Positions 1 through 64,000 of a DNA stretch of 64,000 bases are shown piece by piece. Numbering within the stretch: the stretch's first letter is position 1; the number at the start of each line of letters is the position of its first letter. Under the pieces are notes generated by a model. It saw only the letters and a list, made by a program, of their open reading frames with translations. It did no database searches and was not told where the DNA came from. Location: positions 90,006-154,005 of the forward strand of contig WGLV01000013.1 in the NCBI GenBank assembly GCA_016125385.1, read 5' to 3'. This DNA comes from a bacterium. Its GTDB lineage: Bacteria; Hinthialibacterota; Hinthialibacteria; Hinthialibacterales; Hinthialibacteraceae. The translations under genes were made by a program, and so were the position numbers.

Positions 1-285
1 GATTCGGTCGGAAAGATTCAGCGCGCGGTCAAAGGCCTGCCCGCGAATACGAAACCGATTCTGTTCGACATGACCGAAGTCGTCTATCTGGGCAAGGACA
101 GTTTCGGCGTGTTTTCAGAACTGATCGACGAATTGCGCGAAAAAGGCCACCCCATGAGTATTCTGGTCGAGCCGGAAAGCCGATCGCAGGAACTGGTATC
201 CAGCTCAAGGCTGGCGGGCCTGGTCGATGTTTTCGACGACCGCGAAAAAGCGGTCACAACGCTTTTATTACGCACGTTTACATGA
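1..285 (+). CDS. STAS-domain protein, C-terminal part (cut by window start)
   Basis: The reading frame is open from base 1 to a TGA at 283-285, so the start lies outside the window. The visible 94 residues look like the second half of a STAS (anti-sigma factor antagonist, SpoIIAA-like) domain: a buried beta strand (ILFDMTEVVYLG), then the DSFGVF segment where the conserved phosphorylatable Ser sits in active antagonists, then a helix, a beta strand (MSILVEP) and a final helix. In the family such proteins bind anti-sigma factor kinases in partner-switching. Which sigma system it would serve cannot be told. It is followed 9 bases later by rnc on the same strand, so it may be read together with it. 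A second STAS protein lies at 60755. Confidence 0.7.
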   Translation, partial: DSVGKIQRAVKGLPANTKPILFDMTEVVYLGKDSFGVFSELIDELREKGHPMSILVEPESRSQELVSSSRLAGLVDVFDDREKAVTTLLLRTFT

Positions 286-294
286 AGCGGCTTC

Positions 295-1053
295 GTGAAG
301 AACCGCCGGATGATGAGAGAGATGAACAGAGAGATCGAGATCGAACGCGAACAGGAGATGAGAGAGCTGGCGGCGGCGTTGGGGTTTCCTGAAATGGATC
401 CGCGTCTGTTGAACCTGGCCTTGTGTCACAGTTCATACGCCAACGAGGTCGATGGCTGCGAAAATTACGGCAACGAGCGGCTTGAGTTTCTCGGCGACGC
501 CGTGGTCGGTTTCGCCGTCACCGAAGCGCTGTATGAAGATAACCCCGACGAGCGCGAGGGCTACCTTTCCAAAATCAAATCGGTCGTCGTGAGCAAGCGC
601 ATCCTCGCCCGCCGCGCCGACGAGCTTCACTTGGGCGATCATCTCCTTCTCGGCAAGGGCGAAGAACAAACCGGCGGGCGAACCCGTTTTTCGATTCTGG
701 GCAACGTGTTCGAGAGCGTGGTCGGCGCCATTCACCTTGCCTGCGGAATCGATGCATCCAAACGATTCGTGCTCGATCAGTTACATGACGAGATCGACAA
801 AGCCCTGCGCGGCGACAGCATCAACGACTACAAATCGATGCTGCAGGAAGAAGTCCAGAAAAAACACGGCGTATTGCCCATTTACCGCGTCGTCTCCGCC
901 GAAGGCCCCGACCACGACAAAATGTTCGTGGTTGAAGTGTTCATCCGCGACCGGCGTATCGGCCGCGGCGAAGGCAAAAGCAAAAAACGCGCGGAGCGGG
1001 CGGCCGCGTCCGACGCGCTCAAAACGCTGCACGTGGGGCTTGAAGTCGCCTGA
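295..1053 (+). CDS. rnc: Ribonuclease III
   Basis: Double-stranded RNA endonuclease that processes rRNA precursors and structured mRNAs. The class III signature NERLEFLGDAV is at residues 60-70 and carries the catalytic acidic residues; a second acidic block sits near GNVFESVVGAI. A double-stranded RNA-binding domain runs from about residue 178 (DYKSMLQEEVQKK) to GEGKSKKRAERAAAS near the end. The 252-residue length is normal. The start is uncertain: the longest frame begins with GTG at 295, but ATG codons at 310, 313 and 322 would remove only a charged Arg/Glu-rich leader and none has a clear ribosome site. It precedes a radical SAM gene; an rnc-radical SAM neighbourhood is also known in Firmicutes. 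Confidence 0.95.
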   Translation: MKNRRMMREMNREIEIEREQEMRELAAALGFPEMDPRLLNLALCHSSYANEVDGCENYGNERLEFLGDAVVGFAVTEALYEDNPDEREGYLSKIKSVVVSKRILARRADELHLGDHLLLGKGEEQTGGRTRFSILGNVFESVVGAIHLACGIDASKRFVLDQLHDEIDKALRGDSINDYKSMLQEEVQKKHGVLPIYRVVSAEGPDHDKMFVVEVFIRDRRIGRGEGKSKKRAERAAASDALKTLHVGLEVA

Positions 1054-1085
1054 ATCCGGACGCGCGGGCGCCATACCGGAGCGTG

Positions 1086-2111
1086 ATGAATTCCACCGCC
1101 ATCCTCCCGTTCTATCTCCCCTTTCAGGGTTGCGCGCATCAATGCGTGTATTGCAACCAGCCGCTCATCGTGGGCGCGCACGACGAACGCGGCGCGTGGG
1201 ACTCGCGTCTTGAGACCCTCGGCGCCGAGCCCGGCCGCGAGTGGGAAATCGCCTTCTATGCGGGCACTTTCAGCGCCCTGCCCCGCGAAACGATGGACGC
1301 CTGCTTCGATCGCGTCGCCCCCTGGCTGCAATGCGCGCACGTGCGGGGCGTTCGCGTCTCAACCCGGCCCGACCGGGTAAGCGGCGACATGCTCGACTAT
1401 CTGAAATCACGCGGCGTGCGCACCATCGAACTCGGCGTCGAATCGTTCGACGATGAGGTATTGCGGCGCGCCGGCCGCGGACACGACGCCCGCACGGCGG
1501 AAGACGCCTGCGAGCGCGTGCGGAATCACGGCTTTTCGCTGGGAGTTCACCTGATGACGGGGCTGCCCGGCCAGAACGACGCATCGTGGCGCGAAACGGT
1601 TTCGCGCACAGCCGCCATCAAGCCTGACCTCGCGCGCATCGCCCCGACGCTGGTGTTGCGCGGCACGCCGCTTGAAGCGCTCTTCCAGCGTGGCCGCTAC
1701 ACGCCTCAACCGCTTGAAGAAGCCATTCAACAGTGCGCCCACGGCTATGCGCGCCTGCGCCGCGCGGGCGTCGCCATCGCGCGCGTGGGGCTGGCGCTAT
1801 CAGACGAACGCGGCGACGGAAGCGATAAGATCGTCGCGGGGCCGTGGCACCCCGCCCTTCGCCATGAGGTCGAATCAAGGCTCGCGCGGCAAGTCATCGG
1901 TCAAGCGTTGCTCCGCGCCCGGACCTCGCGCGCGTGCGTAAATCCCAAAGACTATTCCATCGCCATCGGCTCGAAAAAAAGCAACCTCGCCGCATGGCGT
2001 GAATCGCTTTCACGCGAGGTTGTGATCGAACGTGGAGAAGAGATTCCGCGCCATCATTTCACTATCAACACGGGCGAACCCCGCCCACTCTTCTGGAGCC
2101 CCGATGACTGA
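1086..2111 (+). CDS. Radical SAM protein, COG1243/Elp3-like radical domain
   Basis: Residues 16-23 hold the CxxxCxxC motif (CAHQCVYC) that binds the 4Fe-4S cluster and S-adenosylmethionine. The following segments YAGTFSALP, VRVSTRPDRV, IELGVESFDDEVL and GVHLMTGLPGQ match the barrel strands of the Elp3-type radical SAM family. The acetyltransferase half of true Elp3 is absent, as in the short bacterial relatives found next to rnc. The substrate is not known; tRNA modification is only a guess. I chose ATG 1086 rather than GTG 1083 because GGAG at 1078-1081 is slightly better spaced. The stop overlaps the ruvX start by 8 bases, implying co-translation. Confidence 0.85.
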   Translation: MNSTAILPFYLPFQGCAHQCVYCNQPLIVGAHDERGAWDSRLETLGAEPGREWEIAFYAGTFSALPRETMDACFDRVAPWLQCAHVRGVRVSTRPDRVSGDMLDYLKSRGVRTIELGVESFDDEVLRRAGRGHDARTAEDACERVRNHGFSLGVHLMTGLPGQNDASWRETVSRTAAIKPDLARIAPTLVLRGTPLEALFQRGRYTPQPLEEAIQQCAHGYARLRRAGVAIARVGLALSDERGDGSDKIVAGPWHPALRHEVESRLARQVIGQALLRARTSRACVNPKDYSIAIGSKKSNLAAWRESLSREVVIERGEEIPRHHFTINTGEPRPLFWSPDD

Positions 2112-2526
2112 ATCAGGCCGCGTACTGGCGCTCGACCTGGGTGAGAAACGCGTGGGGGCGGCGCTGTCGGACGCTCTGCGCATCACCGCCCAACCGTATA
2201 AAACGATCGACTTCGTCTCCAACGATCGCCTGCTGGACGCCGTGCGCGCCATTGTCGAAAGCGAATCGGTCATGGAAATCGTAATCGGGCTGCCCAAGCG
2301 GCTGGACGGTTCGCACGGCGACAAAGCGAAACAGGCGCGCGTCATCGCGGACCGGCTGCGCGATGAGCTGGGCCTGCCTGTCAAACTGTGGGACGAACGC
2401 TTCTCGACTCACGCGGCGCAGCGCGTTCTTCTGCAAGGCGACGTCAGCCGCAAAAAACGCAAGAAAGTCATCGATCAGACCGCCGCCGCGTGGATCCTGC
2501 AAGGCTACCTGGATTCCCGGCCATGA
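2104..2526 (+). CDS. ruvX: Putative pre-16S rRNA nuclease RuvX/YqgF
   Basis: A 140-residue YqgF/RuvX protein with an RNase H-like fold. The N-terminal strand VLALDLGEKRVGAALSD carries the first catalytic Asp, IVIGLPKRLDG follows, and WDERFSTHAA holds the conserved Asp-Glu. In the family it trims the 5' end of 16S rRNA and has been linked to Holliday junction processing. ATG 2104 gives the normal family length; the longer open frame upstream (from 2032) lies inside the radical SAM gene. Its TGA overlaps the next gene's ATG (ATGA), so all four genes from rnc onward seem to form one transcription unit. Confidence 0.92.
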   Translation: MTESGRVLALDLGEKRVGAALSDALRITAQPYKTIDFVSNDRLLDAVRAIVESESVMEIVIGLPKRLDGSHGDKAKQARVIADRLRDELGLPVKLWDERFSTHAAQRVLLQGDVSRKKRKKVIDQTAAAWILQGYLDSRP

Positions 2527-4457
2527 ACCGGAACGATCCGCGCCGCGTGGCCGCCGGGCTGGCTCTGTCGATCGCATTGGCGGCGATTGTGCTGTGGGGC
2601 CATCGCTGGATGGTATGGGGTCCGCTGCTGCACGCGCGCACCTGGCTGGCGGGTACGCTTCCATTGATTACCTTCTGGGGACCGGCTGAATGGCTGCTGG
2701 CCCGCCTGGGGAACGAACAAAAAGACGACGACCCATTCGAGCGCATCGTATACGCCGCGTTTCTCTCCCTGGCGCTGGCCGCGCTGGCGGGATTTATTAT
2801 CATCACCCTGCATGCGGCGTACCCCCTCACCTTTCTCTCGCTGTCGGCGGCGTCGATCGTTCTCGGCCGTCGCGGCTGGGCCGATCGATTTCACCGCTGG
2901 CGCACCGCGCTGGCCTCATCCACCGAAACCTCAGAGCGTTTACCGCTGGCGTTTCTCGTCATCTTTACGCTCGAACTCGCCGCCGCCGCGTCCACGCCGC
3001 CCTTGTGGTACGACACGCTTGAATATCACCTGCCCGCGCCGATGGCGTATCTGCAACACGGCGGATGGATCGCTTTTCCTTATAACGTATACGCCGCGTT
3101 CCCGATGAACGTCGAGATGATATACCTGTGGCCGTTATCAGCGGCGAGCGCGGCGGGCTGCAAGGTCGTCGTCTTCTGGATGACGCTGATATCGGCAGGC
3201 GCGGCGTATGCGATCGCGCGCCGATGGGGCCTGGGCCGGAACTCCGCATGGGCGCCGGCCACGCTGCTCGGAACGGGGCTGGTATTGCGCATCGTGATGC
3301 ACGGCAAGGTCGACCTCGCTCCGGCGATGTCGGCGGCGGTGTTGTGGCTCGCGTATGAACGATATCGTGAGACGCCGGGCCGCGCCTGGGGCGTTCTGAT
3401 CGGCGCCGCGATGGGCTTCGCGCTCGGCGCGAAGTATCTCTCGGCGATCTGCATTCTGTTCCCGTTCATCGTCAGCGCGGATGACGTCACGCAGTCGCGT
3501 GAGCGCAACATGCTGGCGCGGGCGCTCGCCTGGTGCGCGCTGGGGGGTGTGGTGTTCTGCCTGCCCTGGCTGATTCGCAATCAGGTGTTCTACGGCAATC
3601 CGGTGTATCCCCTGCTGACTGAACGGCTGGGCGGTTCGCCCCCCATCTTCTCGGCGCTGTTCGCGGCCGCGCACGCCCGGCCCGATACAAACGCCGTCGA
3701 AACCGTCACGGGTTTTCTGCACAAGTTATTCGCCGAGTCGTCTCCCGCCGGGTTTTCAGTATTATGGCTGGTCACGGCGCCGTTCTGGATTCGTGGCGCG
3801 GGCGTCAAACGCGTTGCGCGAGCCATCACGTTTTGTTTCGCGGCCTGGCTGGCGTGGTTTTTTCTGACTCAACGGAACGATCGCTTTCTCGCGCCCATCC
3901 TGCCCTTTATGGCGCTGGCGCCCGCAGTGGCGTTATATGGATTAAAAGACGCGGGCGGCAAACGCACCGCTCTGGCGGCGGTGTGCGGCGTTTTGCTGAC
4001 CGTGCAGGCGTGGAGCGCATTGCCTTTCGTCTGGGGGCCGGATCAGGCGGCTTTTCTCATCTCTCCAACGCTGGATGAGGCGTATCTCGCCAAACGCATG
4101 CCCCACTTTCGCGCGATTCAGTTTCTCAACGAATTGAAGGCGCGCGCGCCGCGCCGCGTGGGCGAAGTCTTATTCGTAGGCGAGGCGCAGACCTACGGCG
4201 CTGAATTTGACTTCATCGCGCCGACGGTGTTCAACCATCATCCTCTCGAAACCGGCTTGCCGGCCGGCGTAACGCATGTCTTGTATAACCAGTCCGAACT
4301 CAACCGTTTGACGAAGGGATACGGTCCGCTGGGCTGGCCGCTGGGCGGCATGTTGCATAACTGGATCGTTCAGCGTCAGGCGGATGGCACGCTCAAGACG
4401 GTATACGACGATGCAGAGTATCCCGGCGTGGTGATAGTGTTTGAGGTGCGGAGATAG
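2523..4457 (+). CDS. GT-C type membrane glycosyltransferase (PMT/ArnT-like)
   Basis: A 644-residue polytopic membrane protein with about a dozen hydrophobic segments. The first large loop after the early membrane spans contains WYDTLEYHLPAPMAYL, which matches the acidic-residue loop of GT-C glycosyltransferases that use polyprenyl-phosphate sugars. IRNQVFYGNPVYPLL is another segment common in this group. The C-terminal part (from about residue 525) is soluble and probably periplasmic. It likely transfers a sugar from a lipid carrier on the outer face of the inner membrane; donor and acceptor are unknown. The start ATG overlaps the ruvX stop. The open frame upstream of 2523 only shadows ruvX. 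Confidence 0.75.
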   Translation: MNRNDPRRVAAGLALSIALAAIVLWGHRWMVWGPLLHARTWLAGTLPLITFWGPAEWLLARLGNEQKDDDPFERIVYAAFLSLALAALAGFIIITLHAAYPLTFLSLSAASIVLGRRGWADRFHRWRTALASSTETSERLPLAFLVIFTLELAAAASTPPLWYDTLEYHLPAPMAYLQHGGWIAFPYNVYAAFPMNVEMIYLWPLSAASAAGCKVVVFWMTLISAGAAYAIARRWGLGRNSAWAPATLLGTGLVLRIVMHGKVDLAPAMSAAVLWLAYERYRETPGRAWGVLIGAAMGFALGAKYLSAICILFPFIVSADDVTQSRERNMLARALAWCALGGVVFCLPWLIRNQVFYGNPVYPLLTERLGGSPPIFSALFAAAHARPDTNAVETVTGFLHKLFAESSPAGFSVLWLVTAPFWIRGAGVKRVARAITFCFAAWLAWFFLTQRNDRFLAPILPFMALAPAVALYGLKDAGGKRTALAAVCGVLLTVQAWSALPFVWGPDQAAFLISPTLDEAYLAKRMPHFRAIQFLNELKARAPRRVGEVLFVGEAQTYGAEFDFIAPTVFNHHPLETGLPAGVTHVLYNQSELNRLTKGYGPLGWPLGGMLHNWIVQRQADGTLKTVYDDAEYPGVVIVFEVRR

Positions 4458-4464
4458 GTAATTA

Positions 4465-6321
4465 TCAAATCGATTGCTTCACTTCTTCGATCAGGGCCAG
4501 AAAACGCGGCGCGCGCTCGATCAGCATATCAAAGTAAGCGCGGTATTTTTGCAGGCGGACTCCCGCCTGATTCCAAGGCTCTTTCTGAATAAATTGCAGC
4601 ATGCCCTCGAACATCGCCTGTTCCATCGCGATCTTGACCGCTTCCGAACCGTGAATCGCCGAGAAACAGCGCTCCATGCGCTTCCATTCTTCGGTATCGC
4701 GAATCTCCCCGCCGCTTGACGGTTTTTCTTCCAGCGCACGGCTCAGCTCGGCGCCTCGCCGCGCTTCATCCAGCGCGGGCGCCATCTCATGCAGTACGCG
4801 CTCGATCGTGACGGCGTCGCGCGCGGCGTCTCTCGGCGCGGGGCGTATGCCGGAAAGCACGATGGACGCATCGAAGCCGTCTCCACAATGCGAAAGCGCA
4901 TCCTGCAAGGTCATCACCTGCGTCCCCGGGACGCGCGCGCCGCCTTCGGTGGCATCAATGACGCGCGCCCGCGTCCGGGCGATTTCGTCGGCGAACTGCT
5001 GAATATAGATCGACATGATTTCGGAAGTCGGAACCTTGCCGCCAGCGATTCCGTCCACCCAGACGATCGATTCGCGCATGGCGTCCGCGCCCCATCGCGG
5101 CCCCAGTTCAGCCTCCCGGCCCCCCGGCGAAATGGCGCCGTGATCGCGATGCAGCGCTGAAGCGGAAGCGTGCGTCTTTCCTCCTTTGGGGTCGAACGCG
5201 AGATCGAGCCCCGCGAAAATAATCGGATTCGCGCCAAGCGCTCGCGCCAGATGAAAGGCGGCGTTGCCCACCGAAACGCCCTTGGGTGAATAACCAAAAG
5301 GCCCGAACGCGCGTTCGATCCAGCGAGTGAAGACCGCCTTTTCCAGATTCATCAGCAGACGCGGGCCGGGCCACGACAAAGCGATGGCCGAATACAGTTC
5401 CGGGTCGTAAGCCAGAATCATTTCTGGCGAGAGCTCGACGCCCTCAAAATGTTTCTGATTCAATGCGGTGGGGTCGTTCGAAACCACGATGTGCGGCTGA
5501 ACGCCATGCGCCTGAAGCGTTCGCAGCGCGGTGTCGACCGCGATCACGGCGCATCGCTCCCGCGCGGCGGCCAGTTGCGCGGCGTTTTTATCAAGCGACG
5601 GCCCCGCCGCGACAACGATGGCCGGGCGCCCCGCGAGACAGGCGCCGCATCGCGCCACGCCCGATGAACGCAAAATCGCGGGCAGGTTATGCCACAGATT
5701 TTCCTGAATCAGCGGCCCCGATTTGACCATCAGGTCAAACTCAGCGCGCGTCTGAACCATGCGCTGGCTCAGCAGATCAATGATACGCTGGTAATACGCG
5801 GGATCGCGCCGCTGCGACGGAGGATGAGCAACCGGCTGCAACTTGGTGCTCATCACGGCGGGCATGACGGCGCGAGCGGTCTCACGCCAGGCGTCGAAAT
5901 CGTCGCCGAGGTGAATGTGAAAGCGCGGATCGGCGATGGCGTCGTGAAGGGGCGTCGTCTGGAGCGCCAACCGCAAGACCGCCGGATCGCGTTCAACCAA
6001 AATCGCGTCGAAAAACTGTTCGCGCCGCCGGTCGTATAACAGGCGCAGGGCGTACCCCAGCCCCACGCCCAGCAACAGCGGAGTGAAGATTTCGCCATCG
6101 GGCAGGCGATCGAGATCGCGGCTGGTTTCCTTCATCGGATCGTACCGGCTGTATAACAAGTGCGCACCGGACGAGTCGTGTATTTCAAGCGTGGGGAAAA
6201 GGGTCTGGGTGGGTGTGAGACGGTAACGGTTTTCATCGACGCGAATGGCTTCGATCCGCGCAGCGAGCTGGGGGCGGTGTTGAGTCAGCGCGTCCCAATT
6301 CATTCGCCAGGCGTCCATCAT
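4465..6321 (-). CDS. DUF115 / Maf-like (6-hydroxymethylpterin diphosphokinase MptE-like) protein
   Basis: About 618 residues. The central domain has VVAAGPSLDKN (around residues 236-246), CAVIAVDTALRTL, SNDPTALN and IIFAGLDLAF, the recognisable strands of the DUF115 (COG2604) family. Family members include motility accessory factors that transfer nonulosonic acids to flagellins, and archaeal MptE. No flagellin is visible here, so a glycan or glycoprotein transferase role is inferred. A NeuB-type synthase lies at 25235. Start: AAGGAGG at 6326-6332 (minus strand) precedes ATG 6321 and ATG 6318; ATG 6321 overlaps the TGA of the methyltransferase, so the two genes are translationally coupled. Confidence 0.8.
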   Translation of the reverse strand: MMDAWRMNWDALTQHRPQLAARIEAIRVDENRYRLTPTQTLFPTLEIHDSSGAHLLYSRYDPMKETSRDLDRLPDGEIFTPLLLGVGLGYALRLLYDRRREQFFDAILVERDPAVLRLALQTTPLHDAIADPRFHIHLGDDFDAWRETARAVMPAVMSTKLQPVAHPPSQRRDPAYYQRIIDLLSQRMVQTRAEFDLMVKSGPLIQENLWHNLPAILRSSGVARCGACLAGRPAIVVAAGPSLDKNAAQLAAARERCAVIAVDTALRTLQAHGVQPHIVVSNDPTALNQKHFEGVELSPEMILAYDPELYSAIALSWPGPRLLMNLEKAVFTRWIERAFGPFGYSPKGVSVGNAAFHLARALGANPIIFAGLDLAFDPKGGKTHASASALHRDHGAISPGGREAELGPRWGADAMRESIVWVDGIAGGKVPTSEIMSIYIQQFADEIARTRARVIDATEGGARVPGTQVMTLQDALSHCGDGFDASIVLSGIRPAPRDAARDAVTIERVLHEMAPALDEARRGAELSRALEEKPSSGGEIRDTEEWKRMERCFSAIHGSEAVKIAMEQAMFEGMLQFIQKEPWNQAGVRLQKYRAYFDMLIERAPRFLALIEEVKQSI

Positions 6322-7097
6322 CCACCCTCCTTGCGGCCCCATACCAGCGCGGCGCCGCCCACCAGCCGAGGCCGGTAGGCGTACCCCGTTTCGACGAAAC
6401 CGCAGCGTTCAAACAACGCGCACAATTGCTCGGGCGTTTCGAACGCGGCCGACGACGACGCCAGGTAAGCGTACATGCCGCGGTCGCCAGCGAGCATCCC
6501 CCCCAGCAGAGGAACCAGAACGTTCATGTGAAACCGCAATGCGGGATTCAGCGGCCGCCATTCCGCCCCCGCCGTATCGAGATTGACCAGCCTCGCGCCG
6601 GGCCTCAGCACGCGTAACGCCTCACGCAGCGCGGTCTCGATCGACGTAACGTTTCGCAGACCAAAGCCGACCATCGCGCCGTCGAACGACGCATCCGCGA
6701 ACGGCAGCCGGGTGGCGTCGCCCCTGATCCATTCGATACGCCCGCCCTCGGCCAATGTGCGGCGGCGGCCGTTGGCCATCATGTTCCATGAAAAATCGAG
6801 CGCCGTCACCGACGCGTTCCCGATATCCTTCGCCGCGCGCCGCGCCAGATCGCCGGTTCCACTACACAAATCAAGAACACACGCACCGGGCGCGCAGCCC
6901 AGACGTTTGACCGCCTCGCGTTTCCAGCCGCGATGCAGCCCCATCGTCATAACGTCGTTGAGAAAATCATAATTCGCCGCGATCGAGTCGAAACCGTTAC
7001 GAACGTATTCGGCTTTTTCGCTGGCGGCGGGGTTATGAGGAACGGTTTTTTTGTTCTGATTCACGTGGATCGGGACGTTTCGGTTTGACTCCGGCAT
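6318..7097 (-). CDS. ubiE: Demethylmenaquinone/2-polyprenyl-6-methoxybenzoquinol C-methyltransferase
   Basis: A 259-residue class I SAM methyltransferase of the UbiE/MenG family, acting in the last steps of menaquinone or ubiquinone synthesis. Family hallmarks are visible: FDSIAANYDFLNDVMTMGLH near residues 36-55, the SAM-binding strand VLDLCSGTGDLA (74-85), GDATRLPFADASFD, and GFGLRNVTS, which is highly typical of UbiE. The C-terminal region lacks the usual perfect family ending but keeps the YLASSSAAF segment. No other quinone genes are in the window, so menaquinone versus ubiquinone cannot be settled. It is the first gene of a two-gene unit with the DUF115 protein. Confidence 0.9.
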   Translation of the reverse strand: MPESNRNVPIHVNQNKKTVPHNPAASEKAEYVRNGFDSIAANYDFLNDVMTMGLHRGWKREAVKRLGCAPGACVLDLCSGTGDLARRAAKDIGNASVTALDFSWNMMANGRRRTLAEGGRIEWIRGDATRLPFADASFDGAMVGFGLRNVTSIETALREALRVLRPGARLVNLDTAGAEWRPLNPALRFHMNVLVPLLGGMLAGDRGMYAYLASSSAAFETPEQLCALFERCGFVETGYAYRPRLVGGAALVWGRKEGG

Positions 7098-7163
7098 GAA
7101 TGCGCGATGGATTCATCACACCGGGACGCCCGATTATACCGCCCCGTTGATAGGAAACAAACG

Positions 7164-8267
7164 CTACGCCGCGTCGAGGTGAGCGGCGGAGTCGAGCGAA
7201 GAGATATCGAGTTGAAAACTCCCAACACGTCCGTCGAAATAGGTGAACGCGGCGCGTCGGTCGTTTTTCAGATAATCGAAATACGAACCGGATGACTCAT
7301 AGCCGGCGGTCAATGCAAAGCGTGTCTGGATGGAGTCATGCGCCCAGGTGATCTCCCGCCCCGCCACGCGGAAAATTCGATCGGAGGGGAATAGAGGAAA
7401 CGGTTCATCGAACACGAAACGAACCGTCTCGCCAGGTTCGACCTCCCAGCCCGCACCGATCCAGTCAACGAAATGCGAATAGTGCGGCGCGCTCATCTGA
7501 GCCAGAACCGCACAACGCAACGCATAAAACGCATCCGCCGTCACAATAGGACGGGCGTACACGCGGCTTGAGCCAATGACCTCGGCGCCGAGTTCGGGTA
7601 CAGACAGCGTCTCGTGTAATTCTTCGCCATCAACCAGCCCCGCTTCGATGGAAATCGTCCGATAACGATCTTCACTGGTTCGCCACAGATTCACACCAAA
7701 TCGATCGCGCTTCAGCAGGATGACCCGATCCGGTTCTGAACCAAATGGACGGAAACGCAACTCGCCCCGATCGCTGAGATCCCAGCGCCAGTTCCCCGCC
7801 AGTTTCGACATGAGATCGATCGCCATCAGCAGCGAATGTTGTGAAAATTCAAACCGCTCGAATGGAACAGCGTGTACAGGATCTGGTTGGTATGAGAGAC
7901 CCGTGCCTTCCACCAGGTTCTCCAGCGCCTGCGTAGCGGTAACGCCCACCAGTTCCCGGGAAATCACCACGTCATAGCGCACCCCCGGGTCGTTTTCAGC
8001 ATAGAGTGAAAGGTGATCGGCCTCGTGATCGAGACGAATCTGCGTTACCGCGCCTTCAAACGCGCGGACACCCTCCATCTCAACGGCGAGCCGATCGCCA
8101 AGTTGAACCGCGGCGTCCGCGTCTTCGTTATATAACTCGAGCCAACAGCGGCGTTTGAGCGCGCCGAACCCGCTTTTCACGATCAGCTTGCGTGGATTCG
8201 CGGTCATCCAGCGTGGCGTGTTTTCGTTGGAGAATAGCAAGACGGCGAGGCGGGGCGCTTTCGGCAT
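7164..8267 (-). CDS. Beta-rich protein resembling phage tail/baseplate hub (late control D-like) proteins
   Basis: A 367-residue soluble protein with no signal peptide. The N-terminal part (LGDRLAVEMEGVRAFEGAV) looks like the hub-fold strands of phage tail proteins that define a coordinate and then a 'feeds into G' loop; ALENLVEGTGLSY, FSQHSLLMAIDLMSKLAG and LSDRGELRFRPFG resemble the next domain in phage late control gene D-type hubs. This is pattern recognition, not a search result. No other phage or contractile-tail gene lies nearby, so it may be domesticated or unrelated. The start at ATG 8267 is supported by AGGAG eight bases upstream; ATG 8300 and a codon at 8309 are longer alternatives. 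It is the gene downstream of the TPR lipoprotein on the same strand. Confidence 0.6.
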   Translation of the reverse strand: MPKAPRLAVLLFSNENTPRWMTANPRKLIVKSGFGALKRRCWLELYNEDADAAVQLGDRLAVEMEGVRAFEGAVTQIRLDHEADHLSLYAENDPGVRYDVVISRELVGVTATQALENLVEGTGLSYQPDPVHAVPFERFEFSQHSLLMAIDLMSKLAGNWRWDLSDRGELRFRPFGSEPDRVILLKRDRFGVNLWRTSEDRYRTISIEAGLVDGEELHETLSVPELGAEVIGSSRVYARPIVTADAFYALRCAVLAQMSAPHYSHFVDWIGAGWEVEPGETVRFVFDEPFPLFPSDRIFRVAGREITWAHDSIQTRFALTAGYESSGSYFDYLKNDRRAAFTYFDGRVGSFQLDISSLDSAAHLDAA

Positions 8268-8352
8268 CGTGTCGGCTCCTGAGGTCAAATCGTTACTCAT
8301 GAAGCCCACACCGCAGACTTACGGGGTTATTTCCACAACGCGGACAAAACGT

Positions 8353-9066
8353 TTACTCCGGATTCTCCTGCAGCCAGTCGCGGGCGAGCGGCGCTTCCGC
8401 CGATTGTGGATAGCGCTGAACCAATCCGTTCAATTCAGCGCGGGCGTCATCCATGCGGTTTAACTCAGCCAGGGCGAATCCGCGTTTAAGCATCGCCGCC
8501 GAGATCAACGTCTGTTGGGAGAACTCTTTTTCAAACTGGAGAAAGCATGAGTCGGCTCGCCGCCAATCTTTAAGCCGGTAATAACTTTCACCCAGCCAGT
8601 ACAACGCGTTTGAGCGCAACGCCGCGTCCTGCGCGAAGCGATAAACCACAACGAAACGTTCCACCGCCGAGTCGTAATCGCCGCGATTATACGCCGCCAT
8701 GCCCTGGGCGTAGATCGAACGAGCCTCGGCGGGCGCGATCGCCGAATCGTCCGCCGTTTTGGGCGGCATCCACGCCGACGCGTCGCCCGCTCCCATTACG
8801 GGCGCGGTTGGCTGATCCGGCGCGCCGGGGCCGGGCTGAACCTCCTGATCGAGTGTGCTCCGTATATTGTTGAGGATGTTTTTTCGCTGTTCAAACGCCT
8901 GCGATTTGGCCTGTGCGTCCTGATCGATCCGCATGTTGAGCCGGTCGATGTCGGATTGAATTTCACGCAGCATGGTGCGCGAGGTAAAACAGCCCGCCAA
9001 CGCCACACTCATTATCATGGCGAGCGCCAGGATCGCTATCCATTTTCCGCTGAAATTACCCATCAT
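8353..9066 (-). CDS. TPR lipoprotein, CpoB/YbgF-like
   Basis: About 237 residues. The N-terminus is a lipoprotein signal ending in the lipobox LAGC. After it comes a short coiled coil (LREIQSDIDRLNMRIDQDAQ), a Pro/Ala linker, then three tetratricopeptide repeats (for example SIYAQGMAAYNRGDYDSAVE and LYWLGESYYRLKDWRRADSC). This order, coiled coil then TPR, matches CpoB/YbgF of the Tol-Pal system, which in known bacteria links peptidoglycan synthesis to outer-membrane constriction. No tol or pal gene is in the window. ATG 9066 was chosen because GGAG lies ten bases upstream; ATG 9075 and 9063 are alternatives. The longer frame to 9207 would place the lipobox too far from the start. Confidence 0.75.
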   Translation of the reverse strand: MMGNFSGKWIAILALAMIMSVALAGCFTSRTMLREIQSDIDRLNMRIDQDAQAKSQAFEQRKNILNNIRSTLDQEVQPGPGAPDQPTAPVMGAGDASAWMPPKTADDSAIAPAEARSIYAQGMAAYNRGDYDSAVERFVVVYRFAQDAALRSNALYWLGESYYRLKDWRRADSCFLQFEKEFSQQTLISAAMLKRGFALAELNRMDDARAELNGLVQRYPQSAEAPLARDWLQENPE

Positions 9067-9279
9067 ATCGCCCATGCTCCACGTCTTATTATCGCCGCCT
9101 GCAACACATTCGAAATGACTGCCGACAACTCCGCCATACTCATACAACACCAGGATAAAAGTCATTTTCCACGCCTTCGGCGCGGGTTCAAGACAAATGA
9201 GCCGCATCGCTTGTAAAACCGGACCGGCTGGCTACAATAGGAAGGCTATTTTGCATGAAAACAACGGGAGGGACGTCCG

Positions 9280-9369
9280 ATGTCCAAAGGTAAACACAAG
9301 AAATGCCAGAAGTTGCGTTGGCGCAGCAAGAAAGCCAACCACGGCAGCCGCCCCAATAAAGGCAAGTAA
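9280..9369 (+). CDS. 29-residue highly basic mini-protein
   Basis: ATG 9280 is preceded by GGGAGGG at 9267-9273 and opens a 29-codon frame rich in Lys and Arg (MSKGKHKKCQKLRWRSKK at the start, ending NKGK). It is followed 24 bases later by a strong intrinsic terminator. A good ribosome site, a plus-strand gap between two minus-strand genes, and its own terminator argue that it is real. The composition resembles small ribosomal or RNA-binding proteins (bL36/bTHX size class), with one Cys and one Trp, but I do not recognise a named family with certainty. Confidence 0.7.
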   Translation: MSKGKHKKCQKLRWRSKKANHGSRPNKGK

Positions 9370-9393
9370 TTCCACCCGAACAGCCGTTCACGG

Positions 9394-9423
9394 CGGAAGG
9401 CGTTAGCGCGTCTTCCGCTTTTT
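9394..9423 (+). terminator. Intrinsic terminator after the 29-residue basic protein
   Basis: The inverted repeat CGGAAGGCG...CGTCTTCCG (9394-9402 with 9409-9417, one G-T pair) leaves a short loop and is followed by CTTTTT at 9418-9423. It lies 24 bases after the TAA of the small gene and before the convergent glycosyltransferase. Confidence 0.8.
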
Positions 9424-9432
9424 CATGCCCGT

Positions 9433-10506
9433 TTACCGCATCCACTCGAGCGCTCGCGCCCAGACCGAGTTCATTTTCTGAACCTGGCTCGACGCGCCCA
9501 GGCGCCGATACTGCTCTTCGGCGTAAGCCCAGCGCTGTTCGGGATGAGGAAAAAACCGCTCGAACAGCTCCGAGTCGCCGATCACCCGGCGAGACTGAAT
9601 CCACTCGCGCCGCTCGCGCCAGTAATCCAGGTTTTCCATGAACGCACGCACGCCCCTCAAGGTGGCGGTTCCATCCGGCGTCCGCGCCCGGGTCGATTCA
9701 TGCGAGGCCAGCGCCCGCGCGCGCAGTTGAGCGTCGCGCAACGCCAGCGGCATCAGACGCGCCCAGGTCGTTTTATCGTAATTCTTATAGATCGTCGCCA
9801 GGCTGTTGCGTTCAAGATAAACCGCCTTGCGCTCAAACGATTCCAGCGCCAGTGAGGCGTGGCCGCGATGGTACGCCTTCGCGGCGGGAACCATCCAGAC
9901 CGGATGCCCCAGCAGCCTCAGCCGCCAGCCCAGATCGACGTCTTCATAGATCATGAAATAGGCGTCGTCGAAACCGCCCGATTCCAGAAAAAGGTTTCTC
10001 TCGATCATCAATCCGCAGCCACAACCGAAAAAGATTTCATACGGATCATCAGAGACCACGTTTCCATCTTCGAAGCCCTTGCCGAACAGATTGATCCACC
10101 CGCCGGCGAATTGCGTATCCCGCCCATCCCATGAAAGCAGCCGCGAGCACAGGCAGCGGCCGCCGGTAAGGTCAGCCGCTTCGAGCAGGCGAACCAGCCA
10201 GTCGCTTTCAACTCGGATATCGTTATTGAGAAAGATAAGCCAATCCGCTTCACACGTGCGCGCGAGGCGATTGAGAGCGGGTGCGAACCCCAGATTCTCT
10301 CCAAACGAGAGCCACTCCACTTCGGGGAAGCGTCTCTGCGCAAAGGCGGCCGAGCCATCGCTGGAGGCATTATCCGCGACGGCGATTCGAACATCAGCGC
10401 CGCCCGTTTCCATTCGGGTCAACGAGGTAAACAACGGTTTGAGATGATGTTTGCCGCGATGGTGAGGAATACAGACGCACACTCGCGGCGGGTGTTTGGC
10501 GGCCAT
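9433..10506 (-). CDS. Family 2 glycosyltransferase (rhamnosyltransferase-like)
   Basis: About 357 residues. The GT-A nucleotide-sugar fold is seen in VCVCIPHHRGKHHLKPL, VAVADNASSDGS-type strand (RIAVADNASSDGS), ENLGFAPALNRL and the DxD-like FLNNDIRVE. GGFDDAYFMIYEDVDLGWRL is the typical acceptor-side motif of GT2 enzymes that build surface polysaccharides. The C-terminal third is helical and charged. It starts three bases after the stop of the upstream GT4 gene (ATG 10506), so the two are co-expressed. Sugar specificity cannot be read from the sequence. Confidence 0.85.
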   Translation of the reverse strand: MAAKHPPRVCVCIPHHRGKHHLKPLFTSLTRMETGGADVRIAVADNASSDGSAAFAQRRFPEVEWLSFGENLGFAPALNRLARTCEADWLIFLNNDIRVESDWLVRLLEAADLTGGRCLCSRLLSWDGRDTQFAGGWINLFGKGFEDGNVVSDDPYEIFFGCGCGLMIERNLFLESGGFDDAYFMIYEDVDLGWRLRLLGHPVWMVPAAKAYHRGHASLALESFERKAVYLERNSLATIYKNYDKTTWARLMPLALRDAQLRARALASHESTRARTPDGTATLRGVRAFMENLDYWRERREWIQSRRVIGDSELFERFFPHPEQRWAYAEEQYRRLGASSQVQKMNSVWARALEWMR

Positions 10507-10508
10507 GA

Positions 10509-11948
10509 TCACACGCCCCAGAGACGCTGCCACCAGCTTTTGCCCTGCGGGCGGGTTTTGATGACTGGACGGGTGAAACGGGGGATGATGCGTGAAGACT
10601 CATCCTGCGGCTGGGGGTAAGCCCATTCATGCCAGTATTCATCAAGCCGGTTAAAAAGCTGGCCTTTTCTGACTTCACGCTCAATGTTGTCGGATGAGTG
10701 AACCGGCTCGGCGCACCATTCCAGCAAGGGTTTGACCGTCTCTTCAAATGATAAAAACTCGTAAGCGAAGCGCCGGGCGCGAATCGCGCGGGCCTTAGCC
10801 GCCGCCTGATTGGCCGCCAGTTCAAGAATCTTTTTTTCGATCTGTTTTGCGTCTCCACTGTCAGCGCCGGTAATGTACCCGTTCTGCGACAGGCTGTACG
10901 AGATTTCAGTGGTCAGCGTACTCAAGACCGGCAGACCGCATTGCAGCCAGAAAAGAATGCGGTTGCGGCTGCCAAGCACCGATTCATAAATCGGCAGATC
11001 GATATTCAGCCCCAGATCGCTCTCCAGCGTGATCTGAGTCACGTCTTCGTTACTGACCCAGCCCAACAGGTGAAAGCGCGATTCATACGGACTTTTGGCG
11101 ATCAGCGCGCGAAAACGGTTAAAGCCTTCTTCATGATGCCCCGAGATCGCTCCGCCGGTGACGACGCATTGAATCCGGCGGTATTTCTCCATCGCGCCCT
11201 CCACCGCCTGAAAGAGGGTCTCCACGTCGGCCCAGGTATTGAATCCGCCGCTGCAGAGCAGGACGAAATCGGCGGGGCTGACTTTTTTTCCGCGAATCAC
11301 CGCCTTGCGTTTCACCGGCGAGGTTTCACCGTTGAAGGCGCAGGGAATGGTATGGATCAGGTTTTCGCCCAGCGTGAAACGGTTGAGCCGCCCCATCAGG
11401 CCCAGCTGGCCGATCGCCGCGCCGCGTTGCATCTCGGACACCACCGAATATCGGTCGCCGCGCAGCAACACCCGCGAGACGATCTGATGAAAATATTCCA
11501 TCTCGCCGCTCATGTCTTTCATGAATGGGCTTTTCGCCTGAATCTCGGCGAACAGATCGCCGAACATATCCATCCACATAGGCAGATCGCACTTCAACAG
11601 GCTGGCGACGTTGGTTGAGATGGTCGACCCCGCCGCAACGATGGCGTCGGGCTGTTTTTTCTGGATAAGGTCTTCAACCCGGGTCAGAATCAGGTTAAAG
11701 GTGCGGGGCTGGGGCTCGGGCAGGGCGACGTGTTCTAACTCGCCGAACAGGGAGGGGTCCTGCTGATAGACCACTTTGAGATTATTTTCGCGGTGTACGC
11801 CAAACTCAAACGTCACCAGGGTGACGCGATGGCCGGCGCGCAACAGCGGCAGAGCGAACTGCCACGCGCGGATTCCAAATCCGTACAGGCGTTCGGTCAT
11901 GTAAATTGGCAACGGGCCCACGCCCAGAATCAGAATATGCCTGCTCAC
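10509..11948 (-). CDS. GT-B glycosyltransferase (family 4-like)
   Basis: A 479-residue GT-B protein. The N-terminal Rossmann half shows HILILGVGPLP, a GIRAWQFALPLLRAGHRVTLV strand-helix-strand and PDAIVAAGSTIS; the C-terminal half has FVLLCSGGFNTWADVETL, CVVTGGAI and a YESVLGSRNRILFWLQCGLP region typical of the nucleotide-sugar site. It probably adds a sugar in surface glycan assembly and is coupled to the following GT2 gene. The C-terminal 50 residues are basic and Trp-containing (WWQRLWGV), perhaps for membrane association. The upstream 398 bases hold the likely promoter shared divergently with the EAL gene. Confidence 0.75.
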   Translation of the reverse strand: MSRHILILGVGPLPIYMTERLYGFGIRAWQFALPLLRAGHRVTLVTFEFGVHRENNLKVVYQQDPSLFGELEHVALPEPQPRTFNLILTRVEDLIQKKQPDAIVAAGSTISTNVASLLKCDLPMWMDMFGDLFAEIQAKSPFMKDMSGEMEYFHQIVSRVLLRGDRYSVVSEMQRGAAIGQLGLMGRLNRFTLGENLIHTIPCAFNGETSPVKRKAVIRGKKVSPADFVLLCSGGFNTWADVETLFQAVEGAMEKYRRIQCVVTGGAISGHHEEGFNRFRALIAKSPYESRFHLLGWVSNEDVTQITLESDLGLNIDLPIYESVLGSRNRILFWLQCGLPVLSTLTTEISYSLSQNGYITGADSGDAKQIEKKILELAANQAAAKARAIRARRFAYEFLSFEETVKPLLEWCAEPVHSSDNIEREVRKGQLFNRLDEYWHEWAYPQPQDESSRIIPRFTRPVIKTRPQGKSWWQRLWGV

Positions 11949-12346
11949 CCAACCGCCTCGTTCATGATTTCATCTAATAGAATCAGATCCACGCTCTGCG
12001 CGGCGAAATCCCGTCGTTTACATGATTCCCACCGGGTATCTCTTAGAATGCCAGTGTATCACAGTCAGCATAAAAACAGCCCGCTGAATACACAAGGAAG
12101 CAGTGAAGTTTCATCTCATGAATTTTTCCACTCTGATCATCCAGATTCTCAACCCCCAATCGCAATGTAATTATATTTTACACAAATTAAAATAAGTTAA
12201 CATTTCACTCGATCCAATACTCCATCTCATGTATAATCCCTCTCCAGGCTTCAGCATGACCGGCATCCGGGCGTTCAGCCCGCGCCATCCACTTTCCGCA
12301 TTCGGGATGGCGCCATCGGCCTCAAACGGAAAGCGGGTAAAAACCA
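11949..12346 (+). other. Divergent intergenic region
   Basis: 398 bases between the minus-strand GT4 gene and the plus-strand EAL-like gene. The stretch 12165-12240 is clearly more AT-rich than the surroundings and contains a perfect TATAAT at 12232-12237, a possible -10 box for the EAL-like gene, without a convincing -35 partner. I see no RNA gene or convincing small protein gene in it. Confidence 0.5.
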
Positions 12347-13195
12347 ATGACGAACGCAACCAGCCAGCGGCTTCTGTATGTCATGCCGAGCGAAAGCGAC
12401 TCGATCTTCCCCGCGTTTCACGTCGATGAAGTGATCGAAACGCGTAATATCGCCGTGTACTTTCAGCCGATAATCCGCACCTCGCCGAATCGGATTGTGG
12501 CCTTGCAGGCTTTATCGCGCGGCATCCACCCCAATCATCGCAACCTGATTCCATCCAGTTACTTATTTCAACAGGCGGATGAAAGCGAGCGCACTCAGGC
12601 GCTGGAAAGGGTCTGCGTCAGCCGCGCGCTGGAGCGTTTTGCCGACTTGAGGTTGTATTTTGAAAACGCGCGCCTGTTTATAAAAATCGCGCCGCAATCG
12701 GCTTGCGATCGCGGTTTTCAGTCGTTTTTGCTTGAAGAAACCCGCCGCTACCGCATCGCCCCGCCGTCCGTGGTTCTGGAAATTCCCGTTATCGCTGGAT
12801 GGAGGGATATCTTACAAAAAACACTCAACGAACTGACCGAGCAGGAATACAAAATCGCGATCGATCTGAAAAACGCTCCCGTTTCAAAGGAAAGCGGATC
12901 CGAAGAAACCTTGTCTGACTATCTCAAGATGGATATCCGCCGGATGACGCGGAACGCACCTCTTGCCGCCGATGGCTACCTGACGGCGCGGGGCAAACGC
13001 CCCGTCTTCATCATTGAAGGCATCGAAAACGCCGCCCAGGCCGCCGCCGCGTCGAGCGTTCGTGGAGCATGGCGTCTGGGTTATTACTATTCGCCCCCTG
13101 TCAACGCGACCTCAATGCCCCCCATGCTGTTACAGACGTTTTTATCATCGGCGGTGGGTGAAATTCATCCCATGCCGGTTTCGAAAGCGCGCTGA
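12347..13195 (+). CDS. Degenerate EAL-domain protein
   Basis: A 282-residue protein whose fold markers follow the EAL (cyclic di-GMP phosphodiesterase) family in order: VYFQPIIR (38-44), VALQALSRG (51-59), RLFIKIAPQS, VVLEIPV, YKIAIDLKN, DYLKMDIRRM, VFIIEGIENAAQA and LGYYYSPPV. The key residues are changed. The EAL signature is QAL, the N of the FVNVS strand is missing, and the DDFG motif reads IDLKN. It therefore probably lacks phosphodiesterase activity and may bind cyclic di-GMP or a protein partner. There is no other domain. A weak ribosome site precedes the ATG. Confidence 0.75.
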   Translation: MTNATSQRLLYVMPSESDSIFPAFHVDEVIETRNIAVYFQPIIRTSPNRIVALQALSRGIHPNHRNLIPSSYLFQQADESERTQALERVCVSRALERFADLRLYFENARLFIKIAPQSACDRGFQSFLLEETRRYRIAPPSVVLEIPVIAGWRDILQKTLNELTEQEYKIAIDLKNAPVSKESGSEETLSDYLKMDIRRMTRNAPLAADGYLTARGKRPVFIIEGIENAAQAAAASSVRGAWRLGYYYSPPVNATSMPPMLLQTFLSSAVGEIHPMPVSKAR

Positions 13196-13306
13196 TCGCT
13201 TCTTTCGTCTTGACCCTCTCTCTCAATCCATCCATTCTATTGATTCGGGCGGACGATCAGATTGTTTCGCCCGTTTGACTCAATCCCATTTGCAGGAGAC
13301 GAACCC

Positions 13307-13528
13307 GTGGCGATCCCCGAAAAACTTCTGGAAATCCTGGCCTGTCCGCTGAGCAAAGCCCCGGTGGTGCTGGACGACGGCTGGATCGTCTCCACCGACC
13401 CGCAAACCCGCCGCCGCTACCCCATTAAAGACGACATCCCCATCATGCTGGTGGAAGAGTCGGAAGAATTGAGCGAAGACGACTGGAAGGCCGTTATGGC
13501 CAAACACCCCGGCGCCGGTTCGGCCTGA
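13307..13528 (+). CDS. Trm112/YcaR-like small protein
   Basis: 73 residues. The sequence IPEKLLEILACPLSKAPV followed by YPIKDDIPIMLVEES is the Trm112/UPF0434 pattern. In eukaryotes and archaea Trm112 activates methyltransferases; bacterial members are short and poorly characterised. Only the first Cys of the usual zinc site is present. GTG 13307 is chosen as the start because AGGAG at 13294-13298 sits eight bases upstream and the product then begins like other family members; the open frame from 13262 lacks this support. Confidence 0.8.
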   Translation: MAIPEKLLEILACPLSKAPVVLDDGWIVSTDPQTRRRYPIKDDIPIMLVEESEELSEDDWKAVMAKHPGAGSA

Positions 13529-13659
13529 TCGTCCATCCAGACCGGCGATTCACCGCGGCGGCGCTCCCCGCCCGCCGGGAGACGCGCTACAATTCCACTT
13601 GAATTCAATCCATCGAACGCCGCGGCGTACGCCGCGGCCGCCCGCAAGGATATCCTGCC

Positions 13660-15075
13660 ATGAGTTTCGATCTGCGCGCCCTGTTGTCTGACCATATCGG
13701 TCAGGCGCGTTCTCTGCATGACCAATACGGCAACGCGGTTTTCGCCCAGGTGCTTGAACTGATCGGCTTCACCCATGAATACACCCACGGAGAGGGCGCC
13801 TATCTGACCACGCTCGACGGCCGCCGCGTCTTTGACGGGCTGTCGGGCTACGGCGTGTTCGGCATGGGCCGAAACCACCCCGTCATCAAAGACGCGATCA
13901 GACAGGCGCTCGACGTCAACCTGCCCAATCTCGTCCAGATGGATTGCGTCATGCTGAGCGGCCTGCTGGCGAAAGAACTGATCGAACTCGCTCCCGGCGA
14001 CCGGCTGCAACGCGTCTTTTTCACCAACTCCGGTACGGAAGCCGCTGAAGGCGCGATCAAATTCGCCCGCGCCGCCACCGGGCGTCCGCGCATTCTCTTC
14101 AGCAAGGGCGCGTTTCACGGTCTGTCGACCGGCTCGCTGGCGCTGAACGGCGATGAAAGTTTTCGCGAGGGCTTCGGCGACCTGCTGCCCGGATGTGAAC
14201 GCGCCGACTGGAACGACCTCGAGGCCATCGAACGCGAACTGAAAAGCGAAACCGTCGCCGCCGTGGTGCTGGAACCGGTTCGCGGGAAAGGCGTGTTTTA
14301 TCCGAAAGACGACGCAGTTTATCCTGAAATCCAACGGTTGTGCCGCGCAACCGGCACGTTGTTCGTCGCCGACGAAATTCAGTGCGGGCTGGGCCGTACC
14401 GGCGAATGGTGGGCCTGCGATCACTGGAACCTGGCTCCCGACATCCTGCTGACCGCCAAGGCGCTGAGCGGCGGAATCATCCCCATCGGGGCGATTCTAT
14501 ATTCAGAAGACGTGTATCGAAAAGTTTTCAGCCGTCTCGATCGATGCGTGGTTCATTCCAGCACGTTCGGCCAGAATACCACCGCGATGGTGGCGGGGCT
14601 GGCTTCGTTGCGCGTGTTAAAAGAAGAGAACCTGATCGAACGCTCGGCCGCACAGGGCGAAAAACTGCTGAGCGGGTTGCGTGAGCTGCAAAACCGGCAT
14701 GAATTCATCCACGAGGTGCGGGGCAAGGGTCTGATGATCGGCGTCGAGTTCGGCTCGCCGCGCTCGCTGACGCTGAAGCCCGCCTGGGCGTTATTGCACG
14801 CCGCTGAAAACGGCCTGTTTTCACAAGCCATCGTCGTTCAGCTGTTCAAGAATCATAACCTGCTCACCCAGGTGGCGGGGCACCATCAGGAAGTCGTCAA
14901 AATGCTGCCCCCGTTTATCATCAGCGATGATGAAATTACCATGATCCTGAACGCATTCGACGCCGTGCTTGGAGAATGCCGCCGGTTTCCCGGCCCGTTG
15001 TGGTCGTTCGGCAAACAACTGGCGGGCGCGGCGGCGAAACAACACCTGTTCGCCAGAACCGCCGGGCGTTCGTAA
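13660..15075 (+). CDS. Class III PLP-dependent aminotransferase (HpnO-like)
   Basis: 471 residues. Class III hallmarks: FFTNSGTEAAEGAIKFAR, FHGLSTGSLALNG, VVLEPVRGKG, VADEIQCGLGRTG, and the PLP-binding Lys in LTAKALSGG (about residue 267). The family includes ornithine, putrescine and 4-aminobutyrate aminotransferases and HpnO, which makes aminobacteriohopanetriol. A hopanoid assignment is suggested only by the next gene, an RND protein of HpnN type, 63 bases downstream. No squalene-hopene cyclase is in the window, so the substrate stays open. AGGA nine bases upstream supports ATG 13660. Confidence 0.8.
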   Translation: MSFDLRALLSDHIGQARSLHDQYGNAVFAQVLELIGFTHEYTHGEGAYLTTLDGRRVFDGLSGYGVFGMGRNHPVIKDAIRQALDVNLPNLVQMDCVMLSGLLAKELIELAPGDRLQRVFFTNSGTEAAEGAIKFARAATGRPRILFSKGAFHGLSTGSLALNGDESFREGFGDLLPGCERADWNDLEAIERELKSETVAAVVLEPVRGKGVFYPKDDAVYPEIQRLCRATGTLFVADEIQCGLGRTGEWWACDHWNLAPDILLTAKALSGGIIPIGAILYSEDVYRKVFSRLDRCVVHSSTFGQNTTAMVAGLASLRVLKEENLIERSAAQGEKLLSGLRELQNRHEFIHEVRGKGLMIGVEFGSPRSLTLKPAWALLHAAENGLFSQAIVVQLFKNHNLLTQVAGHHQEVVKMLPPFIISDDEITMILNAFDAVLGECRRFPGPLWSFGKQLAGAAAKQHLFARTAGRS

Positions 15076-15138
15076 TCGCAACCTCCAGCGGGCGCGATTC
15101 ACTTCATCAGGGCGACGCCATTGACCAACGGACGCGGC

Positions 15139-17946
15139 ATGAGAGCCTATTTTTTCAGACTTCTTCACATATTGATTTCACGCTACGCCATCGCGACGGC
15201 GCTGTTGTCGCTGATCGCGGCCGGGTATCTCGGCTGGTACGGCGTCGAGCACATGAGCCTGATCACCGATCAGGACCGCCTGCTGTCGGAAGACCTGCCC
15301 TACCACAAACGGTATCTCGATTTTCTCAAGCGTTTCGGCGATCTCGAATTTCTATACATTCTGGTGGAAGGCCCCGACAAGGAGACAATGAAAGCGTTCG
15401 CGCACGCGCTCGACGAGCGTCTGAGCCAGAGCCCCGACGTGCGCGAGATCATTTATCATTTCCCAACCGGATGGATGAAAGACTATGCTCTGCATTACGT
15501 CCCCGCTGAAGACCTGTCGAAACTGGAAAGCGAACTGAGCGCTCATCGCGGCGATATCCGCGAACTGTATAACACGCGCTCCATCGATGAAGCGTTGCAG
15601 GCGGTCTATCGAGGCCTGGACGGCGGCCTCTCATCTCTGCCAGCCGGAGACGCGAACTCGGCCAGCCCCGGCGCCGAAGAAGACCTCGACCTGCTTATCG
15701 ACGCTCTTGGCGGGCGCTACGCCGATCCCTTCGGCCCGCTGAAAGAACTCGACGACGAGATTGAAAAAGAGCTGCCTTCCGAAGATGAATACCTCTGGTC
15801 GAATGATGGCAAGTCCATGCTGATGCTGGTCATGCCCGCCAAAGATTACTCGACCCTGAGCGTCATTGAAGAACCCCTGCGCCGCATCCGCGCCGACATC
15901 GCCCTCACCGCGCAGGATTTCAACGGCCGCGTCACCGCCGGCCTGACCGGGCGCCCCGCCCTGCAGGCCGATGAAATGCGAACCACAAACAACGACATGA
16001 AAACGTCGAGCCTGATCGCGCTGGCGGGCGTGGCGGTTCTTTTTATCGTGTTTTTCCGTGAACTGGGCCGCCCGTTTCTGGCGATGCTCGCCCTGATGAT
16101 CGCGATGGGGTGGACGTACGGCGTGGTCGCCATGACGCTGGGCCACCTCAATCTGCTTTCCACGGTTTTCGCGCTGGTGCTGATCGGGTTGGGCATCGAT
16201 TTCGGCATCCATTTCATTCACCGCTATCAGGAAGAACTCGGGTCGACCGGCGACCCCAGCCAGGCGGCGCTCAACTCGCTGCAACACGCTGGGAGTGGAA
16301 TTATCACTGGAGCGGTCACCTCATCGGTCGCTTTTTTGCTCGCGCAGCTGACCGATTTTCTCGGTCTCGCCGAGTTGGGCTACGTGGCGGGCATCGGCAT
16401 ATTGCTCTGCCTCACGGCCATGCTGGTTACCCTGCCCGCGTTTCTGATTCTGTATGACGCGCGGTACAAAGGCCATCTCATTCAGCCGGTCCATCTGACC
16501 GGGCTCAGGCACGGCTCGCGTCATCCCCGTACGCTGTCCGTCATCGTCTTCATCTTGACCCTGGCCGCGATTCCTGAAGCGATGCACGTGCGCTTCGACG
16601 ATAACCTGCTCAAACTCCAGGCAGACAACCTCGAATCGGTCGAGTACGAACACAAGCTGATGAACGATTCGCAATACTCCACCTGGTACGCCGCGTTTCA
16701 GAAGCACAGCGTGGACGAAGTGCGCGAACTCGTGAGCCAGCTCAAACAGGACCCCACCGTGGCGGGTACGGAAAGCATCGCCAGCGTGTTGCCCGAAGAG
16801 ACCGCCGAGTCGTTGCGCCTGCTGGCCGAGATCAAAGACCACCTCGCGCCCGCGCTTGAGACGCCGCCCGCCCCGTATATTCCCAACCCGGGCCTCGCAC
16901 TGTCGTTGCGCGACCGGATCTCTTCCATGCTGTTGCAGGTTCAACGCATGAGCGAGCCTTCCGCTCAGCCGCCCTCGATGGATCAGATATCACCTGAACA
17001 GCTGGCGGCGCTTAGCCCCGAACAGCTGGAACAGTTGAAAGCCATGCAATCAGGCCAGGGGAACGAGCAGGCCCAGGCCAAGCCGCCCAGTCTCAGCGAA
17101 AGCCAACAGAAATCGCTCGACCGGCTCAATCAGTTGGCCGATCTGCTCTCCGGCTCTGAAGGCGAAGTACGCGAGCGGCTCGCCGCCGCGAACCGCGCTT
17201 TGTTTGAAACCCCGCGCGAACGGCTGGCCAAAGTCGCGAACTGGGCGGCCACGCCCTCGCCCGAGCCAAACGTTTTGCCGAAGGAATATCAGGAACTGTA
17301 CGTGGGGAAGGATCAATCGTTGCTGGTGATGGCGTATCCAAAAGAAAACATCTGGGAAACCGCGCCCATGGAACGCTTTGTCTCCGCCATGCGCTCCCAC
17401 GACCCCCAAGTCACCGGCACGCCGATTCAGGTGTATGAATCAAGCAACCTGATGCGTGAATCGTTCACCCGCATCGCGTGGATGTCGCTGGTGGCGGTGG
17501 CCGTGCTGGTCTATCTCGATTTTCTATCGCTGACGGCGCTGTTTTTCGTGATGACGCCGTTGATCATGGGCGTCTTGTGGATGGTATCGATTATGGGGAT
17601 GTTCGGCCTGCATCTGAACCTGGCCAACTTTTTCGCGATTCCGATCCTGATCGGCATCGGCGTCGACAACGCGGTGCATCTCTATCACCGCTATCAGGAA
17701 GACGGCGACGTCGAACGCGCGATATATACCACCGGGACCACGCTGACGCTCACCACGCTGACCACCGGCGTCGGCTTCGGCAGCCTGATCTTCGCCTCGC
17801 ACAAAGGGCTGGCGAGTTTTGGGGCGCTGATGGCGCTGGGCACGGCGACCTGCTGGTTCGCCTGCGTCATCTTTCTGCCCGCGATGATCAAGGTGTTTTC
17901 GCGCACGAAATCAGGCGGAAAGTATTCGCTCGACTCAGTCTCGTAG
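15139..17946 (+). CDS. MMPL/RND family exporter (HpnN-like)
   Basis: About 935 residues with the classic RND repeat: an N-terminal membrane helix, a periplasmic domain, a sterol-sensing-like block of helices (about 288-440, with LVLIGLGIDFGIHFIHRY), a second periplasmic domain, and a second block (about 784-925, with ILIGIGVDNAVHLYHRY). The paired GxDxxxH motifs carry the proton-relay Asp. The second periplasmic domain includes a Pro/Gln/Ser-rich stretch at about 595-660 (SPEQLAALSPEQLEQLKAM), probably a flexible insertion. HpnN proteins move hopanoids to the outer membrane; other MMPL proteins move lipids or glycolipids. ATG 15139 is preferred over TTG 15121, but neither has a strong ribosome site. 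Confidence 0.85.
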   Translation: MRAYFFRLLHILISRYAIATALLSLIAAGYLGWYGVEHMSLITDQDRLLSEDLPYHKRYLDFLKRFGDLEFLYILVEGPDKETMKAFAHALDERLSQSPDVREIIYHFPTGWMKDYALHYVPAEDLSKLESELSAHRGDIRELYNTRSIDEALQAVYRGLDGGLSSLPAGDANSASPGAEEDLDLLIDALGGRYADPFGPLKELDDEIEKELPSEDEYLWSNDGKSMLMLVMPAKDYSTLSVIEEPLRRIRADIALTAQDFNGRVTAGLTGRPALQADEMRTTNNDMKTSSLIALAGVAVLFIVFFRELGRPFLAMLALMIAMGWTYGVVAMTLGHLNLLSTVFALVLIGLGIDFGIHFIHRYQEELGSTGDPSQAALNSLQHAGSGIITGAVTSSVAFLLAQLTDFLGLAELGYVAGIGILLCLTAMLVTLPAFLILYDARYKGHLIQPVHLTGLRHGSRHPRTLSVIVFILTLAAIPEAMHVRFDDNLLKLQADNLESVEYEHKLMNDSQYSTWYAAFQKHSVDEVRELVSQLKQDPTVAGTESIASVLPEETAESLRLLAEIKDHLAPALETPPAPYIPNPGLALSLRDRISSMLLQVQRMSEPSAQPPSMDQISPEQLAALSPEQLEQLKAMQSGQGNEQAQAKPPSLSESQQKSLDRLNQLADLLSGSEGEVRERLAAANRALFETPRERLAKVANWAATPSPEPNVLPKEYQELYVGKDQSLLVMAYPKENIWETAPMERFVSAMRSHDPQVTGTPIQVYESSNLMRESFTRIAWMSLVAVAVLVYLDFLSLTALFFVMTPLIMGVLWMVSIMGMFGLHLNLANFFAIPILIGIGVDNAVHLYHRYQEDGDVERAIYTTGTTLTLTTLTTGVGFGSLIFASHKGLASFGALMALGTATCWFACVIFLPAMIKVFSRTKSGGKYSLDSVS

Positions 17947-17954
17947 AGATCGAG

Positions 17955-18158
17955 TCAGGCCACGAAATTGATGTGACCTTCTTCGCGGCGCTCTTTCTGC
18001 TTTTCTTCCGCCTGCTGTTTGCGTTTTCTGAAGGGGACGTAAGTACCCGCGCCGGAATCCTTTCCCTCATATTGCCCCGCCTGGCCAACCTGCGTGGTGG
18101 GCGAAGCGACGGACAACGCCGCGCGGTTCTGGATGGGATCGAAACTGGTATTGAACAT
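17955..18158 (-). CDS. Small hypothetical protein, 67 residues
   Basis: A 67-residue frame whose ATG 18158 has a near-perfect ribosome site (AGGAGG eight bases upstream). The product is polar, with a Gly/Ser/Thr middle (QVGQAGQYEGKDSGAGTYVP) and a Lys/Arg/Glu-rich tail (FRKRKQQAEEKQKERREE) likely to be a helix. There is no membrane segment or signal peptide. It is convergent with the RND gene, eight bases away. No family recognised. The strong ribosome site is the main reason to call it real. Confidence 0.6.
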   Translation of the reverse strand: MFNTSFDPIQNRAALSVASPTTQVGQAGQYEGKDSGAGTYVPFRKRKQQAEEKQKERREEGHINFVA

Positions 18159-18252
18159 GGCCCTGACCTCCTATCAATCGCCTCGTTCAATAACAGTATC
18201 GACGGATAGTAGTGTTAACTTAACCCCACTCGAGTCATAAGCCGCCGTTCAT

Positions 18253-18981
18253 TTAGCGCCGCTCGTCTTCCGGCAGCGTGAAATTCCGCCTTAATAACAT
18301 CAAACGGCTCTCCCCGATCCCCGGCAGAGCGTCTATCTGCTTCCACGAGCGGAATCCGTTCAAACGCGCCCGTTCGCGCAGAATCTGATCGGCCAGCGAT
18401 TCGCCGATTCCGGAAACGGACATCAACTGGTCTCGCGTGGCCAGATTGAGCGAAAGTTTGCGGGATGAATTTACGGCGAATGGCGTGGGCCGCGGCGCTG
18501 GCGCTGACATCATCGGCGCGGCGCGAACCGGCGTGATGGTAGGCGCGATAGAGAGCCGTTTGAGATACAACTCAATGTCTTCCAGTTTTGCGGCGCCGAT
18601 GCCGTTCACATTCAGCAGTTGAGCGAGGCTATTGAAGGGGCCATTTTCATCGCGATAGGCGGCGATACGCTGGGCGAGTACATCGCCGACGCCCGGCAGG
18701 GTTTTAAGTTGAGCGGGCGAAGAGGCGTTCAAAAAACGAAGCGCGAGCGATTCATCCAGCGTATGCGTTTCAGGCCATGGACTCGCCCCCGGCGCTGGAG
18801 TCGATCGGGTGATGGAATCGGCGGCGGCGTTCGCGGAAGGCGTGGCGTCGAAGGGCGTCACACCGGTATGGGCGATCACGACCTCGGCGTCGCGCGGCGC
18901 GCCGCGCCAGTTCTCGACCGCCACGCCGGCGATGAGAACACCCGTCAGTATCACGGCGAGAATGGTTTCAGCCCGGTCCAT
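18253..18981 (-). CDS. ComEA-like protein with two helix-hairpin-helix modules
   Basis: About 242 residues. A membrane anchor (AETILAVILTGVLIAGVAV) opens the protein, followed by a Pro/Ala-rich linker. Module one (LNASSPAQLKTLPGVGDVLA, then LLNVNGIGAAKLEDIELYL) is a ComEA helix-hairpin-helix unit. Module two (LNLATRDQLMSVSGIGESLA, then DALPGIGESRLMLLRR) repeats it. ComEA binds DNA at the periplasmic face during natural transformation, so DNA uptake is a plausible role. The usual single module is doubled here. The start ATG 18981 follows a GTG at 18987; neither has a strong ribosome site, and the frame upstream runs through a hairpin repeat and is unlikely to be coding. Confidence 0.8.
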   Translation of the reverse strand: MDRAETILAVILTGVLIAGVAVENWRGAPRDAEVVIAHTGVTPFDATPSANAAADSITRSTPAPGASPWPETHTLDESLALRFLNASSPAQLKTLPGVGDVLAQRIAAYRDENGPFNSLAQLLNVNGIGAAKLEDIELYLKRLSIAPTITPVRAAPMMSAPAPRPTPFAVNSSRKLSLNLATRDQLMSVSGIGESLADQILRERARLNGFRSWKQIDALPGIGESRLMLLRRNFTLPEDERR

Positions 18982-19345
18982 CCACACGCCTCGTGTACAA
19001 TTTTTCGTCAAAAAATACCTTGCCCGCGCCTCAGCGGTCAACGGGAACGTTTTTAATTCTCCCCCCGAAGATCGGGGGGAGTTAGAAGGGGGTTGAGCGC
19101 CAAATCGATACGCCCGCGTGATTCGACAACCCCCTCCGAACCTCCCCCATACTTTGGGGGAGGAAACAATGCTCGATCCCGCCATATCTCATTGATCAGG
19201 CGCTCGAAAATTCTCCAATTCTCTCATTGATCAAAATTCCGAAAACATCTCACCATCAGATAACGTCAGCAACCAACGAGAGCGTTCGATACGTACAACC
19301 CCAAAACCCGTCCCAGGCGCTGCCTGCGGCGGCGGACACTGTCTG
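18982..19345 (-). other. Intergenic region with hairpin-rich repeat
   Basis: 364 bases between the start of the ComEA-like gene and the end of threonine ammonia-lyase, both on the minus strand. It contains the composite inverted repeat at 19059-19163. The remainder (19164-19345) shows no gene or clear terminator. Confidence 0.6.
19059..19163. repeat. Composite inverted repeat of two C/G-rich hairpins
   Basis: Hairpin one is at 19059-19081 (CTCCCCCCGA and its complement, three-base loop). Hairpin two is at 19141-19163 (CCTCCCCC with GGGGGAGG). Between them GGGGGTTG at 19088-19095 pairs perfectly with CAACCCCC at 19127-19134, closing a third stem. The whole 105-base unit can fold as a cruciform. 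It resembles dispersed REP/MITE-like intergenic elements, but only one copy is in the window. Confidence 0.75.
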
Positions 19346-20557
19346 TTATATACATTGAACGCGATAGCCCATCTGGCGGATCGACTCGACGATCTCCTGC
19401 GTGTGTTCTCTGCCGCGCGCTTCGATGGTGATATCGAGATAGGTCTTACCCAGTGGCACATCGGCGAACGACCGGTTGTGATAGACTTCGATCACGTTGG
19501 CGCGATGTTTGGAAATGCACGCAGAGATCGACGCGAGTTGCCCCGGGATGTCGAGCAGCTCGATCCGCAGGCGCGCCATGCGGCCCTCTTTGATCAATCC
19601 GCGCTCCACGATTTTGGAGAGCAGGTTGAGATCGATGTTGCCGCCTGAGAGAATCAGCCCCACCTTCTTGCCGCGCAGTCCGAGTTCCTTGAACATCAGC
19701 GCGGCCAGCGGGACCGCTCCCGCTCCTTCGACCAGCGTTTTTTCGATGTCGAGCAGAACGATGATGGCGGCGGCGATCTCTTCTTCTTCAACCAGCACGA
19801 TATCGTCGACGTATCGCCGCACCACCGAAAGCGTGCGCACGCCCGCCTGTTTGACCACGATACCGTCGGCGATGGAGGCGTGAACCTCGACCGGCTCAAC
19901 GTACCCCAGCCGCACGGCGTTTTTCATGGAGGGTGCGTGCGCCGATTCGACGCCGATCACCCGGCATTGAGGGGCTTTTTCTTTCACCGCCGTCGCGATT
20001 CCTGAAATCAGCCCGCCCCCTCCGATGGGGACGATAACCGCGTCGAGCCCGGGCGCGTCTTCGATCACTTCAAGCCCGATGGTTCCCTGCCCCGCCATGA
20101 TGGCGGGATCGTCGAACGGATGGATAAAGACGTATCCGTGGTTTTCGGCCAGCGCCAGGGCATGGTGGTATGAATCGTCGAACGCGACGCCGTGCAGCAC
20201 CACATCCGCGCCGTATCGCTTGGTCGAAGTCACCTTGGTCAGCGGCGTATTCTCAGGCATGACGATGGTCGAACGCGTGTTCATGCGCGAGGCGTGATAG
20301 GCCACGCCCTGAGCGTGGTTACCCGCGCTGGCGGCGATGACGCCGCGCGCTCGCTCATCAGCCGAAAGTTTCAGCAGTTTGTTCAGCGCGCCGCGTTCCT
20401 TGAAGGCGCCGGTCATCTGGAGGTTCTCCAACTTGAGAAAAATCTCACAGCCGGTCATCGCGCTCAGGCTTTTGGAAGGGACGCAGGGTGAGTGGTAAAC
20501 GGCGCCGCTGATGGCTCGGCACGCGTCCTGAATATCCTGGAGGGTCAGATTGGTCAT
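19346..20557 (-). CDS. ilvA: Threonine ammonia-lyase with C-terminal ACT domain
   Basis: A 403-residue fold-type II PLP enzyme that deaminates threonine to 2-oxobutanoate, the entry to isoleucine. The PLP Lys is K53 in GAFKERGA; SAGNHAQGVA and IVPIGGGGLISG bind substrate and the PLP phosphate. The last 80 residues (LRIELLDIPGQLASISACIS) form an ACT-type regulatory domain, as in the roughly 400-residue TIGR01127 form, so allosteric control is likely. No other ilv gene is in the window. The gene name tdcB is possible instead if the role is catabolic. It is about 0.14 kb from leuS, with a terminator between them, so it is read separately. Confidence 0.92.
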   Translation of the reverse strand: MTNLTLQDIQDACRAISGAVYHSPCVPSKSLSAMTGCEIFLKLENLQMTGAFKERGALNKLLKLSADERARGVIAASAGNHAQGVAYHASRMNTRSTIVMPENTPLTKVTSTKRYGADVVLHGVAFDDSYHHALALAENHGYVFIHPFDDPAIMAGQGTIGLEVIEDAPGLDAVIVPIGGGGLISGIATAVKEKAPQCRVIGVESAHAPSMKNAVRLGYVEPVEVHASIADGIVVKQAGVRTLSVVRRYVDDIVLVEEEEIAAAIIVLLDIEKTLVEGAGAVPLAALMFKELGLRGKKVGLILSGGNIDLNLLSKIVERGLIKEGRMARLRIELLDIPGQLASISACISKHRANVIEVYHNRSFADVPLGKTYLDITIEARGREHTQEIVESIRQMGYRVQCI

Positions 20558-20640
20558 GGCTCGATCGAGGTTTTCTTGAACAGGATGTCTTCATGGTAAT
20601 GCGGCGCGATGAATTTTACAGAGCCGCCCGATACAAGCTA

Positions 20641-20676
20641 TAAAAAACGCCCGCAGGACCAGAGCCCGGCGGGCGT
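20641..20676 (-). terminator. Intrinsic terminator after leuS
   Basis: Read on the minus strand, ACGCCCGC (20669-20676 complement) pairs with GCGGGCGT (20647-20654 complement) around a 14-base loop and is followed by a run of T (complement of A 20642-20647). It starts 22 bases after the leuS stop. Confidence 0.85.
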
Positions 20677-20698
20677 TGTGAATCATGCCGAATGAATA

Positions 20699-23224
20699 TC
20701 AGACGACGATGTTCAACAGTTTTCCGGGGACGAAGATTTTCTTGCGCGGCTCCTTGCCCTCCAGCCAGCGGGCGATATTCGGCTCTTCAGCCGCGGCTTG
20801 CCAGATGTCGTCCTGGCTTGCGCCGGCGGCGACTTCGACCGTGCCGCGAACCTTGCCATTGATCTGGACGGCGATCTTGACGCGGTCGGCTTCAAGCATC
20901 GCGGGGTCATGCACCGGCCAGGGCTCGTGCATCAGATAGCCTTCGCGGCCCAAAGCGGCCCAGAGTTCTTCACACAGATGCGGCGCCATCGGCGAAAGCA
21001 GCTTCAACAGGGTTTCCACCGCGTGTTGAAACACCGGAAAGTCGCTGGCGGCGACGTCGCCCTCGGCGGTGAAGCGGTACATCTCGTTCACCAGTTCCAT
21101 GATCTTGGCGATGGCGGTGTTAAGGCCGAGACGGGTTTCAATATCGCTCCCCACGCCCGCGATGGCCTGGTGAGTACGGCGCTGCAACTCGCGCGCGCCA
21201 TCCGAGAGGGGACCTTCGGCGGCGGGCGTTTTCCATCCGTGGGCGTATCGCATGACCAGGCGGTAGACGCGGTCGACAAAACGCGCGGAACCGATGACGC
21301 CCTCGTCGCTCCATTCGAGGTCGCGCTCGGGCGGCGAGGTGAAGAGAATGAACAGCCGCGCCGCGTCGGCCCCGTATTTATCGAGGATCACGCCGGGATC
21401 GACCACGTTTCCCTTCGACTTCGACATTTTGGCGCCGTCTTTGGTGACCATGCCCTGCGTCACCAGTTTTTTGAACGGCTCGTCGACGTCCACCAGGCCG
21501 AGATCGCGCACCACCTTGGTGAAAAAGCGCGAGTACAAGAGGTGAAGTACGGCGTGTTCAACGCCGCCGATATAGAGATCGACCGGCATCCAGTCATTGG
21601 CTTTATTCTTATCGAACGCCGTATTTTCGTTGCGCGCGTCAATGTACCGCAGAAAATACCACGACGAATCCCAGAAGGTATCGATCGTATCGCTCTCACG
21701 CCGCGCAGGGCCGCCGCATTCGGGGCAGGTCGCGTTTTTGAAGCCCTCGTGACGGACCAACGGCGAGCCTTCGCCGGTGATCTGAACGTCAACCGGCAAC
21801 TCGACCGGCAGCTGATCGTCGGGAACCGCGACCACCCCGCACTTCTCGCAATGCAGCAGCGGAATCGGCATGCCCCAATACCGCTGACGCGAGATGCCCC
21901 AGTCGCGCAGGCGGTAGTTGACGGTCGCTTTGCCCATACCGTTTTCTTCCATCCAGGCGGTGACTTTCTTCTTGCCTTCCTGATTGGGCGTTCCATCGAA
22001 TCGGGCGGAGTTAATCATCACGCCCTCGCCTTCCCACGCGGCGGTCATATCGTCCGCCGAATTGAATTCAGTGTTTTCGGGTTGAATGACGAGACGCAGC
22101 GGTAATTCGTATTTTTTTGCGAATTCAAAGTCGCGCTGATCGTGAGTGGGTACCGCCATCACCGCGCCGGTTCCATATTCGACCAGTACGTAATTCGCCA
22201 GCCAGATGGGGACCTCTTCTCCATTGACGGGGTTGACGGCGTACGCCCCGGTGAAGACACCCTTCTTTTCGGTGGCGTCGTCGGTACGCGCGGTTTTCTC
22301 CATACGGGCGACTTCGTCAATAAAGGCGCGGCAATCCGCTTCCTGTTCGCTCCTGGCGATCAGCCGATTCACCAGCGGATGTTCGGGCGCGAGAACCATG
22401 TAGGTCGCGCCGAAGATGGTGTCGGGCCGCGTGGTAAACACGGGGATGGTCTCGCCCTTCAGCGCGCCGCCCGCCACGCGGAACACGATCTCGGCGCCTT
22501 CGCTGCGGCCGATCCAGTTGCGCTGCATCACCACGACCTTGTTGGGCCACTCGCCCAGCTTATCGAGATCGGCGAGCAGTTCTTCGGCGTAGTCGGTGAT
22601 TTTGATGAACCATTGCGGCATAAACTTCTGCGTCACCACCGAATCGCAGCGCCAGCACAAGCCATTGACGACCTGTTCGTTGGCGAGCACCGTCTGACAA
22701 TCGGGGCACCAGTTAAGCAGGCCCTCTTTACGATAGACCAGCCCCTTCTTCCAGAATTGAAGGAAGAGCCACTGGCCCCATTTGTAATAAGCGGGATGAC
22801 AGGTGGCCACTTCACGGTCCCAGTCGTATGAGAGCCCCAGCGTACGCTGTTGAATTCCCATCTCACGGATGTTGTTAAACGTCCAGTCGGCGGGATGAAC
22901 CTTGTTTTTGATCGCCGCGTTTTCGGCGGGCAGCCCGAAGGCGTCGTACCCCATCGGATGCAGTACGCGATAGCCCTTCATGCGGTAATAACGCGCCATG
23001 ACGTCGCCGATGGCGTAGTTGCGCAGGTGGCCCATGTGCAGTTTGCCGGATGGATAGGGAAACATCTCCAGGCAATAAAACTTGGGCTTGTCGCCGTCCT
23101 GTTCGGTAAAAAACGCGCGATCTTCAACCCAGCGGCGCTGCCATTTCGCTTCCGCCTCCCGGTAGGGAAAGTGGTCGGCGACGCCGTTGTCTGGTTGAAT
23201 CGCGGGGAGTTGTGGCTGAGACAT
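20699..23224 (-). CDS. leuS: Leucyl-tRNA synthetase
   Basis: An 841-residue class I aminoacyl-tRNA synthetase. The HIGH motif reads HMGH (63-66, within PYPSGKLHMGHLRNY) and the KMSKS motif is near residue 597 (KMSKSKGNVVDPG). The editing domain between them has TTRPDTIFGATYMVLAPEHP and the aminoacylation-side zinc-type cysteines in NWCPDCQTVLANEQV and CWRCD. Length matches bacterial LeuRS. ATG 23224 follows GAGGAAAG, so the longer frame to 23314 is not used. A terminator follows. Confidence 0.97.
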   Translation of the reverse strand: MSQPQLPAIQPDNGVADHFPYREAEAKWQRRWVEDRAFFTEQDGDKPKFYCLEMFPYPSGKLHMGHLRNYAIGDVMARYYRMKGYRVLHPMGYDAFGLPAENAAIKNKVHPADWTFNNIREMGIQQRTLGLSYDWDREVATCHPAYYKWGQWLFLQFWKKGLVYRKEGLLNWCPDCQTVLANEQVVNGLCWRCDSVVTQKFMPQWFIKITDYAEELLADLDKLGEWPNKVVVMQRNWIGRSEGAEIVFRVAGGALKGETIPVFTTRPDTIFGATYMVLAPEHPLVNRLIARSEQEADCRAFIDEVARMEKTARTDDATEKKGVFTGAYAVNPVNGEEVPIWLANYVLVEYGTGAVMAVPTHDQRDFEFAKKYELPLRLVIQPENTEFNSADDMTAAWEGEGVMINSARFDGTPNQEGKKKVTAWMEENGMGKATVNYRLRDWGISRQRYWGMPIPLLHCEKCGVVAVPDDQLPVELPVDVQITGEGSPLVRHEGFKNATCPECGGPARRESDTIDTFWDSSWYFLRYIDARNENTAFDKNKANDWMPVDLYIGGVEHAVLHLLYSRFFTKVVRDLGLVDVDEPFKKLVTQGMVTKDGAKMSKSKGNVVDPGVILDKYGADAARLFILFTSPPERDLEWSDEGVIGSARFVDRVYRLVMRYAHGWKTPAAEGPLSDGARELQRRTHQAIAGVGSDIETRLGLNTAIAKIMELVNEMYRFTAEGDVAASDFPVFQHAVETLLKLLSPMAPHLCEELWAALGREGYLMHEPWPVHDPAMLEADRVKIAVQINGKVRGTVEVAAGASQDDIWQAAAEEPNIARWLEGKEPRKKIFVPGKLLNIVV

Positions 23225-23650
23225 GGCTTTCCTCTTATTTGTAATGCCAAAGTAATGTTCGGATTCATCATGGCGAAAATCACGTTTCCTTGCGATTCTC
23301 ACCGATTGGACCAAGGTTCATAACGAACGCATTTATTGACAAACCCTGCAAACAGCGAAAATACGCCCCGGGCTGACCGTCCGGAACGAATGATCATTGT
23401 ATCGGCGCGCCCACGCCCGCCAAAGCCCGAGTCATCCATACCCCGTTTCACACGAAGAATAGGCGAATATTCAATCGCCCTGATTTCCTTGCCTTAAAAC
23501 CCGCCGCCGCGTATAGTGATTTCGCGACTCAGGACGCACCCGGTCCGCGGAAAGAGATGAATCTCACCTGAATATTCTCTACCCTCATAACCAATCTTCT
23601 TTCAGCCTGATTGTGCGGACGACAGGCGCCATTCGAAAGGAGATCGATTC
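23225..23650. other. Divergent intergenic region upstream of leuS and the ankyrin gene
   Basis: 426 bases between two divergently read genes. It holds one copy of the two-block motif at 23246-23281. TTGACA at 23336-23341 on the plus strand could be a -35 box, but no clean -10 follows. No tRNA, T-box leader or small protein gene is visible; a T-box would be expected only in Firmicutes-like leuS genes. Confidence 0.5.
23246..23281 (+). repeat. Two-block intergenic motif, copy A
   Basis: GCCAAAGTAATG at 23246-23257, then 15 bases, then GCGAAAATC at 23273-23281. Both blocks and their spacing are identical to copy B at 45413-45448, while the 15 bases between differ. It lies 22 bases upstream of the leuS start, antisense to that gene. 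Confidence 0.8.
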
Positions 23651-25225
23651 ATGGAACGAAAGACGCTTCCCCCCACTCCCAGCCTCAATCATCTGAAACA
23701 GCAAGCGAGCGGCCTGCATGAGGAAATCCACAGGAAAACTCCCTCCGCGCTCGATCGCCTGGCCCGTTATCACCCCCGATACGCTCAGGGCGGTCCCGTC
23801 GACGCCGGCGCCGTCAAACTCGCCGACGCGTTGCTGGTTGTCGCACGCGAGTACGGCTTCTCCAGCTGGCCCACGTTAAAAGCGCATGTTGAAGAATTGA
23901 ATCTGAGTCAAGAAGAGACGGTCAACGCCCTGATTAAAGACCTGTGCGCCAACCGGTTTGAAAAAGCGGCCGCGCGTCTGGCGGCGTTTCCGGATTTAAA
24001 ACATGCGTCGATCCATTCCGCCGCCACCGCGTGCGACCCGGACGCGTTGAGCCGCTGGATTGAGCGGCGCCCGCAAGCGTTCGACCAACGCGGAGGCCCG
24101 CTGAACGCAACGCCGCTGTGGTATGTGTGCCATTCCAGAATCCACACCACCGGCGCCCCGTACGCCGAGGGGAAAATGCGCTGCGCGATTCTGCTGCTCG
24201 AACGCGGCGCCGACCCCAGCGCGTCCGTCTCATGGCCGCGGCCGCCTCATCCCCCGCTGTCGGCGTTATACGGCGCCTGCGGCCAGGCCTGCCACCCGCC
24301 GCTGGCGCGTCTGCTGATTGAACGCGGCGCCGAGATCGACGACAACGAATCGCTCTACCACTCCACCGAACATCGCGATCATGAATGCACGCGCATGCTG
24401 CTGGAAAGAGGGGCCCGCATCGATGGAACCAACGCGGTCTTTCACATGCTCGACCATGAAGATCTTGAGGGTCTAAACCTCATGCTCGCTTATGGCCCCG
24501 ACCCTCGAGAACGCCTGGCCGGTTTTGGGACCTTGTTGCATTTCGCCGTCATTCGGGGACGCGGGACCGCGATTCTCGATCGGCTTATTGGATACGGCGT
24601 GGAGATCGACGCGAAAAACGAAGAGGGCTTTACCGCGTATCAACTCGCGATGCGCCGGGGTTACACCTACGCCGCCGAGCGTCTCGCTCAGCATGGTGCG
24701 GACACGCAAATCAGCGCGCGCGACCGTTTTCTCGCTTCGTGCTCGCGAGGCGATGAGGCCGCCATTCATGCGCAGCTGGCCGCATCGCCAAGCCTGATCG
24801 AATCATTAACTCCGAATGAGATGCACGTCATCGCCAACGCGGCGCAACAGGGCCGGCTCAACACGTTGCGTACGCTTCTCGACGCGGGTTTCGACGTCAA
24901 CTCGCGCGGCGAACACGGCGGTACGCCGCTACATTGGGCGGCGTGGTTCGGACGCATCGATGCGCTTCGCCTGTTGTTGAACCGAGGCGCTTCGATGGAG
25001 ATTCGCTGCAAGACGTTCGGCTGTACGCCCTTCATGTGGGCCGCGCATGGCGCCGAACATTGCCGCAACCCCGAAGGCGATTATGTCGCGGTTATTCGAG
25101 CGCTCGCCGAGGCGGGGTCGAGCCTGGCGTTGCGCAATAAGTGGAATGAACTGTTGCTGCCGGAAACCAACCGCGAAGCGATGGATTGCCTGCTGGCCCT
25201 CGGAGCCGAGTCGCCGGACGATTAA
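23651..25225 (+). CDS. Ankyrin-repeat protein
   Basis: 524 residues, no signal peptide. The first 85 residues (LNHLKQQASGLHEEI to KLADALLVVAREYGFSSWP) form the helical N-terminal module found on many bacterial ankyrin proteins. Ankyrin repeats follow, several with the consensus RxLLERGADP pattern (ALLLERGADPSASVSW-type, LARLLIERGAEIDDN, CTRMLLERGARIDG, GGTPLHWAAWFGRIDALRLL). Repeats usually bind proteins; the partner is unknown. AGGAGA seven bases before the ATG supports the start. It is convergent with the NeuB-like gene nine bases away. Confidence 0.85.
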   Translation: MERKTLPPTPSLNHLKQQASGLHEEIHRKTPSALDRLARYHPRYAQGGPVDAGAVKLADALLVVAREYGFSSWPTLKAHVEELNLSQEETVNALIKDLCANRFEKAAARLAAFPDLKHASIHSAATACDPDALSRWIERRPQAFDQRGGPLNATPLWYVCHSRIHTTGAPYAEGKMRCAILLLERGADPSASVSWPRPPHPPLSALYGACGQACHPPLARLLIERGAEIDDNESLYHSTEHRDHECTRMLLERGARIDGTNAVFHMLDHEDLEGLNLMLAYGPDPRERLAGFGTLLHFAVIRGRGTAILDRLIGYGVEIDAKNEEGFTAYQLAMRRGYTYAAERLAQHGADTQISARDRFLASCSRGDEAAIHAQLAASPSLIESLTPNEMHVIANAAQQGRLNTLRTLLDAGFDVNSRGEHGGTPLHWAAWFGRIDALRLLLNRGASMEIRCKTFGCTPFMWAAHGAEHCRNPEGDYVAVIRALAEAGSSLALRNKWNELLLPETNREAMDCLLALGAESPDD

Positions 25226-25234
25226 TGAGGCCGT

Positions 25235-26248
25235 CTATTCGAAGTCGTCCGGTTTGAACGCCGCCTGCGTGGGGACGTCTCTCACCAGGCGGCGGTGAAG
25301 GAACTCATCCAGCCGATCCGCCTCAATGGGTCCCAGCGGACGGCGGATCAGCACGTCGTCACGCGTCAGCTCATCGCCCGCGCGGCAGGCTCGCCGCGCG
25401 TACAGCGAACGCCTCGCGATGGCTTCAATGGGCTTCTCAGGGGCCTGCACCGTTCTCGTTCCACCCCCCAGCGTCGATTCGAGCCGCCGGATCGCCTGAA
25501 TCAGGCGTTTCAATTCGCCCGGGTCATACGAAAACGAATGATCCCACCCCGGCAGGAACTTTGAGAGCGTAAAGTGTTTTTCAACCACACACGCCCCCAG
25601 CGCGACGGCGGCCAGCGCGGCTTCGTCGGTCGTGGTGTGATCCGAATAGCCGGCAAGCCCACCATATCGCTCGCGTAACACGCTTATGTTACGCACGCGG
25701 GCGTTTTCCAGAGGGCAGGGATAACTCGACACGCAGTGCATCAGCGCGAACGGCGCGGAGGCGTGTTCACGTAAGACCGCGACCGCCGCGTCGACCTGAT
25801 CGAGCCCGGCCATGCCGGTCGAAAGAATCACCGGCTTGCCTTTCGACGCCACGTTTCGCAGAAAGTCGAGATGCGTCACCTCCCCCGACCCCACTTTGAA
25901 CGCGGGAAGACCCAATTCGTCGAGCAGGTTCAGGCTGGCCTCGTCGAACGGCGTCGAGAGAAGAATCACGCCGCGCCGCGCCGCCAGCGTTTGCAGCGAC
26001 CTGTACGTCTCATGGCCGAACTGCATGCGCTTGAAGGTATCGAACTCGGGGTGATCGGGCGCGAAAAGCTCTTCGGCGAGATAGGTTTGAAACTTGACCG
26101 CGTCGGCTCCGCAATCGGCGGCGGTCTCAATCAATTTCGCGGCGACTTCCGGATCGCCGTTATGATTCAGCCCCGCCTCAGCGATAATGAAACACGGCAA
26201 ATCTTCACTGATGGTCTTTCCCTCGATCTTCATCACGATCTCAGGCAT
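25235..26248 (-). CDS. NeuB-family nonulosonic acid synthase with SAF domain
   Basis: A 337-residue enzyme that condenses phosphoenolpyruvate with a hexosamine derivative. IAEAGLNHNGDPEVAAKLI, VKFQTY, STPFD, KVGSGEVTH, ILSTGM and EKHFTLSK are the NeuB barrel motifs. The C-terminal SAF (antifreeze-like) domain spans about residues 275-335 (SLYARRACRAGDELTRDDV). The product may be N-acetylneuraminic, legionaminic or pseudaminic acid; sequence does not decide. The expected partners (CMP-sugar synthetase, epimerase) are not in the window. GGAGG six bases upstream confirms ATG 26248. The Maf-like gene at 4465 could use such a sugar. Confidence 0.85.
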   Translation of the reverse strand: MPEIVMKIEGKTISEDLPCFIIAEAGLNHNGDPEVAAKLIETAADCGADAVKFQTYLAEELFAPDHPEFDTFKRMQFGHETYRSLQTLAARRGVILLSTPFDEASLNLLDELGLPAFKVGSGEVTHLDFLRNVASKGKPVILSTGMAGLDQVDAAVAVLREHASAPFALMHCVSSYPCPLENARVRNISVLRERYGGLAGYSDHTTTDEAALAAVALGACVVEKHFTLSKFLPGWDHSFSYDPGELKRLIQAIRRLESTLGGGTRTVQAPEKPIEAIARRSLYARRACRAGDELTRDDVLIRRPLGPIEADRLDEFLHRRLVRDVPTQAAFKPDDFE

Positions 26249-26356
26249 CGCGCCCCTCCGAGGTGATTTTTCACGAATAAGATACTATAGTCATTATCGT
26301 TTCAATCCATCGTGAATTAAATCCGATTCACAGCATCGATACGGCAAGGTGAATTC

Positions 26357-27088
26357 ATGAAAAACCACCACATCGGCCCCGGCCTCGAAAAATTTCTCGG
26401 CGATGAAAAGATCGATCAGATGCAATACCTGATCGATGCGATGGGCGTTGACGATATCTGGCGCGTATTCCGCATCATGGCCGAGTTCGCCGAGTCGTTC
26501 GAAACGCTGGGCCTGCTGCCCGACGCGGTCACCGTGTTCGGCTCGGCGCGCACCGCGGAAGACCAGCCCATGTACGCCAAAGCGCGCGAACTGGGCGGGC
26601 GCATCGCTCAGGCGGGGCTGGCGACCTTTACCGGCGGCGGCCCCGGCATCATGGAAGCGGCCAACCGGGGCGCGTTTGAAAACGACGGCCTTTCGGTGGG
26701 CCTCAACATTGAGCTGCCCTTTGAACAGAAGCCCAATCCGTATATTTCGCTGGGGATGAATTTCCGCTATTTCTTCGTGCGCAAGGTCATGCTGGTGAAA
26801 TACTCGGTCGCCTTCGTGATCTTTCCGGGCGGGTTCGGCACGCTTGACGAATTGTTTGAGTCGCTGACGCTGATGCAGACGCGCCGCATCAAGCCCTTTC
26901 CGGTGGTATTGTTCGGCGTGGATTACTGGAGCGGGATGATCGACTGGATCAGGGCGCGCGTGCTTGAAGAAGGCAACATCTCCGAGCCCGATCTCGATCT
27001 CTTTCACCTGACCGACAGCATCGACAAGGCGATGGAGGTTATTCTGAGTTCAAGCCAGATTCGCCCTGAGAAACAGGCCAAACGTTGA
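26357..27088 (+). CDS. LOG-family protein (TIGR00730 type)
   Basis: 243 residues. VTVFGSARTAED, FTGGGPGIMEAANRGAF and the signature PGGFGTLDE (157-165) with the upstream Arg (RKVMLVKYS) are the nucleotide-binding and catalytic elements of LOG (lonely guy) phosphoribohydrolases. Plant and actinobacterial LOGs release cytokinin bases; many bacterial members act as purine 5'-monophosphate nucleosidases. The exact substrate is unknown. AAGG upstream of ATG 26357 is a modest ribosome site. A 35-residue N-terminal extension precedes the core. Confidence 0.88.
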   Translation: MKNHHIGPGLEKFLGDEKIDQMQYLIDAMGVDDIWRVFRIMAEFAESFETLGLLPDAVTVFGSARTAEDQPMYAKARELGGRIAQAGLATFTGGGPGIMEAANRGAFENDGLSVGLNIELPFEQKPNPYISLGMNFRYFFVRKVMLVKYSVAFVIFPGGFGTLDELFESLTLMQTRRIKPFPVVLFGVDYWSGMIDWIRARVLEEGNISEPDLDLFHLTDSIDKAMEVILSSSQIRPEKQAKR

Positions 27089-27127
27089 GCGGCGGCGAAT
27101 CGCCTCAGGCTGTCTTGACGTCTCGAT

Positions 27128-27526
27128 TCACGAATTTTCCAGCGCCTGGGCGTTTCTCGTTCTCGTCCTGACATACAGCGCCGTGATCGCGCAGGCCAGC
27201 GACGCGCCGGACAGATCGGCGAGCCAGTCCATCACGTCAGTGGTGCGGTTGGGCACGAAATACTGGTGGAACTCATCCGTCGCGCCGTACAACGCGGCGA
27301 GCGCGATCGCCAGCCCGGCGGCGCGCCAGGTGATCCGTGCGTACTCTCCCTTCAACAACGCCCGCAAAAACAAAAAACCCAGCAGGCCATAGAGAAAAGT
27401 ATGCGCGATTTTGTCGGGATACGGGATAAACGACGGCGGTCCGGGAAACTGCTCGCGCGACGACAGGTAAAAGATCAGCGCCATGTGAGCGATCGGAGCG
27501 AGCCAATACCGCATCGTGGATTTCAT
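27128..27526 (-). CDS. VanZ-family membrane protein
   Basis: 132 residues with four hydrophobic segments. FLYGLLGFLFLRAL and the signature DEFHQYFVPNRTTDVMDWLA place it in the VanZ-like family. VanZ of enterococci gives low-level teicoplanin resistance; most relatives have no known role. Its start (ATGA) overlaps the lipA stop, so it is the last gene of the lipoyl cluster by position, though its function may be unrelated. Confidence 0.85.
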   Translation of the reverse strand: MKSTMRYWLAPIAHMALIFYLSSREQFPGPPSFIPYPDKIAHTFLYGLLGFLFLRALLKGEYARITWRAAGLAIALAALYGATDEFHQYFVPNRTTDVMDWLADLSGASLACAITALYVRTRTRNAQALENS

Positions 27527-28404
27527 CGGGTGGACCGTTCTTCCTGACGCGGCGCCATCGCGCGCTCATACGCCCAGCGCGCGCGGTACGAGCTGCGTAC
27601 CAGCGGCCCTGACAACACCGCCGCGAAGCCCAGACTCTCGCCGAAACGCTCGTACTCGGCGAACTCTTCGCGCGAGACGACCCGGTCGACTTCGGCGTTG
27701 CGTTTGGAGGGGCGCATGTACTGCCCCACAGTGAGAATATCGCATCCCGTCGCGCGCATGGCGGCGATGGCGTCGAACATCTCTTCTTTTGATTCGCCCA
27801 GCCCCACAATGATTCCGCTTTTGGTGACGAAACCTCGTTCGTGAGCCCGGCGCAACACCTCCAGCGAAGTTTCCCACTTCGACCAGGGTTGAATCGACGG
27901 GTAAAGACGCGGCACGGTTTCTACGTTGTGGTTGAGTACGTCCGGTTTCGCTTCGAGAACCGCGTCAAGCGCTTCAACGTCGCCGCAAAAATCGGGAATC
28001 AACACTTCGATCAGACACTGAGGCCGCCGCGCGCGCGTCTCGCGAATGGTTTCGGCGAAGATCGACGCGCCGCCATCGGTCAGTTCATCACGATTAACGG
28101 AAGTAATCACCGCGTAATTCACGCCCAGCTCATCGATAGCCGACGCAACACGAACGGGCTCATCGCGGTCGACTTCAAGCGGACGGCCGTGCTGGACGGC
28201 GCAAAAGCGGCACGAACGCGTACAGATGTTGCCCAGCAGCATGAATGTGGCGGTGCGTTCGCCCCAGCATTCGCCCAGATTGGGGCAACGCGCGCTCTGG
28301 CAAACCGTATGCAGATCCTTACCCTCGACGATCTTGAGCACATCGTCGTACGCGGGACCGCCGGGCAATCTCAACCGGACTTTGGGAGTGGGAGCGATCG
28401 GCAT
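27523..28404 (-). CDS. lipA: Lipoyl synthase
   Basis: 293 residues. It inserts two sulfurs into octanoyl groups on lipoyl domains. The auxiliary cluster cysteines C35, C40, C46 (CQSARCPNLGEC) and the radical SAM cysteines C61, C65, C68 (CTRSCRFC) are all present. RSSYRA near the C-terminus holds the conserved Ser ligand of the auxiliary cluster. It is preceded by lipB and the lipoyl-domain gene on the same strand, and followed by the overlapping vanZ gene, so a four-gene unit is likely. Confidence 0.95.
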   Translation of the reverse strand: MPIAPTPKVRLRLPGGPAYDDVLKIVEGKDLHTVCQSARCPNLGECWGERTATFMLLGNICTRSCRFCAVQHGRPLEVDRDEPVRVASAIDELGVNYAVITSVNRDELTDGGASIFAETIRETRARRPQCLIEVLIPDFCGDVEALDAVLEAKPDVLNHNVETVPRLYPSIQPWSKWETSLEVLRRAHERGFVTKSGIIVGLGESKEEMFDAIAAMRATGCDILTVGQYMRPSKRNAEVDRVVSREEFAEYERFGESLGFAAVLSGPLVRSSYRARWAYERAMAPRQEERSTR

Positions 28405-28482
28405 TCGTTTCTCGCAATGTTGGCTTCAGCGGTGAATTTCACCGCGTTTGTTAACAGTATACCCGATGTTAAACCACGCCTC

Positions 28483-29145
28483 TCAGGCGGCGGATTCCTT
28501 GTCGAGATACTCGGGCAGGCGTTCCAGCGCCAGCGCTTCCATGCGGTCCGCCACGTCCCATAATGACGACACCGGACGAACGGCTTCCTCCTGCAGCGAG
28601 GTGACGTGCAGGTTGGGCATTCCACACGGGACGATGCCTGAAAACGGATCGTGTTGAGGCGAGACATTGAGCGACAGGCCATGATAAGAAAAACCCTTGC
28701 GCACGCGAACGCCCACGAAACCGATTTTGCGATGGTCGACCCACGCGCCTGACTTACCCTCGATCCGCTGGACCTTCACGCCGTAACGCTCACTCAGGCC
28801 GATCATCAGGTCTTCAAGAAAACGCAGGTGACCATGAACGGTCACGCCCCGCGCGCGCAAATTGATGATGGGATACACCACCAGCTGACCGGGACCATGA
28901 TAGGTGACTTTTCCGCCGCGCGGCGATTCATGAATCGTGATCCCCTGGCTGGCGTAATATTCGATCGGCTGAAGCAGGTCTCCGGGTTCGGCCGCCGACC
29001 CCAGCGTGATGGTGGGGGGGTGTTCACACAAAATCAGGGCTTCTTCACCGTTTGAAACCCTCTCTTCCTGGCGGTGCGAAGCCTCTTCATACGACAGGTC
29101 CTGCGTCCAGCGCAGAACGGGAATTTCAGCGAAACGATCCGGCAT
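28483..29145 (-). CDS. lipB: Octanoyltransferase
   Basis: 220 residues. LipB moves octanoate from acyl carrier protein to lipoyl-domain lysines. PRGGKVTYHGPGQLVVYP, KSGAWVDHRKIGFVGVRV with the catalytic Lys, and the active-site Cys in VPCGM are intact. AAGGAG nine bases upstream makes ATG 29145 the start. It lies 78 bases before lipA and 36 bases after the lipoyl-domain gene. Confidence 0.95.
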   Translation of the reverse strand: MPDRFAEIPVLRWTQDLSYEEASHRQEERVSNGEEALILCEHPPTITLGSAAEPGDLLQPIEYYASQGITIHESPRGGKVTYHGPGQLVVYPIINLRARGVTVHGHLRFLEDLMIGLSERYGVKVQRIEGKSGAWVDHRKIGFVGVRVRKGFSYHGLSLNVSPQHDPFSGIVPCGMPNLHVTSLQEEAVRPVSSLWDVADRMEALALERLPEYLDKESAA

Positions 29146-29181
29146 CAATCCTGGCTCCTTGCGTCGTGCGTTCGACCGCCT

Positions 29182-29463
29182 TTACGCGCCGGGGCGCTGG
29201 GCGAGCATGGCCTCGGCGTCTTCGCCGGGCTTGCCGATAACCGCGATTACGGCGCCGGCGGGCAGTTCTTCACCCACCGAGGCGACGATTTTAAGCAGCG
29301 TACCGCTCTCCAGCGCTTCGAGCTCCATGGCGGCTTTGTCGGTTTCGATCTCGGCGATGGCGTCGCCTTCTTCAACCGCGTCGCCTTCCTGTTTGAGCCA
29401 GTTCAGCAGCTTGGCGGTGACCATGGTATCGCTCAATTTCGGCATTTCGAGAACCGTCGCCAT
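29182..29463 (-). CDS. Free-standing E2-type lipoyl-domain protein
   Basis: 93 residues that make a single complete lipoyl domain. MPKLSDTMVTAKLLNWLKQE is the opening of the 2-oxoacid dehydrogenase E2 lipoyl domain; the modified lysine is K43 in EIETDKAAME; GTLLKIVASVGEELPAGAV closes the sandwich. A short Glu/Ala tail and a stop follow, with no peripheral-subunit or catalytic domain. It is the first gene of the run with lipB, lipA and vanZ. In sequence it is not GcvH- or biotin-carrier-like. It may be the substrate of the local LipB/LipA pair, or the leftover N-terminus of an E2 gene. No E1 or E3 gene is near. Confidence 0.88.
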   Translation of the reverse strand: MATVLEMPKLSDTMVTAKLLNWLKQEGDAVEEGDAIAEIETDKAAMELEALESGTLLKIVASVGEELPAGAVIAVIGKPGEDAEAMLAQRPGA

Positions 29464-29533
29464 GCGTAATCTCTCCTCAATAACCCGGTGAATTTTCGTT
29501 TTTTGCTGGAACGCGAGGTGAAAAAATCGTTGC

Positions 29534-29561
29534 TTGACACGAAGGGCTGGTTCACTATGAT
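29534..29561 (+). promoter_or_regulatory. Candidate sigma-70 promoter for dnaE
   Basis: TTGACA at 29534-29539 (perfect -35), 16 bases, then TATGAT at 29556-29561. The ATG of dnaE is about 107 bases downstream, which leaves a sizeable leader. Confidence 0.65.
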
Positions 29562-29668
29562 AACCTCAATTCCGAATTTTTCGAGCGTCGCCGGCGCGAT
29601 TCATTTCCTGTTGTTTCAGGATCGGTTGAGGAAAAATCAAAGCGCAAGCTTCTGATTTTCATACTTTT

Positions 29669-32600
29669 ATGTCAACTTCTTCCTTCGTCCATCTTCACGT
29701 CCACTCCGAGTACAGCCTGCTCGACGGGGCCTGCCGTCTCAAAGAGCTGGTTAAACAGGCCAAGTCATTGAATATGTCACACTTGGCGCTGACCGATCAC
29801 GGCGTGATGCATGGTTCGCTTGAATTTTACAAAATGGCGAAAGCCGAGGGGATCCAGCCCATTCTGGGCATGGAAGCCTACATGGCGCCCCATAGCCGCC
29901 ACGACAAAAGCGGCGGACGCGACACCTCCATCGACGACCGGTCCGACAAAACCAGTTTCCATCTCGTCCTGCTCGCGAAGGATTTTACCGGGTATCAGAA
30001 CCTGATGCGCCTCGCCTCCATCGCCCAGCTGGAGGGCTTTTACTACAAACCGCGCATCGACCGCGAAATATTGCGCGAGTATTCAGAAGGGCTGATCGGT
30101 CTTTCGGCGTGCCTCAAGGGCGAAGTGGCGAACGCCATTCTTGAAGATAACTACGAACTCGCCCGCAAAAACGCGAAAGACTATCTCTCCATTTTCGATG
30201 AAGGCAATTTCTACCTCGAAGTACAACCCAACGGCCTGATCGAACAGGACATCGTCAACAAGGGACTGCGCGAGTTATCAAAAGAGCTTTCTATTCCCCT
30301 GGTGGCGACCACCGACGTGCATTATCTGAATCCCGAAGGCGCGAAAACGCAGGATTGCCTGATCTGTATCGGTACCAAGAAGACGCTCTCCGACCCGAAC
30401 CGGCTCAAACTTTCCACCCAGGAGCTCTACCTCAAGTCGGGCGAAAAGATGACCGAACAGTTCCCCGATTTCGCCGACGCGGTCGAAAATACCCGGCTGG
30501 TGGCCGAGCAGTGCAACCTCGCGTTCAGTTACGACGGCTCCAAGCTCATCATGCCGTCGTTCGACATCCCTGAAGATGAAGAATCGCACGAAGATTACCT
30601 GCGCAACCTGGTGTACAAGGGAGCGAAAGAACGCTACGGCGAAGTTACGGAAGAAATCGCCGCGCGGATCGAAAAAGAACTTGAAGTCATCCTCGGGCAG
30701 GACTTCACCGGTTACTTTCTCATCGTTTGGGATTACATCAATTTCGCGCGGGAAAAGAAAATCTCCGTGGGGCCGGGGCGCGGATCGGCGGCGGGCTCGG
30801 TGGTGGCCTACTGTCTCTACATTACCGACATCGACCCCATCAAATACAACCTGCTGTTCGAACGCTTTCTCAATCCCGAACGCATCTCGCCGCCTGATAT
30901 CGACACCGACTTTTCCGACAAGCGGCGTGAAGAAGTCATCCGCTACGTGCAGGAGAAATACGGTCACGACCGCGTCGCCCAGATCTGCACCTTCGGCACC
31001 ATCGGCGCCAAAAACGCCGTGCGCGATGTGGCCCGCGTCATGGGCCTGCCCGCCGCCGAGGGCGACCGCATCGCCAAATTGATTCCCGACGGGCTGGGCG
31101 TCACGCTCAGTCAGGCCCTGGAAGATGTTCCCGAATTAAAAAAACTGCGCGATCAGGACAGCATCCATCAGGAGTTGTTCCGCCACGCGCTCGCCGTCGA
31201 AGGCATGGTGCGCCAGACCTCGACGCACGCCGCCGGCGTCATCATCGCGCCCGACGCGCTGTACAAGTTCACCCCGCTGATGCGCGGCGCCAACAAAGAC
31301 GAAGACGTCGCGACCCAGTATGAAATGAAGTCGCTGGAGACCATCGGCCTGCTCAAGATGGACTTTCTCGGCCTCAAAAACCTCTCCGTCATCGACGGCG
31401 CGGTCGAGATCATCCGCGAGCGCTACCAGCCCGATTTCGACATCAACGACATCCCGATGGATGACGAAAAGACCTATGAGCTGTTGTGCCGCGCCAAAAC
31501 CAACGGCGTGTTCCAGCTCGAATCGACCGGCATCAAAGAAGTGTTGCGCAAGCTCGAACCGCGCTATTTCACCGACGTGGTGGCGCTGCTCGCGCTCTAC
31601 CGCCCCGGCCCGCTGGGCAGCGGCATGGTCGACGACTTCATCAACCGGCGTCACGGGCGCGCCGAGATCGTCTACGACCACCCTTCGCTCGAACCGATTC
31701 TGAAAGAGACCTACGGCATCATTCTCTATCAGGAACAGGTCATGCAGATCGCTAATGCCATCGGCGGCTTCACCCTCGGCCAGGCCGATATCATGCGCCG
31801 CGCGATGGGCAAGAAAAAAGAAGACCTGTTGCGCAAGATGGAAGATGAATTCAACGAGGGAGCGAAAAAGAAAAACGTCCCCCTCGCCACCGCGCAGCGC
31901 CTGTGGAACCTGATATTCAAATTCGCGGGCTACGGCTTTAACAAGTCGCACAGCGCCGCCTACGCCGTCGTCACCTACCGCACAGCCTACTTGAAGGCGA
32001 ATTTTCCCGACGCGTTTCTCGCCTCGCTGCTCACCACCGATATGGGCGATTCGAACAAGGTGGTGAAATACCGCGGCGACTGCAACGATCTGGGCATCGC
32101 CCTGCTGCCCCCCGACATCAACGAATCGAACGAAAACTTCACCGCCACCGACGAAGGCATCCGCTTCGGATTGGCGGCCATTAAAAGCGTGGGCGTGGGC
32201 GCGGTGCGCGCCATCATTTACGAGCGCACGCGCAACGGCGCGTTCAAATCACTCGACGATTTCTGCACTCGGCTGGTGGGCGGCGCCATCACCAAGGCGG
32301 TGATCGAGAGCCTGATCCGGGTGGGCGCGTTCGACTCGTTCAACCAGACGCGCGCCACCATGATCGCCGCGTACCCCAACACGCTGGAACGCATTCAGGG
32401 CGAGATGCACGACCGCGCCATCGGACAGGATTCGCTCTTCGGCGATTTCGGCGACGAACCCGAGCCGGATGACGCCCCCGCCGCCGAAGACCTGCCCGAA
32501 CTGGAAACGAAGGAAATTCTGAGCGATGAAAAACGCCTGCTGGGCTTCTGGCTCAGCGGCCATCCCCTGATGGATTATCAGGCGGAGATCGAACTCTTCG

Positions 32601-33244
32601 CCACCCATCAGGCGGGGCCTCTCAACGAACAGGAAGAACTGGGCGCGGTGAGGCTGCTCGGCATCGTCAATGAACTGAAAAAGAAGAAAACGCGCAACAA
32701 CGACCGCATGGCGGTTTTTGTGCTCGCCGACATGAGCGGCGAAGTCGAAGTGGCGGTCATGCCCAACCTGCTTGAAAAATGCGAACACCTGTTGAAAGAC
32801 GATGAGGTCGTCGTGCTGGAGGGTCAGGCCAGCCATCGCGGCGATCAAGTCTCGGTACGCGCCGACCGGCTACTGACGATGGACGAATGCTGGCGGCAAT
32901 CGGTGCGCGAGATGCAGCTCTACGTCACCCCGGAACGCTTCGACGAGCAACGCATGATGCAGCTCAAGGGCCGGCTGCTGGGGTCGAGCGGCTCCGTGCC
33001 GGTGGTGATGTTCATCAAGGTTCCTGAACTGGGCACGGTCAAATACGAATTGGAACAGTCGTTCAACATCGAACCCAGCCGCGACCTCAAAACCGCGCTG
33101 GAAGAGATTCTTGAATCGGGTTCGGTGCGCTTCGCCGGCGGCGGCATGCCGCGCGCCAGCGCGGGCGGCAATGGGCGCGGTTACGGCAACGGCCGCGGGT
33201 ATAACGGCGGCCCACGCCGCAATGGCAACGGCGGCAACGGATAA
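29669..33244 (+). CDS. dnaE: DNA polymerase III alpha subunit
   Basis: 1191 residues, the replicative polymerase. A PHP domain opens the protein (HLHVHSEYSLLDG, residues 8-20). The catalytic Asp pair lies in PDIDTDF at about 409-415, with GPGRGSAAGSVVAYC just before it. HhH and OB-fold regions (DMSGEVEVAVMP, about 1030) are in place. The last 40 residues are unusual: Gly/Asn/Arg-rich (GGNGRGYGNGRGYNGGP), low complexity, and absent from typical DnaE. No Shine-Dalgarno site precedes the ATG. The stop overlaps the next gene by one base (TAATG). Confidence 0.96.
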   Translation: MSTSSFVHLHVHSEYSLLDGACRLKELVKQAKSLNMSHLALTDHGVMHGSLEFYKMAKAEGIQPILGMEAYMAPHSRHDKSGGRDTSIDDRSDKTSFHLVLLAKDFTGYQNLMRLASIAQLEGFYYKPRIDREILREYSEGLIGLSACLKGEVANAILEDNYELARKNAKDYLSIFDEGNFYLEVQPNGLIEQDIVNKGLRELSKELSIPLVATTDVHYLNPEGAKTQDCLICIGTKKTLSDPNRLKLSTQELYLKSGEKMTEQFPDFADAVENTRLVAEQCNLAFSYDGSKLIMPSFDIPEDEESHEDYLRNLVYKGAKERYGEVTEEIAARIEKELEVILGQDFTGYFLIVWDYINFAREKKISVGPGRGSAAGSVVAYCLYITDIDPIKYNLLFERFLNPERISPPDIDTDFSDKRREEVIRYVQEKYGHDRVAQICTFGTIGAKNAVRDVARVMGLPAAEGDRIAKLIPDGLGVTLSQALEDVPELKKLRDQDSIHQELFRHALAVEGMVRQTSTHAAGVIIAPDALYKFTPLMRGANKDEDVATQYEMKSLETIGLLKMDFLGLKNLSVIDGAVEIIRERYQPDFDINDIPMDDEKTYELLCRAKTNGVFQLESTGIKEVLRKLEPRYFTDVVALLALYRPGPLGSGMVDDFINRRHGRAEIVYDHPSLEPILKETYGIILYQEQVMQIANAIGGFTLGQADIMRRAMGKKKEDLLRKMEDEFNEGAKKKNVPLATAQRLWNLIFKFAGYGFNKSHSAAYAVVTYRTAYLKANFPDAFLASLLTTDMGDSNKVVKYRGDCNDLGIALLPPDINESNENFTATDEGIRFGLAAIKSVGVGAVRAIIYERTRNGAFKSLDDFCTRLVGGAITKAVIESLIRVGAFDSFNQTRATMIAAYPNTLERIQGEMHDRAIGQDSLFGDFGDEPEPDDAPAAEDLPELETKEILSDEKRLLGFWLSGHPLMDYQAEIELFATHQAGPLNEQEELGAVRLLGIVNELKKKKTRNNDRMAVFVLADMSGEVEVAVMPNLLEKCEHLLKDDEVVVLEGQASHRGDQVSVRADRLLTMDECWRQSVREMQLYVTPERFDEQRMMQLKGRLLGSSGSVPVVMFIKVPELGTVKYELEQSFNIEPSRDLKTALEEILESGSVRFAGGGMPRASAGGNGRGYGNGRGYNGGPRRNGNGGNG

Positions 33245-34608
33245 TGCGCGCGGTGCTCGCCCTGACAATCTCTTTCGTTGCGGTGTGGCTCACCGCCTGC
33301 TCATCCAAACCGGATGCGCCCTCCGCTTCCGCGCGATCCAATACCACCTACGTTGAAATCTTTCACGACGTATCACCCGATAAACTGAATGGTCTCAGCA
33401 TTTCGCCCGATTATCTGCGCGACGTATTGCGCATGATCGAACTGGGCGGGCGTAAAACCATCTTCGCCAGCCTGCTCGCCGAATGGATCAAGCAGGGCGT
33501 CATCCCTGACAACGATTCCATCGTTCTCTGCTTCGACGACGGCGAACCGGGCGCACTCGATTACGCGGAACCCATCCTTCGCGAGTTCGGCATGCAAGCC
33601 ACGGCGTTCGTGTTCACCAGTGGAATCGATGACGGACGCCCGCGGCACATGGGGTGGGACGATCTGCTTCAGCTCGTCGCGCGCGGCGCCTGGGAAGTTC
33701 ACTCCCACAGCCATACGCACCCCATTCTGTACCAGCAGAGCGATGACGCGATTCGAGAGGAGCTGATCACCTCGCTCGACAGGCTTCAGCGCCACGATCT
33801 CGCGTTATACGCTCCCCTGTTCGCGTATCCCAGCGGGACCAACGACCCGCGCGTTCAACAGGCGGTTCGCGACGCGGGGTATTTCGCCGCCTTCAAAGCC
33901 GGCCCCATCCCCTCCGCCACGTCCGGCGCCGACCTCTTCGCGATTCCCCGCAATACCATCACCCAGTTTTACGATCAGGATTTAATCTGCCGCAAGCTCG
34001 GAGTCGATCTGAAAGAAATCCGCAAAAAACTCATCATTCTTGAAGAATCGGAAGGCTCATTCGACGGCGGCTGGAGCCAGATCCAGTGCACTCCCGACGC
34101 GCCTCGCGGCCAGCATGGCAAAGGGTACGCCGCGTCAAAAGCCGGGAACGCAAAATGGCAAGTGGAAATCGAAATTCAGGAGGCGGGATTTTATGCGATC
34201 GGTATCTGGCTTCCCCCGATCGGCATGAAAGACGCTCCCTTTGAACTGCGCATTCAGCAAGAAGGTCTGGACGGCTCGTTCAAAAACGAATCGCTCCCCG
34301 GCGTTCGGAACGGCTGGAACCGGCTTGGCGGCCTCGACCTGAATGCCGGAAAACTCACGCTATCCATACAATCGCTTGGCGAACAGCCTCTCATACTCGA
34401 CGCCGTTCGCCTCATGCGAACGGAAGAGCCGCGCCCCCGGAGGCGGCTTCTCAATAATCACAACCCCGCGCTCCGCCGCACCACGCGCATCGTTTCTTCA
34501 TGCCGTGCGGCGACTTTCTCCATCGCGGCGGCCAGATATCTCGCCGCGCCCTCGGGATCGCGATACGCCTTCATCACCCGATCGGCGATTTGCGAGCCTT
34601 CGGTTTGA
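33244..34608 (+). CDS. Polysaccharide deacetylase (CE4) lipoprotein, C-terminus probably frameshifted
   Basis: 454 residues as read. A lipoprotein signal ends in LTAC (C19). The NodB/CE4 core shows FDDG (97-100) and HSHTHP, giving the Asp-His-His zinc triad, and LFAYPSGTNDPRVQQAV. A beta domain of golvesin or carbohydrate-binding type follows (SIQSLGEQPLILDAVRLMR, about 378-397). After that the frame runs 151 bases into the antisense of the pyruvyl transferase gene. A one-base change in the CCCCC run near 34435 would shift to TAA 34455-34457, exactly abutting that gene. It probably modifies a surface or peptidoglycan-like glycan. ATG 33244 overlaps the dnaE stop. Confidence 0.75.
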   Translation: MRAVLALTISFVAVWLTACSSKPDAPSASARSNTTYVEIFHDVSPDKLNGLSISPDYLRDVLRMIELGGRKTIFASLLAEWIKQGVIPDNDSIVLCFDDGEPGALDYAEPILREFGMQATAFVFTSGIDDGRPRHMGWDDLLQLVARGAWEVHSHSHTHPILYQQSDDAIREELITSLDRLQRHDLALYAPLFAYPSGTNDPRVQQAVRDAGYFAAFKAGPIPSATSGADLFAIPRNTITQFYDQDLICRKLGVDLKEIRKKLIILEESEGSFDGGWSQIQCTPDAPRGQHGKGYAASKAGNAKWQVEIEIQEAGFYAIGIWLPPIGMKDAPFELRIQQEGLDGSFKNESLPGVRNGWNRLGGLDLNAGKLTLSIQSLGEQPLILDAVRLMRTEEPRPRRRLLNNHNPALRRTTRIVSSCRAATFSIAAARYLAAPSGSRYAFITRSAICEPSV

Positions 34609-35721
34609 TCGATTTCAAACACCCAGTCATCCAGCCCAATGTCGTAATACATTTGTCCCTTGATGGTGTCTTCGGGCTGCCGAACGTATAAACATGGCGT
34701 TCCCTGCGACGCCGCGATGATGGGTGAATGACACTCAAGGCTGATTACGGCGAACGCGCGGCGATATACCGACGCCGCTTCATTGGGAAGCCAGTACGTC
34801 TCTCTCAGCACGACGTGATCTTTCACGTCATCGGGCAGCGGATCGAACAGCAGCGGACGCAGCAGATCGATCTGGTAGGTCATTTCCGGACAAAGCAAAA
34901 CCCGGCCGCCCGTTTCACGCACCCAGCGGACGATCGCCTCGCGCAGTTTGGCGTGATCGATTTCTTTATACTTTTCATTCACCGTCATGACCTGGTGAAT
35001 TTTTTCGTCGCTCCAGTTCACCTTTTTCAACAGATGGTACGGCGTATACCGAAGGCGGGGCACAACGCAGACAAAGCGCTTCTCGCCAAGTTGATTGCGT
35101 TTTAGAAAATCGGCGGCTCGTTCTTCATCAAGCGACGTCATAGCGAACACCGCATCGGGAGTAAAACCGAGCTCGGCCGCCTTGACGCCCGCTTCGTTCA
35201 GATTGGCTACCGATTTCGTTTCACGGCAATACACGAACGACGCGCCATCCAGCAGAGCGCGCAGGTCCTCCGATACGCTCGACGCCGTCACGCCATAAAC
35301 GCCGTACGGTTTACCCGTCACGCCATGCCGTCATCTGGCGCTGGGCGATCACGCCCGGCCCTGAACCGTGCAAAAAGAGATCGGCTCGTTCCCACGCCCG
35401 GCTGAGTTCATTCGACGCCGGCTTTCCATCACCGCCAACGGAGCCGTACACGATCTCAACATCTGGAAAATCGGCGGCGATCATGGCGGTTTCATCTTCG
35501 CCCGCGTCGGCGGGCCAGAAGATCACTCTCGCGTCCGGCGCATACCGGCGCAACAGCGCCAGCATCCCCAGCGTATGCGCCACGTCGCCGATGTTGATGC
35601 GCTGCCATCCCGAACGAAGAAGAATGGTTCCAGCAGCCTCCGCCGAGCGGGCGGCTCCGCCGCTGAACCCCGACGCCGCGATGAACTGAAGAAACGTTCT
35701 TCGTTGTATAAACCCGTTCAT
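34458..35721 (-). pseudogene. Polysaccharide pyruvyl transferase, Tat leader, frameshifted
   Basis: Two overlapping frames encode one protein. The upstream part (from ATG 35721) starts with a Tat-type signal (RRTFLQFIAASGFSGG) and continues through NIGDVAHTLGM and DLFLHGSGPG to MTAWRDG, then stops. The downstream part continues with GKPYGVYGVTASSV and ends at 34458. Removing one G from the GGG near 35312 joins them without a gap (WRDGKPYG). The family transfers pyruvate from phosphoenolpyruvate to polysaccharide sugars. The rest of the sequence is well conserved, so this may be a recent mutation or a sequencing error. A Tat signal on this family is atypical. Confidence 0.8.
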
Positions 35722-35801
35722 CCGATCGCTCACTTTCGTATGGATTTCAGACTGCATTACACGCCGCTGATGCACGCGCCATGAACGTGTACAATACGCC
35801 C

Positions 35802-36014
35802 ATGCCCTGGTTAACCATTACGTGCCCATATTGCGCCGCGACGATTCCCTTGAGCGCCGACCGTTGTCCCCGGTGCCGCTCGATCATTCCCCATGAAGCG
35901 GGCGATCGGGTGCGCAACCGATTTTTCGCTTCGCTGATCGCCCTGTTCTTCTTACTCGTTCTTCTCGTTCTCGGCGGGTGCGGCTGGCTGTTCTACAACT
36001 GGTTCACCGGCTGA
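35802..36014 (+). CDS. Zinc-ribbon membrane protein
   Basis: 70 residues from ATG 35802 (ATG 35781 would add seven). Two CxxC knuckles (CPYC and CPRC) form a zinc ribbon, followed by a single hydrophobic helix (FFASLIALFFLLVLLVLGGC). Such proteins are common but have no defined role. It overlaps the end of the convergent minus-strand gene by 63 bases. No ribosome site stands out, so the start is uncertain. Confidence 0.55.
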   Translation: MPWLTITCPYCAATIPLSADRCPRCRSIIPHEAGDRVRNRFFASLIALFFLLVLLVLGGCGWLFYNWFTG

Positions 36015-37703
36015 TCCGCTCACTCCGATTTTCAATTCACCACGCCGATACCGCACGCGGGCGCCCTGGGGCATGACGATCGCCTGAATAAAACCGTTAC
36101 GGCTCAACTGCAGCGCGGCGCTGGCGCCTTCGACCACCGCGACGGCGCTTTTGTCGGGCGCACCGCGCCACTCAGATGCGTTTACGTCATAACGAATCTC
36201 CGCCTGATATGACGGCCAGCCCGCTTTTACCGGATGCTCAGGCGTCGGGGCGTAATTCAGATCGATGAAGTCAACTCGGCCGAAGCGATCCATCAGAAGG
36301 AGTTGATTCGACGCGGGGTCGAGCGCGAGGTCCTGCATAACCGGGCGTTTTGGATCCCAGAAGGGCGACAGCTCGCGCTTGAAGACCGATGGATCGTGGT
36401 AATATACCCCCCCGTTGCTGGCGAGAATCGTACACCCCATCGTCTCTTCATCCATCAACATCGCCATCGCCGCATCGTCCTGCTTCCACAACGCGGGATA
36501 CAACGGCCTCAGAAAGCGCCACCGCCCCCCCGCCTCGCGGATGTATTCTTCCACCTCGGCGTCGCCGCGAAGCAGGTAGACGCGGTCGCCAGCGCGATTG
36601 AGAGCCAGATCGGCGTATCGCGACGCGGTCGCCGGGCCAAAGCGTTCAACCGCCTCGCCGGGCGCGTGAATTTCAACCTCGGGCGTTTCGTTCAGCACGG
36701 CCGCCACACCTTCGGAATTCACCGAAAGCGCGCTGAACGGCGCATCGGCCTTGATCCGCTCGGTCAGCGATTCGCCTTTCATGAGTAACACGCGGCGATC
36801 GGTCAGAATGTATAGCGATTGCGATTCGGGCTGGACGCAAAAATCCAACGCCGCTTCGCCCGAGACCAGCTGGATCTGAGCGCCATAACAGATCGTCATA
36901 AAAAACAGTGGAGGCTGTTCTTCATACTCATCACGCATAGCCTTGATAAAACGCGTTTTATCGAGATGACGCCATTGCATGCGCGTGTAGCCAACCGCCT
37001 CGCTCCAACGCCCCGCGTCCAGCATCTCTCTGACCGCCCGGGCCGTCTCCTCACAGCCAAGCGGCGCGTATCCCGCCGCGAAGGCCTGCTCCGCGGCGTC
37101 GCGCGGGTCGCCATCGTACTCGAACAACATCCAGGCGCGCACGCCGTGCGCCGCCATCATCGTGACCGCGAGCATGGCCAGCGCCACGCGCGCGTTTTTG
37201 CCTCGAAGGCGATCCAAGCCGTCGCCGCCCGCAAGCCAGAACCCCAGCGGCAAAGCGGCCGAGGCGATCGCCGCCGGTCCCCACCACACGATCGCGAACG
37301 GCTTGTCCAGCAGATGATTCACGCCCGCATGCAGGGCCAGCGCCAGCCCGAATAATCCGGCGCCGAACAGACACAGAACTGAATACGCGGGGGCGCGTTC
37401 AAAGGGCCGCGCGCTTTCGCTCACCGCCGCCGCGATCAGCCCAGCCGCCGCCACGGCGGCCACGGCGCCCAGCGTCCAGACCAGACCCCACACGGATGTG
37501 AAAGCGCTCGCCGCCAGCCAGAGAGACAATCCCGCCGCCGCCGCCAGTGTCATCCGCATCCAGCGAGGCGGAATCCAACCATTGCCCGCCGCCAGCATGA
37601 CGAACGCCAGCGCCTCCGCCTTCGCCCATTCCCACCGGAAGAGCGCGGCGACCGCACCCAACGCCAGCGCGATCCATAAAATGACGTAGCGCGCGCGGTT
37701 CAT
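35952..37703 (-). CDS. Membrane protein with C-terminal propeller-like domain, unknown function
   Basis: 583 residues. The first 200 contain about six membrane helices. A soluble region from about residue 215 begins with DPRDAAEQAFAAGYAPLGCE and leads to repeated beta stretches (SQSLYILTDRRVLLM, YADLALNRAGDRVYLL, LALDPASNQLLLMDRF) that look like beta-propeller blades. A Glu/Ala/Pro tail ends the protein. No family recognised. It is translationally coupled (ATGA) to the O-antigen ligase-like gene, so a role in surface polysaccharide export or display is possible. Its 3' end overlaps the zinc-ribbon gene. Confidence 0.65.
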   Translation of the reverse strand: MNRARYVILWIALALGAVAALFRWEWAKAEALAFVMLAAGNGWIPPRWMRMTLAAAAGLSLWLAASAFTSVWGLVWTLGAVAAVAAAGLIAAAVSESARPFERAPAYSVLCLFGAGLFGLALALHAGVNHLLDKPFAIVWWGPAAIASAALPLGFWLAGGDGLDRLRGKNARVALAMLAVTMMAAHGVRAWMLFEYDGDPRDAAEQAFAAGYAPLGCEETARAVREMLDAGRWSEAVGYTRMQWRHLDKTRFIKAMRDEYEEQPPLFFMTICYGAQIQLVSGEAALDFCVQPESQSLYILTDRRVLLMKGESLTERIKADAPFSALSVNSEGVAAVLNETPEVEIHAPGEAVERFGPATASRYADLALNRAGDRVYLLRGDAEVEEYIREAGGRWRFLRPLYPALWKQDDAAMAMLMDEETMGCTILASNGGVYYHDPSVFKRELSPFWDPKRPVMQDLALDPASNQLLLMDRFGRVDFIDLNYAPTPEHPVKAGWPSYQAEIRYDVNASEWRGAPDKSAVAVVEGASAALQLSRNGFIQAIVMPQGARVRYRRGELKIGVSGSAGEPVVEQPAAPAENEKNE

Positions 37704-38932
37704 GATGAACCTTCTCGTTCGGCGCGATGCTCGGCGATGAAAATCAGCCCCAGCATGGCCAGAAACAGGTTGCCCTGCGTGATGGAGAACATGAATAACT
37801 GATGCGTCATCAGCCCCAACCCGCCCGCCGCCAGCGCGGCGCGCTCAACCGGAGGGCATCGGCGAATCAACCCACCCGCGATCCACGCCAGCCAGATCAG
37901 CGCGAACAATCCCGGCAATCCGCTTGATAACAAAAGCGCGAGGTACAGGCTATGCGGACCCCATTGCGACAGTGGCAGGTGCGTCTCGGGCGCGGTGGCG
38001 ATCCAGTTATTGAGGCGGTCCTGCAGAATGGGGCCCATCCCTTCGCCGAAATACGGCAAGGCGTGCGCCGTGCTGTCGAGCAGCCCCGACCAGATGAACA
38101 ACCGGGAATCGCCGCCCGTGGCTGACGCCCCGCTGAAGAGTTCCATAAAGCGCGGCCCCACCCAGGGCAGCGTGGCGATCATCCCCAACGCCGCCAGCCC
38201 CGCGAACGCGAGACACACGCGGCGTTGCGCCGAATCGCCCCATACGAAATACACCACGCCGCAGACGGCCAGCCCGAGACAGGCCGCTCGCGACATCGAC
38301 AACAGCGCGGCGCCGCAAACGCCCGCCGTCGCAGCACCCGTGAGGATGGATTGCCATTTCGCCCGGCTTCGTGACGCCAGCCATGCCAGCAGCGGGACGC
38401 CCAGCACGGCGTACGCGCCTAACTGGTTGGGGTGATCGAAAGCGGCGTGAATGCGCGGCAGACCATCGCCGCCGCCGGATAGCAGCCATTGCTGAACCGC
38501 TTTGCCACAGAGATAGAAATTGCCCGCCACGAACGCCCCCCCCAGCCAGCCAACATGAAGCCGCCCCCAGGGCAGATCGCAGAGAATCAGGTAAAACAAC
38601 ACATAGCAGAGCAGTTCAAGGCTTTCGGTCAGCGCCTGATACCCGTCGATCGACGCCGCGCCGCCCAGAATCGAGCACACCAGCAGAAACACGAGCGGCT
38701 CCAGACAGCGGGCTTCCGCCCAGGGTTTGCGCTCGCCGCGCCGCCAGAAAAACCAGGTCAGAAATAGCAGGGGGAACATCTTGTAAGCGTCGTGACCGGT
38801 GGTAAACCGATAAAATCCCAGATCGACCTGAAAGCGCCCGGCAGGGATGAAAAAACAGACCGCCGCCAGTTCCAGATTCAGCAGCGTCAACCAAATGCTG
38901 TACGGCTTTCCAGTCTTTGGGGATTCATTCAT
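37700..38932 (-). CDS. O-antigen ligase/polymerase (Wzy_C family)
   Basis: About 410 residues with some ten membrane helices. The segment RIHAAFDHPNQLGAYAVLG is the hallmark 'gxFxxpN' loop of O-antigen ligases, and SRLFIWSGLLDST plus GPHSLYLALLLSSGLPGL matches the large periplasmic loop and following helix (the conserved H-S). It joins a polysaccharide to lipid A-core or to a protein, or polymerises repeat units. ATG 38932 gives the cleanest start; the frame to 38977 lacks a ribosome site. It overlaps the next gene by four bases. Confidence 0.85.
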   Translation of the reverse strand: MNESPKTGKPYSIWLTLLNLELAAVCFFIPAGRFQVDLGFYRFTTGHDAYKMFPLLFLTWFFWRRGERKPWAEARCLEPLVFLLVCSILGGAASIDGYQALTESLELLCYVLFYLILCDLPWGRLHVGWLGGAFVAGNFYLCGKAVQQWLLSGGGDGLPRIHAAFDHPNQLGAYAVLGVPLLAWLASRSRAKWQSILTGAATAGVCGAALLSMSRAACLGLAVCGVVYFVWGDSAQRRVCLAFAGLAALGMIATLPWVGPRFMELFSGASATGGDSRLFIWSGLLDSTAHALPYFGEGMGPILQDRLNNWIATAPETHLPLSQWGPHSLYLALLLSSGLPGLFALIWLAWIAGGLIRRCPPVERAALAAGGLGLMTHQLFMFSITQGNLFLAMLGLIFIAEHRAEREGSS

Positions 38933-39033
38933 GATCGATTCATTGTTTAATGAAAATCGCCGGATCGCGCCCGTCATGATCCATCGGGTTCCATTGTCAT
39001 GATAAACGCCGCCGCAGGCAATCCAGAGATTTT

Positions 39034-40332
39034 ATGAGAGATCGTCCGCCCCGTATTCGCACGGTTCATATTGACGAGTTAGACGCCAAGGGTTTTGGCG
39101 CCGGCCCCGTCAACACGGAAGGCCGCCTCTCCATCCCTTTCACCGCGCCCGGCGACGCCGTCGAAGTGGAAAAACGGCGCAAAGGTCAGGGCCGCCTGCT
39201 TCGGCTGCTTGAACCCTCGCCGAATCGGATCGCTCCCACTTGCCGTCATTTCGGCGCGTGCGGCGGTTGTTTATGGCAGCATATCGCCTATGAGGATCAG
39301 TTGGAACATAAGCGGCGATCCGTCGAACGGCTGTTAATTCGCCGCGAACTGGATTACGACGCCTCCCGCCTGCCCATCACGCCCTCGCCGCATTTCGGCT
39401 ACCGCAACCGGATGGATTTCGTCTGGCGTTTTGATGGACGGTTCGGTCTGCGCGAACTGGGCCGCTGGTATTCGATCATCCAACTGGAGGAATGCCGCCT
39501 GATCGCGCCCGAAGCGACGGAAATCGCATTTGAAATCAATCGCCGCGCTCATGCGATGGGGCTTCGCTACCGCGACCAGAAAAAACGCATCCCCGGCCTG
39601 CGCTATGTTATCATGCGGCGTGGCGTCTTTACCGGGCGCATGATGGCGCTCATCGTCAGCGATGAGATGGAGATACCCGCCTCCCTCTATGAGGGGCTGC
39701 CGCTCGACAGCGTGTATCAGTTGATCAACGACAATCTGGAAAACGACGGCTCTGACGGACGCCCGGTTCACCTGAGCGGCGAAACAACGCTGCGCGAGCG
39801 CGTGTTGAATCGCGAGTTTGAGATCGGCCCCCGTTCATTTTTTCAGCCCAATCCCGCCGTCGCCGCGCAAATGGCGCTTCACGTCAGGCGCGAATTTGAA
39901 GCACGGCCGGGCCGCCGGCTGCTGGACCTGTATTGCGGCGTCGGTTTTTTCAGCGCGATGCTTGCCGATCGCTTTGAGCGAGCGCTCGGCGTCGAGATCG
40001 AAGCGGAAGCCGTCAACCTGGCGCGGCGTAACGTGCCCGAAACCAATGCCGAATTCGTATGTATGGAAGCGGAAAACTCGAGCGATCTCGACGCCAGCGG
40101 CTTTGACGCGCTGTTGATCGACCCGCCACGCAACGGTCTACATCCCAAGACGCTCAAGTGGATACTTAACCAGAACTTCGAGCGCATCGTCTACGTTTCG
40201 TGCAACCCCAAACGCGGCTGCGAAGACATCGGCCTGATGAAATCGCACTATCGCATCGCGGACGCCGAGTTATTCGACCAGTTCCCTCAGACCCCCCATG
40301 TCGAGTTGATCGCTACGCTGGTCCGGCGCTGA
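39034..40332 (+). CDS. rlmD: 23S rRNA (uracil-5-)-methyltransferase RlmD-like
   Basis: 432 residues. A TRAM-like beta domain at the N-terminus is followed by Fe-S cysteines C70, C76 and C79 (CRHFGACGGC), with a fourth in EECRLI. The SAM domain shows LLDLYCGVGFFSAMLAD, LIDPPRNGLHPK and the catalytic Cys in YVSCNPKRG (about residue 390). RlmD methylates U1939 of 23S rRNA. TrmA and RlmC relatives share the fold, but the Fe-S cluster fits RlmD or RlmC better. The gene is divergent from the O-antigen ligase-like gene. Confidence 0.88.
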   Translation: MRDRPPRIRTVHIDELDAKGFGAGPVNTEGRLSIPFTAPGDAVEVEKRRKGQGRLLRLLEPSPNRIAPTCRHFGACGGCLWQHIAYEDQLEHKRRSVERLLIRRELDYDASRLPITPSPHFGYRNRMDFVWRFDGRFGLRELGRWYSIIQLEECRLIAPEATEIAFEINRRAHAMGLRYRDQKKRIPGLRYVIMRRGVFTGRMMALIVSDEMEIPASLYEGLPLDSVYQLINDNLENDGSDGRPVHLSGETTLRERVLNREFEIGPRSFFQPNPAVAAQMALHVRREFEARPGRRLLDLYCGVGFFSAMLADRFERALGVEIEAEAVNLARRNVPETNAEFVCMEAENSSDLDASGFDALLIDPPRNGLHPKTLKWILNQNFERIVYVSCNPKRGCEDIGLMKSHYRIADAELFDQFPQTPHVELIATLVRR

Positions 40333-40339
40333 ACCCCCA

Positions 40340-42046
40340 TCACTTTCCCAATACCGCGCCGCTTCCGCGTCCATCGCTGTACCCCGCCAACACGCCGTCA
40401 TCCATGCGCTGAATGCCGCAGGCGAAACCGATCTCACCGCGATCGTATAGCGTGTAGCCCATCGCCTCCAGCGCGGCGCGAGCGTCGGCTGAAAACGTAT
40501 AGGTTTCCATATCGATTCGGTCGGGCAGCCACTGATGATGAAAGCGCTTCGCGTCGATGGCCTCGCGGATGTTCATGCCGAACTCGACGACGTTTAACAC
40601 GATCTGAAGGTTGGTGGTGATGATGGTGGGTCCGCCCGGCGTTCCGGCGGTAAAAACGAAACGCCCGTCTTTTAATACGATCGTGGGCGTCATGGACGAA
40701 AGCATACGCTTGCCCGGCTCGATCCGGTTCGCCGACGATTGCACCAGCCCGAACATATTGGGGGCGCCGGGTTTGGCGGTGAAATCATCCATCTCATCGT
40801 TCAGCAGAACGCCCGTCCCTTCCGCCACCGCGCCCATGCCGAACGTGTTATTGAGCGTATAGGTAATGGCCGCGACGTTACCCATCGCGTCGGCCACGCA
40901 GAAATGAGTGGTCTGATCGGATTCATGAATCCCCGCCGAAACGCCCCTGCTGTCGCCCGCGCCGCTCTCGGGCATCAACGCGCGGCGCTGCTCGATATAC
41001 GCGTCAGAGGTCAGACGTTCTACTGGAACTTCTACGAAATCCGGATCGGCCAGCAGTTCGTTGCGGTCGGCGAACGCCAGCCGTTCGGCTTCGGTTAACC
41101 GTTGCGCGTAAGCCGCTGAATTATGCCCCAGCGTTTTGAGATCGTATGGCGCCAGTAATTTCAGCGCCTGCGCCATCACGATTCCACCTGAACTGGGCAA
41201 AGGGAGCGTCATCACTTCATAGCCTTTATACTGAAACGTAAATGGTTTGCGCCATATCGACTGATACCCGCTCAAATCGTCTTCCGTAACGATGCCGCCG
41301 CCCGCGCGCATAAAGGCGGCGATCATCGCCGCCGTTTCTCCCTGATAAAAACCCGCAACGCCGCGATCGCGTATCCGCCGCAAGGTCGCAGCCAGATCGG
41401 GCAGATGAAGATGGTCGCCGAATCGCGGCGCCCGGCCCTCGGGGTAATACAACCGCGCGGTGGAGGCATGCGCGGTGAGGCGATCTTCCTCGTCCTTCAA
41501 CGCGCGGGAGAGAGTATACGAAACCTCAAAGCCCTCCTCGGCCAGTTTTACGGCGGGTTCAACCACCGCCGCGCGCGGCAGCAGGCCATACTCTTTCTGC
41601 ATGACCAGCAGGCCGTGCGGCGTACCCGGCACGCCCACCGCCAGCAACGATTCCTGGCTCAAATCAGGGTCTGCCTCTCCAGCCGCGTTCAGAAACATAT
41701 CCGCCGCGGCCGCCCCCGGGGCGACCTCGCGAAAATCGAGCGCGATCCGTTCACCGTCCGCCTTCAACCCCACCAGAAATCCTCCACCGCCCAGGTTGCC
41801 GGCCTGCGGGTATGTCACCGCCAGCGCGAACCCGACCGCCGCCGCCGCATCGAACGCGTTTCCACCCAGTTCAAGCGCGCGTACTCCCGCCCGAGCGGCC
41901 TGAATCTCCGGCGCGGCGACCAGATACGACCGCGCGTAGACGGGCTCCAGCCCCGCCCAGGCGGCTGGAAGCGCCGCGCAAAGCGTCACACCCACAAACA
42001 CTCGCAACAGCGACCGTAACTTCGTCATCAGGCGAATCAATTCCAT
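40340..42046 (-). CDS. ggt: Gamma-glutamyltransferase
   Basis: About 568 residues. A signal peptide ends near AAWAGLEP, so it is exported. The proenzyme self-cleaves before the nucleophile Thr in SDQTTHFCVAD (about residue 380). RSYLVAAPEIQAARAGVRAL, GLSGYQSIWR-type (DDLSGYQSIWRKPF), LNDEMDDF and SSMTPTIVLKDG are standard family motifs. The enzyme cleaves glutathione and gamma-glutamyl peptides in the periplasm. AAGGAG six bases upstream supports ATG 42046. It is convergent with rlmD, seven bases away. Confidence 0.93.
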   Translation of the reverse strand: MELIRLMTKLRSLLRVFVGVTLCAALPAAWAGLEPVYARSYLVAAPEIQAARAGVRALELGGNAFDAAAAVGFALAVTYPQAGNLGGGGFLVGLKADGERIALDFREVAPGAAAADMFLNAAGEADPDLSQESLLAVGVPGTPHGLLVMQKEYGLLPRAAVVEPAVKLAEEGFEVSYTLSRALKDEEDRLTAHASTARLYYPEGRAPRFGDHLHLPDLAATLRRIRDRGVAGFYQGETAAMIAAFMRAGGGIVTEDDLSGYQSIWRKPFTFQYKGYEVMTLPLPSSGGIVMAQALKLLAPYDLKTLGHNSAAYAQRLTEAERLAFADRNELLADPDFVEVPVERLTSDAYIEQRRALMPESGAGDSRGVSAGIHESDQTTHFCVADAMGNVAAITYTLNNTFGMGAVAEGTGVLLNDEMDDFTAKPGAPNMFGLVQSSANRIEPGKRMLSSMTPTIVLKDGRFVFTAGTPGGPTIITTNLQIVLNVVEFGMNIREAIDAKRFHHQWLPDRIDMETYTFSADARAALEAMGYTLYDRGEIGFACGIQRMDDGVLAGYSDGRGSGAVLGK

Positions 42047-42268
42047 ACGGGACTCCTTTGGCGGACTCACGTCTTCTTTCGAAACGCGTTTCCTTTATTG
42101 CCGTCAGATTAGCGGTAGTATGGTGACGCCGCAATTCTATAGCGGCTCTGGTTTTCCATATAAAATTCAGGTAATGGGCAAAATCGGTAACATTCACAGA
42201 GAAACCATGATTTCCGCTTCATTCAGCCGGAACACTACTCTGGCGATAATAAACTGAGGACGAATGGC

Positions 42269-44530
42269 ATGATTTACGATGGGACGCTCGGCCTGCTGTG
42301 GTACCTGACGCTGACCGTGTTCGGCCTCGCCGCGCTGCCGGTTTCGATGCGCGTATTTTACCGCATGCCCGATAAAGGGATCGTTCTCGCGCGCCCCCTG
42401 GGCTGGCTGCTGGTAGGTTTTACCGCGTGGGTACTGGCGTTCATCGGTCTTCCGTTCACCCGCATGGGCCTCGTGCTCGTTATCGCGTTAATCGCCGGCT
42501 TATCAGGCTGGGTCGTGCGTTCACGTAAGGCGTGGGTGATTCGTCAATGGAAAAAGGGATGGCGCACCGCGCTGAACGGCGAGATTCTCACGCTGGCGGT
42601 GTATGCGCTCGTGCTGTTCATCCGGCGCGGCAACCCCAACATCGACCATACCGAAAAGCCGATGGACCTGACCTTTCTCAGCGGGCTGATCAACGCGGTC
42701 AAGATGCCGCCGCCCGATCCATGGCTGGCGGGCGGAACGATCAATTACCATTACGGCGGTTACCTGCTTCATTCCATCCCCGCCAAACTGCTCGGCGTAT
42801 TGCCCGAATACGCGTACAACCTCTCCATCGCGGCGGTTGCGGCGATGGCGGCCGCGTGTGCGTTTTCGCTGGGCCGCGCCTTGTTCGGCCGCTGCCGCTG
42901 GGGCGCGCTGAGCGTGGCGGCGGTGTTGTTCGCGGGTAACCTGGCGCTGGCGGCGGTGTCGATCGACCGCGATCACGCGCCCCAATCGGTATATGAATGG
43001 CGTTTTCAATTGCTCTGGAACTCGTCGCGCGTGATTTATGACGGTCCGCGAACTCCCGAAAACCAGACCATCAATGAATCCCCCTTCTTTTCAACGATGT
43101 GGGCCGATCTGCATCCCCATTTTTCCGACATTCCCTTCTTCTTGTTGTTTCTGTGCATCGCCTACAACCTGTATCTGGCGCTGTGCCGTCTGTCGGCGAA
43201 ACGATTTTACGATATGGAATGGCCTCTGCTCACCGCCGGGGTCATTTCATGCGCGTATCTGATGCCGACGAACCTGTTCGATTTCCCCATCGCGTCGGCG
43301 TTGTACGGCGCGTTGATCTGCGCGGGCCTGTTGTACGTCTATTTCGCGCGCAAGCGTTCGGTCAAAGATACGCTGATGCTGGCGACTTCGATCGCGCTGC
43401 CCGTTATGGCGCTCGCCGCCGCGACGCCCTTCCGCCTGTATTTCAAATCGCCGATCACCAAAAACGTTCTCATCGCCGCTCCCCATCAGAGCGGCCTGTT
43501 TGATTTCTGCCTGGTGTTCGGCGTGCCGCTGGCCCTGTCGCTGATCTATCTCGCCGCGCGCATCGGTCCGCTGTTCGCGAATCGCAGCAAAGAAGAAACC
43601 GGCTTCATCGCTTCCAGCGTGGGCATCCTGTTCGTACTGCTCTGGACGGCGACGGGGCATATCGTCGCCTCACTGACGCCCATGCTGGCGCTGCTGTTTT
43701 TCGGCGTGGCGGCGATGACGCTGCTGGTCAAACAGGGGCCGATGAAAATCGCGGGCGAAGCCGGGCGCAAAGAAGCGTTTTGTCTCATCGCGGTGGGGCT
43801 TGCGTGGAGCCTCGCGGCGGCCTGCGAGTATATTTGCCTGAATGACGGCTACGGCTCAAAACGGCTGAACACGCTGTTCAAATTTCATTTCCCCGCATGG
43901 CTGATTTTCGGCGTGGCGCTGCCTCCGATGATGGTGTGGGCCGTGCGGCGAGCGCGTTCGATCTCCACCCGGGCGGCGATCGCCGTGCCTTCCCTGCTGC
44001 TGGCGGCGGCGACGTTTTTCGGCCCGTTGTATACGCTGTACGCCTTCTGGGGAATCAGCGAGCAACGGTTGATCACCCTCGACGGCCTCGCCTATATGAA
44101 AACGTACCAGCCTAACGAGTTCCGCCTCATCGAATGGATTCGTGAAAACGCGCCGCGCGACGCCGTGCTGATGGAGATTCCCGGTGCGGCCTACACGCTC
44201 GACAGCAGGATCTCCGCCTCCACCGGCCGCCCCTCCGTGATCGGCTGGGAAGGGCACGAGCGGCTCTGGCGCGGCGACCACGCGCTGATCGACGAACGCC
44301 GCAACGACGTCCTGAGCGCGCTAACCACTCAGAACTGGGACGCGGCGAAACGCGTGCTCGACAAGTACAATGTCAGTTACATCGCTCTCGTCCGGCCCAA
44401 TAACGAAGCCTATCAGCGAATGATTCCCCAGTTTCTGCTGGGCGAATACCGGCGCCATACCGAACCGGTTCTTCAGGCGGCGGGTCCATACGAACTGTTT
44501 AAAGTAAAACGCGGCAAGGCGGATTCATGA
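42269..44530 (+). CDS. DUF2298 (Chlor_Arch_YYY) membrane protein
   Basis: 753 residues with about 15 membrane helices. GNPNIDHTEKPMDLTFLSGL, INYHYGGYLL and FPIASALYGALICAGL match the DUF2298 family, first noticed in Chloroflexi and archaea. NESPFFSTMWADLHPHFSDI is a conserved loop with an acidic and His cluster, reminiscent of GT-C glycosyltransferases. A soluble C-terminal region (from about residue 615) is probably periplasmic. The role is unproven, most likely glycan transfer. The stop overlaps the trpC start by four bases (ATGA). Confidence 0.85.
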   Translation: MIYDGTLGLLWYLTLTVFGLAALPVSMRVFYRMPDKGIVLARPLGWLLVGFTAWVLAFIGLPFTRMGLVLVIALIAGLSGWVVRSRKAWVIRQWKKGWRTALNGEILTLAVYALVLFIRRGNPNIDHTEKPMDLTFLSGLINAVKMPPPDPWLAGGTINYHYGGYLLHSIPAKLLGVLPEYAYNLSIAAVAAMAAACAFSLGRALFGRCRWGALSVAAVLFAGNLALAAVSIDRDHAPQSVYEWRFQLLWNSSRVIYDGPRTPENQTINESPFFSTMWADLHPHFSDIPFFLLFLCIAYNLYLALCRLSAKRFYDMEWPLLTAGVISCAYLMPTNLFDFPIASALYGALICAGLLYVYFARKRSVKDTLMLATSIALPVMALAAATPFRLYFKSPITKNVLIAAPHQSGLFDFCLVFGVPLALSLIYLAARIGPLFANRSKEETGFIASSVGILFVLLWTATGHIVASLTPMLALLFFGVAAMTLLVKQGPMKIAGEAGRKEAFCLIAVGLAWSLAAACEYICLNDGYGSKRLNTLFKFHFPAWLIFGVALPPMMVWAVRRARSISTRAAIAVPSLLLAAATFFGPLYTLYAFWGISEQRLITLDGLAYMKTYQPNEFRLIEWIRENAPRDAVLMEIPGAAYTLDSRISASTGRPSVIGWEGHERLWRGDHALIDERRNDVLSALTTQNWDAAKRVLDKYNVSYIALVRPNNEAYQRMIPQFLLGEYRRHTEPVLQAAGPYELFKVKRGKADS

Positions 44531-45315
44531 AAGGAATACTCGTCGAGATCATCGAGCATAAACGCGCCGAGGTCGAAGAACGCAGGCGAAGCGTTCCGCT
44601 TGAAACACTCAGGCGGCGCGCCGCAGAGGCTCCGCCCTGCCGAGATTTCACCACGGCTCTACGCCGCACGAATGGGCTGAAACTGCTCGCTGAAATCAAA
44701 GCCGCTTCGCCCTCGGCGGGGACGCTGCGTGATGAATTCGACCCCGCTGAATACGCCTCGGCCTTCTATCAGAGCGGCGCTTCGGCCATCTCCGTATTAA
44801 CCGATTTCAAGTATTTCAAAGGGACCGACTCCCATCTCGTCGCGGCGCGCCAGGCGACTCCGCTGCCGGTGTTACGCAAAGATTTCACCATTGATGAATA
44901 CCAGCTGGTTGAAAGCCGCGCAATCGGCGCCGACGCCGTGCTGCTCATGGCGCAGGTTCTCGCGCCCGATGACTACAAACGCCTGTACGACCTCGCCCGC
45001 GAGTTGGGGCTATACGTCCTCGCCGAAGGGCATACCCCGGAGCAGTTGGAATTTCTCGTCTCGCTGGGCGCGGAGACCATCGGAATCAATAACCGCGACT
45101 TCGAAACCATGACGGTCGATCTCAACACAACGGTTGAACGGCGCGCGATCGTCCCCCTCGATCGCGTACTGGTCAGCCAGAGCGGCGTGTTTACCCGCGA
45201 TGACGTACTGAAACTGGAGACTGTCAGGCCCGACGCCATTCAGGTAGGGTCGTCGATCATGCGGCACGGCGACGCCGCCGAGCAGATCGCCCTGCTGATG
45301 GGGCCGCGAACCTGA
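44527..45315 (+). CDS. trpC: Indole-3-glycerol phosphate synthase
   Basis: 262 residues, a TIM barrel that closes the indole ring in tryptophan synthesis. LLAEIKAASPSAGTLR, VLRKDFTIDEYQ, DAVLLMAQVL, GINNRDFETM and VSQSGVFTRDDVL carry the known catalytic Lys and Glu residues. It overlaps the DUF2298 gene although the functions look unrelated. trpD is at 56479, so the trp pathway is dispersed. Confidence 0.95.
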   Translation: MKGILVEIIEHKRAEVEERRRSVPLETLRRRAAEAPPCRDFTTALRRTNGLKLLAEIKAASPSAGTLRDEFDPAEYASAFYQSGASAISVLTDFKYFKGTDSHLVAARQATPLPVLRKDFTIDEYQLVESRAIGADAVLLMAQVLAPDDYKRLYDLARELGLYVLAEGHTPEQLEFLVSLGAETIGINNRDFETMTVDLNTTVERRAIVPLDRVLVSQSGVFTRDDVLKLETVRPDAIQVGSSIMRHGDAAEQIALLMGPRT

Positions 45316-45412
45316 AAACCCGCCGCCGTCTTCGTGGCTCATCCGGCATACTCCGCCTTCCGAAATTTCAGGCTTTCCCCCATAATGAAGCGCTGTTTTT
45401 TTTATTTTCGGC

Positions 45413-45448
45413 GCCAAAGTAATGTAAGAGCTGGCTGCCGCGAAAATC
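45413..45448 (+). repeat. Two-block intergenic motif, copy B
   Basis: GCCAAAGTAATG at 45413-45424, then 15 bases, then GCGAAAATC at 45440-45448. It matches copy A at 23246-23281 in both blocks and spacing. It is flanked by T runs (45396-45402 and 45451-45460) and sits 125 bases before the lipoprotein gene. Confidence 0.8.
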
Positions 45449-45573
45449 GCTTTTTTTTTTGACTTAAGAACCATTGCACGAACTTGCCCGTTCGGTTTCA
45501 TCACGACGATACGAAAACCCCGCCGGATGAGCGATCAATCATTCCTGGGTCACGAACACGCGGGAGGAATTTG

Positions 45574-47331
45574 ATGAAAGCTGGGTATCATTGGATCATG
45601 AACAGGTTGGGCTTTCCAACACGCGGGCGCGGCGCCGGCGCATCCTCCAGCATCCGCCTCACATCGCTGGCTCTCGCCGCGCTCTGCCTGGCGGCGTGCG
45701 GCGTCGTGGGCAACGTGGGCAATACGATCAAGGACGTCTTCAAGGGTAAACGCAAAACCCTGGAAACCATCCGTCTCGCCTACGTCGATTATGAAGCGGC
45801 GGTGAGAGGCGCCCTGGCCGGCAAAATGATCGGCGCCGCGTATGGCGCCGCCATTGAACTCCAACCGAACGTCTCTCCCTCCGACGTCTCGTTACCCGCG
45901 TGGGACGCGGAATCGCTGGCGGGAAGCCTGAACGCGGAAGTCATGCTGCCCGCGATCACGTTTCTGGAAGCGCTGCAGGCGAAAGGCTTCGCCATCAACG
46001 GCCCCGAAGCGGGCGATATTTTCGCGCACGCGGTCTACCCGCTTTCCGGAGCGGACGACGCAGCCCGCCGCAACATCCGCGCGGGCGTCATGCCGCCGCA
46101 ATCGGGCGAACCCCGCATGAACCCGCAAGCGGGCGACTACGATTTCATGTGCGCCGTCGACTATATCGCGCTGATCGCGCCGGGCATGCCGCAGACGGCG
46201 ATTCGCCTGTTGCAGCCCTTCTCTGAGATCATGTCATACGGCGATGGAACCTACGGCGCTTACTTTATCGCGGGGCTGTACGCATCGGCTCCGTTTCAGA
46301 CCGATCCCGCCGCCGCCGTGAATGAGGCGTATCGGTCGCTCCCTTCCGGCAGCGGTCCCGCCGAAGCGGTTGGAGCGGTTCTCCGTCATTATGAATCTTC
46401 TCCCGATGACTGGACGGGCGCGTGGCGGGCTCTCAGCGACCGTTTCGGCTCCAATCCCAAAAGCGCCTCTCTGCTCAGCGGTTCAGTGGCGCTCAGCCTG
46501 CTGTATGGCAAGAGCGATTTTGAGACGACCCTGTATCTCTCGGCCCGCTGCGGGCGCGGCGACGCCGCGTTTTGCGCGATGGCCTGCGGCGCGTTAGGCG
46601 CGATCGGCGGCTATGACCATATCCCCGAGTCGTTCCGCTCTGCCGTTCCGCTGATTCAGAACAAGCCGTTTGAATACACCAACCACACTTTCGCCTCCAT
46701 CATGGAAGCCTGCGAAACTCAAGCGGAACGCCTGGTGCAACGCCGGGGAGGTTCCACCGATCAGCTGGGCCAGCGGTATTACTACATCGTTCCGATCGAG
46801 CCTCCCTTCGCACAACAGCGCCGTGAATCGTACTCGGGCGGAGCGGCGGCGGGCGATCTGGATTCGTTGCGCGCACAGGGCATTCAGAAACGGGTTCAGG
46901 ACGAACTGACCCAGTGGGACGCGGGCTGGACGATCGAAAACTGCGGCGATGGCGTCTATGCGGGCCGCTGGGAGGATTACGAAGGGCGCTCAAACGTATT
47001 CGTCACCCAGCCGCTGAACGACGATACGCCCTGCCGGTTGCAAAAACGCGTCAGTGTTCCGGCGGGCCGGCCCGTGCTCAGCGTCGTGGCGGGCGCGTCA
47101 AACCGTGACGATCAAACCGGATGGATCTTCCGCATCCTGATCGACAATCAGATCGTGTTTGAACAGGCCGTCATTGGCGAAAGCCGTCAGGCCAAATGGC
47201 AGGATTTTAACCTTGATCTCTCCAGTTACGCGGGACGCGACGTCACCATCGGGCTGGAAAACGCCGCCAGCGTATGGGATCTCGACGCGGCGTACTGGTC
47301 GAAGGCGGTTATTCAGAACGCGACGCAATAA
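45574..47331 (+). CDS. ADP-ribosylglycohydrolase-fold lipoprotein
   Basis: 585 residues. A lipoprotein signal ends in LAAC (C42). The domain from about residue 75 begins AVRGALAGKMIGAAYGAAIE, and later CAVDYIALIAPGMPQTAI, MSYGDGTYGAYFIAGLYAS and ACGALGAIGGYDHIPESF, in the order expected for ADP-ribosylglycohydrolase (DraG/ARH) proteins. The second metal motif, normally GGDTDT, reads GRGDAAF, so the binuclear site is damaged. The last 110 residues form a beta sandwich of carbohydrate-binding type. Being exported makes a role on ADP-ribosylated proteins unlikely; a glycan role is more plausible. GGAGG precedes ATG 45574. Confidence 0.78.
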   Translation: MKAGYHWIMNRLGFPTRGRGAGASSSIRLTSLALAALCLAACGVVGNVGNTIKDVFKGKRKTLETIRLAYVDYEAAVRGALAGKMIGAAYGAAIELQPNVSPSDVSLPAWDAESLAGSLNAEVMLPAITFLEALQAKGFAINGPEAGDIFAHAVYPLSGADDAARRNIRAGVMPPQSGEPRMNPQAGDYDFMCAVDYIALIAPGMPQTAIRLLQPFSEIMSYGDGTYGAYFIAGLYASAPFQTDPAAAVNEAYRSLPSGSGPAEAVGAVLRHYESSPDDWTGAWRALSDRFGSNPKSASLLSGSVALSLLYGKSDFETTLYLSARCGRGDAAFCAMACGALGAIGGYDHIPESFRSAVPLIQNKPFEYTNHTFASIMEACETQAERLVQRRGGSTDQLGQRYYYIVPIEPPFAQQRRESYSGGAAAGDLDSLRAQGIQKRVQDELTQWDAGWTIENCGDGVYAGRWEDYEGRSNVFVTQPLNDDTPCRLQKRVSVPAGRPVLSVVAGASNRDDQTGWIFRILIDNQIVFEQAVIGESRQAKWQDFNLDLSSYAGRDVTIGLENAASVWDLDAAYWSKAVIQNATQ

Positions 47332-47393
47332 CGTGCGCCGCGCGGCTTAAGCGGATCAACGAAAATTTGATTCGTGGTGCTGAACAAAACAAA

Positions 47394-47423
47394 ACCGGGG
47401 CGGTCGTCCGCCCCGGTTTTTTT
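47394..47423 (+). terminator. Strong, probably bidirectional terminator
   Basis: ACCGGGGCGG at 47394-47403, loop TCGT, then CCGCCCCGGT at 47408-47417, followed by T through 47423. The A-rich flank on the left gives T on the minus strand, so it can end both the lipoprotein gene and the convergent secretion ATPase. Confidence 0.92.
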
Positions 47424-47457
47424 ATCTTCCATTCACTCCGCCCAGCCAGGCCGGCCG

Positions 47458-50151
47458 TTATTCAATTTCTTCACCGACCGGCAGCGTATCCGGCGTCTCC
47501 TTCGCGGTTTCGGCGAAGACGTCGTCCGTAGTGACGCGGACGACTTCTTCAATCGACGTAACGCCCGAATGAATCTTGAACACGCCCTCGGTGCGCAGCG
47601 TCTTCATGCCCGATTTCATCGACGCCTGGCGCAGTTCCATCGTGCTTCCGCCCACTTCGATCAGGTTTCGCACCGTCTTGTCGGGAATCAACAGTTCATA
47701 AATGCCGGTTCTACCGATATAGCCCGTGCCCAGGCATTCTTTACAGCCGCGCGGGCGGTAAATCGGCTTGTTTTCAAGCATGGAGCCTTCCTGCCCCAGC
47801 TGAGCGATCTCTTTCGCCGTGGCCGTCGATTTCTTTTTGCAATGCGGACACAGCTTGCGAACCAGACGTTGAGCCACGATGCCCAGCAGCGCCGAACTGA
47901 TCAGCTTCACGTCGACGCCGATGTCGATCAGGCGCGAGATCGCCGTCGAGGTATCGATGGTGTGCAGAGTTGAAAAAACCAGGTGACCGGTCAGCGCCGC
48001 ATTCACCGAGATGCCGGCGGTTTCAAGGTCGCGAATCTCGCCGACCATGATCACGTCGGGGTCCTGGCGCAGAATCGAACGCAACGCGGTGGCGAAGGTC
48101 AGCCCCGTTTTTGTGTTGTGCTGAATCTGGTTGATGCCGTCGAGTTCATACTCGATCGGGTCTTCAACGGTGACGATGTTTTTCGAGCCGTCGTTGATGT
48201 ATTGCAGCGAGGCGTAATGCAGCGTGGTCTTGCCGCTGCCGGTCGGGCCGGTGGCGAGAATCAGGCCGTGCGGCGCGACGATGGCGCGGCGGTATTTTTC
48301 GAGCGGTTCATCGCGCATCCCCAGAGAGTCGATCGCCACGCTGGCCAGTTTCTGATCGAGCAGACGCATAACCACCTTTTCGCCCATGCGCGTCGGAATC
48401 GTCGAAACGCGCACGTTGATTTCTTCTTTCAGAATCATGCGGCGAAAGTGGCCGTCCTGCGGCAGGCGGCGCTCGGCGATATTGAGGTTGCTCAGAATCT
48501 TGATGCAGCTGCTGAACAGTTGAACCAGCGCGCCATCCAGCGGGATCGATTCAGTGATGACGCCGTCGACGCGGTACCGCACGAGGATGCGTCCTTCTTC
48601 CGGTTCGACGTGGATGTCGCTGGCGCGAATCTTCCGCGCGTGAACCATGATCAGGTTCAGCAGGTTGATCATTTCCTCGCGCTGCGCTTCATCCTGCGAG
48701 CCGCCCGACAGCCGCCGCGAAACCGCGATCATTTGAGAGCGTTGTTGAATGATCTCGGGCAGGGTGAAGGGCGGTTTGATCACCGCCTCGCAATAGGGGC
48801 ATTTTTCGAATTCATAATTCTCGAAAATATCCGGATTGTTGACGCTGCGGTTGCACTTGGGGCATCGCTTGGTGGGTTCTTCACGGTACCAGCGGTCGAT
48901 GTAGTAAGCGACCAACCCGACGACACCGGTAAAGTTGACGATCTTTCGCCAGTTGTAATACACCACGCGCCGGTTGGGCAGGTCTTTAAGCACCAGCTTC
49001 ATCGGGATGTACCACAGCACGATCAGCGCGGCGATCAGAATCAGCAGGTTCTGGCCCCAATGCCACAGGCTCCCCATCGCCTTCCCGGGCGAAGAGAAAA
49101 AGTCCTGCAGCGCTTTCGACGTGTTCTTCCAGCCGCCGTTCATCCAGTCACGCGTACGTTGCAGCATCGACTTGGGCGGCTCCGGCGTCGGCGTGGGCTG
49201 CGGCGCGGGGCGGGTGATGCGCGGCGCTTCAGGCTGCTGGGTGAGCCGGTCGATGCGCTCCAGCATCTGGGCGCGCTCCTGCATTTCGCGGTTGTTCAGC
49301 CCGTTGATGTTGACTTTATCGAGCAGTTCGCGCGCTTTCTGATAATTCTTATCGTCCAGCTCCATCCGCCCCAGGTAAAACAGCGCCTTGGGGTTATCGG
49401 GAGAGCGCTGCAACGCCTCGCTGAAGGCGGCCCGCGCCTGCGCCGATGGCATGTACGAATTGTTTTTGTAAGCCTGCTCGCCTGATAGCAGGTACAGATC
49501 GAGAATCTTGCGATCGAGATTTTTTGAAAGCGGATGATTGGGGTAATGTTCAAGAACCACCCGGTAATGTTCAATCGCCGGCTCGAGTTCGCCGTTGGTC
49601 TCAAGGCGCTTGGCTTCGTCGTAATACGCCTGCGCCACCTGGGCGTCGAGCGTTTTCTTTTTCGCCTGAAGCAGATCGAGCAAGACCGGGTTAGAGAGAA
49701 TCGTCTTGATTTTTTCAATACGGGCGATGTCGTCGAGCCCGTTGGTGAGTGGATCGCGCCGCCCCACCGTGGAGAGAAAATCGCGGATGGCTTCTTCCTG
49801 CTGCTTGAGAATCTCGTTTTTCTTCGCCGCCGCGTCCGGCATCTTCAGGGCGTCGGCGTATAGTGAAACCGCTTCGTAAAAGTCGCCCTGATTGCGTTCG
49901 GTTTGGGCGCGCAACAGCGTGTTTTCAAGCTTCGAGCTTTCTTCAATGCGGGCGATGTCGCTTCGTTTGAAGGTCATCACGCCGCTGGCGGTCTCCACCT
50001 GAACCTCGCCCCCGCCCGAGTCGACCACCGTTCCAACGAATTTCGTCCCGTTATTCAGATAGACCACGTCGCCGCGCACGCCGGACGCGAGACCCAGGAC
50101 AGCGACAATCAATAATCCGGCGAAATAAACAGATTGAAAACGAAACTTCAC
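47458..50151 (-). CDS. GspE/PilB-type ATPase fused to signal peptide, small beta domain and TPR region
   Basis: 897 residues from GTG 50151 (GAGGAG six bases upstream). Order: signal-peptide-like start (AGLLIVAVLGLASGVRG, about 11-28); a small beta domain (VVYLNNGTKFVGTVV to TFKRSDIARIE); TPR repeats to about 300; a Pro-rich linker; a membrane helix (NLLILIAALIVLWYIPM, about 369-385) and a weaker hydrophobic stretch; a zinc ribbon (CPKC, CPYC, about 428-452); the secretion ATPase with Walker A GPTGSGKTT (about 635), Asp box and Walker B VIMVGEIRD; and a C-terminal CPHC and GCKECLGTGYIGRTG zinc region. Known GspE/PilB ATPases are cytoplasmic with no signal peptide. It likely powers type IV pilus or type II secretion assembly. 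Confidence 0.85.
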   Translation of the reverse strand: MKFRFQSVYFAGLLIVAVLGLASGVRGDVVYLNNGTKFVGTVVDSGGGEVQVETASGVMTFKRSDIARIEESSKLENTLLRAQTERNQGDFYEAVSLYADALKMPDAAAKKNEILKQQEEAIRDFLSTVGRRDPLTNGLDDIARIEKIKTILSNPVLLDLLQAKKKTLDAQVAQAYYDEAKRLETNGELEPAIEHYRVVLEHYPNHPLSKNLDRKILDLYLLSGEQAYKNNSYMPSAQARAAFSEALQRSPDNPKALFYLGRMELDDKNYQKARELLDKVNINGLNNREMQERAQMLERIDRLTQQPEAPRITRPAPQPTPTPEPPKSMLQRTRDWMNGGWKNTSKALQDFFSSPGKAMGSLWHWGQNLLILIAALIVLWYIPMKLVLKDLPNRRVVYYNWRKIVNFTGVVGLVAYYIDRWYREEPTKRCPKCNRSVNNPDIFENYEFEKCPYCEAVIKPPFTLPEIIQQRSQMIAVSRRLSGGSQDEAQREEMINLLNLIMVHARKIRASDIHVEPEEGRILVRYRVDGVITESIPLDGALVQLFSSCIKILSNLNIAERRLPQDGHFRRMILKEEINVRVSTIPTRMGEKVVMRLLDQKLASVAIDSLGMRDEPLEKYRRAIVAPHGLILATGPTGSGKTTLHYASLQYINDGSKNIVTVEDPIEYELDGINQIQHNTKTGLTFATALRSILRQDPDVIMVGEIRDLETAGISVNAALTGHLVFSTLHTIDTSTAISRLIDIGVDVKLISSALLGIVAQRLVRKLCPHCKKKSTATAKEIAQLGQEGSMLENKPIYRPRGCKECLGTGYIGRTGIYELLIPDKTVRNLIEVGGSTMELRQASMKSGMKTLRTEGVFKIHSGVTSIEEVVRVTTDDVFAETAKETPDTLPVGEEIE

Positions 50152-50388
50152 GCCGTTCTCCTCAGTGAAAACGCCTTGCGACCGCCTTTGCGGATCGGCA
50201 AGAAGGATATGAGCAAGCCGCCCTTCCGATTCAGGAGGATTTACAGTAGCAGTAAAAAACCGGCCGTCCAGCACGTTCAATATCGGCCGTCTACCCCGCG
50301 TTCGCAGCGAACTCCGGGGCAACCGTCTAAAATCGCAAAATAAGCGTGACTTCCACCGCGTTTAAACCGTGCGATGCCCTGGCGGCGA

Positions 50389-50394
50389 ATTATA
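50389..50394 (-). promoter_or_regulatory. Candidate -10 box for the secretion ATPase gene
   Basis: On the minus strand a perfect TATAAT occurs 23 bases after the stop of the FGE gene and about 240 bases before GTG 50151. No clear -35 box is seen, so this is tentative, but it suggests the ATPase can be read independently. Confidence 0.35.
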
Positions 50395-50416
50395 TAATAC
50401 AACGATTCATATCGCG

Positions 50417-51661
50417 TTATGGTTCGAGCGGTTGCGCGTTTCGCGCCAGTCTCATCCCGAACGACCGGCTGCGTTCGCCGCCGGGCCGCGCCAGCCTCAT
50501 CGAACAGCGAGCGTAATACTGGTTGAAGTTCCATGACCCGCCGCGCAACACGCGGTAATGAGTCTTGGACTCGCTGATTTTATAGGATGAGCCGGGGTAC
50601 GCCGTAAAAAAGCTCGACGTCCATTCAAACACGTTTCCCGCCATGTCTTCCACGCCGAACGGGCTCGCTCCAAACGGATAGCTCCCGACCGGCGCGGTAT
50701 TCTCGCGCTTCGCTTCCCACGTGTTGGCGCGGTTTACGTCAAACTTGTCGCCCCACGGATAGGTGCGCAGGCGATCGCTTTTGGCCGCGTACTCCCACTC
50801 TTCCTCGGTGGGCAACCGGCCGCCTTTCCACTGACAATACGCCTCGGCGTCTTCAAACGAGATAAACGAAACGGGGTGTTTCTCCAACCCGATGGGAATC
50901 TCCCCATCGATCCAGTTCAAGGGAGGGCGATGGCCCTCGGCTTTGACAAAATCCATATATTCCTGATTGGTGACTTCATACTTGCCGAGGTAAAACGCTT
51001 CGAGATCGACGGTATGAACCGGCTGTTCGACGACGTCGCCATCGTTAGAGCCGATAACGCACTGCCCGGCGGGAATGTAAATCATACCGGGGTATTTATT
51101 CAAAACCTCTTTCGGGATCGCCTGCTTTTCGGCCGCCGGTTCGGCGGGAGTTTGCGCCGCGTCGAATACTCCGGGATCGATATCGAGCGCTTCCGCGATC
51201 AGGTTTTCACCCCAATCGCCCAAAAGGGCTTCCTGAGACAACGTGGGCGGGTTGCGATACGCCGTTCTGATAATCAACCCTTTGTTGACATCGACCAGCC
51301 GCAACGTGAGTTCGATCAGCCCCTGTTTACGATGAAGATGCCCGGCCAGCACCTGATCGGCGCCCAGCAGGCGGCCCATGCGGACGAAACACGGTAATTC
51401 ATAACAGGGATAACTGAACTTCTTCGCCTTAAAAACGGCCAGCATTGAGTTTTTGGTGATGATGCGGAATGCGCCGGTGCGCTCGACCTCCGTGCGGATG
51501 AATTCGCTGAAAGCCTGGGCTTCGGCGACCGAAGCCTCATCGCCCAGCGTTCTCAGATCGGTAATCACCAGCAACGGCGGCGGCGTGGTTGACTGCGCCC
51601 AAACCGGCACGATGAGAAACAGGCATAGAAACAGGATGGAAATGATTCGTTGTATCTTCAT
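50417..51661 (-). CDS. FGE-sulfatase-domain protein with N-terminal TolB/FlgO-like region, secreted
   Basis: 414 residues. A signal peptide (IISILFLCLFLIVPVWAQ) is followed by a region of about 140 residues (FSEFIRTEVERTGAFRIIT, LLGADQVLAGHL) that looks like the amphipathic TolB/FlgO-like module. From about 190 comes the formylglycine-generating-enzyme fold (YIPAGQCVIGSNDGD, GKYEVTNQEYMDF, GGRLPTEEEWEYAA, GGSWNFNQYYARCSMRL). Real FGE oxidises a sulfatase Cys using two conserved cysteines; the expected pair is not obvious here, so it is probably a binding or structural relative. It lies between the TPR gene and the secretion ATPase. Confidence 0.8.
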   Translation of the reverse strand: MKIQRIISILFLCLFLIVPVWAQSTTPPPLLVITDLRTLGDEASVAEAQAFSEFIRTEVERTGAFRIITKNSMLAVFKAKKFSYPCYELPCFVRMGRLLGADQVLAGHLHRKQGLIELTLRLVDVNKGLIIRTAYRNPPTLSQEALLGDWGENLIAEALDIDPGVFDAAQTPAEPAAEKQAIPKEVLNKYPGMIYIPAGQCVIGSNDGDVVEQPVHTVDLEAFYLGKYEVTNQEYMDFVKAEGHRPPLNWIDGEIPIGLEKHPVSFISFEDAEAYCQWKGGRLPTEEEWEYAAKSDRLRTYPWGDKFDVNRANTWEAKRENTAPVGSYPFGASPFGVEDMAGNVFEWTSSFFTAYPGSSYKISESKTHYRVLRGGSWNFNQYYARCSMRLARPGGERSRSFGMRLARNAQPLEP

Positions 51662-51807
51662 GAGAGATGGCTTTGGCCCCGATGTTAAAGCCCATACTCG
51701 CGTCTCCGCGCTTTGCCCGGCTCGCGGAACAGCCGCCCCGCGCCCCTGTCGGCGTTGGAAATCCCATTCCGCTCGTCCCTGAATTGTTTAAGCGGCTTCA
51801 AACCGCG

Positions 51808-52602
51808 TCAGCGATAAAAACGCCCGTTCGCCGATTCAACCAACTCATTCAGATGCGTACGCGCGCCGGTGTGATTCGGGTTGATTTCAAGCGCCCGCTC
51901 ATACTCGAGCCGGGCCTGTTCATAATTTCGCGCATGGTGATGGATACGAGCCAGCACGTAGTATATTTCAGCGCTGTTTGGATTCAGTTCTTCCGCCTTG
52001 GTCAGTTCAACGATGGCGTCTTCTTCATAGCAGTGGTTGAAATACTGAAACGCGATGCGGGTATAAACGTCGCTCATCTGTTTGACGACATCCTGAGCGA
52101 GTTGATCTTCGGGGTCCATCTCCAGCACACGCTGAAACGACGCCAGCGCCTGGCGGTAGTTCTGGCTGGCGATCTGTTGATTGGCTTTTTCGAGATTCTG
52201 GTTCCAGACTTCCTGCTTGCGCTGATGAAAGATCGCGTCGCGTTCCTGCTGGGCGCCCTGGTGGTTCGGGTTACGGCGCAGGGTTTCCATAAAGTCGAGC
52301 AGCGCCAGCTGATCGTCGCCCTTGGATAGATAGTATTCGCCTCGGCGATAATAAAATTCTTCTTCCGGTTCGTTTTGGATCGACTTGATCTCGCTTTTGT
52401 CGAGAACCAGGTATTCGCCTTTGATCGATTCGATCACGATCACTTTGGCGGAATTTTCAAGAATCCGCCCTTCGATCTGGCTTTTTTCTTTGACGACGAC
52501 GTCCGCATGCGCCACCGGCGCGGCGGCGAGCATCAAAACGCCGGTCAAGGCGAAAATTCCCATGAACGTTACATTTACATTACGGTTGGTCCTGTTCATC
52601 AT
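51808..52602 (-). CDS. Secreted TPR protein with N-terminal small beta domain
   Basis: About 264 residues. A signal peptide (MGIFALTGVLMLAAAPVAHA) precedes a beta domain (VVVKEKSQIEGRILEN to LVLDKSEIKSIQ) similar to the one in the ATPase protein at 47458. Four or more TPRs follow (YYRRGEYYLSKGDDQLALLD, YYVLARIHHHARNYEQARLE). It probably forms a periplasmic scaffold. AAGGGG nine bases upstream supports ATG 52602, with 52599 and 52611 as alternatives. A promoter is predicted about 64 bases upstream. Confidence 0.75.
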   Translation of the reverse strand: MMNRTNRNVNVTFMGIFALTGVLMLAAAPVAHADVVVKEKSQIEGRILENSAKVIVIESIKGEYLVLDKSEIKSIQNEPEEEFYYRRGEYYLSKGDDQLALLDFMETLRRNPNHQGAQQERDAIFHQRKQEVWNQNLEKANQQIASQNYRQALASFQRVLEMDPEDQLAQDVVKQMSDVYTRIAFQYFNHCYEEDAIVELTKAEELNPNSAEIYYVLARIHHHARNYEQARLEYERALEINPNHTGARTHLNELVESANGRFYR

Positions 52603-52665
52603 GGCGGCCATCCCCTTCGTCCTAAGTAGCCAGAAATCAAGAAAATGCAAGATGCCGTACTTTAT

Positions 52666-52695
52666 AGTATACCGCGAAGGTCAACCCGTCGTCAA
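52666..52695 (-). promoter_or_regulatory. Candidate sigma-70 promoter for the TPR gene
   Basis: On the minus strand TTGACG (complement of 52690-52695), 18 bases, then TATACT (complement of 52666-52671). The start codon is about 63 bases downstream. Confidence 0.6.
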
Positions 52696-52910
52696 AGTTT
52701 TCTTTCACTCCGGAGTCAACGCGGCGAATCACAGGAACAACGCAGCACAAGTCTACAAAACTAAACGGTATCATAACCGGGTTGATTCGTCCGGTGAAAA
52801 TTGACCGGCGATTCTGATAATTTTCAAAAGGATTCAACCGATACATCCCTCGCGTATGTAAAACCGAATCAAAGCCCATCATCTGACTTTAAACCTGACT
52901 CAGGATTCGA

Positions 52911-52939
52911 TTGACCTTTTCAAGCGCATGCCTTACCAT
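52911..52939 (+). promoter_or_regulatory. Candidate sigma-70 promoter for the oxidoreductase
   Basis: TTGACC at 52911-52916, 17 bases, then TACCAT at 52934-52939. ATG 53019 is 80 bases downstream. The -10 box is imperfect (4 of 6). Confidence 0.45.
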
Positions 52940-53018
52940 GAGGATTGGCTTTGTTCGCAGTCATCCTCATGAGTCGCCGTCTGGGGAACAACATTCATAC
53001 CGAATGGGAGTAACTGAT

Positions 53019-54347
<1,329 letters not shown>

Positions 54348-54663
54348 GCCAGCCGAACACGATCTTCTCAGGGCCCGGGGAAAATTCCCCGGGCCTTTCT
54401 GCTTTTCAGCAGGCGTTTTTTTTGTTACAGTTCTGCAAATCGATCGCCTGCTTACACGAGACGATTCGCCGATATCGATTGATATGCACTGAAATCCCCG
54501 TCACGGATCAACGGATTCGCCGCGAAAAACGAAGAAACAACGCCATGACGCGAGCTTGACAGCTCCTCATCGATCGGGAAAACCAGCCGGTTCATCGGTT
54601 TATCAAAATCCATGAAAGAAAATTCCGGTGATCGCCGTATAGTTCAGTAACGGGCACGAAGGT
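54348..54663 (+). other. Intergenic region with terminator
   Basis: 316 bases. The terminator at 54372-54405 occupies the first third. The rest (54410-54663) is AT-richer and shows no convincing gene; it probably holds the promoter for the DUF3137-like and lemA pair, but no hexamers stand out. Confidence 0.5.
54372..54405 (+). terminator. Intrinsic terminator after the oxidoreductase
   Basis: GGCCCGGGG at 54372-54380, AAAATT, then CCCCGGGCC at 54387-54395, followed by TTTCTGCTTTT. Nine base pairs plus A-T pairs in the loop. Confidence 0.88.
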
Positions 54664-55341
54664 ATGGAACCACAAGCGATATTTCCGATATTGATCGTTC
54701 TGCTCGTCGCCGTGATCGGGATCTTTGCATACCTGCAGGCGATGAAGCGTAGAAAAGAGCTCCGCGAGTGGGCCGAATCGCGCGGCTACCGGTTTACGCC
54801 TGACGCCGACAGGTCGTTCGACTCGCAGTTCTCTGAGTTTCACGCGTTTCGCCGCGGGCACAGCCGCAGGGCGTACAACATCATCTGGGGCGAAGAAGAT
54901 CATTGCTGGTTGTGCGTGTTCGATTATCAGTTCACCGTCGGCAGCGGAAAAAACCAGCACACGCATTATTTCACCGGCGTGATGTACGATCCCAAACTGC
55001 CGCTGAAGCCATTGCACATCCGGCCGGAGAATTTTTTCGACAAGTTGACCGAATTCGCCGGTTTTGATGACATCGACTTCGAGTCGATCGAGTTCAGCAA
55101 AGAGTTTTACGTCACCTCGCCCGATAAAAAATGGGCGTATGACGTGCTGCATCAGGGCGCCATTGAGTTTTTGATGAATTCGCCCCGTTACACCATCGAC
55201 ATGCAGCCGCGCCGGATCCTCGTCATGAACGACCGGACATGGAGCATCGCTGAAATTGAAACGGGGCTGGCATTGGTGGAAGGCTTAGTCAAACTCTTTC
55301 CAGCCTACTTGATTGAAGAATTGAAAGGAGCGGCCGTCTAA
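54664..55341 (+). CDS. DUF3137-like membrane-anchored protein
   Basis: 225 residues. One N-terminal helix (IFPILIVLLVAVIGIFAYL) anchors a soluble domain (LREWAESRGYRFTPDADRSF, HYFTGVMYDP, RYTIDMQPRRILVM). The pattern and the position directly before lemA match the DUF3137-type gene often found beside lemA. Function unknown, possibly an envelope stress or lipid role with LemA. The gap to lemA is one base, so they are co-expressed. Confidence 0.7.
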   Translation: MEPQAIFPILIVLLVAVIGIFAYLQAMKRRKELREWAESRGYRFTPDADRSFDSQFSEFHAFRRGHSRRAYNIIWGEEDHCWLCVFDYQFTVGSGKNQHTHYFTGVMYDPKLPLKPLHIRPENFFDKLTEFAGFDDIDFESIEFSKEFYVTSPDKKWAYDVLHQGAIEFLMNSPRYTIDMQPRRILVMNDRTWSIAEIETGLALVEGLVKLFPAYLIEELKGAAV

Positions 55342-55342
55342 A

Positions 55343-55912
55343 ATGGAACTGTTGATCATCCCCCTGCTTGTCCCGCTGGCGATCATTCTGGTGGTGGGTT
55401 TGTGGATCGCCTTCATGTACAACAACCTGGTGCGGGCGCGCAACAACGTCGATGAGTCATGGTCCGACATCGACACCGAGCTCAAGCGCCGCTACAACCT
55501 GATCCCCAACCTGGTCGAGACGGTCAAAGGCTACGCCTCGCACGAAAAAGAGACGCTGGACAACGTGATTCAGGCGCGCAACAAGGCGATGGCCAATAAC
55601 GGGACGCCCGCCGAACAGGCGCAGGACGAGAATGTGCTGGTCGGCGGCCTGCGGCAGTTGTTCGCTCTGGCGGAAAGCTATCCCGACCTGAAGGCCAACC
55701 AGAATTTTCTGGAGTTGCAGCAGGAGCTCTCCAACACTGAAGACCGCATCCAGCGCTCGCGCCGCTTCTACAACGGCAACGTACGCGATATGAACAACAT
55801 GGTTCAGACGTTCCCCTCCAACGTCATCGCCAATATGTTCAACTTTCAGACGCGCGAGTATTTCGAACTGGAAGACGAAGCCATGCGCGAGGTTCCCAAA
55901 GTAGCGTTTTAA
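55343..55912 (+). CDS. lemA: LemA family protein
   Basis: 189 residues. A single N-terminal helix (IIPLLVPLAIILVVGLWIAF) precedes VRARNNVDESWSDIDTELKR, YNLIPNLVETVKGYASHEKE, and YNGNVRDMNNMVQTFPSN, which are the LemA signatures. The helix bundle faces the periplasm or outside in known members. Its role is unknown. AGGAG upstream in the end of the DUF3137-like gene supports the start. A terminator follows. Confidence 0.93.
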   Translation: MELLIIPLLVPLAIILVVGLWIAFMYNNLVRARNNVDESWSDIDTELKRRYNLIPNLVETVKGYASHEKETLDNVIQARNKAMANNGTPAEQAQDENVLVGGLRQLFALAESYPDLKANQNFLELQQELSNTEDRIQRSRRFYNGNVRDMNNMVQTFPSNVIANMFNFQTREYFELEDEAMREVPKVAF

Positions 55913-55944
55913 GTTTCCTTCGCGCCAACACCCCATAACAACAC

Positions 55945-55986
55945 CCCCCGCTTATGCCGGTCAACGAGCACAAGCGGGGGCTTTTA
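55945..55986 (+). terminator. Intrinsic terminator after lemA
   Basis: CCCCCGCTT at 55945-55953 pairs with AAGCGGGGG at 55972-55980 over an 18-base loop, followed by CTTTTA. Confidence 0.75.
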
Positions 55987-56014
55987 TTATGTGTGAATCA
56001 AATAAAAGCAATAA

Positions 56015-56101
56015 AGCATCCGGATCAACGATCAGGGGCGTATCCGATTTATCTGGGAGGGAACCGACGCATCCGAAGTCGAAATCGTCGATTATCATTG
56101 A
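56015..56101 (+). pseudogene. Vestige of a HigB-type toxin gene (C-terminal end only)
   Basis: Between the lemA terminator and higA, the frame at 56015-56101 reads SIRINDQGRIRFIWEG and ends EVEIVDYH followed by TGA. This is the typical C-terminal end of HigB/RelE-type toxins of the HigBA type. A stop codon (TAA 56012-56014) lies directly before it, so the front two thirds is lost. The piece lies 13 bases before higA, exactly where the toxin stop would be in a HigBA operon. It cannot make a toxin. The original promoter was presumably lost with the 5' end. Confidence 0.85.
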
Positions 56102-56114
56102 GAGGATAATTGCA

Positions 56115-56420
56115 ATGGCTCTGCTGAAGAATCCACACCCGGGCGATATATTGCTCGAAGAGTTTTTAGCCCCCTCAGGGTTGTCTCAAAACGCATTAGC
56201 AAAAGCAATCGGCGTCCCCGCGAACCGCATTAATGCAATCGTCCGAGGTCAACGAAGCATTACCGCGGATACGGACTTACGCCTCTCGCGCTTTTTTGGT
56301 TTATCTGAAGGATACTGGCTGCGCTTGCAGAACGCCTGCGATATCATGGAAGCGCAACGTATATCTGGAGATTCGATCCGCCGCATTAAACCTCAGGCTG
56401 AACCTACAGCCCACGCATGA
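56115..56420 (+). CDS. higA: HigA-type antitoxin (XRE family)
   Basis: 101 residues. ALLKNPHPGDILLEEFLAP and the helix-turn-helix LSQNALAKAIGVPANRINAI, followed by FFGLSEGYWLRLQNACDI, are the HigA family signature. It binds DNA and normally neutralises HigB. GAGAGG before ATG 56115 is the ribosome site; the frame upstream to 55989 belongs to the toxin remnant and terminator. With its partner broken it is an orphan, and may now act only as a regulator. Confidence 0.9.
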   Translation: MALLKNPHPGDILLEEFLAPSGLSQNALAKAIGVPANRINAIVRGQRSITADTDLRLSRFFGLSEGYWLRLQNACDIMEAQRISGDSIRRIKPQAEPTAHA

Positions 56421-56478
56421 CTCGTTGAGTAAAATTATGTTTCTCGCAAAGCAACGTTCGTCTTAATAACGCCCTCAC

Positions 56479-57495
56479 TCACCCCTTCGCGCGTTGTTGA
56501 AGCGCGGTGAGCACGCCCAGCGCGGCCCCGCTTTCAAGCGACTGTCGCGCCAGTACGACTCCCTCGCGCAATGACGGCGCCCGCTCCGCCACGGTCAGCG
56601 CCGCCCCCGCGTTCAGCAGCGACGCGGCGCACATGGGGCCGTGCTCTTCGTTGCGTAAAATCGCCATCGTAATCGCCGCGTTTCGCTCGGGGTCGCCGCC
56701 CTGTAATTCCTGAATATCGCAGACCGGCAATCCGGCTTCATCAGGGTGAATGTCAAACACACGCACCGCGCCGTTCGAGACTTCGGCGATTCGGCTTGCG
56801 CCGGTGAGCGAGACTTCATCGAGGCCGCCCGCGCCGTGAGCCACCCAGGCGCGCTTGACGCCCAGGCGCAGCAGGCAGTTGGCGTAGAGCTCCAGCCGGG
56901 CGCCGTCTCCCACGCCCACCAGTTGGTAATCGGGCCGCGCCGGGTTGGTCAGCGGTCCGAGAAAGTTGAAGATGGTGCGAAAACCGAGTTCAGCCCGCAC
57001 CGGCCCGGCGAACTTCATCGCGGGATGAACCACGCGGGCGAACAGAACCGCCATGCCGGTTTCGTCCAACGTCGCGGCGATGTTTTCGGGCTCCTGATTG
57101 ATGTCGACGCCCAGCCGCTCCAGCAGATCGATGCTTCCGCACCGGCTTGACGCGGATCGATTGCCATGCTTGGCCACCGGAGCCCCGGCTCCCGCGACGA
57201 TAAACGCCGTGGTGGTCGAGATGTTAAACGTCCCGCTGCCGTCTCCGCCGGTTCCGCAGGTATCGATCACGCCCTCGCGATGATGCGCGACCGCCAGCGC
57301 GTGTGAGCGCATTGCGCGCGCCGCCCCCACGATCTCGTCAAGCGTTTCGCCTCTGGCTCGCAGAGCGGTGAGCAGCGCGCCAACCTGCACCGGCGTCAGT
57401 TCGCCGGACATGATCGACGAAATCGCTTCACCGGATTGATCTTCACTGAGCGCTTCGCCCGCCAGCAGACGGTTCATGACTTCGGCGAATGACAT
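56479..57495 (-). CDS. trpD: Anthranilate phosphoribosyltransferase
   Basis: 338 residues. DTCGTGGDGSGTFNIST, VAKHGNRSASSRCGSIDLLE and FNFLGPLTNPA bind phosphoribosyl pyrophosphate and anthranilate in the tryptophan pathway. ATG 57495 has AGAGG six bases upstream; ATG 57501 and the longer frame to 57783 are not supported. trpC is at 44527, 11 kb away, so the pathway genes are scattered. The gene before it on the same strand is a small membrane protein. Confidence 0.94.
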   Translation of the reverse strand: MSFAEVMNRLLAGEALSEDQSGEAISSIMSGELTPVQVGALLTALRARGETLDEIVGAARAMRSHALAVAHHREGVIDTCGTGGDGSGTFNISTTTAFIVAGAGAPVAKHGNRSASSRCGSIDLLERLGVDINQEPENIAATLDETGMAVLFARVVHPAMKFAGPVRAELGFRTIFNFLGPLTNPARPDYQLVGVGDGARLELYANCLLRLGVKRAWVAHGAGGLDEVSLTGASRIAEVSNGAVRVFDIHPDEAGLPVCDIQELQGGDPERNAAITMAILRNEEHGPMCAASLLNAGAALTVAERAPSLREGVVLARQSLESGAALGVLTALQQRAKG

Positions 57496-57590
57496 GGGCA
57501 TCCTCTTTTCGTCAATACGGAAATATCCACGCCGGACCGTCCGGCGTAGAATACGATGATTTGATCTGGTTTGGGAATTGGTATATCGGA

Positions 57591-57851
57591 TTATCCGCGC
57601 CGCTTCAAGTGAAACAGCAGGCGTCCACAGCTGTGAACCGCGAATCCAAAGGCGAGCAGACTGGCGGCGAGAAGAATCTGGACATTCAACACCATCAGCA
57701 GAAAGCCGACAAACGCGATCGCCGCGCCCAGCACCTGAAGCCCAGCGCGGTGATACAGCACGATCAACATGCCTGAAACCCACACCGCCGCGCTGCCGAA
57801 AACCGCCGTCATGCCAGGCCCGTAGGCTTGAGTTACGTTGTCCAGAATCAT
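57591..57851 (-). CDS. Small three-helix membrane protein
   Basis: 86 residues. Three hydrophobic segments (MTAVFGSAAVWVSGMLIVLY, LQVLGAAIAFVGFLLMVL, ILLAASLLAFGFAVHSC) and a basic end (LLFHLKRRG). GAGGG eight bases before ATG 57851 is a sound ribosome site. No family recognised. It stands between trpD and the fused glycosyltransferase, all on the minus strand. Confidence 0.6.
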   Translation of the reverse strand: MILDNVTQAYGPGMTAVFGSAAVWVSGMLIVLYHRAGLQVLGAAIAFVGFLLMVLNVQILLAASLLAFGFAVHSCGRLLFHLKRRG

Positions 57852-57946
57852 GGTGATACCCTCATGGATATCATATCACAAAATCTCCCGGGCGGCTGAG
57901 AGTCAATTCGATATTCCGTATTTCCGTCTGGATGAAAATCAGGAGT

Positions 57947-60040
57947 TTAATACGCGCCTTTGCCAAAGAGGACCACGGGGATGGTTTTGAGCAGGATAAT
58001 GATATCGAAAAGCAACGACTGGTTCTGAATATAGTAAAAATCGTATTCCAGATTGGTATGCAGAGGCAGGTCCTTGCGTCCGCTGATCTGCCACAGGCCG
58101 GTGATGCCGGGCAGCACCGAAAGCCGCTGACGTTGCCACGGTTCATAGTTATTGACGATAAACGGCATCTCGGGCCGCGGCCCCACCATGCTCATCTCGC
58201 CGCGTAATACATTCCATAGTTGGGGAAGCTCGTCGAGACTCGTCCTGCGCAGAAAACGCCCGATGTAGGGCAACACGCGCGGATCATCCTTGCGGATCGG
58301 CGCTTCAGCGTACTCGTTCACATTACGGAACATGGTGCGGAATTTGAACATGATGAATGGCTTACCGTCCTTACCGATCCGCTCGTGACGAAAGATGGTC
58401 GTCCCGTTTGAACTGAACCGGATCAGCAGACAGATCACCGGAAAGAACGGCAACGTCATCAACAGCAATCCGCTGGCCAGCGCGATGTCGAGCGCGCGTT
58501 TACAGCTTGTCTCAAAGCCTGAAAGAGTCCGTTTGCGAAGCGCCTTGAAGGGGATGTCGTCGTCGCTGTCGAACAGGGCGCCGTCGGTGATCATGCCGAA
58601 CATATCGGTCAGGATGTTGTACTGTCGAACCGAGGTGGTCTCGCCGCACGAAACCACCAGATTCAGCAGGTCGCGTTTGTCCATGCGCTGTTCGGCGAAA
58701 AACACTTCATCCACCGCCAGGTTTTTCGCCCACTCGGCCAGTTGCGCCACCGGGCCCAGAATCGGCGCGCCCGCCAGCGCGGCGCCCGGAGCCGCGTCGT
58801 CGGCCAGTACGCCCAACACCTCGTACTTGCCGCGCGGCTGCATCTTGAGCCGCTGAATCACCTTGCCGGCGTGATCGCCGCCGCCCACGACCAGAGCGCG
58901 CACCCGGCCGATGCCTTCTTCGTACAGTTTGCGCTCCATATACGACCAGGTCATGCGCGAAGCCAGAATCAACACGAATGCGATCGCGGCGGACAGCAAA
59001 AGCACCGCCCGGCCCGGATCGAGTTCCTTTAACAGAAACGCGATGGCCATTGAAGAAATCAGAAACAGAAAAACCATCTTGACAATGTTAGATAGTTCAT
59101 CGAGCGCGGCGGTCAGATACTGCCGCCGGTAGAGATCGAGCGAGGCGCAGATCACGATCCAGACCGTCACCACGATGGGCAACGCGTACAGATAATTCAT
59201 GAAGGGGTTGAGCGGCTTCTGAAGCGCGGAAGGCAGAAACCCTAATGTGGGGAAGATTTCAGCGCGAACGAAATACGCCGAGATCCACGCCAGCGACACC
59301 ATCAGCGCGTCGGTGATAACCAGCGCGCCCACACGGAACGTGAATAGGATGTTGCCCAACAGATAACGCTTCCACAAGCGGCGGGGTTCGAGACACAGTC
59401 GCCAGAGCCACTCCAGACCGGCTTTTCTCATCCACACCGGCGCTCGCTGAATTCCCCGTGCGGTGTAGTCGAGCAGTCCGCCCACGCCCCACGCGACCGA
59501 TACGCCCAGTTCCTTGAGATGCTCGCGGATCCAGAGCTCCTGTTTGGGAGCGCCCATGCCGACGATAAGAATATCGGGTTGCGCCGCTTTGATCTCTTCG
59601 ATCACGGCGGCCTCATCTTCATCTTTGAAATAACCGTGATGGCTGCCGACGATGTTGAGCCCGGGGTGACGCTCGACGAAGGCTTCCGCCGCGCCCTGAG
59701 CCACGCCGGGTTCGCCCCCCAGCAGGAAAATGCGGTACTGTTTTTCGACCGCCCGGCGGCAGAACTCGGGCAACAGGTCGTTCGCGTTCAACCGTTCGGG
59801 CAGCGGGTGGCCAAACAGGCGAGACGCCCACACCACGCCCATTCCATCGGCGTAAACCAGATCCGATCCGGCGATGGTTTCACGATAGGCGCGATCAGAC
59901 CAGCATTTATTCAGACAGTCGGCGTTAAGGTATGAAACCTGATGAGGTATGCGGGAATGAACGAATTCATCGATACGGCCCAGAAATTCATCGGCCGTCA
60001 ACGAATCGATATCAATGCCCATCAAACGGCTTCGCACCAT
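57947..60040 (-). CDS. Fused GT26 (WecG/TagA) glycosyltransferase and polyprenyl-phosphate phosphoglycosyl transferase
   Basis: 697 residues. Residues 1 to about 225 are a GT26 enzyme: [54 protein letters not shown] and [15 protein letters not shown]. Then come four to five membrane helices (about 235-380), a Rossmann-like region ([19 protein letters not shown]), and a C-terminal phosphoglycosyl transferase ([54 protein letters not shown]) with the catalytic Asp-Glu pair. The second enzyme loads the first sugar on undecaprenyl phosphate; the first would add the next sugar. Both halves look intact. Confidence 0.9.
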
Positions 60041-60323
60041 GGCGAAAACAACTCCAGAGCCTCATCGGGCTCGCGGGTTTCAGATTAAAGGATTGCAAGT
60101 GGTTTAGTATATTACGCTTCCACTCGTGTTGAAGCGCCGCGAGGCCTGAATGGCTCTCACACCACTCCGGGGAAGTTCCTTGACTCATGCCTCATGGACG
60201 GTATGATGAATGTTGCTGCCTATGAGGGAGAAAGCGTTTCTTTTTAAACGCCAATCCGTTATCACCGCGTACAGCGGGCGCAGTCGCCGCAGTGGCAACC
60301 CCTCATCAGCAAGGAGACGAATC

Positions 60324-60530
60324 ATGCCGTGGAACATGGGACCTTGGGAACTCGCGATTATTCTCGTCATTGTGCTTCTTCTTTTTGGAGCCAAACGACT
60401 GCCTGAAATGGGCAAATCGCTCGGAACAGGCATCCGCGAGTTCAAAAAATCGCTCAGCGCGATTAATGAAGACGACGAAAAAGACAAGAAGGAAGCCTCA
60501 TCGCAGATTGAGGACAAAAAAGAAGCCTGA
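60324..60530 (+). CDS. tatA: Twin-arginine translocase subunit TatA/E
   Basis: 68 residues. One helix ([20 protein letters not shown]) with the FGxxKLPE motif, an amphipathic helix ([18 protein letters not shown]) and a charged tail. TatA forms the Tat pore with TatC, which is not in the window. AAGGAG seven bases before ATG 60324 fixes the start; the frame to 60210 is not used. It suits the Tat signals on the oxidoreductase at 53019 and the pyruvyl transferase at 34458. Confidence 0.94.
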
Positions 60531-60570
60531 GCCCGTTGACGCAGGTTACAACGTTGAAACACGACAACAA

Positions 60571-60599
60571 AACCCCTGGCTGGTTCGCCAGGGGTTTTT
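60571..60599 (+). terminator. Intrinsic terminator after tatA
   Basis: AACCCCTGGC at 60571-60580, loop TGGTTC, then GCCAGGGGTT at 60587-60596, ending in TTT to 60599. Ten perfect base pairs. Confidence 0.9.
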
Positions 60600-60754
60600 C
60601 TCGTTCTTGTACGATGTTCTGAGAAGCGCTTCAATCTGCTTGAAGCATCTTTGATATTTCAGACCCCGAATCCCCGATAAGCCAAAGGCTATTTGAATGT
60701 TCCAAGTCGATTGGGTGGATTCAAGACCGCTGATTTGAGTAAGGGGCCCATGCG

Positions 60755-61429
60755 ATGGCGATCAAGATACAAACGATGCAGATTGGCGACGTCGCCGTGA
60801 TAACCATCACTGGCGATTTCGACTCGCGAAGCAATCAACATCTTGATAAAACCCTCAAGACGCTTTCGATCAGCGGCGTCTGCAAAATCGTTCTGGACGT
60901 CTCGTCGTTGCGATTCATCGGAAACCAGACCGTCAGCGTTCTGATCTCGAATCTCAAAGAGTTGCGCGCCGCCGGCGGCAATATCAAAATCCTCAATCCG
61001 CAGCGCCAGGTCATCGATTATCTCAAACAGAATCGCATCTTCGAGATTTTTGAGATATTCCCGTCACGCGCTGAAGCGGTAAATTCATACAAGACCGGTA
61101 AAGGCGCTCTCTCCGCCGAAGAGCTCGACAAAACCGCGCCCGCCAGGGCCGGCGAGGCGCCGTCTTTCTCCGAAGCCCCATCGCCCAGGCCAAGCGCGGC
61201 GGCGCGATTCGCTTCAACGGGTCCACAGCCGCCCGCTCAGGATGCCACAAGCGCGCGCGCAAAATTTGAAACCGATGAAGTGCTCTACGCCAACAGCTGC
61301 ATGCTGACCGCTCTGGTGAAACTGCTTGAAAAGAAAAAAGTGATCACCGCCGGCGAAGCCAGGGAGCTGCTTCAATTCGAACCCATGGCTCAGGCCAATG
61401 ACGAAAACCCCGACGCCTCCTCTCAATAA
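60755..61429 (+). CDS. STAS-domain protein with extended tail
   Basis: 224 residues. Residues 1-110 are a STAS domain: VAVITITGDFDSRSN, CKIVLDVSSLRFIGNQTVSV and NIKILNPQRQVID. The phospho-site Ser seen in many antagonists is replaced by Asn (IGNQTV), so kinase control may be absent. A Pro/Ala/Ser linker leads to a helical C-terminal part (YANSCMLTALVKLLEKKKVI) of unknown type. AAGGGG eight bases before ATG 60755 is the ribosome site. It lies before the arginine decarboxylase on the same strand. Confidence 0.85.
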   Translation: MAIKIQTMQIGDVAVITITGDFDSRSNQHLDKTLKTLSISGVCKIVLDVSSLRFIGNQTVSVLISNLKELRAAGGNIKILNPQRQVIDYLKQNRIFEIFEIFPSRAEAVNSYKTGKGALSAEELDKTAPARAGEAPSFSEAPSPRPSAAARFASTGPQPPAQDATSARAKFETDEVLYANSCMLTALVKLLEKKKVITAGEARELLQFEPMAQANDENPDASSQ

Positions 61430-61600
61430 TCACCCGCACCGGTCTTTCACGAACGAAAATCGATGCAAGGCGGAAAAAAGGGCTTGTAAGACTCTCGCGA
61501 GAACAATACCATTGAAACCGTTTTGCGGCGGACCATCCGCCGCCGCGGCGCCGGAGCCAGCCGCTTCAGGCGATTCCCAGGTGGAAGGAATATCGAAACG

Positions 61601-62152
61601 ATGAGTGTATTGATTCCCAAACGGATGTTTTTCACCAAAGGCGTCGGCTTTCACAAAGAAGAGCTGCGTTCGTATGAATTGGCTTTGCGCGACGCCGGTA
61701 TCGCGGTATGCAATCTGGTGAGCGTTTCCAGCATTTTCCCGCCTGGGTGCAAAATCATCTCCAAGGCGGTTGGCGTAAAAGAGTTAAACCCCGGCGCGAT
61801 CACGTTCGCCGTACAGGCGCGTTGTTCAACCAACGAACCCCGGCGGCAACTGGCGGCCTCAATCGGCCTCGCTCTTCCCGCTCAAAAAGATCATTACGGC
61901 TACTTGAGCGAGTTTCACGGGTTCGGTCTCAGCAGCAGAGAAGCGGGCGACTACGCCGAAGACCTCGCCGCCGCCATGCTGGCCACCACGCTGGGCGTTG
62001 AGTTCGACGAAAACAAATCGTGGGACGAAAAAGAAGAAGTCTTCAAATTCAGCGGCAAGATCGTTCAAACCCGAAATATCACCCAGACGGCGGTCAACAA
62101 GCCGGGTGGTTATACCACCGTCGTCGCGGCGGCCATTCTGCTGTTAGACTGA
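61601..62152 (+). CDS. pdaD: Pyruvoyl-dependent arginine decarboxylase
   Basis: 183 residues. The enzyme makes agmatine for polyamine synthesis. The self-cleavage site is in [14 protein letters not shown] (Ser43-Ser44), where Ser44 becomes the pyruvoyl group. [32 protein letters not shown] and [11 protein letters not shown] match the PvlArgDC family, also found in archaea, chlamydiae and several candidate phyla. AAGGAA before ATG 61601 is the ribosome site; the frame to 61523 is dropped. No other polyamine gene is near. Confidence 0.9.
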
Positions 62153-62177
62153 CCCGTCATTTTCTTTCGGCGAAAGG

Positions 62178-62214
62178 GCGCTTCGGGGCTGACCGCTTCG
62201 AAGCGCTTTCTATT
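62178..62214 (+). terminator. Possible terminator after the arginine decarboxylase
   Basis: GCGCTTC at 62178-62184 pairs with GAAGCGC at 62200-62206, followed by TTTCTATTT. The stem is short and the loop 15 bases, so this is tentative. Confidence 0.4.
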
Positions 62215-62245
62215 TCCATCGCCGGACGGCGCACGCGAGGTTGCA

Positions 62246-63244
62246 ATGACAGTTCTTATCACCGGGGCGGCCGGTTATCTGGGCCAGGCGATACTGCGGG
62301 CGGGCGCCGCGCGCGGCGCCGCCATGCGAGGCCTGATCCATCACGAACCGCCGCCTGAATCCATTCAGGGCGTTGAATGGATCAAGGGCGACGTTACCGA
62401 TCCGGAATCGATGCGGCGCGCGGTGGATGGATGCCGGGCGGTGATCCACGCGGCGGCGTTGGTTTCGATCTGGCGCCGCGACCCCGCCGATTTTTTTCGC
62501 GTCAACGCCGATGGAACTCGCAACGTCTTTCAAGCCGCGTTTAACGCGAGCGTTGAGCGCGTTGTGTTTACCTCATCTTTTTTCGCGCTGGGGCCAGGAA
62601 CAGGCGCGGCGGCCAGTGAAGACCACTGGACGAGTGAAGAACCTCCCACCGCGTATGGACGTTCGAAACGCGAAGCGGAACTGATCGCGCGCGAGTGGGC
62701 GCGCCATCACGATATCGTCACCGTCTATCCGGCGGTGATTTTCGGCCCCGGCCGAAAAACGCAAGGCAACTATATCACACGGGTGGTTCAGGATTTCCGC
62801 CGCAGGCGCATCCCCGGCCTGCTGGGGCCGGGCGACCGCGTCATGACCTTTTCTTACGTCGCTGACGTCGCCGAAGGACACTGGCTGGCGCTGGAAAAGA
62901 GCGAACCGGCGGAGCGCTACATTCTTGGCGGCGAAGACGCATCATTGACTGATTTTTTTGGCATTCTCGAAGAGTTCAGCGGCGTAAAAGCGCCTCGCTG
63001 GGAGATTCCCTACCCCGCCGCGTGGCTGGCCGCCATGCTGGATGAACAGCGCGCGGCGGCGTTCGGCGCGCTTCCCCGCCTGACCCGTGAAACGCTTCGC
63101 GTATATCAACATCACTGGCGATATTCGAGCGCGCGCGCCATGGATAAACTGGGCTACACTCGCACGCCGCTCAAGATGGGCCTGCTTCAGTTGTTTGACG
63201 CCCTGGGATGCCCCGTCCCCGGCGCGCCGGAACGAATCCGTTAA
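62246..63244 (+). CDS. NAD-dependent epimerase/dehydratase (SDR), HpnA-like
   Basis: 332 residues. The extended short-chain dehydrogenase fold opens TVLITGAAGYLGQAIL (GxxGxxG at 7-13); FRVNADGTRNVFQAAF, VVFTSSFFALG and the catalytic Tyr-Lys in AYGRSKREAEL follow, then VYPAVIFGPG. IHAAALVSIWRRDP resembles the hopanoid-associated sugar epimerase HpnA and dihydroflavonol reductase relatives. Substrate unknown. No strong ribosome site at ATG 62246. It is convergent with the sugar-binding protein. Confidence 0.82.
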   Translation: MTVLITGAAGYLGQAILRAGAARGAAMRGLIHHEPPPESIQGVEWIKGDVTDPESMRRAVDGCRAVIHAAALVSIWRRDPADFFRVNADGTRNVFQAAFNASVERVVFTSSFFALGPGTGAAASEDHWTSEEPPTAYGRSKREAELIAREWARHHDIVTVYPAVIFGPGRKTQGNYITRVVQDFRRRRIPGLLGPGDRVMTFSYVADVAEGHWLALEKSEPAERYILGGEDASLTDFFGILEEFSGVKAPRWEIPYPAAWLAAMLDEQRAAAFGALPRLTRETLRVYQHHWRYSSARAMDKLGYTRTPLKMGLLQLFDALGCPVPGAPERIR

Positions 63245-63265
63245 ATCAGCGGCTCGGCCAATCGG

Positions 63266-64000
63266 TCATCGCGTCTCACTCCGTGAGTTTTTTTGAGTCA
63301 CGATGCGCGGGCGTTCCCAATTGGTATCGCGAAACACTTTGTCCGTTGTAAGCCGATCGGCCAGTACACTGACCGCTTCCGCGCCCCACTCCGCCGGTGG
63401 CTTCCCCACCAGCGCGGCGATTCGGCCATCCAAAATCCAATCGTTCCATTCCGGCAGGTTGCCCATCGTCACTACAGTCAGGCCATTCAGCGCATCCAGC
63501 GGCGGGTCGCCCATACAGAGCGGCGCCGGACTCAACCAGATCCACGCGTTGCACTCGGGGTGCTCCTGCTGATAATTACGAATCGCATCCCACACGGGCG
63601 CATCGTCTCCGCCGAACTCCACCACGCCGAGCATGCTCATCAGCCCCCCGCGCGTCTCCATCTCGCGGCGCACCCCGCCGAGCCGTTGCCGCATGACCGG
63701 GTCATCGCCTTTGGGCGCGAGCACGGCGAATCGGACGGCGTCTTCACGCAGCGTCTTGAGCGTACGCACCAGCGCCGTGCCGCATTGTTCATGGTTGTAG
63801 CCAAAATACGCGAGACGAGACGAACCCGGCGCGTCGGAGAGAAACGTTACCACATCGACTCCCGCGCTCGACGCCTCATTGATGGCGGGCCCCGCCAGAG
63901 CGGGATCGTCAACCATCACCACCGCGCCCTGTACGGAACGCCCCGCCAGCGAACGGATCATCTCCGCCTGTTCGGCGGCGTCTTCCGGTTCAAGCCAGAT
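63266..64000 (-). CDS. Periplasmic sugar-binding protein (LacI/RbsB type), N-terminus outside window
   Basis: The frame is open through base 64000, so the first part is missing. VQGAVVMVDDPALAGPAINE, GVDVVTFLSDAPGSSRLAYF, YNHEQCGTALVRTL and FAVLAPKGDDP are the repeating Rossmann strands of periplasmic-binding-protein-like (Peripl_BP_4) proteins. It may be an ABC importer component or the sensor part of a LacI-type regulator; the missing N-terminus would decide. The C-terminal end is complete. Confidence 0.75.
   Translation of the reverse strand: MWLEPEDAAEQAEMIRSLAGRSVQGAVVMVDDPALAGPAINEASSAGVDVVTFLSDAPGSSRLAYFGYNHEQCGTALVRTLKTLREDAVRFAVLAPKGDDPVMRQRLGGVRREMETRGGLMSMLGVVEFGGDDAPVWDAIRNYQQEHPECNAWIWLSPAPLCMGDPPLDALNGLTVVTMGNLPEWNDWILDGRIAALVGKPPAEWGAEAVSVLADRLTTDKVFRDTNWERPRIVTQKNSRSETR

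Follow-up and report, generated by a model that had tools for sequence, protein, structure and literature searches.

A standalone E2-type lipoyl domain gene beside lipB and lipA in Hinthialibacteraceae, very probably the surviving 5' end of pdhC

Introduction

In the established pathway, LipB loads octanoate and LipA turns the octanoyl group into lipoyl. Eukaryotic PDHX (protein X), the E3-binding protein of pyruvate dehydrogenase (PDH), keeps a core-like domain and sits in the PDH complex. Carriers consisting of one lipoyl domain have been described. According to PMC6067878 and PMC10332631, LbpA is the GcvH-type single-lipoyl-domain carrier of sHdr sulfur oxidation, and according to PMC4518038, GcvH-L is a GcvH-type single-lipoyl-domain carrier that occurs with LplA2, in LplA2/SirTM operons. 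In the first two papers, the GcvH of Bacillus subtilis donates to E2 through LipL, and LipB is termed an all-purpose transferase (PMC10332631); PMC6270654 states that E1 accepts a lipoyl domain fragment as a substrate. In the parts of the open-licence literature that were searched, no description was found of E2-type standalone carriers beside lipB/lipA.

The stretch of DNA analysed here (the window, 64,000 nucleotides of contig WGLV01000013.1) encodes a 93-residue protein that consists of a lipoyl domain. The source genome of the window is G000; among 98 genomes, five others (G001-G005) share its family, and each represents a different genus. Like LbpA and GcvH-L, the window protein is encoded with lipoylation enzymes (PMC6067878 and PMC4518038); unlike them, it is E2-type and stands with LipB and LipA, whereas they are GcvH-type and served by LplA-type ligases. 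With the PDH E2 (PdhC, TIGR01349 type) it shares an N-terminal lipoyl domain with MPKLSDTM and ETDKA motifs, and residues 1-95 of the G003 E2 match its ORF at 62% identity (tblastn, E 3.6e-31), but it has neither the E3-binding domain nor the acetyltransferase core. The likeness to PDHX lies in the G001 homologue, which is a lipoyl plus E3-binding protein without a core, and in the PDHX lipoyl domains among the best solved-structure matches of the window protein; the difference is that no core is left at the window and G001 loci and that the cognate PDH genes are gone from them.

Domain content, predicted fold and gene order

The lipoyl ORF (Table 1) is intact in frame from an ATG start to a TAA stop. 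Its product matches PF00364 (Biotin_lipoyl) over residues 4-76, profile positions 2-73 of 73, and a Pfam scan found no second family in it at E 0.001. The sequence-only reading had described a complete E2-type lipoyl domain of 93 residues with Lys43, a stop of its own and no catalytic domain, and this full-length match without a core bears it out. The best NCBIfam match is to the N-terminus of PDH E2 (TIGR01349, positions 2-84 of 437, 81.9 bits); the score is far under the full-length cut-off of 445, as expected, because only one domain of the full-length model is present. E2-type models score up to 82 bits on the window protein, against at most 26 bits for biotin/lipoyl carrier and carboxylase models. 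As in a PDH E2, the lipoyl domain with its DKA lysine stands at the N-terminus. Lys43 is invariant in alignments A1 (16 rows) and A2 (30 rows), and in the AlphaFold2 model (mean pLDDT 83.7, pTM 0.66), whose strands are arranged as in a lipoyl domain, it is located in the turn between strands 35-40 and 45-49. The solved-structure sequence matches are led by the lipoyl domains of PDH E2 and PDHX, and the fold matches of the model comprise E2/PDHX lipoyl domains and biotin carriers, the latter being expected for this fold. In biotin carrier domains, the biotinyl lysine is found in an AMKM-type motif. A biotin carrier was considered and ruled out for the window protein, whose lysine is in ETDKAAM instead.

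Both the E3-binding domain and the 2-oxoacid dehydrogenase acyltransferase core are missing from the window protein; in G000, PF02817 is matched by AceF and SucB only, and PF00198 only on contigs C39 and C18. The G000 matches to the GCV_H domain PF01597 are on C33 (139 bits) and C48 (37 bits), neither at the lipoyl locus. A PDHX-like pair of lipoyl and E3-binding domains is present in the G001 homologue, and the window protein has the lipoyl domain alone. Neither mark of a pseudogene was found: the frame is unbroken, and neutral substitution (omega = 1) is rejected, with saturated synonymous sites.

Table 1. Features of the window at and around the lipoyl gene
Feature	Position	Strand	Basis
Standalone E2-type lipoyl domain protein, 93 aa (very probable pdhC remnant)	29182..29463	-	PF00364 E 7e-19; tblastn
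Lys43 codon, predicted lipoylation site (ETDKAAM)	29335..29337	-	sequence; model; alignments
lipB, octanoyl transferase	28483..29148	-	TIGR00214 127.6 bits, cut-off 83.55; PF21948
lipA, lipoyl synthase	27523..28404	-	TIGR00510 321.5 bits, cut-off 310.25
VanZ-like protein, conserved 3' of lipA	27128..27526	-	PF04892; same position in G001, G002
dnaE, DNA polymerase III alpha, divergent	29669..33244	+	Pfam PF07733, PF17657, PF02811
Shine-Dalgarno-like GAGGAGAGA (GAGGAG) 5' of the lipoyl ORF	29470..29478	-	by eye
TTGACA-N16-TATGAT promoter-like site for divergent dnaE	29534..29561	+	by eye

The lipoyl ORF is followed on its strand by lipB, lipA and vanZ, and dnaE is divergent upstream. The proposal that it directly precedes lipB and lipA therefore stands, as both are 3' on the same strand and score above the cut-offs of their models. 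lipB starts 33 bases past the lipoyl stop and has an AAGGAG site of its own. dnaE is a conserved neighbour that marks the ancestral locus, since it has the same position in G001 and G003-G005 and is also on the G002 contig; a promoter-like element resembling TTGACA-N16-TATGAT precedes it in G001-G004 and, in weaker form, in G005 (by eye).

The same locus in related genera

At the position beside dnaE, G003, G004 and G005 carry pdhA-pdhB-pdhC(E2)-lpd-lipB, with E1 alpha and beta upstream of E2 and lpd and lipB downstream; lpd was identified by scanning in G003 and G002, and by resemblance only in G004 and G005. A methyltransferase-like gene (named by eye) is inserted at the G003 locus. The E2 frames of 432 aa (G003), 423 aa (G004) and 417 aa (G005) each comprise a lipoyl domain, an E3-binding domain and a catalytic core. 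The G002 locus is broken over two contigs, the first of which holds dnaE, E1 alpha, E1 beta and the E2 N-terminus; the second holds the rest of E2 and the Lpd, LipB, LipA, VanZ, TIGR00730-type and NeuB-like proteins, and its downstream order is that of the window. The window protein aligns with the N-terminus of these operon E2s. A related genome in which the same sequence continues into an E2 catalytic domain had been named beforehand as the sign of truncation, and G003, G004 and G005 show such a continuation at this locus, as does G002 across its contig break.

In G001, the locus carries a 170-aa protein (L120:8211-8723) with PF00364 (2.8e-17) and PF02817 (1.5e-16) and without a core, and its stop overlaps the likely lipB start as ATGA. 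Its E3-binding domain has the top score (63.4 bits) of the nine listed in six family genomes. When the PdhA, PdhB, E2 and Lpd proteins of the relatives were searched against the window and L120 by tblastn, only the E2 N-terminus was matched; no remnants of pdhA, pdhB, the E2 core or lpd were found at either locus below E 0.04. G000 and G001 are taken as sisters because their DnaE identity is 78%, against 65-68% to the other family genomes. The question of whether relatives share the gene order thus has a divided answer: lipB is at the locus in all of G001-G005, and the lone lipoyl domain is replaced by a lipoyl plus E3-binding protein (G001) or a full E2 (G002-G005).

Among the 80 loci kept from a contig search, 79 continue into an E2 core, and the remaining one, on a contig that equals that of G002 in length, is cut at the contig end. 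In the lipoyl-domain tree, the six family members are grouped with moderate support (85/75), apart from the AceF and SucB lipoyl domains of G000, whose position is unsure because their branches are long. The window lipoyl domain shares 56-65% identity with its counterparts in the E2 proteins of G002-G005 and two Verrucomicrobiota loci, and 31-45% with the four standalone lipoyl proteins compared.

The operon taken as ancestral, with its gene order shown by synteny, is pdhA-pdhB-pdhC-lpd-lipB-lipA-vanZ, divergent from dnaE, and the lipoyl ORF is almost certainly the surviving 5' end of its pdhC. We infer that the direction of change was loss and not gain. In the G000/G001 lineage, pdhA and pdhB would have been lost from one flank, and the E2 core and lpd from the opposite one; erosion would have left the lipoyl and E3-binding domains in G001 and the lipoyl domain alone in G000, and both remainders have a start, ribosome site and stop of their own. 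This suggests that G001 represents another stage of the same erosion, in which the E3-docking piece was kept and the core is gone.

Constraint on the lone domain

The G000 and G001 proteins end at different points; the TDKA lipoylation turn is preserved in both, as are the invariant glycines. Their lipoyl domains are 59% identical over 90 codons (NG86 dN 0.32, dS 0.98). The ratio of lipoyl dN to DnaE dN is 1.99 for this pair, and for E2-embedded domains it is 0.70-0.93 (six pairs); relative to DnaE, the lone lipoyl domain evolves about twice as fast as the E2-embedded ones, yet far from neutrally. The corresponding ratio for lipB is 2.45 in G000-G001, against 1.29-1.51 in three other pairs. 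In a codon branch model, omega = 1 on the two terminal branches (G000 and G001) is rejected (2 delta lnL 46), and there is no omega difference between the terminal and the other branches (2 delta lnL 0.5); because synonymous sites are saturated and branch lengths are at bounds, the omega values themselves are unusable and only the rejection of neutrality is kept. Should the truncations be recent or independent, part of this signal could stem from constraint that acted before them. On these data, the lipoyl ORF is probably kept for some function.

Other 2-oxoacid dehydrogenase genes in the family

E2 genes elsewhere in the genome, which the sequence-only reading had proposed to look for, do exist. 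G000 and G001 have two E2 cores each, away from the locus, and these are AceF of an AceE-type pyruvate dehydrogenase and SucB of 2-oxoglutarate dehydrogenase; in G002-G005, the operon E2 is the only E2 of each genome. The G000 AceF scores below the TIGR01348 cut-off, and the G000 aceE product reaches 1347 bits with TIGR00759. The G000 AceF carries a single lipoyl domain, and the G001 AceF carries two. No orphan E2 core was found elsewhere in G000 or G001, all cores being AceF or SucB; since the G000 assembly is 95.8% complete and in 77 contigs, absences elsewhere in it are not absolute. Between G000 and G001, AceE is 77% identical and the LplA-like protein encoded beside it 59%, and the second pyruvate dehydrogenase is therefore probably older than the split of the two lineages. 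It appears that this AceE-type enzyme displaced the old PdhAB-type one.

The AceE-type PDH genes stand with a divergent single-domain LplA-like gene at L126:9563-14514 (G000, C18) and L186:4720-11411 (G001, C3). The LplA-like protein scores 103.6 bits with the lipoate ligase model TIGR00545, below the cut-off of 280, against 36.1 bits with the octanoyl-GcvH transferase model and 26.7 bits with LipL. G003, in which E2 is intact, has a copy that is 49% identical.

A leftover PdhA-type E1 in G000 was considered and rejected, the sole strong PF00676 match being the E1 of 2-oxoglutarate dehydrogenase; two weak matches (36 and 27 bits) are on C6 and C24. An E1 alpha/beta pair on C39 of G001 (L185:5512-7634) is found among sugar-biosynthesis-like genes, and a second E1 pair of G002 (L188:5785-7757) is beside a transaldolase-like gene (both contexts by eye). 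Neither pair has an E2 nearby, and the TIGR03182 scores of both alpha subunits are under the cut-off of that model.

Standalone lipoyl proteins beside lipB in other lineages

A LipB match was present in 189 of the 386 genomes searched, and 120 lipB neighbourhoods were chosen among the matches listed, some same-family genomes and the lowest of these matches being skipped. As a plain count of loci, ten of these 120 have a lipoyl protein without an E2 core on the same strand near lipB. lipA is also close in nine of the ten. The loci belong to families f20, f80 and f106 (two each) and f31, f72, f189 and f225 (one each); in those of f106 (L303 and L312), the frame continues upstream (238 and 206 codons) of the short start, which is our own reading. 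An eleventh case, G028 of f20 (L195), was found through its lipoyl domain, outside the ten of 120. Left uncounted were L258, L267, L307 and L342, which lack an E2 core match and have long, two-domain or cut frames; L258:4757-5605 (G087), for instance, has two lipoyl domains in one frame that comes right after lpd and lipB and is truncated where the contig ends. The lipoyl HMM of the survey was built from alignment A1, which includes proteins of G028, G010, G012 and G013.

These proteins resemble the window protein in size, in having no E2 core in frame and in their proximity to lipB and usually lipA. They differ in sequence type (e.g., PELGxxxxxATVxFW...TDKAxF), with a domain part of about 75-85 aa, and in that some are in one-carbon clusters with lpd. 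The latter are those of f72 and f189, with formate-THF ligase, FTCD_C and FolD or with an MTHFR set: at L288:565-7015 (G080), a standalone lipoyl protein (77-79 aa), lpd, lipB and lipA are found among FTHFS, FTCD_C and FolD, and at L241:1593-6409 (G351), the same set with a protein of 77-79 aa is found among MTHFR and MTHFR C-terminal-like genes. G010, G012 and G013, from a sister family within the class of the window genome, have an 80-84 aa standalone lipoyl protein of another sequence type (LTDKANF). The genes of this type, at L191:2374-6624, L192:1983-4450 and L193:3936-6417, precede those of a PfkB kinase and a homoserine dehydrogenase (neighbours Pfam-scanned at L191 only), and in G010, a lipA-like gene (by eye) is just upstream of the lipoyl gene, with one opposite-strand gene between.

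With E2-core frames near lipB in 27 survey rows, PDH-type genes are common neighbours of lipB in the survey set. In 80 E2 loci with flanks of up to 6 kb, narrow HMMs found lipB in one and E1 beta in 53, and this count of one in 80 speaks against a general PDH-lipB linkage.

Discussion

Taken as a whole, the likely explanation is that the surviving 5' end of pdhC has been kept as a small diffusible lipoyl carrier. We favour a retained carrier over debris because the piece is intact and constrained and neutrality is rejected. From the known pathway, Lys43 would be octanoylated by LipB and then sulfurated by LipA, both from the same operon. As the protein has neither core nor E3-binding domain, it would be a free lipoyl carrier, detached from any 2-oxoacid dehydrogenase core, and it may act as a dithiol/disulfide swinging arm served by dihydrolipoamide dehydrogenase. 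A redox carrier specifically, working through Lpd, is our preferred guess and a tentative one; the loss of lpd from the window locus counts against it. OsmC/Ohr proteins are clients of lipoylated proteins. The OsmC/Ohr family PF02566 was found in two of the six family genomes (G003 and G004) and in neither G000 nor G001, and Ohr is unlikely as the redox partner because no OsmC-family protein was found in the 95.8% complete G000. Of the three readings offered from sequence, the truncated E2 leftover is right for the origin, and the free carrier is compatible with that origin and favoured as the present role; no observation speaks in particular for the third, a lipoate reserve.

It is also conceivable that the ORF is a functionless, decaying relic, whose frame is still unbroken owing to its small size or to its place at the head of the transcript, where it would aid translation of lipB. 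The faster evolution of the lone domain, the differing 3' ends of G001 and G000, the ATGA overlap in G001 and the faster evolution of lipB in this pair all fit such decay, which we nevertheless regard as rather unlikely: neutral evolution is rejected on the terminal branches, though with saturated synonymous sites, the lipoylation turn and the invariant glycines are intact in both genomes, the E3-binding domain of G001 scores above those of the operon E2s of G002-G005 (52-57 bits), the window lipB has a ribosome site of its own, and flanking genes were lost on either side with the lipoyl domain untouched. A lipoyl-assembly relay, in which LipB and LipA first load the small domain and its lipoyl group is then handed on by a transferase or ligase to AceF, SucB or GcvH, agrees with the shared operon, with the LplA-like protein adjoining aceE in G000 and G001 and with the GcvH-LipL relay established elsewhere (PMC6067878 and PMC10332631). 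It is improbable, as the LplA-like protein fits lipoate ligase better than octanoyl-GcvH transferase or LipL, G003 has its copy despite an intact E2, and no relay is required if LipB is an all-purpose transferase, as it is called in PMC10332631.

The differing number of AceF lipoyl domains in G000 and G001 might point to a trans-acting role, in which the window protein serves AceE or 2-oxoglutarate dehydrogenase as an extra lipoyl domain. However, it resembles the PdhAB-type E2 (TIGR01349), is separated in the tree from the lipoyl domains of AceF and SucB, whose branches there are long, is unlinked to aceEF or sucAB and has no E3-binding domain, all of which make such a role quite improbable. 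That the protein is no E2 piece and belongs to an old family of standalone lipoyl carriers is hardly credible; seven other families do have standalone lipoyl proteins beside lipB, but synteny and sequence put the window protein at the N-terminus of its own family's pdhC, with its higher identity to E2 lipoyl domains than to the four standalone proteins.

Whatever its present role, the locus shows a multidomain enzyme gene reduced in place to the domain that carries the cofactor, with the modifying-enzyme genes still adjoining, and two stages of the erosion are visible in sister genera (G001 and G000). If the piece is a relic, it is a clean case of domain-wise gene erosion after enzyme replacement. 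If the favoured carrier is functional, lipoate gains a client beyond the lipoate-dependent complexes described so far, and the recurrent standalone lipoyl proteins beside lipB make the question of the client testable in several lineages. Free E2-type carriers with LipB-LipA, sometimes with Lpd, may perhaps form an overlooked general class of protein-bound dithiol carriers that arose repeatedly, here by erosion of an E2 with the E3-docking intermediate of G001, although we put this forward only as a speculation. If true, the family Hinthialibacteraceae would catch one such carrier arising from a pyruvate dehydrogenase E2.

Follow-up and report, generated by a model that had tools for sequence, protein, structure and literature searches.

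Motor ATPases of the GspE/PilB type, which power pili and secretion, are normally loose in the cell interior. An open reading frame that couples such an ATPase to an apparent export signal raises the question of where the parts of its product reside, and what kind of machine it could serve. The gene lies in a 64,000-nucleotide stretch of DNA from a member of the Hinthialibacteraceae (hereafter the window; features are collected in Table 1). Of several possible explanations, we favour, at a probability of about 0.62, a bitopic inner-membrane ATPase of the GspE/PilB class with a periplasmic beta module and TPR region, which would act in trans as a motor or regulator.

Table 1. Positions in the window of the ATPase gene, its parts and its neighbours
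Feature	Position	Strand	Basis
Complete coding frame of the fusion, 897 aa, from signal peptide to GspE/PilB-class ATPase	47458..50151	-	ORF, Pfam, conservation
Ribosome-binding site GAGGAG, 6 nt 5' of GTG	50158..50163	-	read from sequence
Signal peptide, residues 1-27, predicted cut before D28	50071..50151	-	hydrophobic core, small -1 residue, position common to relatives
Five-strand beta module, residues 28-72	49936..50070	-	AlphaFold2 strands 28-71
TPR solenoid, residues 74-304	49240..49932	-	Pfam, AlphaFold2 pLDDT about 90, Foldseek to TPR proteins
Pro-rich linker, residues 305-328			
Membrane helix TM1, residues 366-388	48988..49056	-	Hessa sum -0.28 (19 residues); kept in relatives; strongly positive C-terminal flank
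TM2, weakly hydrophobic broken helix, residues 401-424	48880..48951	-	AlphaFold2 H401-408/H410-424; Hessa sum 9.3
Zinc ribbon, residues 428-462, with CPKC...CPYC at 430-454	48766..48870	-	Cys conservation
T2SSE ATPase (N2 + CTE), residues 489-874, complete catalytic motifs	47530..48687	-	PF00437, Foldseek
Neighbour: secreted TolB_N-like + FGE-sulfatase-fold protein	50417..51661	-	synteny in 4/6 family genomes
Next gene but one upstream: stand-alone protein with signal peptide, beta module and TPRs	51808..52650	-	synteny in 4/6 family genomes

The first-pass annotation had described a GTG with a strong ribosome site opening a single frame that runs from a signal peptide through to an intact ATPase. 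Start site and spacing were confirmed, and the series of domains was recovered by Pfam, hydropathy, AlphaFold2 and comparison with relatives. The reading frame begins at the GTG at 50151; a longer version of 954 aa from an in-frame TTG at 50322 was rejected, because the relatives share both the start at the GTG position and the signal peptide directly behind it. Hydropathy shows clear segments at residues 7-25 and 369-387, with a third, weak segment at 404-422. TPR_16, TPR_2, TPR_14 and TPR_19 all score above the Pfam cut-off in the N-terminal half. Prediction of the full structure, proposed earlier as a check, gave barrel, TPR and PilB/GspE folds; in the AlphaFold2 result (nine relatives) a signal helix, a five-strand barrel, the TPR solenoid and a long membrane helix are followed by a second helix broken at Gly409. 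Chance, artefact or a chimeric assembly can be excluded, as the identical domain order, kept at 55-71% identity in related genomes, is shared by six family genomes and recurs in the Sumerlaeota. Opposite the ATPase gene lies an antisense ORF of 500 aa (window 47983-49485, plus strand), probably a shadow of codon composition.

The ATPase belongs to the GspE/PilB class (T2SSE superfamily) but is not a GspE or PilB at the equivalog level. It matches PF00437 over residues 489-872 with E = 3.8e-126 (421 bits, cut-off 24.9) and, in agreement with the claim of an intact ATPase, has the Walker A motif GPTGSGKTT, VEDPIE, GEIRD and STLHT, together with a C-terminal tetracysteine CPHC/CKEC (C768, C771, C803 and C806, invariant in a 9-sequence alignment). 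Foldseek of the full model retrieved PilF, PilB and GspE with TM-scores (by target) of up to 0.9, and identity to the solved GspE/PilB/PilF structures is about 45%. With these proteins (PF00437; 1p9r, 5tsg, 5oiu) it shares the N2 and CTE fold, Walker A and B, the Asp and His boxes and the tetracysteine zinc site; by homology it may be expected to form a hexameric ring. Unlike them, it lies outside a pilus or T2SS gene cluster and carries a periplasmic TPR part and an extra N-terminal zinc ribbon, and its predicted signal peptide and TM1 depart from the canonical cytoplasmic, signal-free form. The NCBIfam cut-offs for canonical GspE and PilB were missed (TIGR02533, 508.5 vs 630.25; TIGR02538, 478.9 vs 675.65), and the TadA/CpaF score was far under its cut-off (TIGR03819, 41.7 vs 373.15). 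The Pfam scan gave no match to the N1/MshEN domain (PF05157), a domain present in all six other full-length GspE/PilB-type ATPases of the same genome.

Within the family, the gene is present in each of the five remaining genomes, at 56-71% identity along almost its entire length; of the six copies, one is split by contig ends. The architecture recurs in a second phylum, the Sumerlaeota (the label for the phylum of G025 rests on L072, a Candidatus Sumerlaeaceae, matching L103 of the same GTDB family), so that the full domain order sought in related genomes is kept both within and beyond the family. There, the profile matches in 39 of 40 genomes, though many of the matches are other secreted beta-module/TPR proteins, and by manual row count the match extends to the zinc ribbon in 29 of the 40. 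Among 20 such zinc-ribbon-reaching loci that were read, a few have no readable signal peptide or fall short of a motif, some of these few lying at contig ends; the window family and most Sumerlaeota have kept their catalytic motifs intact. The four zinc-ribbon cysteines and Gly409 of TM2 are each invariant in 24 of 24 relatives. In 386 genomes from across the domain, the membrane-zinc ribbon segment was strongly matched in these two phyla alone.

In a tree of ATPase domains, 26 proteins of this sensor type are split from 35 conventional ATPases, six of them from the window genome, with support of 99/98.8. When three short forms (see below) were added and a long-branched protein of the sister family f2 was left out, the sensor-type proteins and short forms fell on one side of a branch (97/91.8). 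As far as ATPase-domain sequences can tell, the trees show a single origin of the split and, being unrooted, do not give its direction; on this phylogeny the signal-peptide/TPR/anchor form is one lineage, retained in two poorly known phyla. In f2 (G006-G008) the architecture is retained while the ATPase is degenerate and long-branched, reading RAQEVV for RASDIH, EKSIQ for EDPIE and CLES at the His box. The Asp-box and His-box residues are thus gone, although Walker A and the Walker B Glu are still present, and ordinary catalysis is therefore not required everywhere.

The topology depends on how many of the hydrophobic stretches cross the membrane. That the first is a signal peptide is supported by its hydrophobic core and by predicted cleavage sites that align among relatives (VRG/D in the window protein; LVA/D, AYS/D, LFA/D, VSA/D, IWA/D and SHA/D in others). 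The flank ahead of TM1 has a net charge of +0.3, against +3.7 for the flank behind it; the second is the higher in 25 of 28 relatives (p = 9e-6, for relatives that are not independent of one another), which fits an N-out/C-in orientation. TM2, which the first-pass annotation had singled out as a puzzle, proved to be one: it is usually soluble-like, with a median Hessa sum in the 28 relatives of 6.8 (range -1.4 to 12.7) against 6.9 for the best-scoring segment of the soluble ATPase, but looks transmembrane (score < 2.5) in five of them (L047, L050, L105, L110, L113). Positive charge on both of its flanks favours a non-spanning, membrane-dipping helix, and as a cytoplasmic ATPase combined with a cleaved signal peptide allows only an odd number of crossings, a dipping or interfacial TM2 is the simplest solution. 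Most likely, TM2 would dip into the membrane without spanning it; the TPRs would then be periplasmic and the ATPase cytoplasmic, the arrangement suggested earlier for a single true membrane helix and supported by the charge bias and the cleavage sites. The five exceptions count against our best explanation, as by simple counting a spanning TM2 would put their ATPase outside. The motif losses in f2 and the lack of linked PilC, pilin or secretin genes in the sensor-type loci examined weigh on the same side. Overall, we regard the case for the predicted topology as strong.

Of the genes around it, the second upstream encodes a paralogue of the ATPase's own N-terminal part, with a beta module that is the second-best match in the genome, after that of the ATPase itself. 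Homologues with the N-terminal part as a separate gene had been named as evidence against the fused architecture; such separate proteins do exist, but only as paralogues alongside a fusion that is itself conserved, and the case for export gains from them. In the adjacent protein (50417-51661), the catalytic cysteine pair of FGE is missing as judged by eye; a match to GldK/PorK stays below the cut-off (E = 1e-23). No PilC/GspF, pilin or secretin genes are linked to the gene in the window or in the loci of sensor-type relatives examined, and membership in a pilus operon was rejected on these grounds; in the Sumerlaeota the neighbours are panC, a glycosyltransferase and mnmG, which are uninformative. 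Elsewhere in the genome, an operon without an ATPase (G000:C71, L126:8470-11651) includes pseudopilin-like genes and a gene for a short T2SSF platform protein. It occurs in five of the six family genomes, was not found in G005, and is suggestive only as a possible partner. The remaining T2SSF with no ATPase next to it (C22) was set aside, as it groups with the f2 PilC that adjoins a PilB-PilT-PilB set and is thus probably an ordinary PilC. Near a PilB/PilT gene cluster, L127:5992-6702 encodes an exported protein with a beta-module-like start.

Short TM-TM2-T2SSE proteins (L180, L182, L183) were found in G142 and G279 of one phylum and G219 of another. They have the same type of membrane anchor ahead of the ATPase, and two of the three a zinc ribbon (L183 has no Cys pairs), but unlike the window protein they lack the signal peptide, the beta module and the TPRs. 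A CvpA-family gene adjoins the short-form ATPase in all three genomes, in both phyla (L189:7059-9245, L190:6422-8520, L191:8921-11042). In G279, a protein with a signal peptide and a beta-module-like region is encoded two genes from the short ATPase (L190:10565-11743), resembling a split fused protein; Pfam gave no significant TPR match in it. A periplasmic-domain protein without an ATPase (L181:748-1875) has a similar TM-TM2-zinc ribbon segment, which suggests that this is a transferable membrane module.

Beyond what was directly observed, namely the order of the domains, its conservation, a single lineage, the lack of MshEN and intact catalytic motifs, we can only propose how the protein might work. 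After cleavage of the signal peptide, the beta module and TPR solenoid would lie in the periplasm; helix 366-388 would span the membrane, and the short broken helix would dip into it ahead of the zinc ribbon and the cytoplasmic ATPase. LapB/YciM likewise joins TPRs and a zinc-binding knuckle to a membrane helix, but its TPRs are cytoplasmic, it has no ATPase, and the structural match is weak. In T2SS, the N1 domain of GspE binds the bitopic GspL, a contact proposed to relay cross-talk across the membrane (PMC6882859), and PilB docks on PilM (PMC11656802). In the window protein, the membrane segment fused to the ATPase could, with the zinc ribbon, substitute for N1/MshEN, the domain that docks on GspL or PilM, and with the anchor in its place a single chain would cover the roles of GspE and GspL. 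As with GspE-GspL (PMC6882859), a bitopic element would join a cytoplasmic ring to periplasmic parts, but here within one polypeptide, with a beta module and TPRs outside and no GspL match in the Pfam scan; the GspL/PilM cytoplasmic-domain family is absent among the Pfam and NCBIfam matches listed. A ring would set several periplasmic TPR arms above the ATPase and might link ATP turnover to the state of a partner in the periplasm; it would then act in trans, either on a pilus or secretion platform to which it is not genetically linked or in a regulatory role. Sensing of the periplasm, and a partner for it, are weakly indicated.

Whether such a protein turns over ATP to move anything can be argued in both directions, as its intact motifs would favour turnover, and its orphan setting and f2 would favour regulation. 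It is possible, if doubtful, that the ATPase is mainly a signalling device that drives no filament, the state of the periplasmic TPRs setting a nucleotide state read by cytoplasmic proteins. This would fit the orphan position of the gene in those sensor-type loci that were examined and the retention by f2 of the whole architecture around a motif-poor ATPase, and there is a precedent in Myxococcus, where a PilB deficient in ATPase activity still signals for EPS production (PMC5544727). A passive relay, on the other hand, needs no hydrolysis residues, and these are kept in the window family and most Sumerlaeota.

Improbable, in our view, is a hairpin in which both stretches span the membrane, the N-terminus is no export signal, and beta module, TPRs and ATPase are all cytoplasmic. 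The clearly hydrophobic TM2 of the five relatives fits it, as do the short forms in other phyla, which have a similar TM1-TM2-ATPase anchor without a signal peptide. A wholly cytoplasmic protein, the outcome that would most have weakened the original proposal, is however disfavoured by the aligned cleavage sites, by the exported stand-alone paralogue nearby and by the charge bias, since a hairpin would place the concentrated positive charge of the TM1-TM2 loop outside; in most relatives, moreover, TM2 is too polar. It is very unlikely that this is a routine ATPase for pilus assembly, belonging to a known cluster, whose fused N-terminus is incidental and without consequence: GspE and PilB/PilF are its closest solved relatives, yet it forms a separate lineage without MshEN, below the equivalog cut-offs and unlinked to pilus genes, and its N-terminal part is conserved across two phyla. 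An envelope-anchored ATPase working in trans, as motor or regulator, thus remains most likely.

A stronger version is more speculative, namely that this distinct membrane-anchored lineage is a one-protein transmembrane sensor-motor, in which periplasmic arms would gate ATP turnover directly, and which in one sister family would have become a largely non-catalytic sensor. No description of this architecture was found in the open-access literature searched. To our knowledge, known systems relay periplasmic events to cytoplasmic motors through proteins separate from the motor, GspL or PilM/PilN among them. If a single chain does this in nature, the coupling of periplasm to motor could be tested in one molecule, and f2, with its degenerate ATPase, would provide a built-in comparison, sensing without ordinary catalysis.
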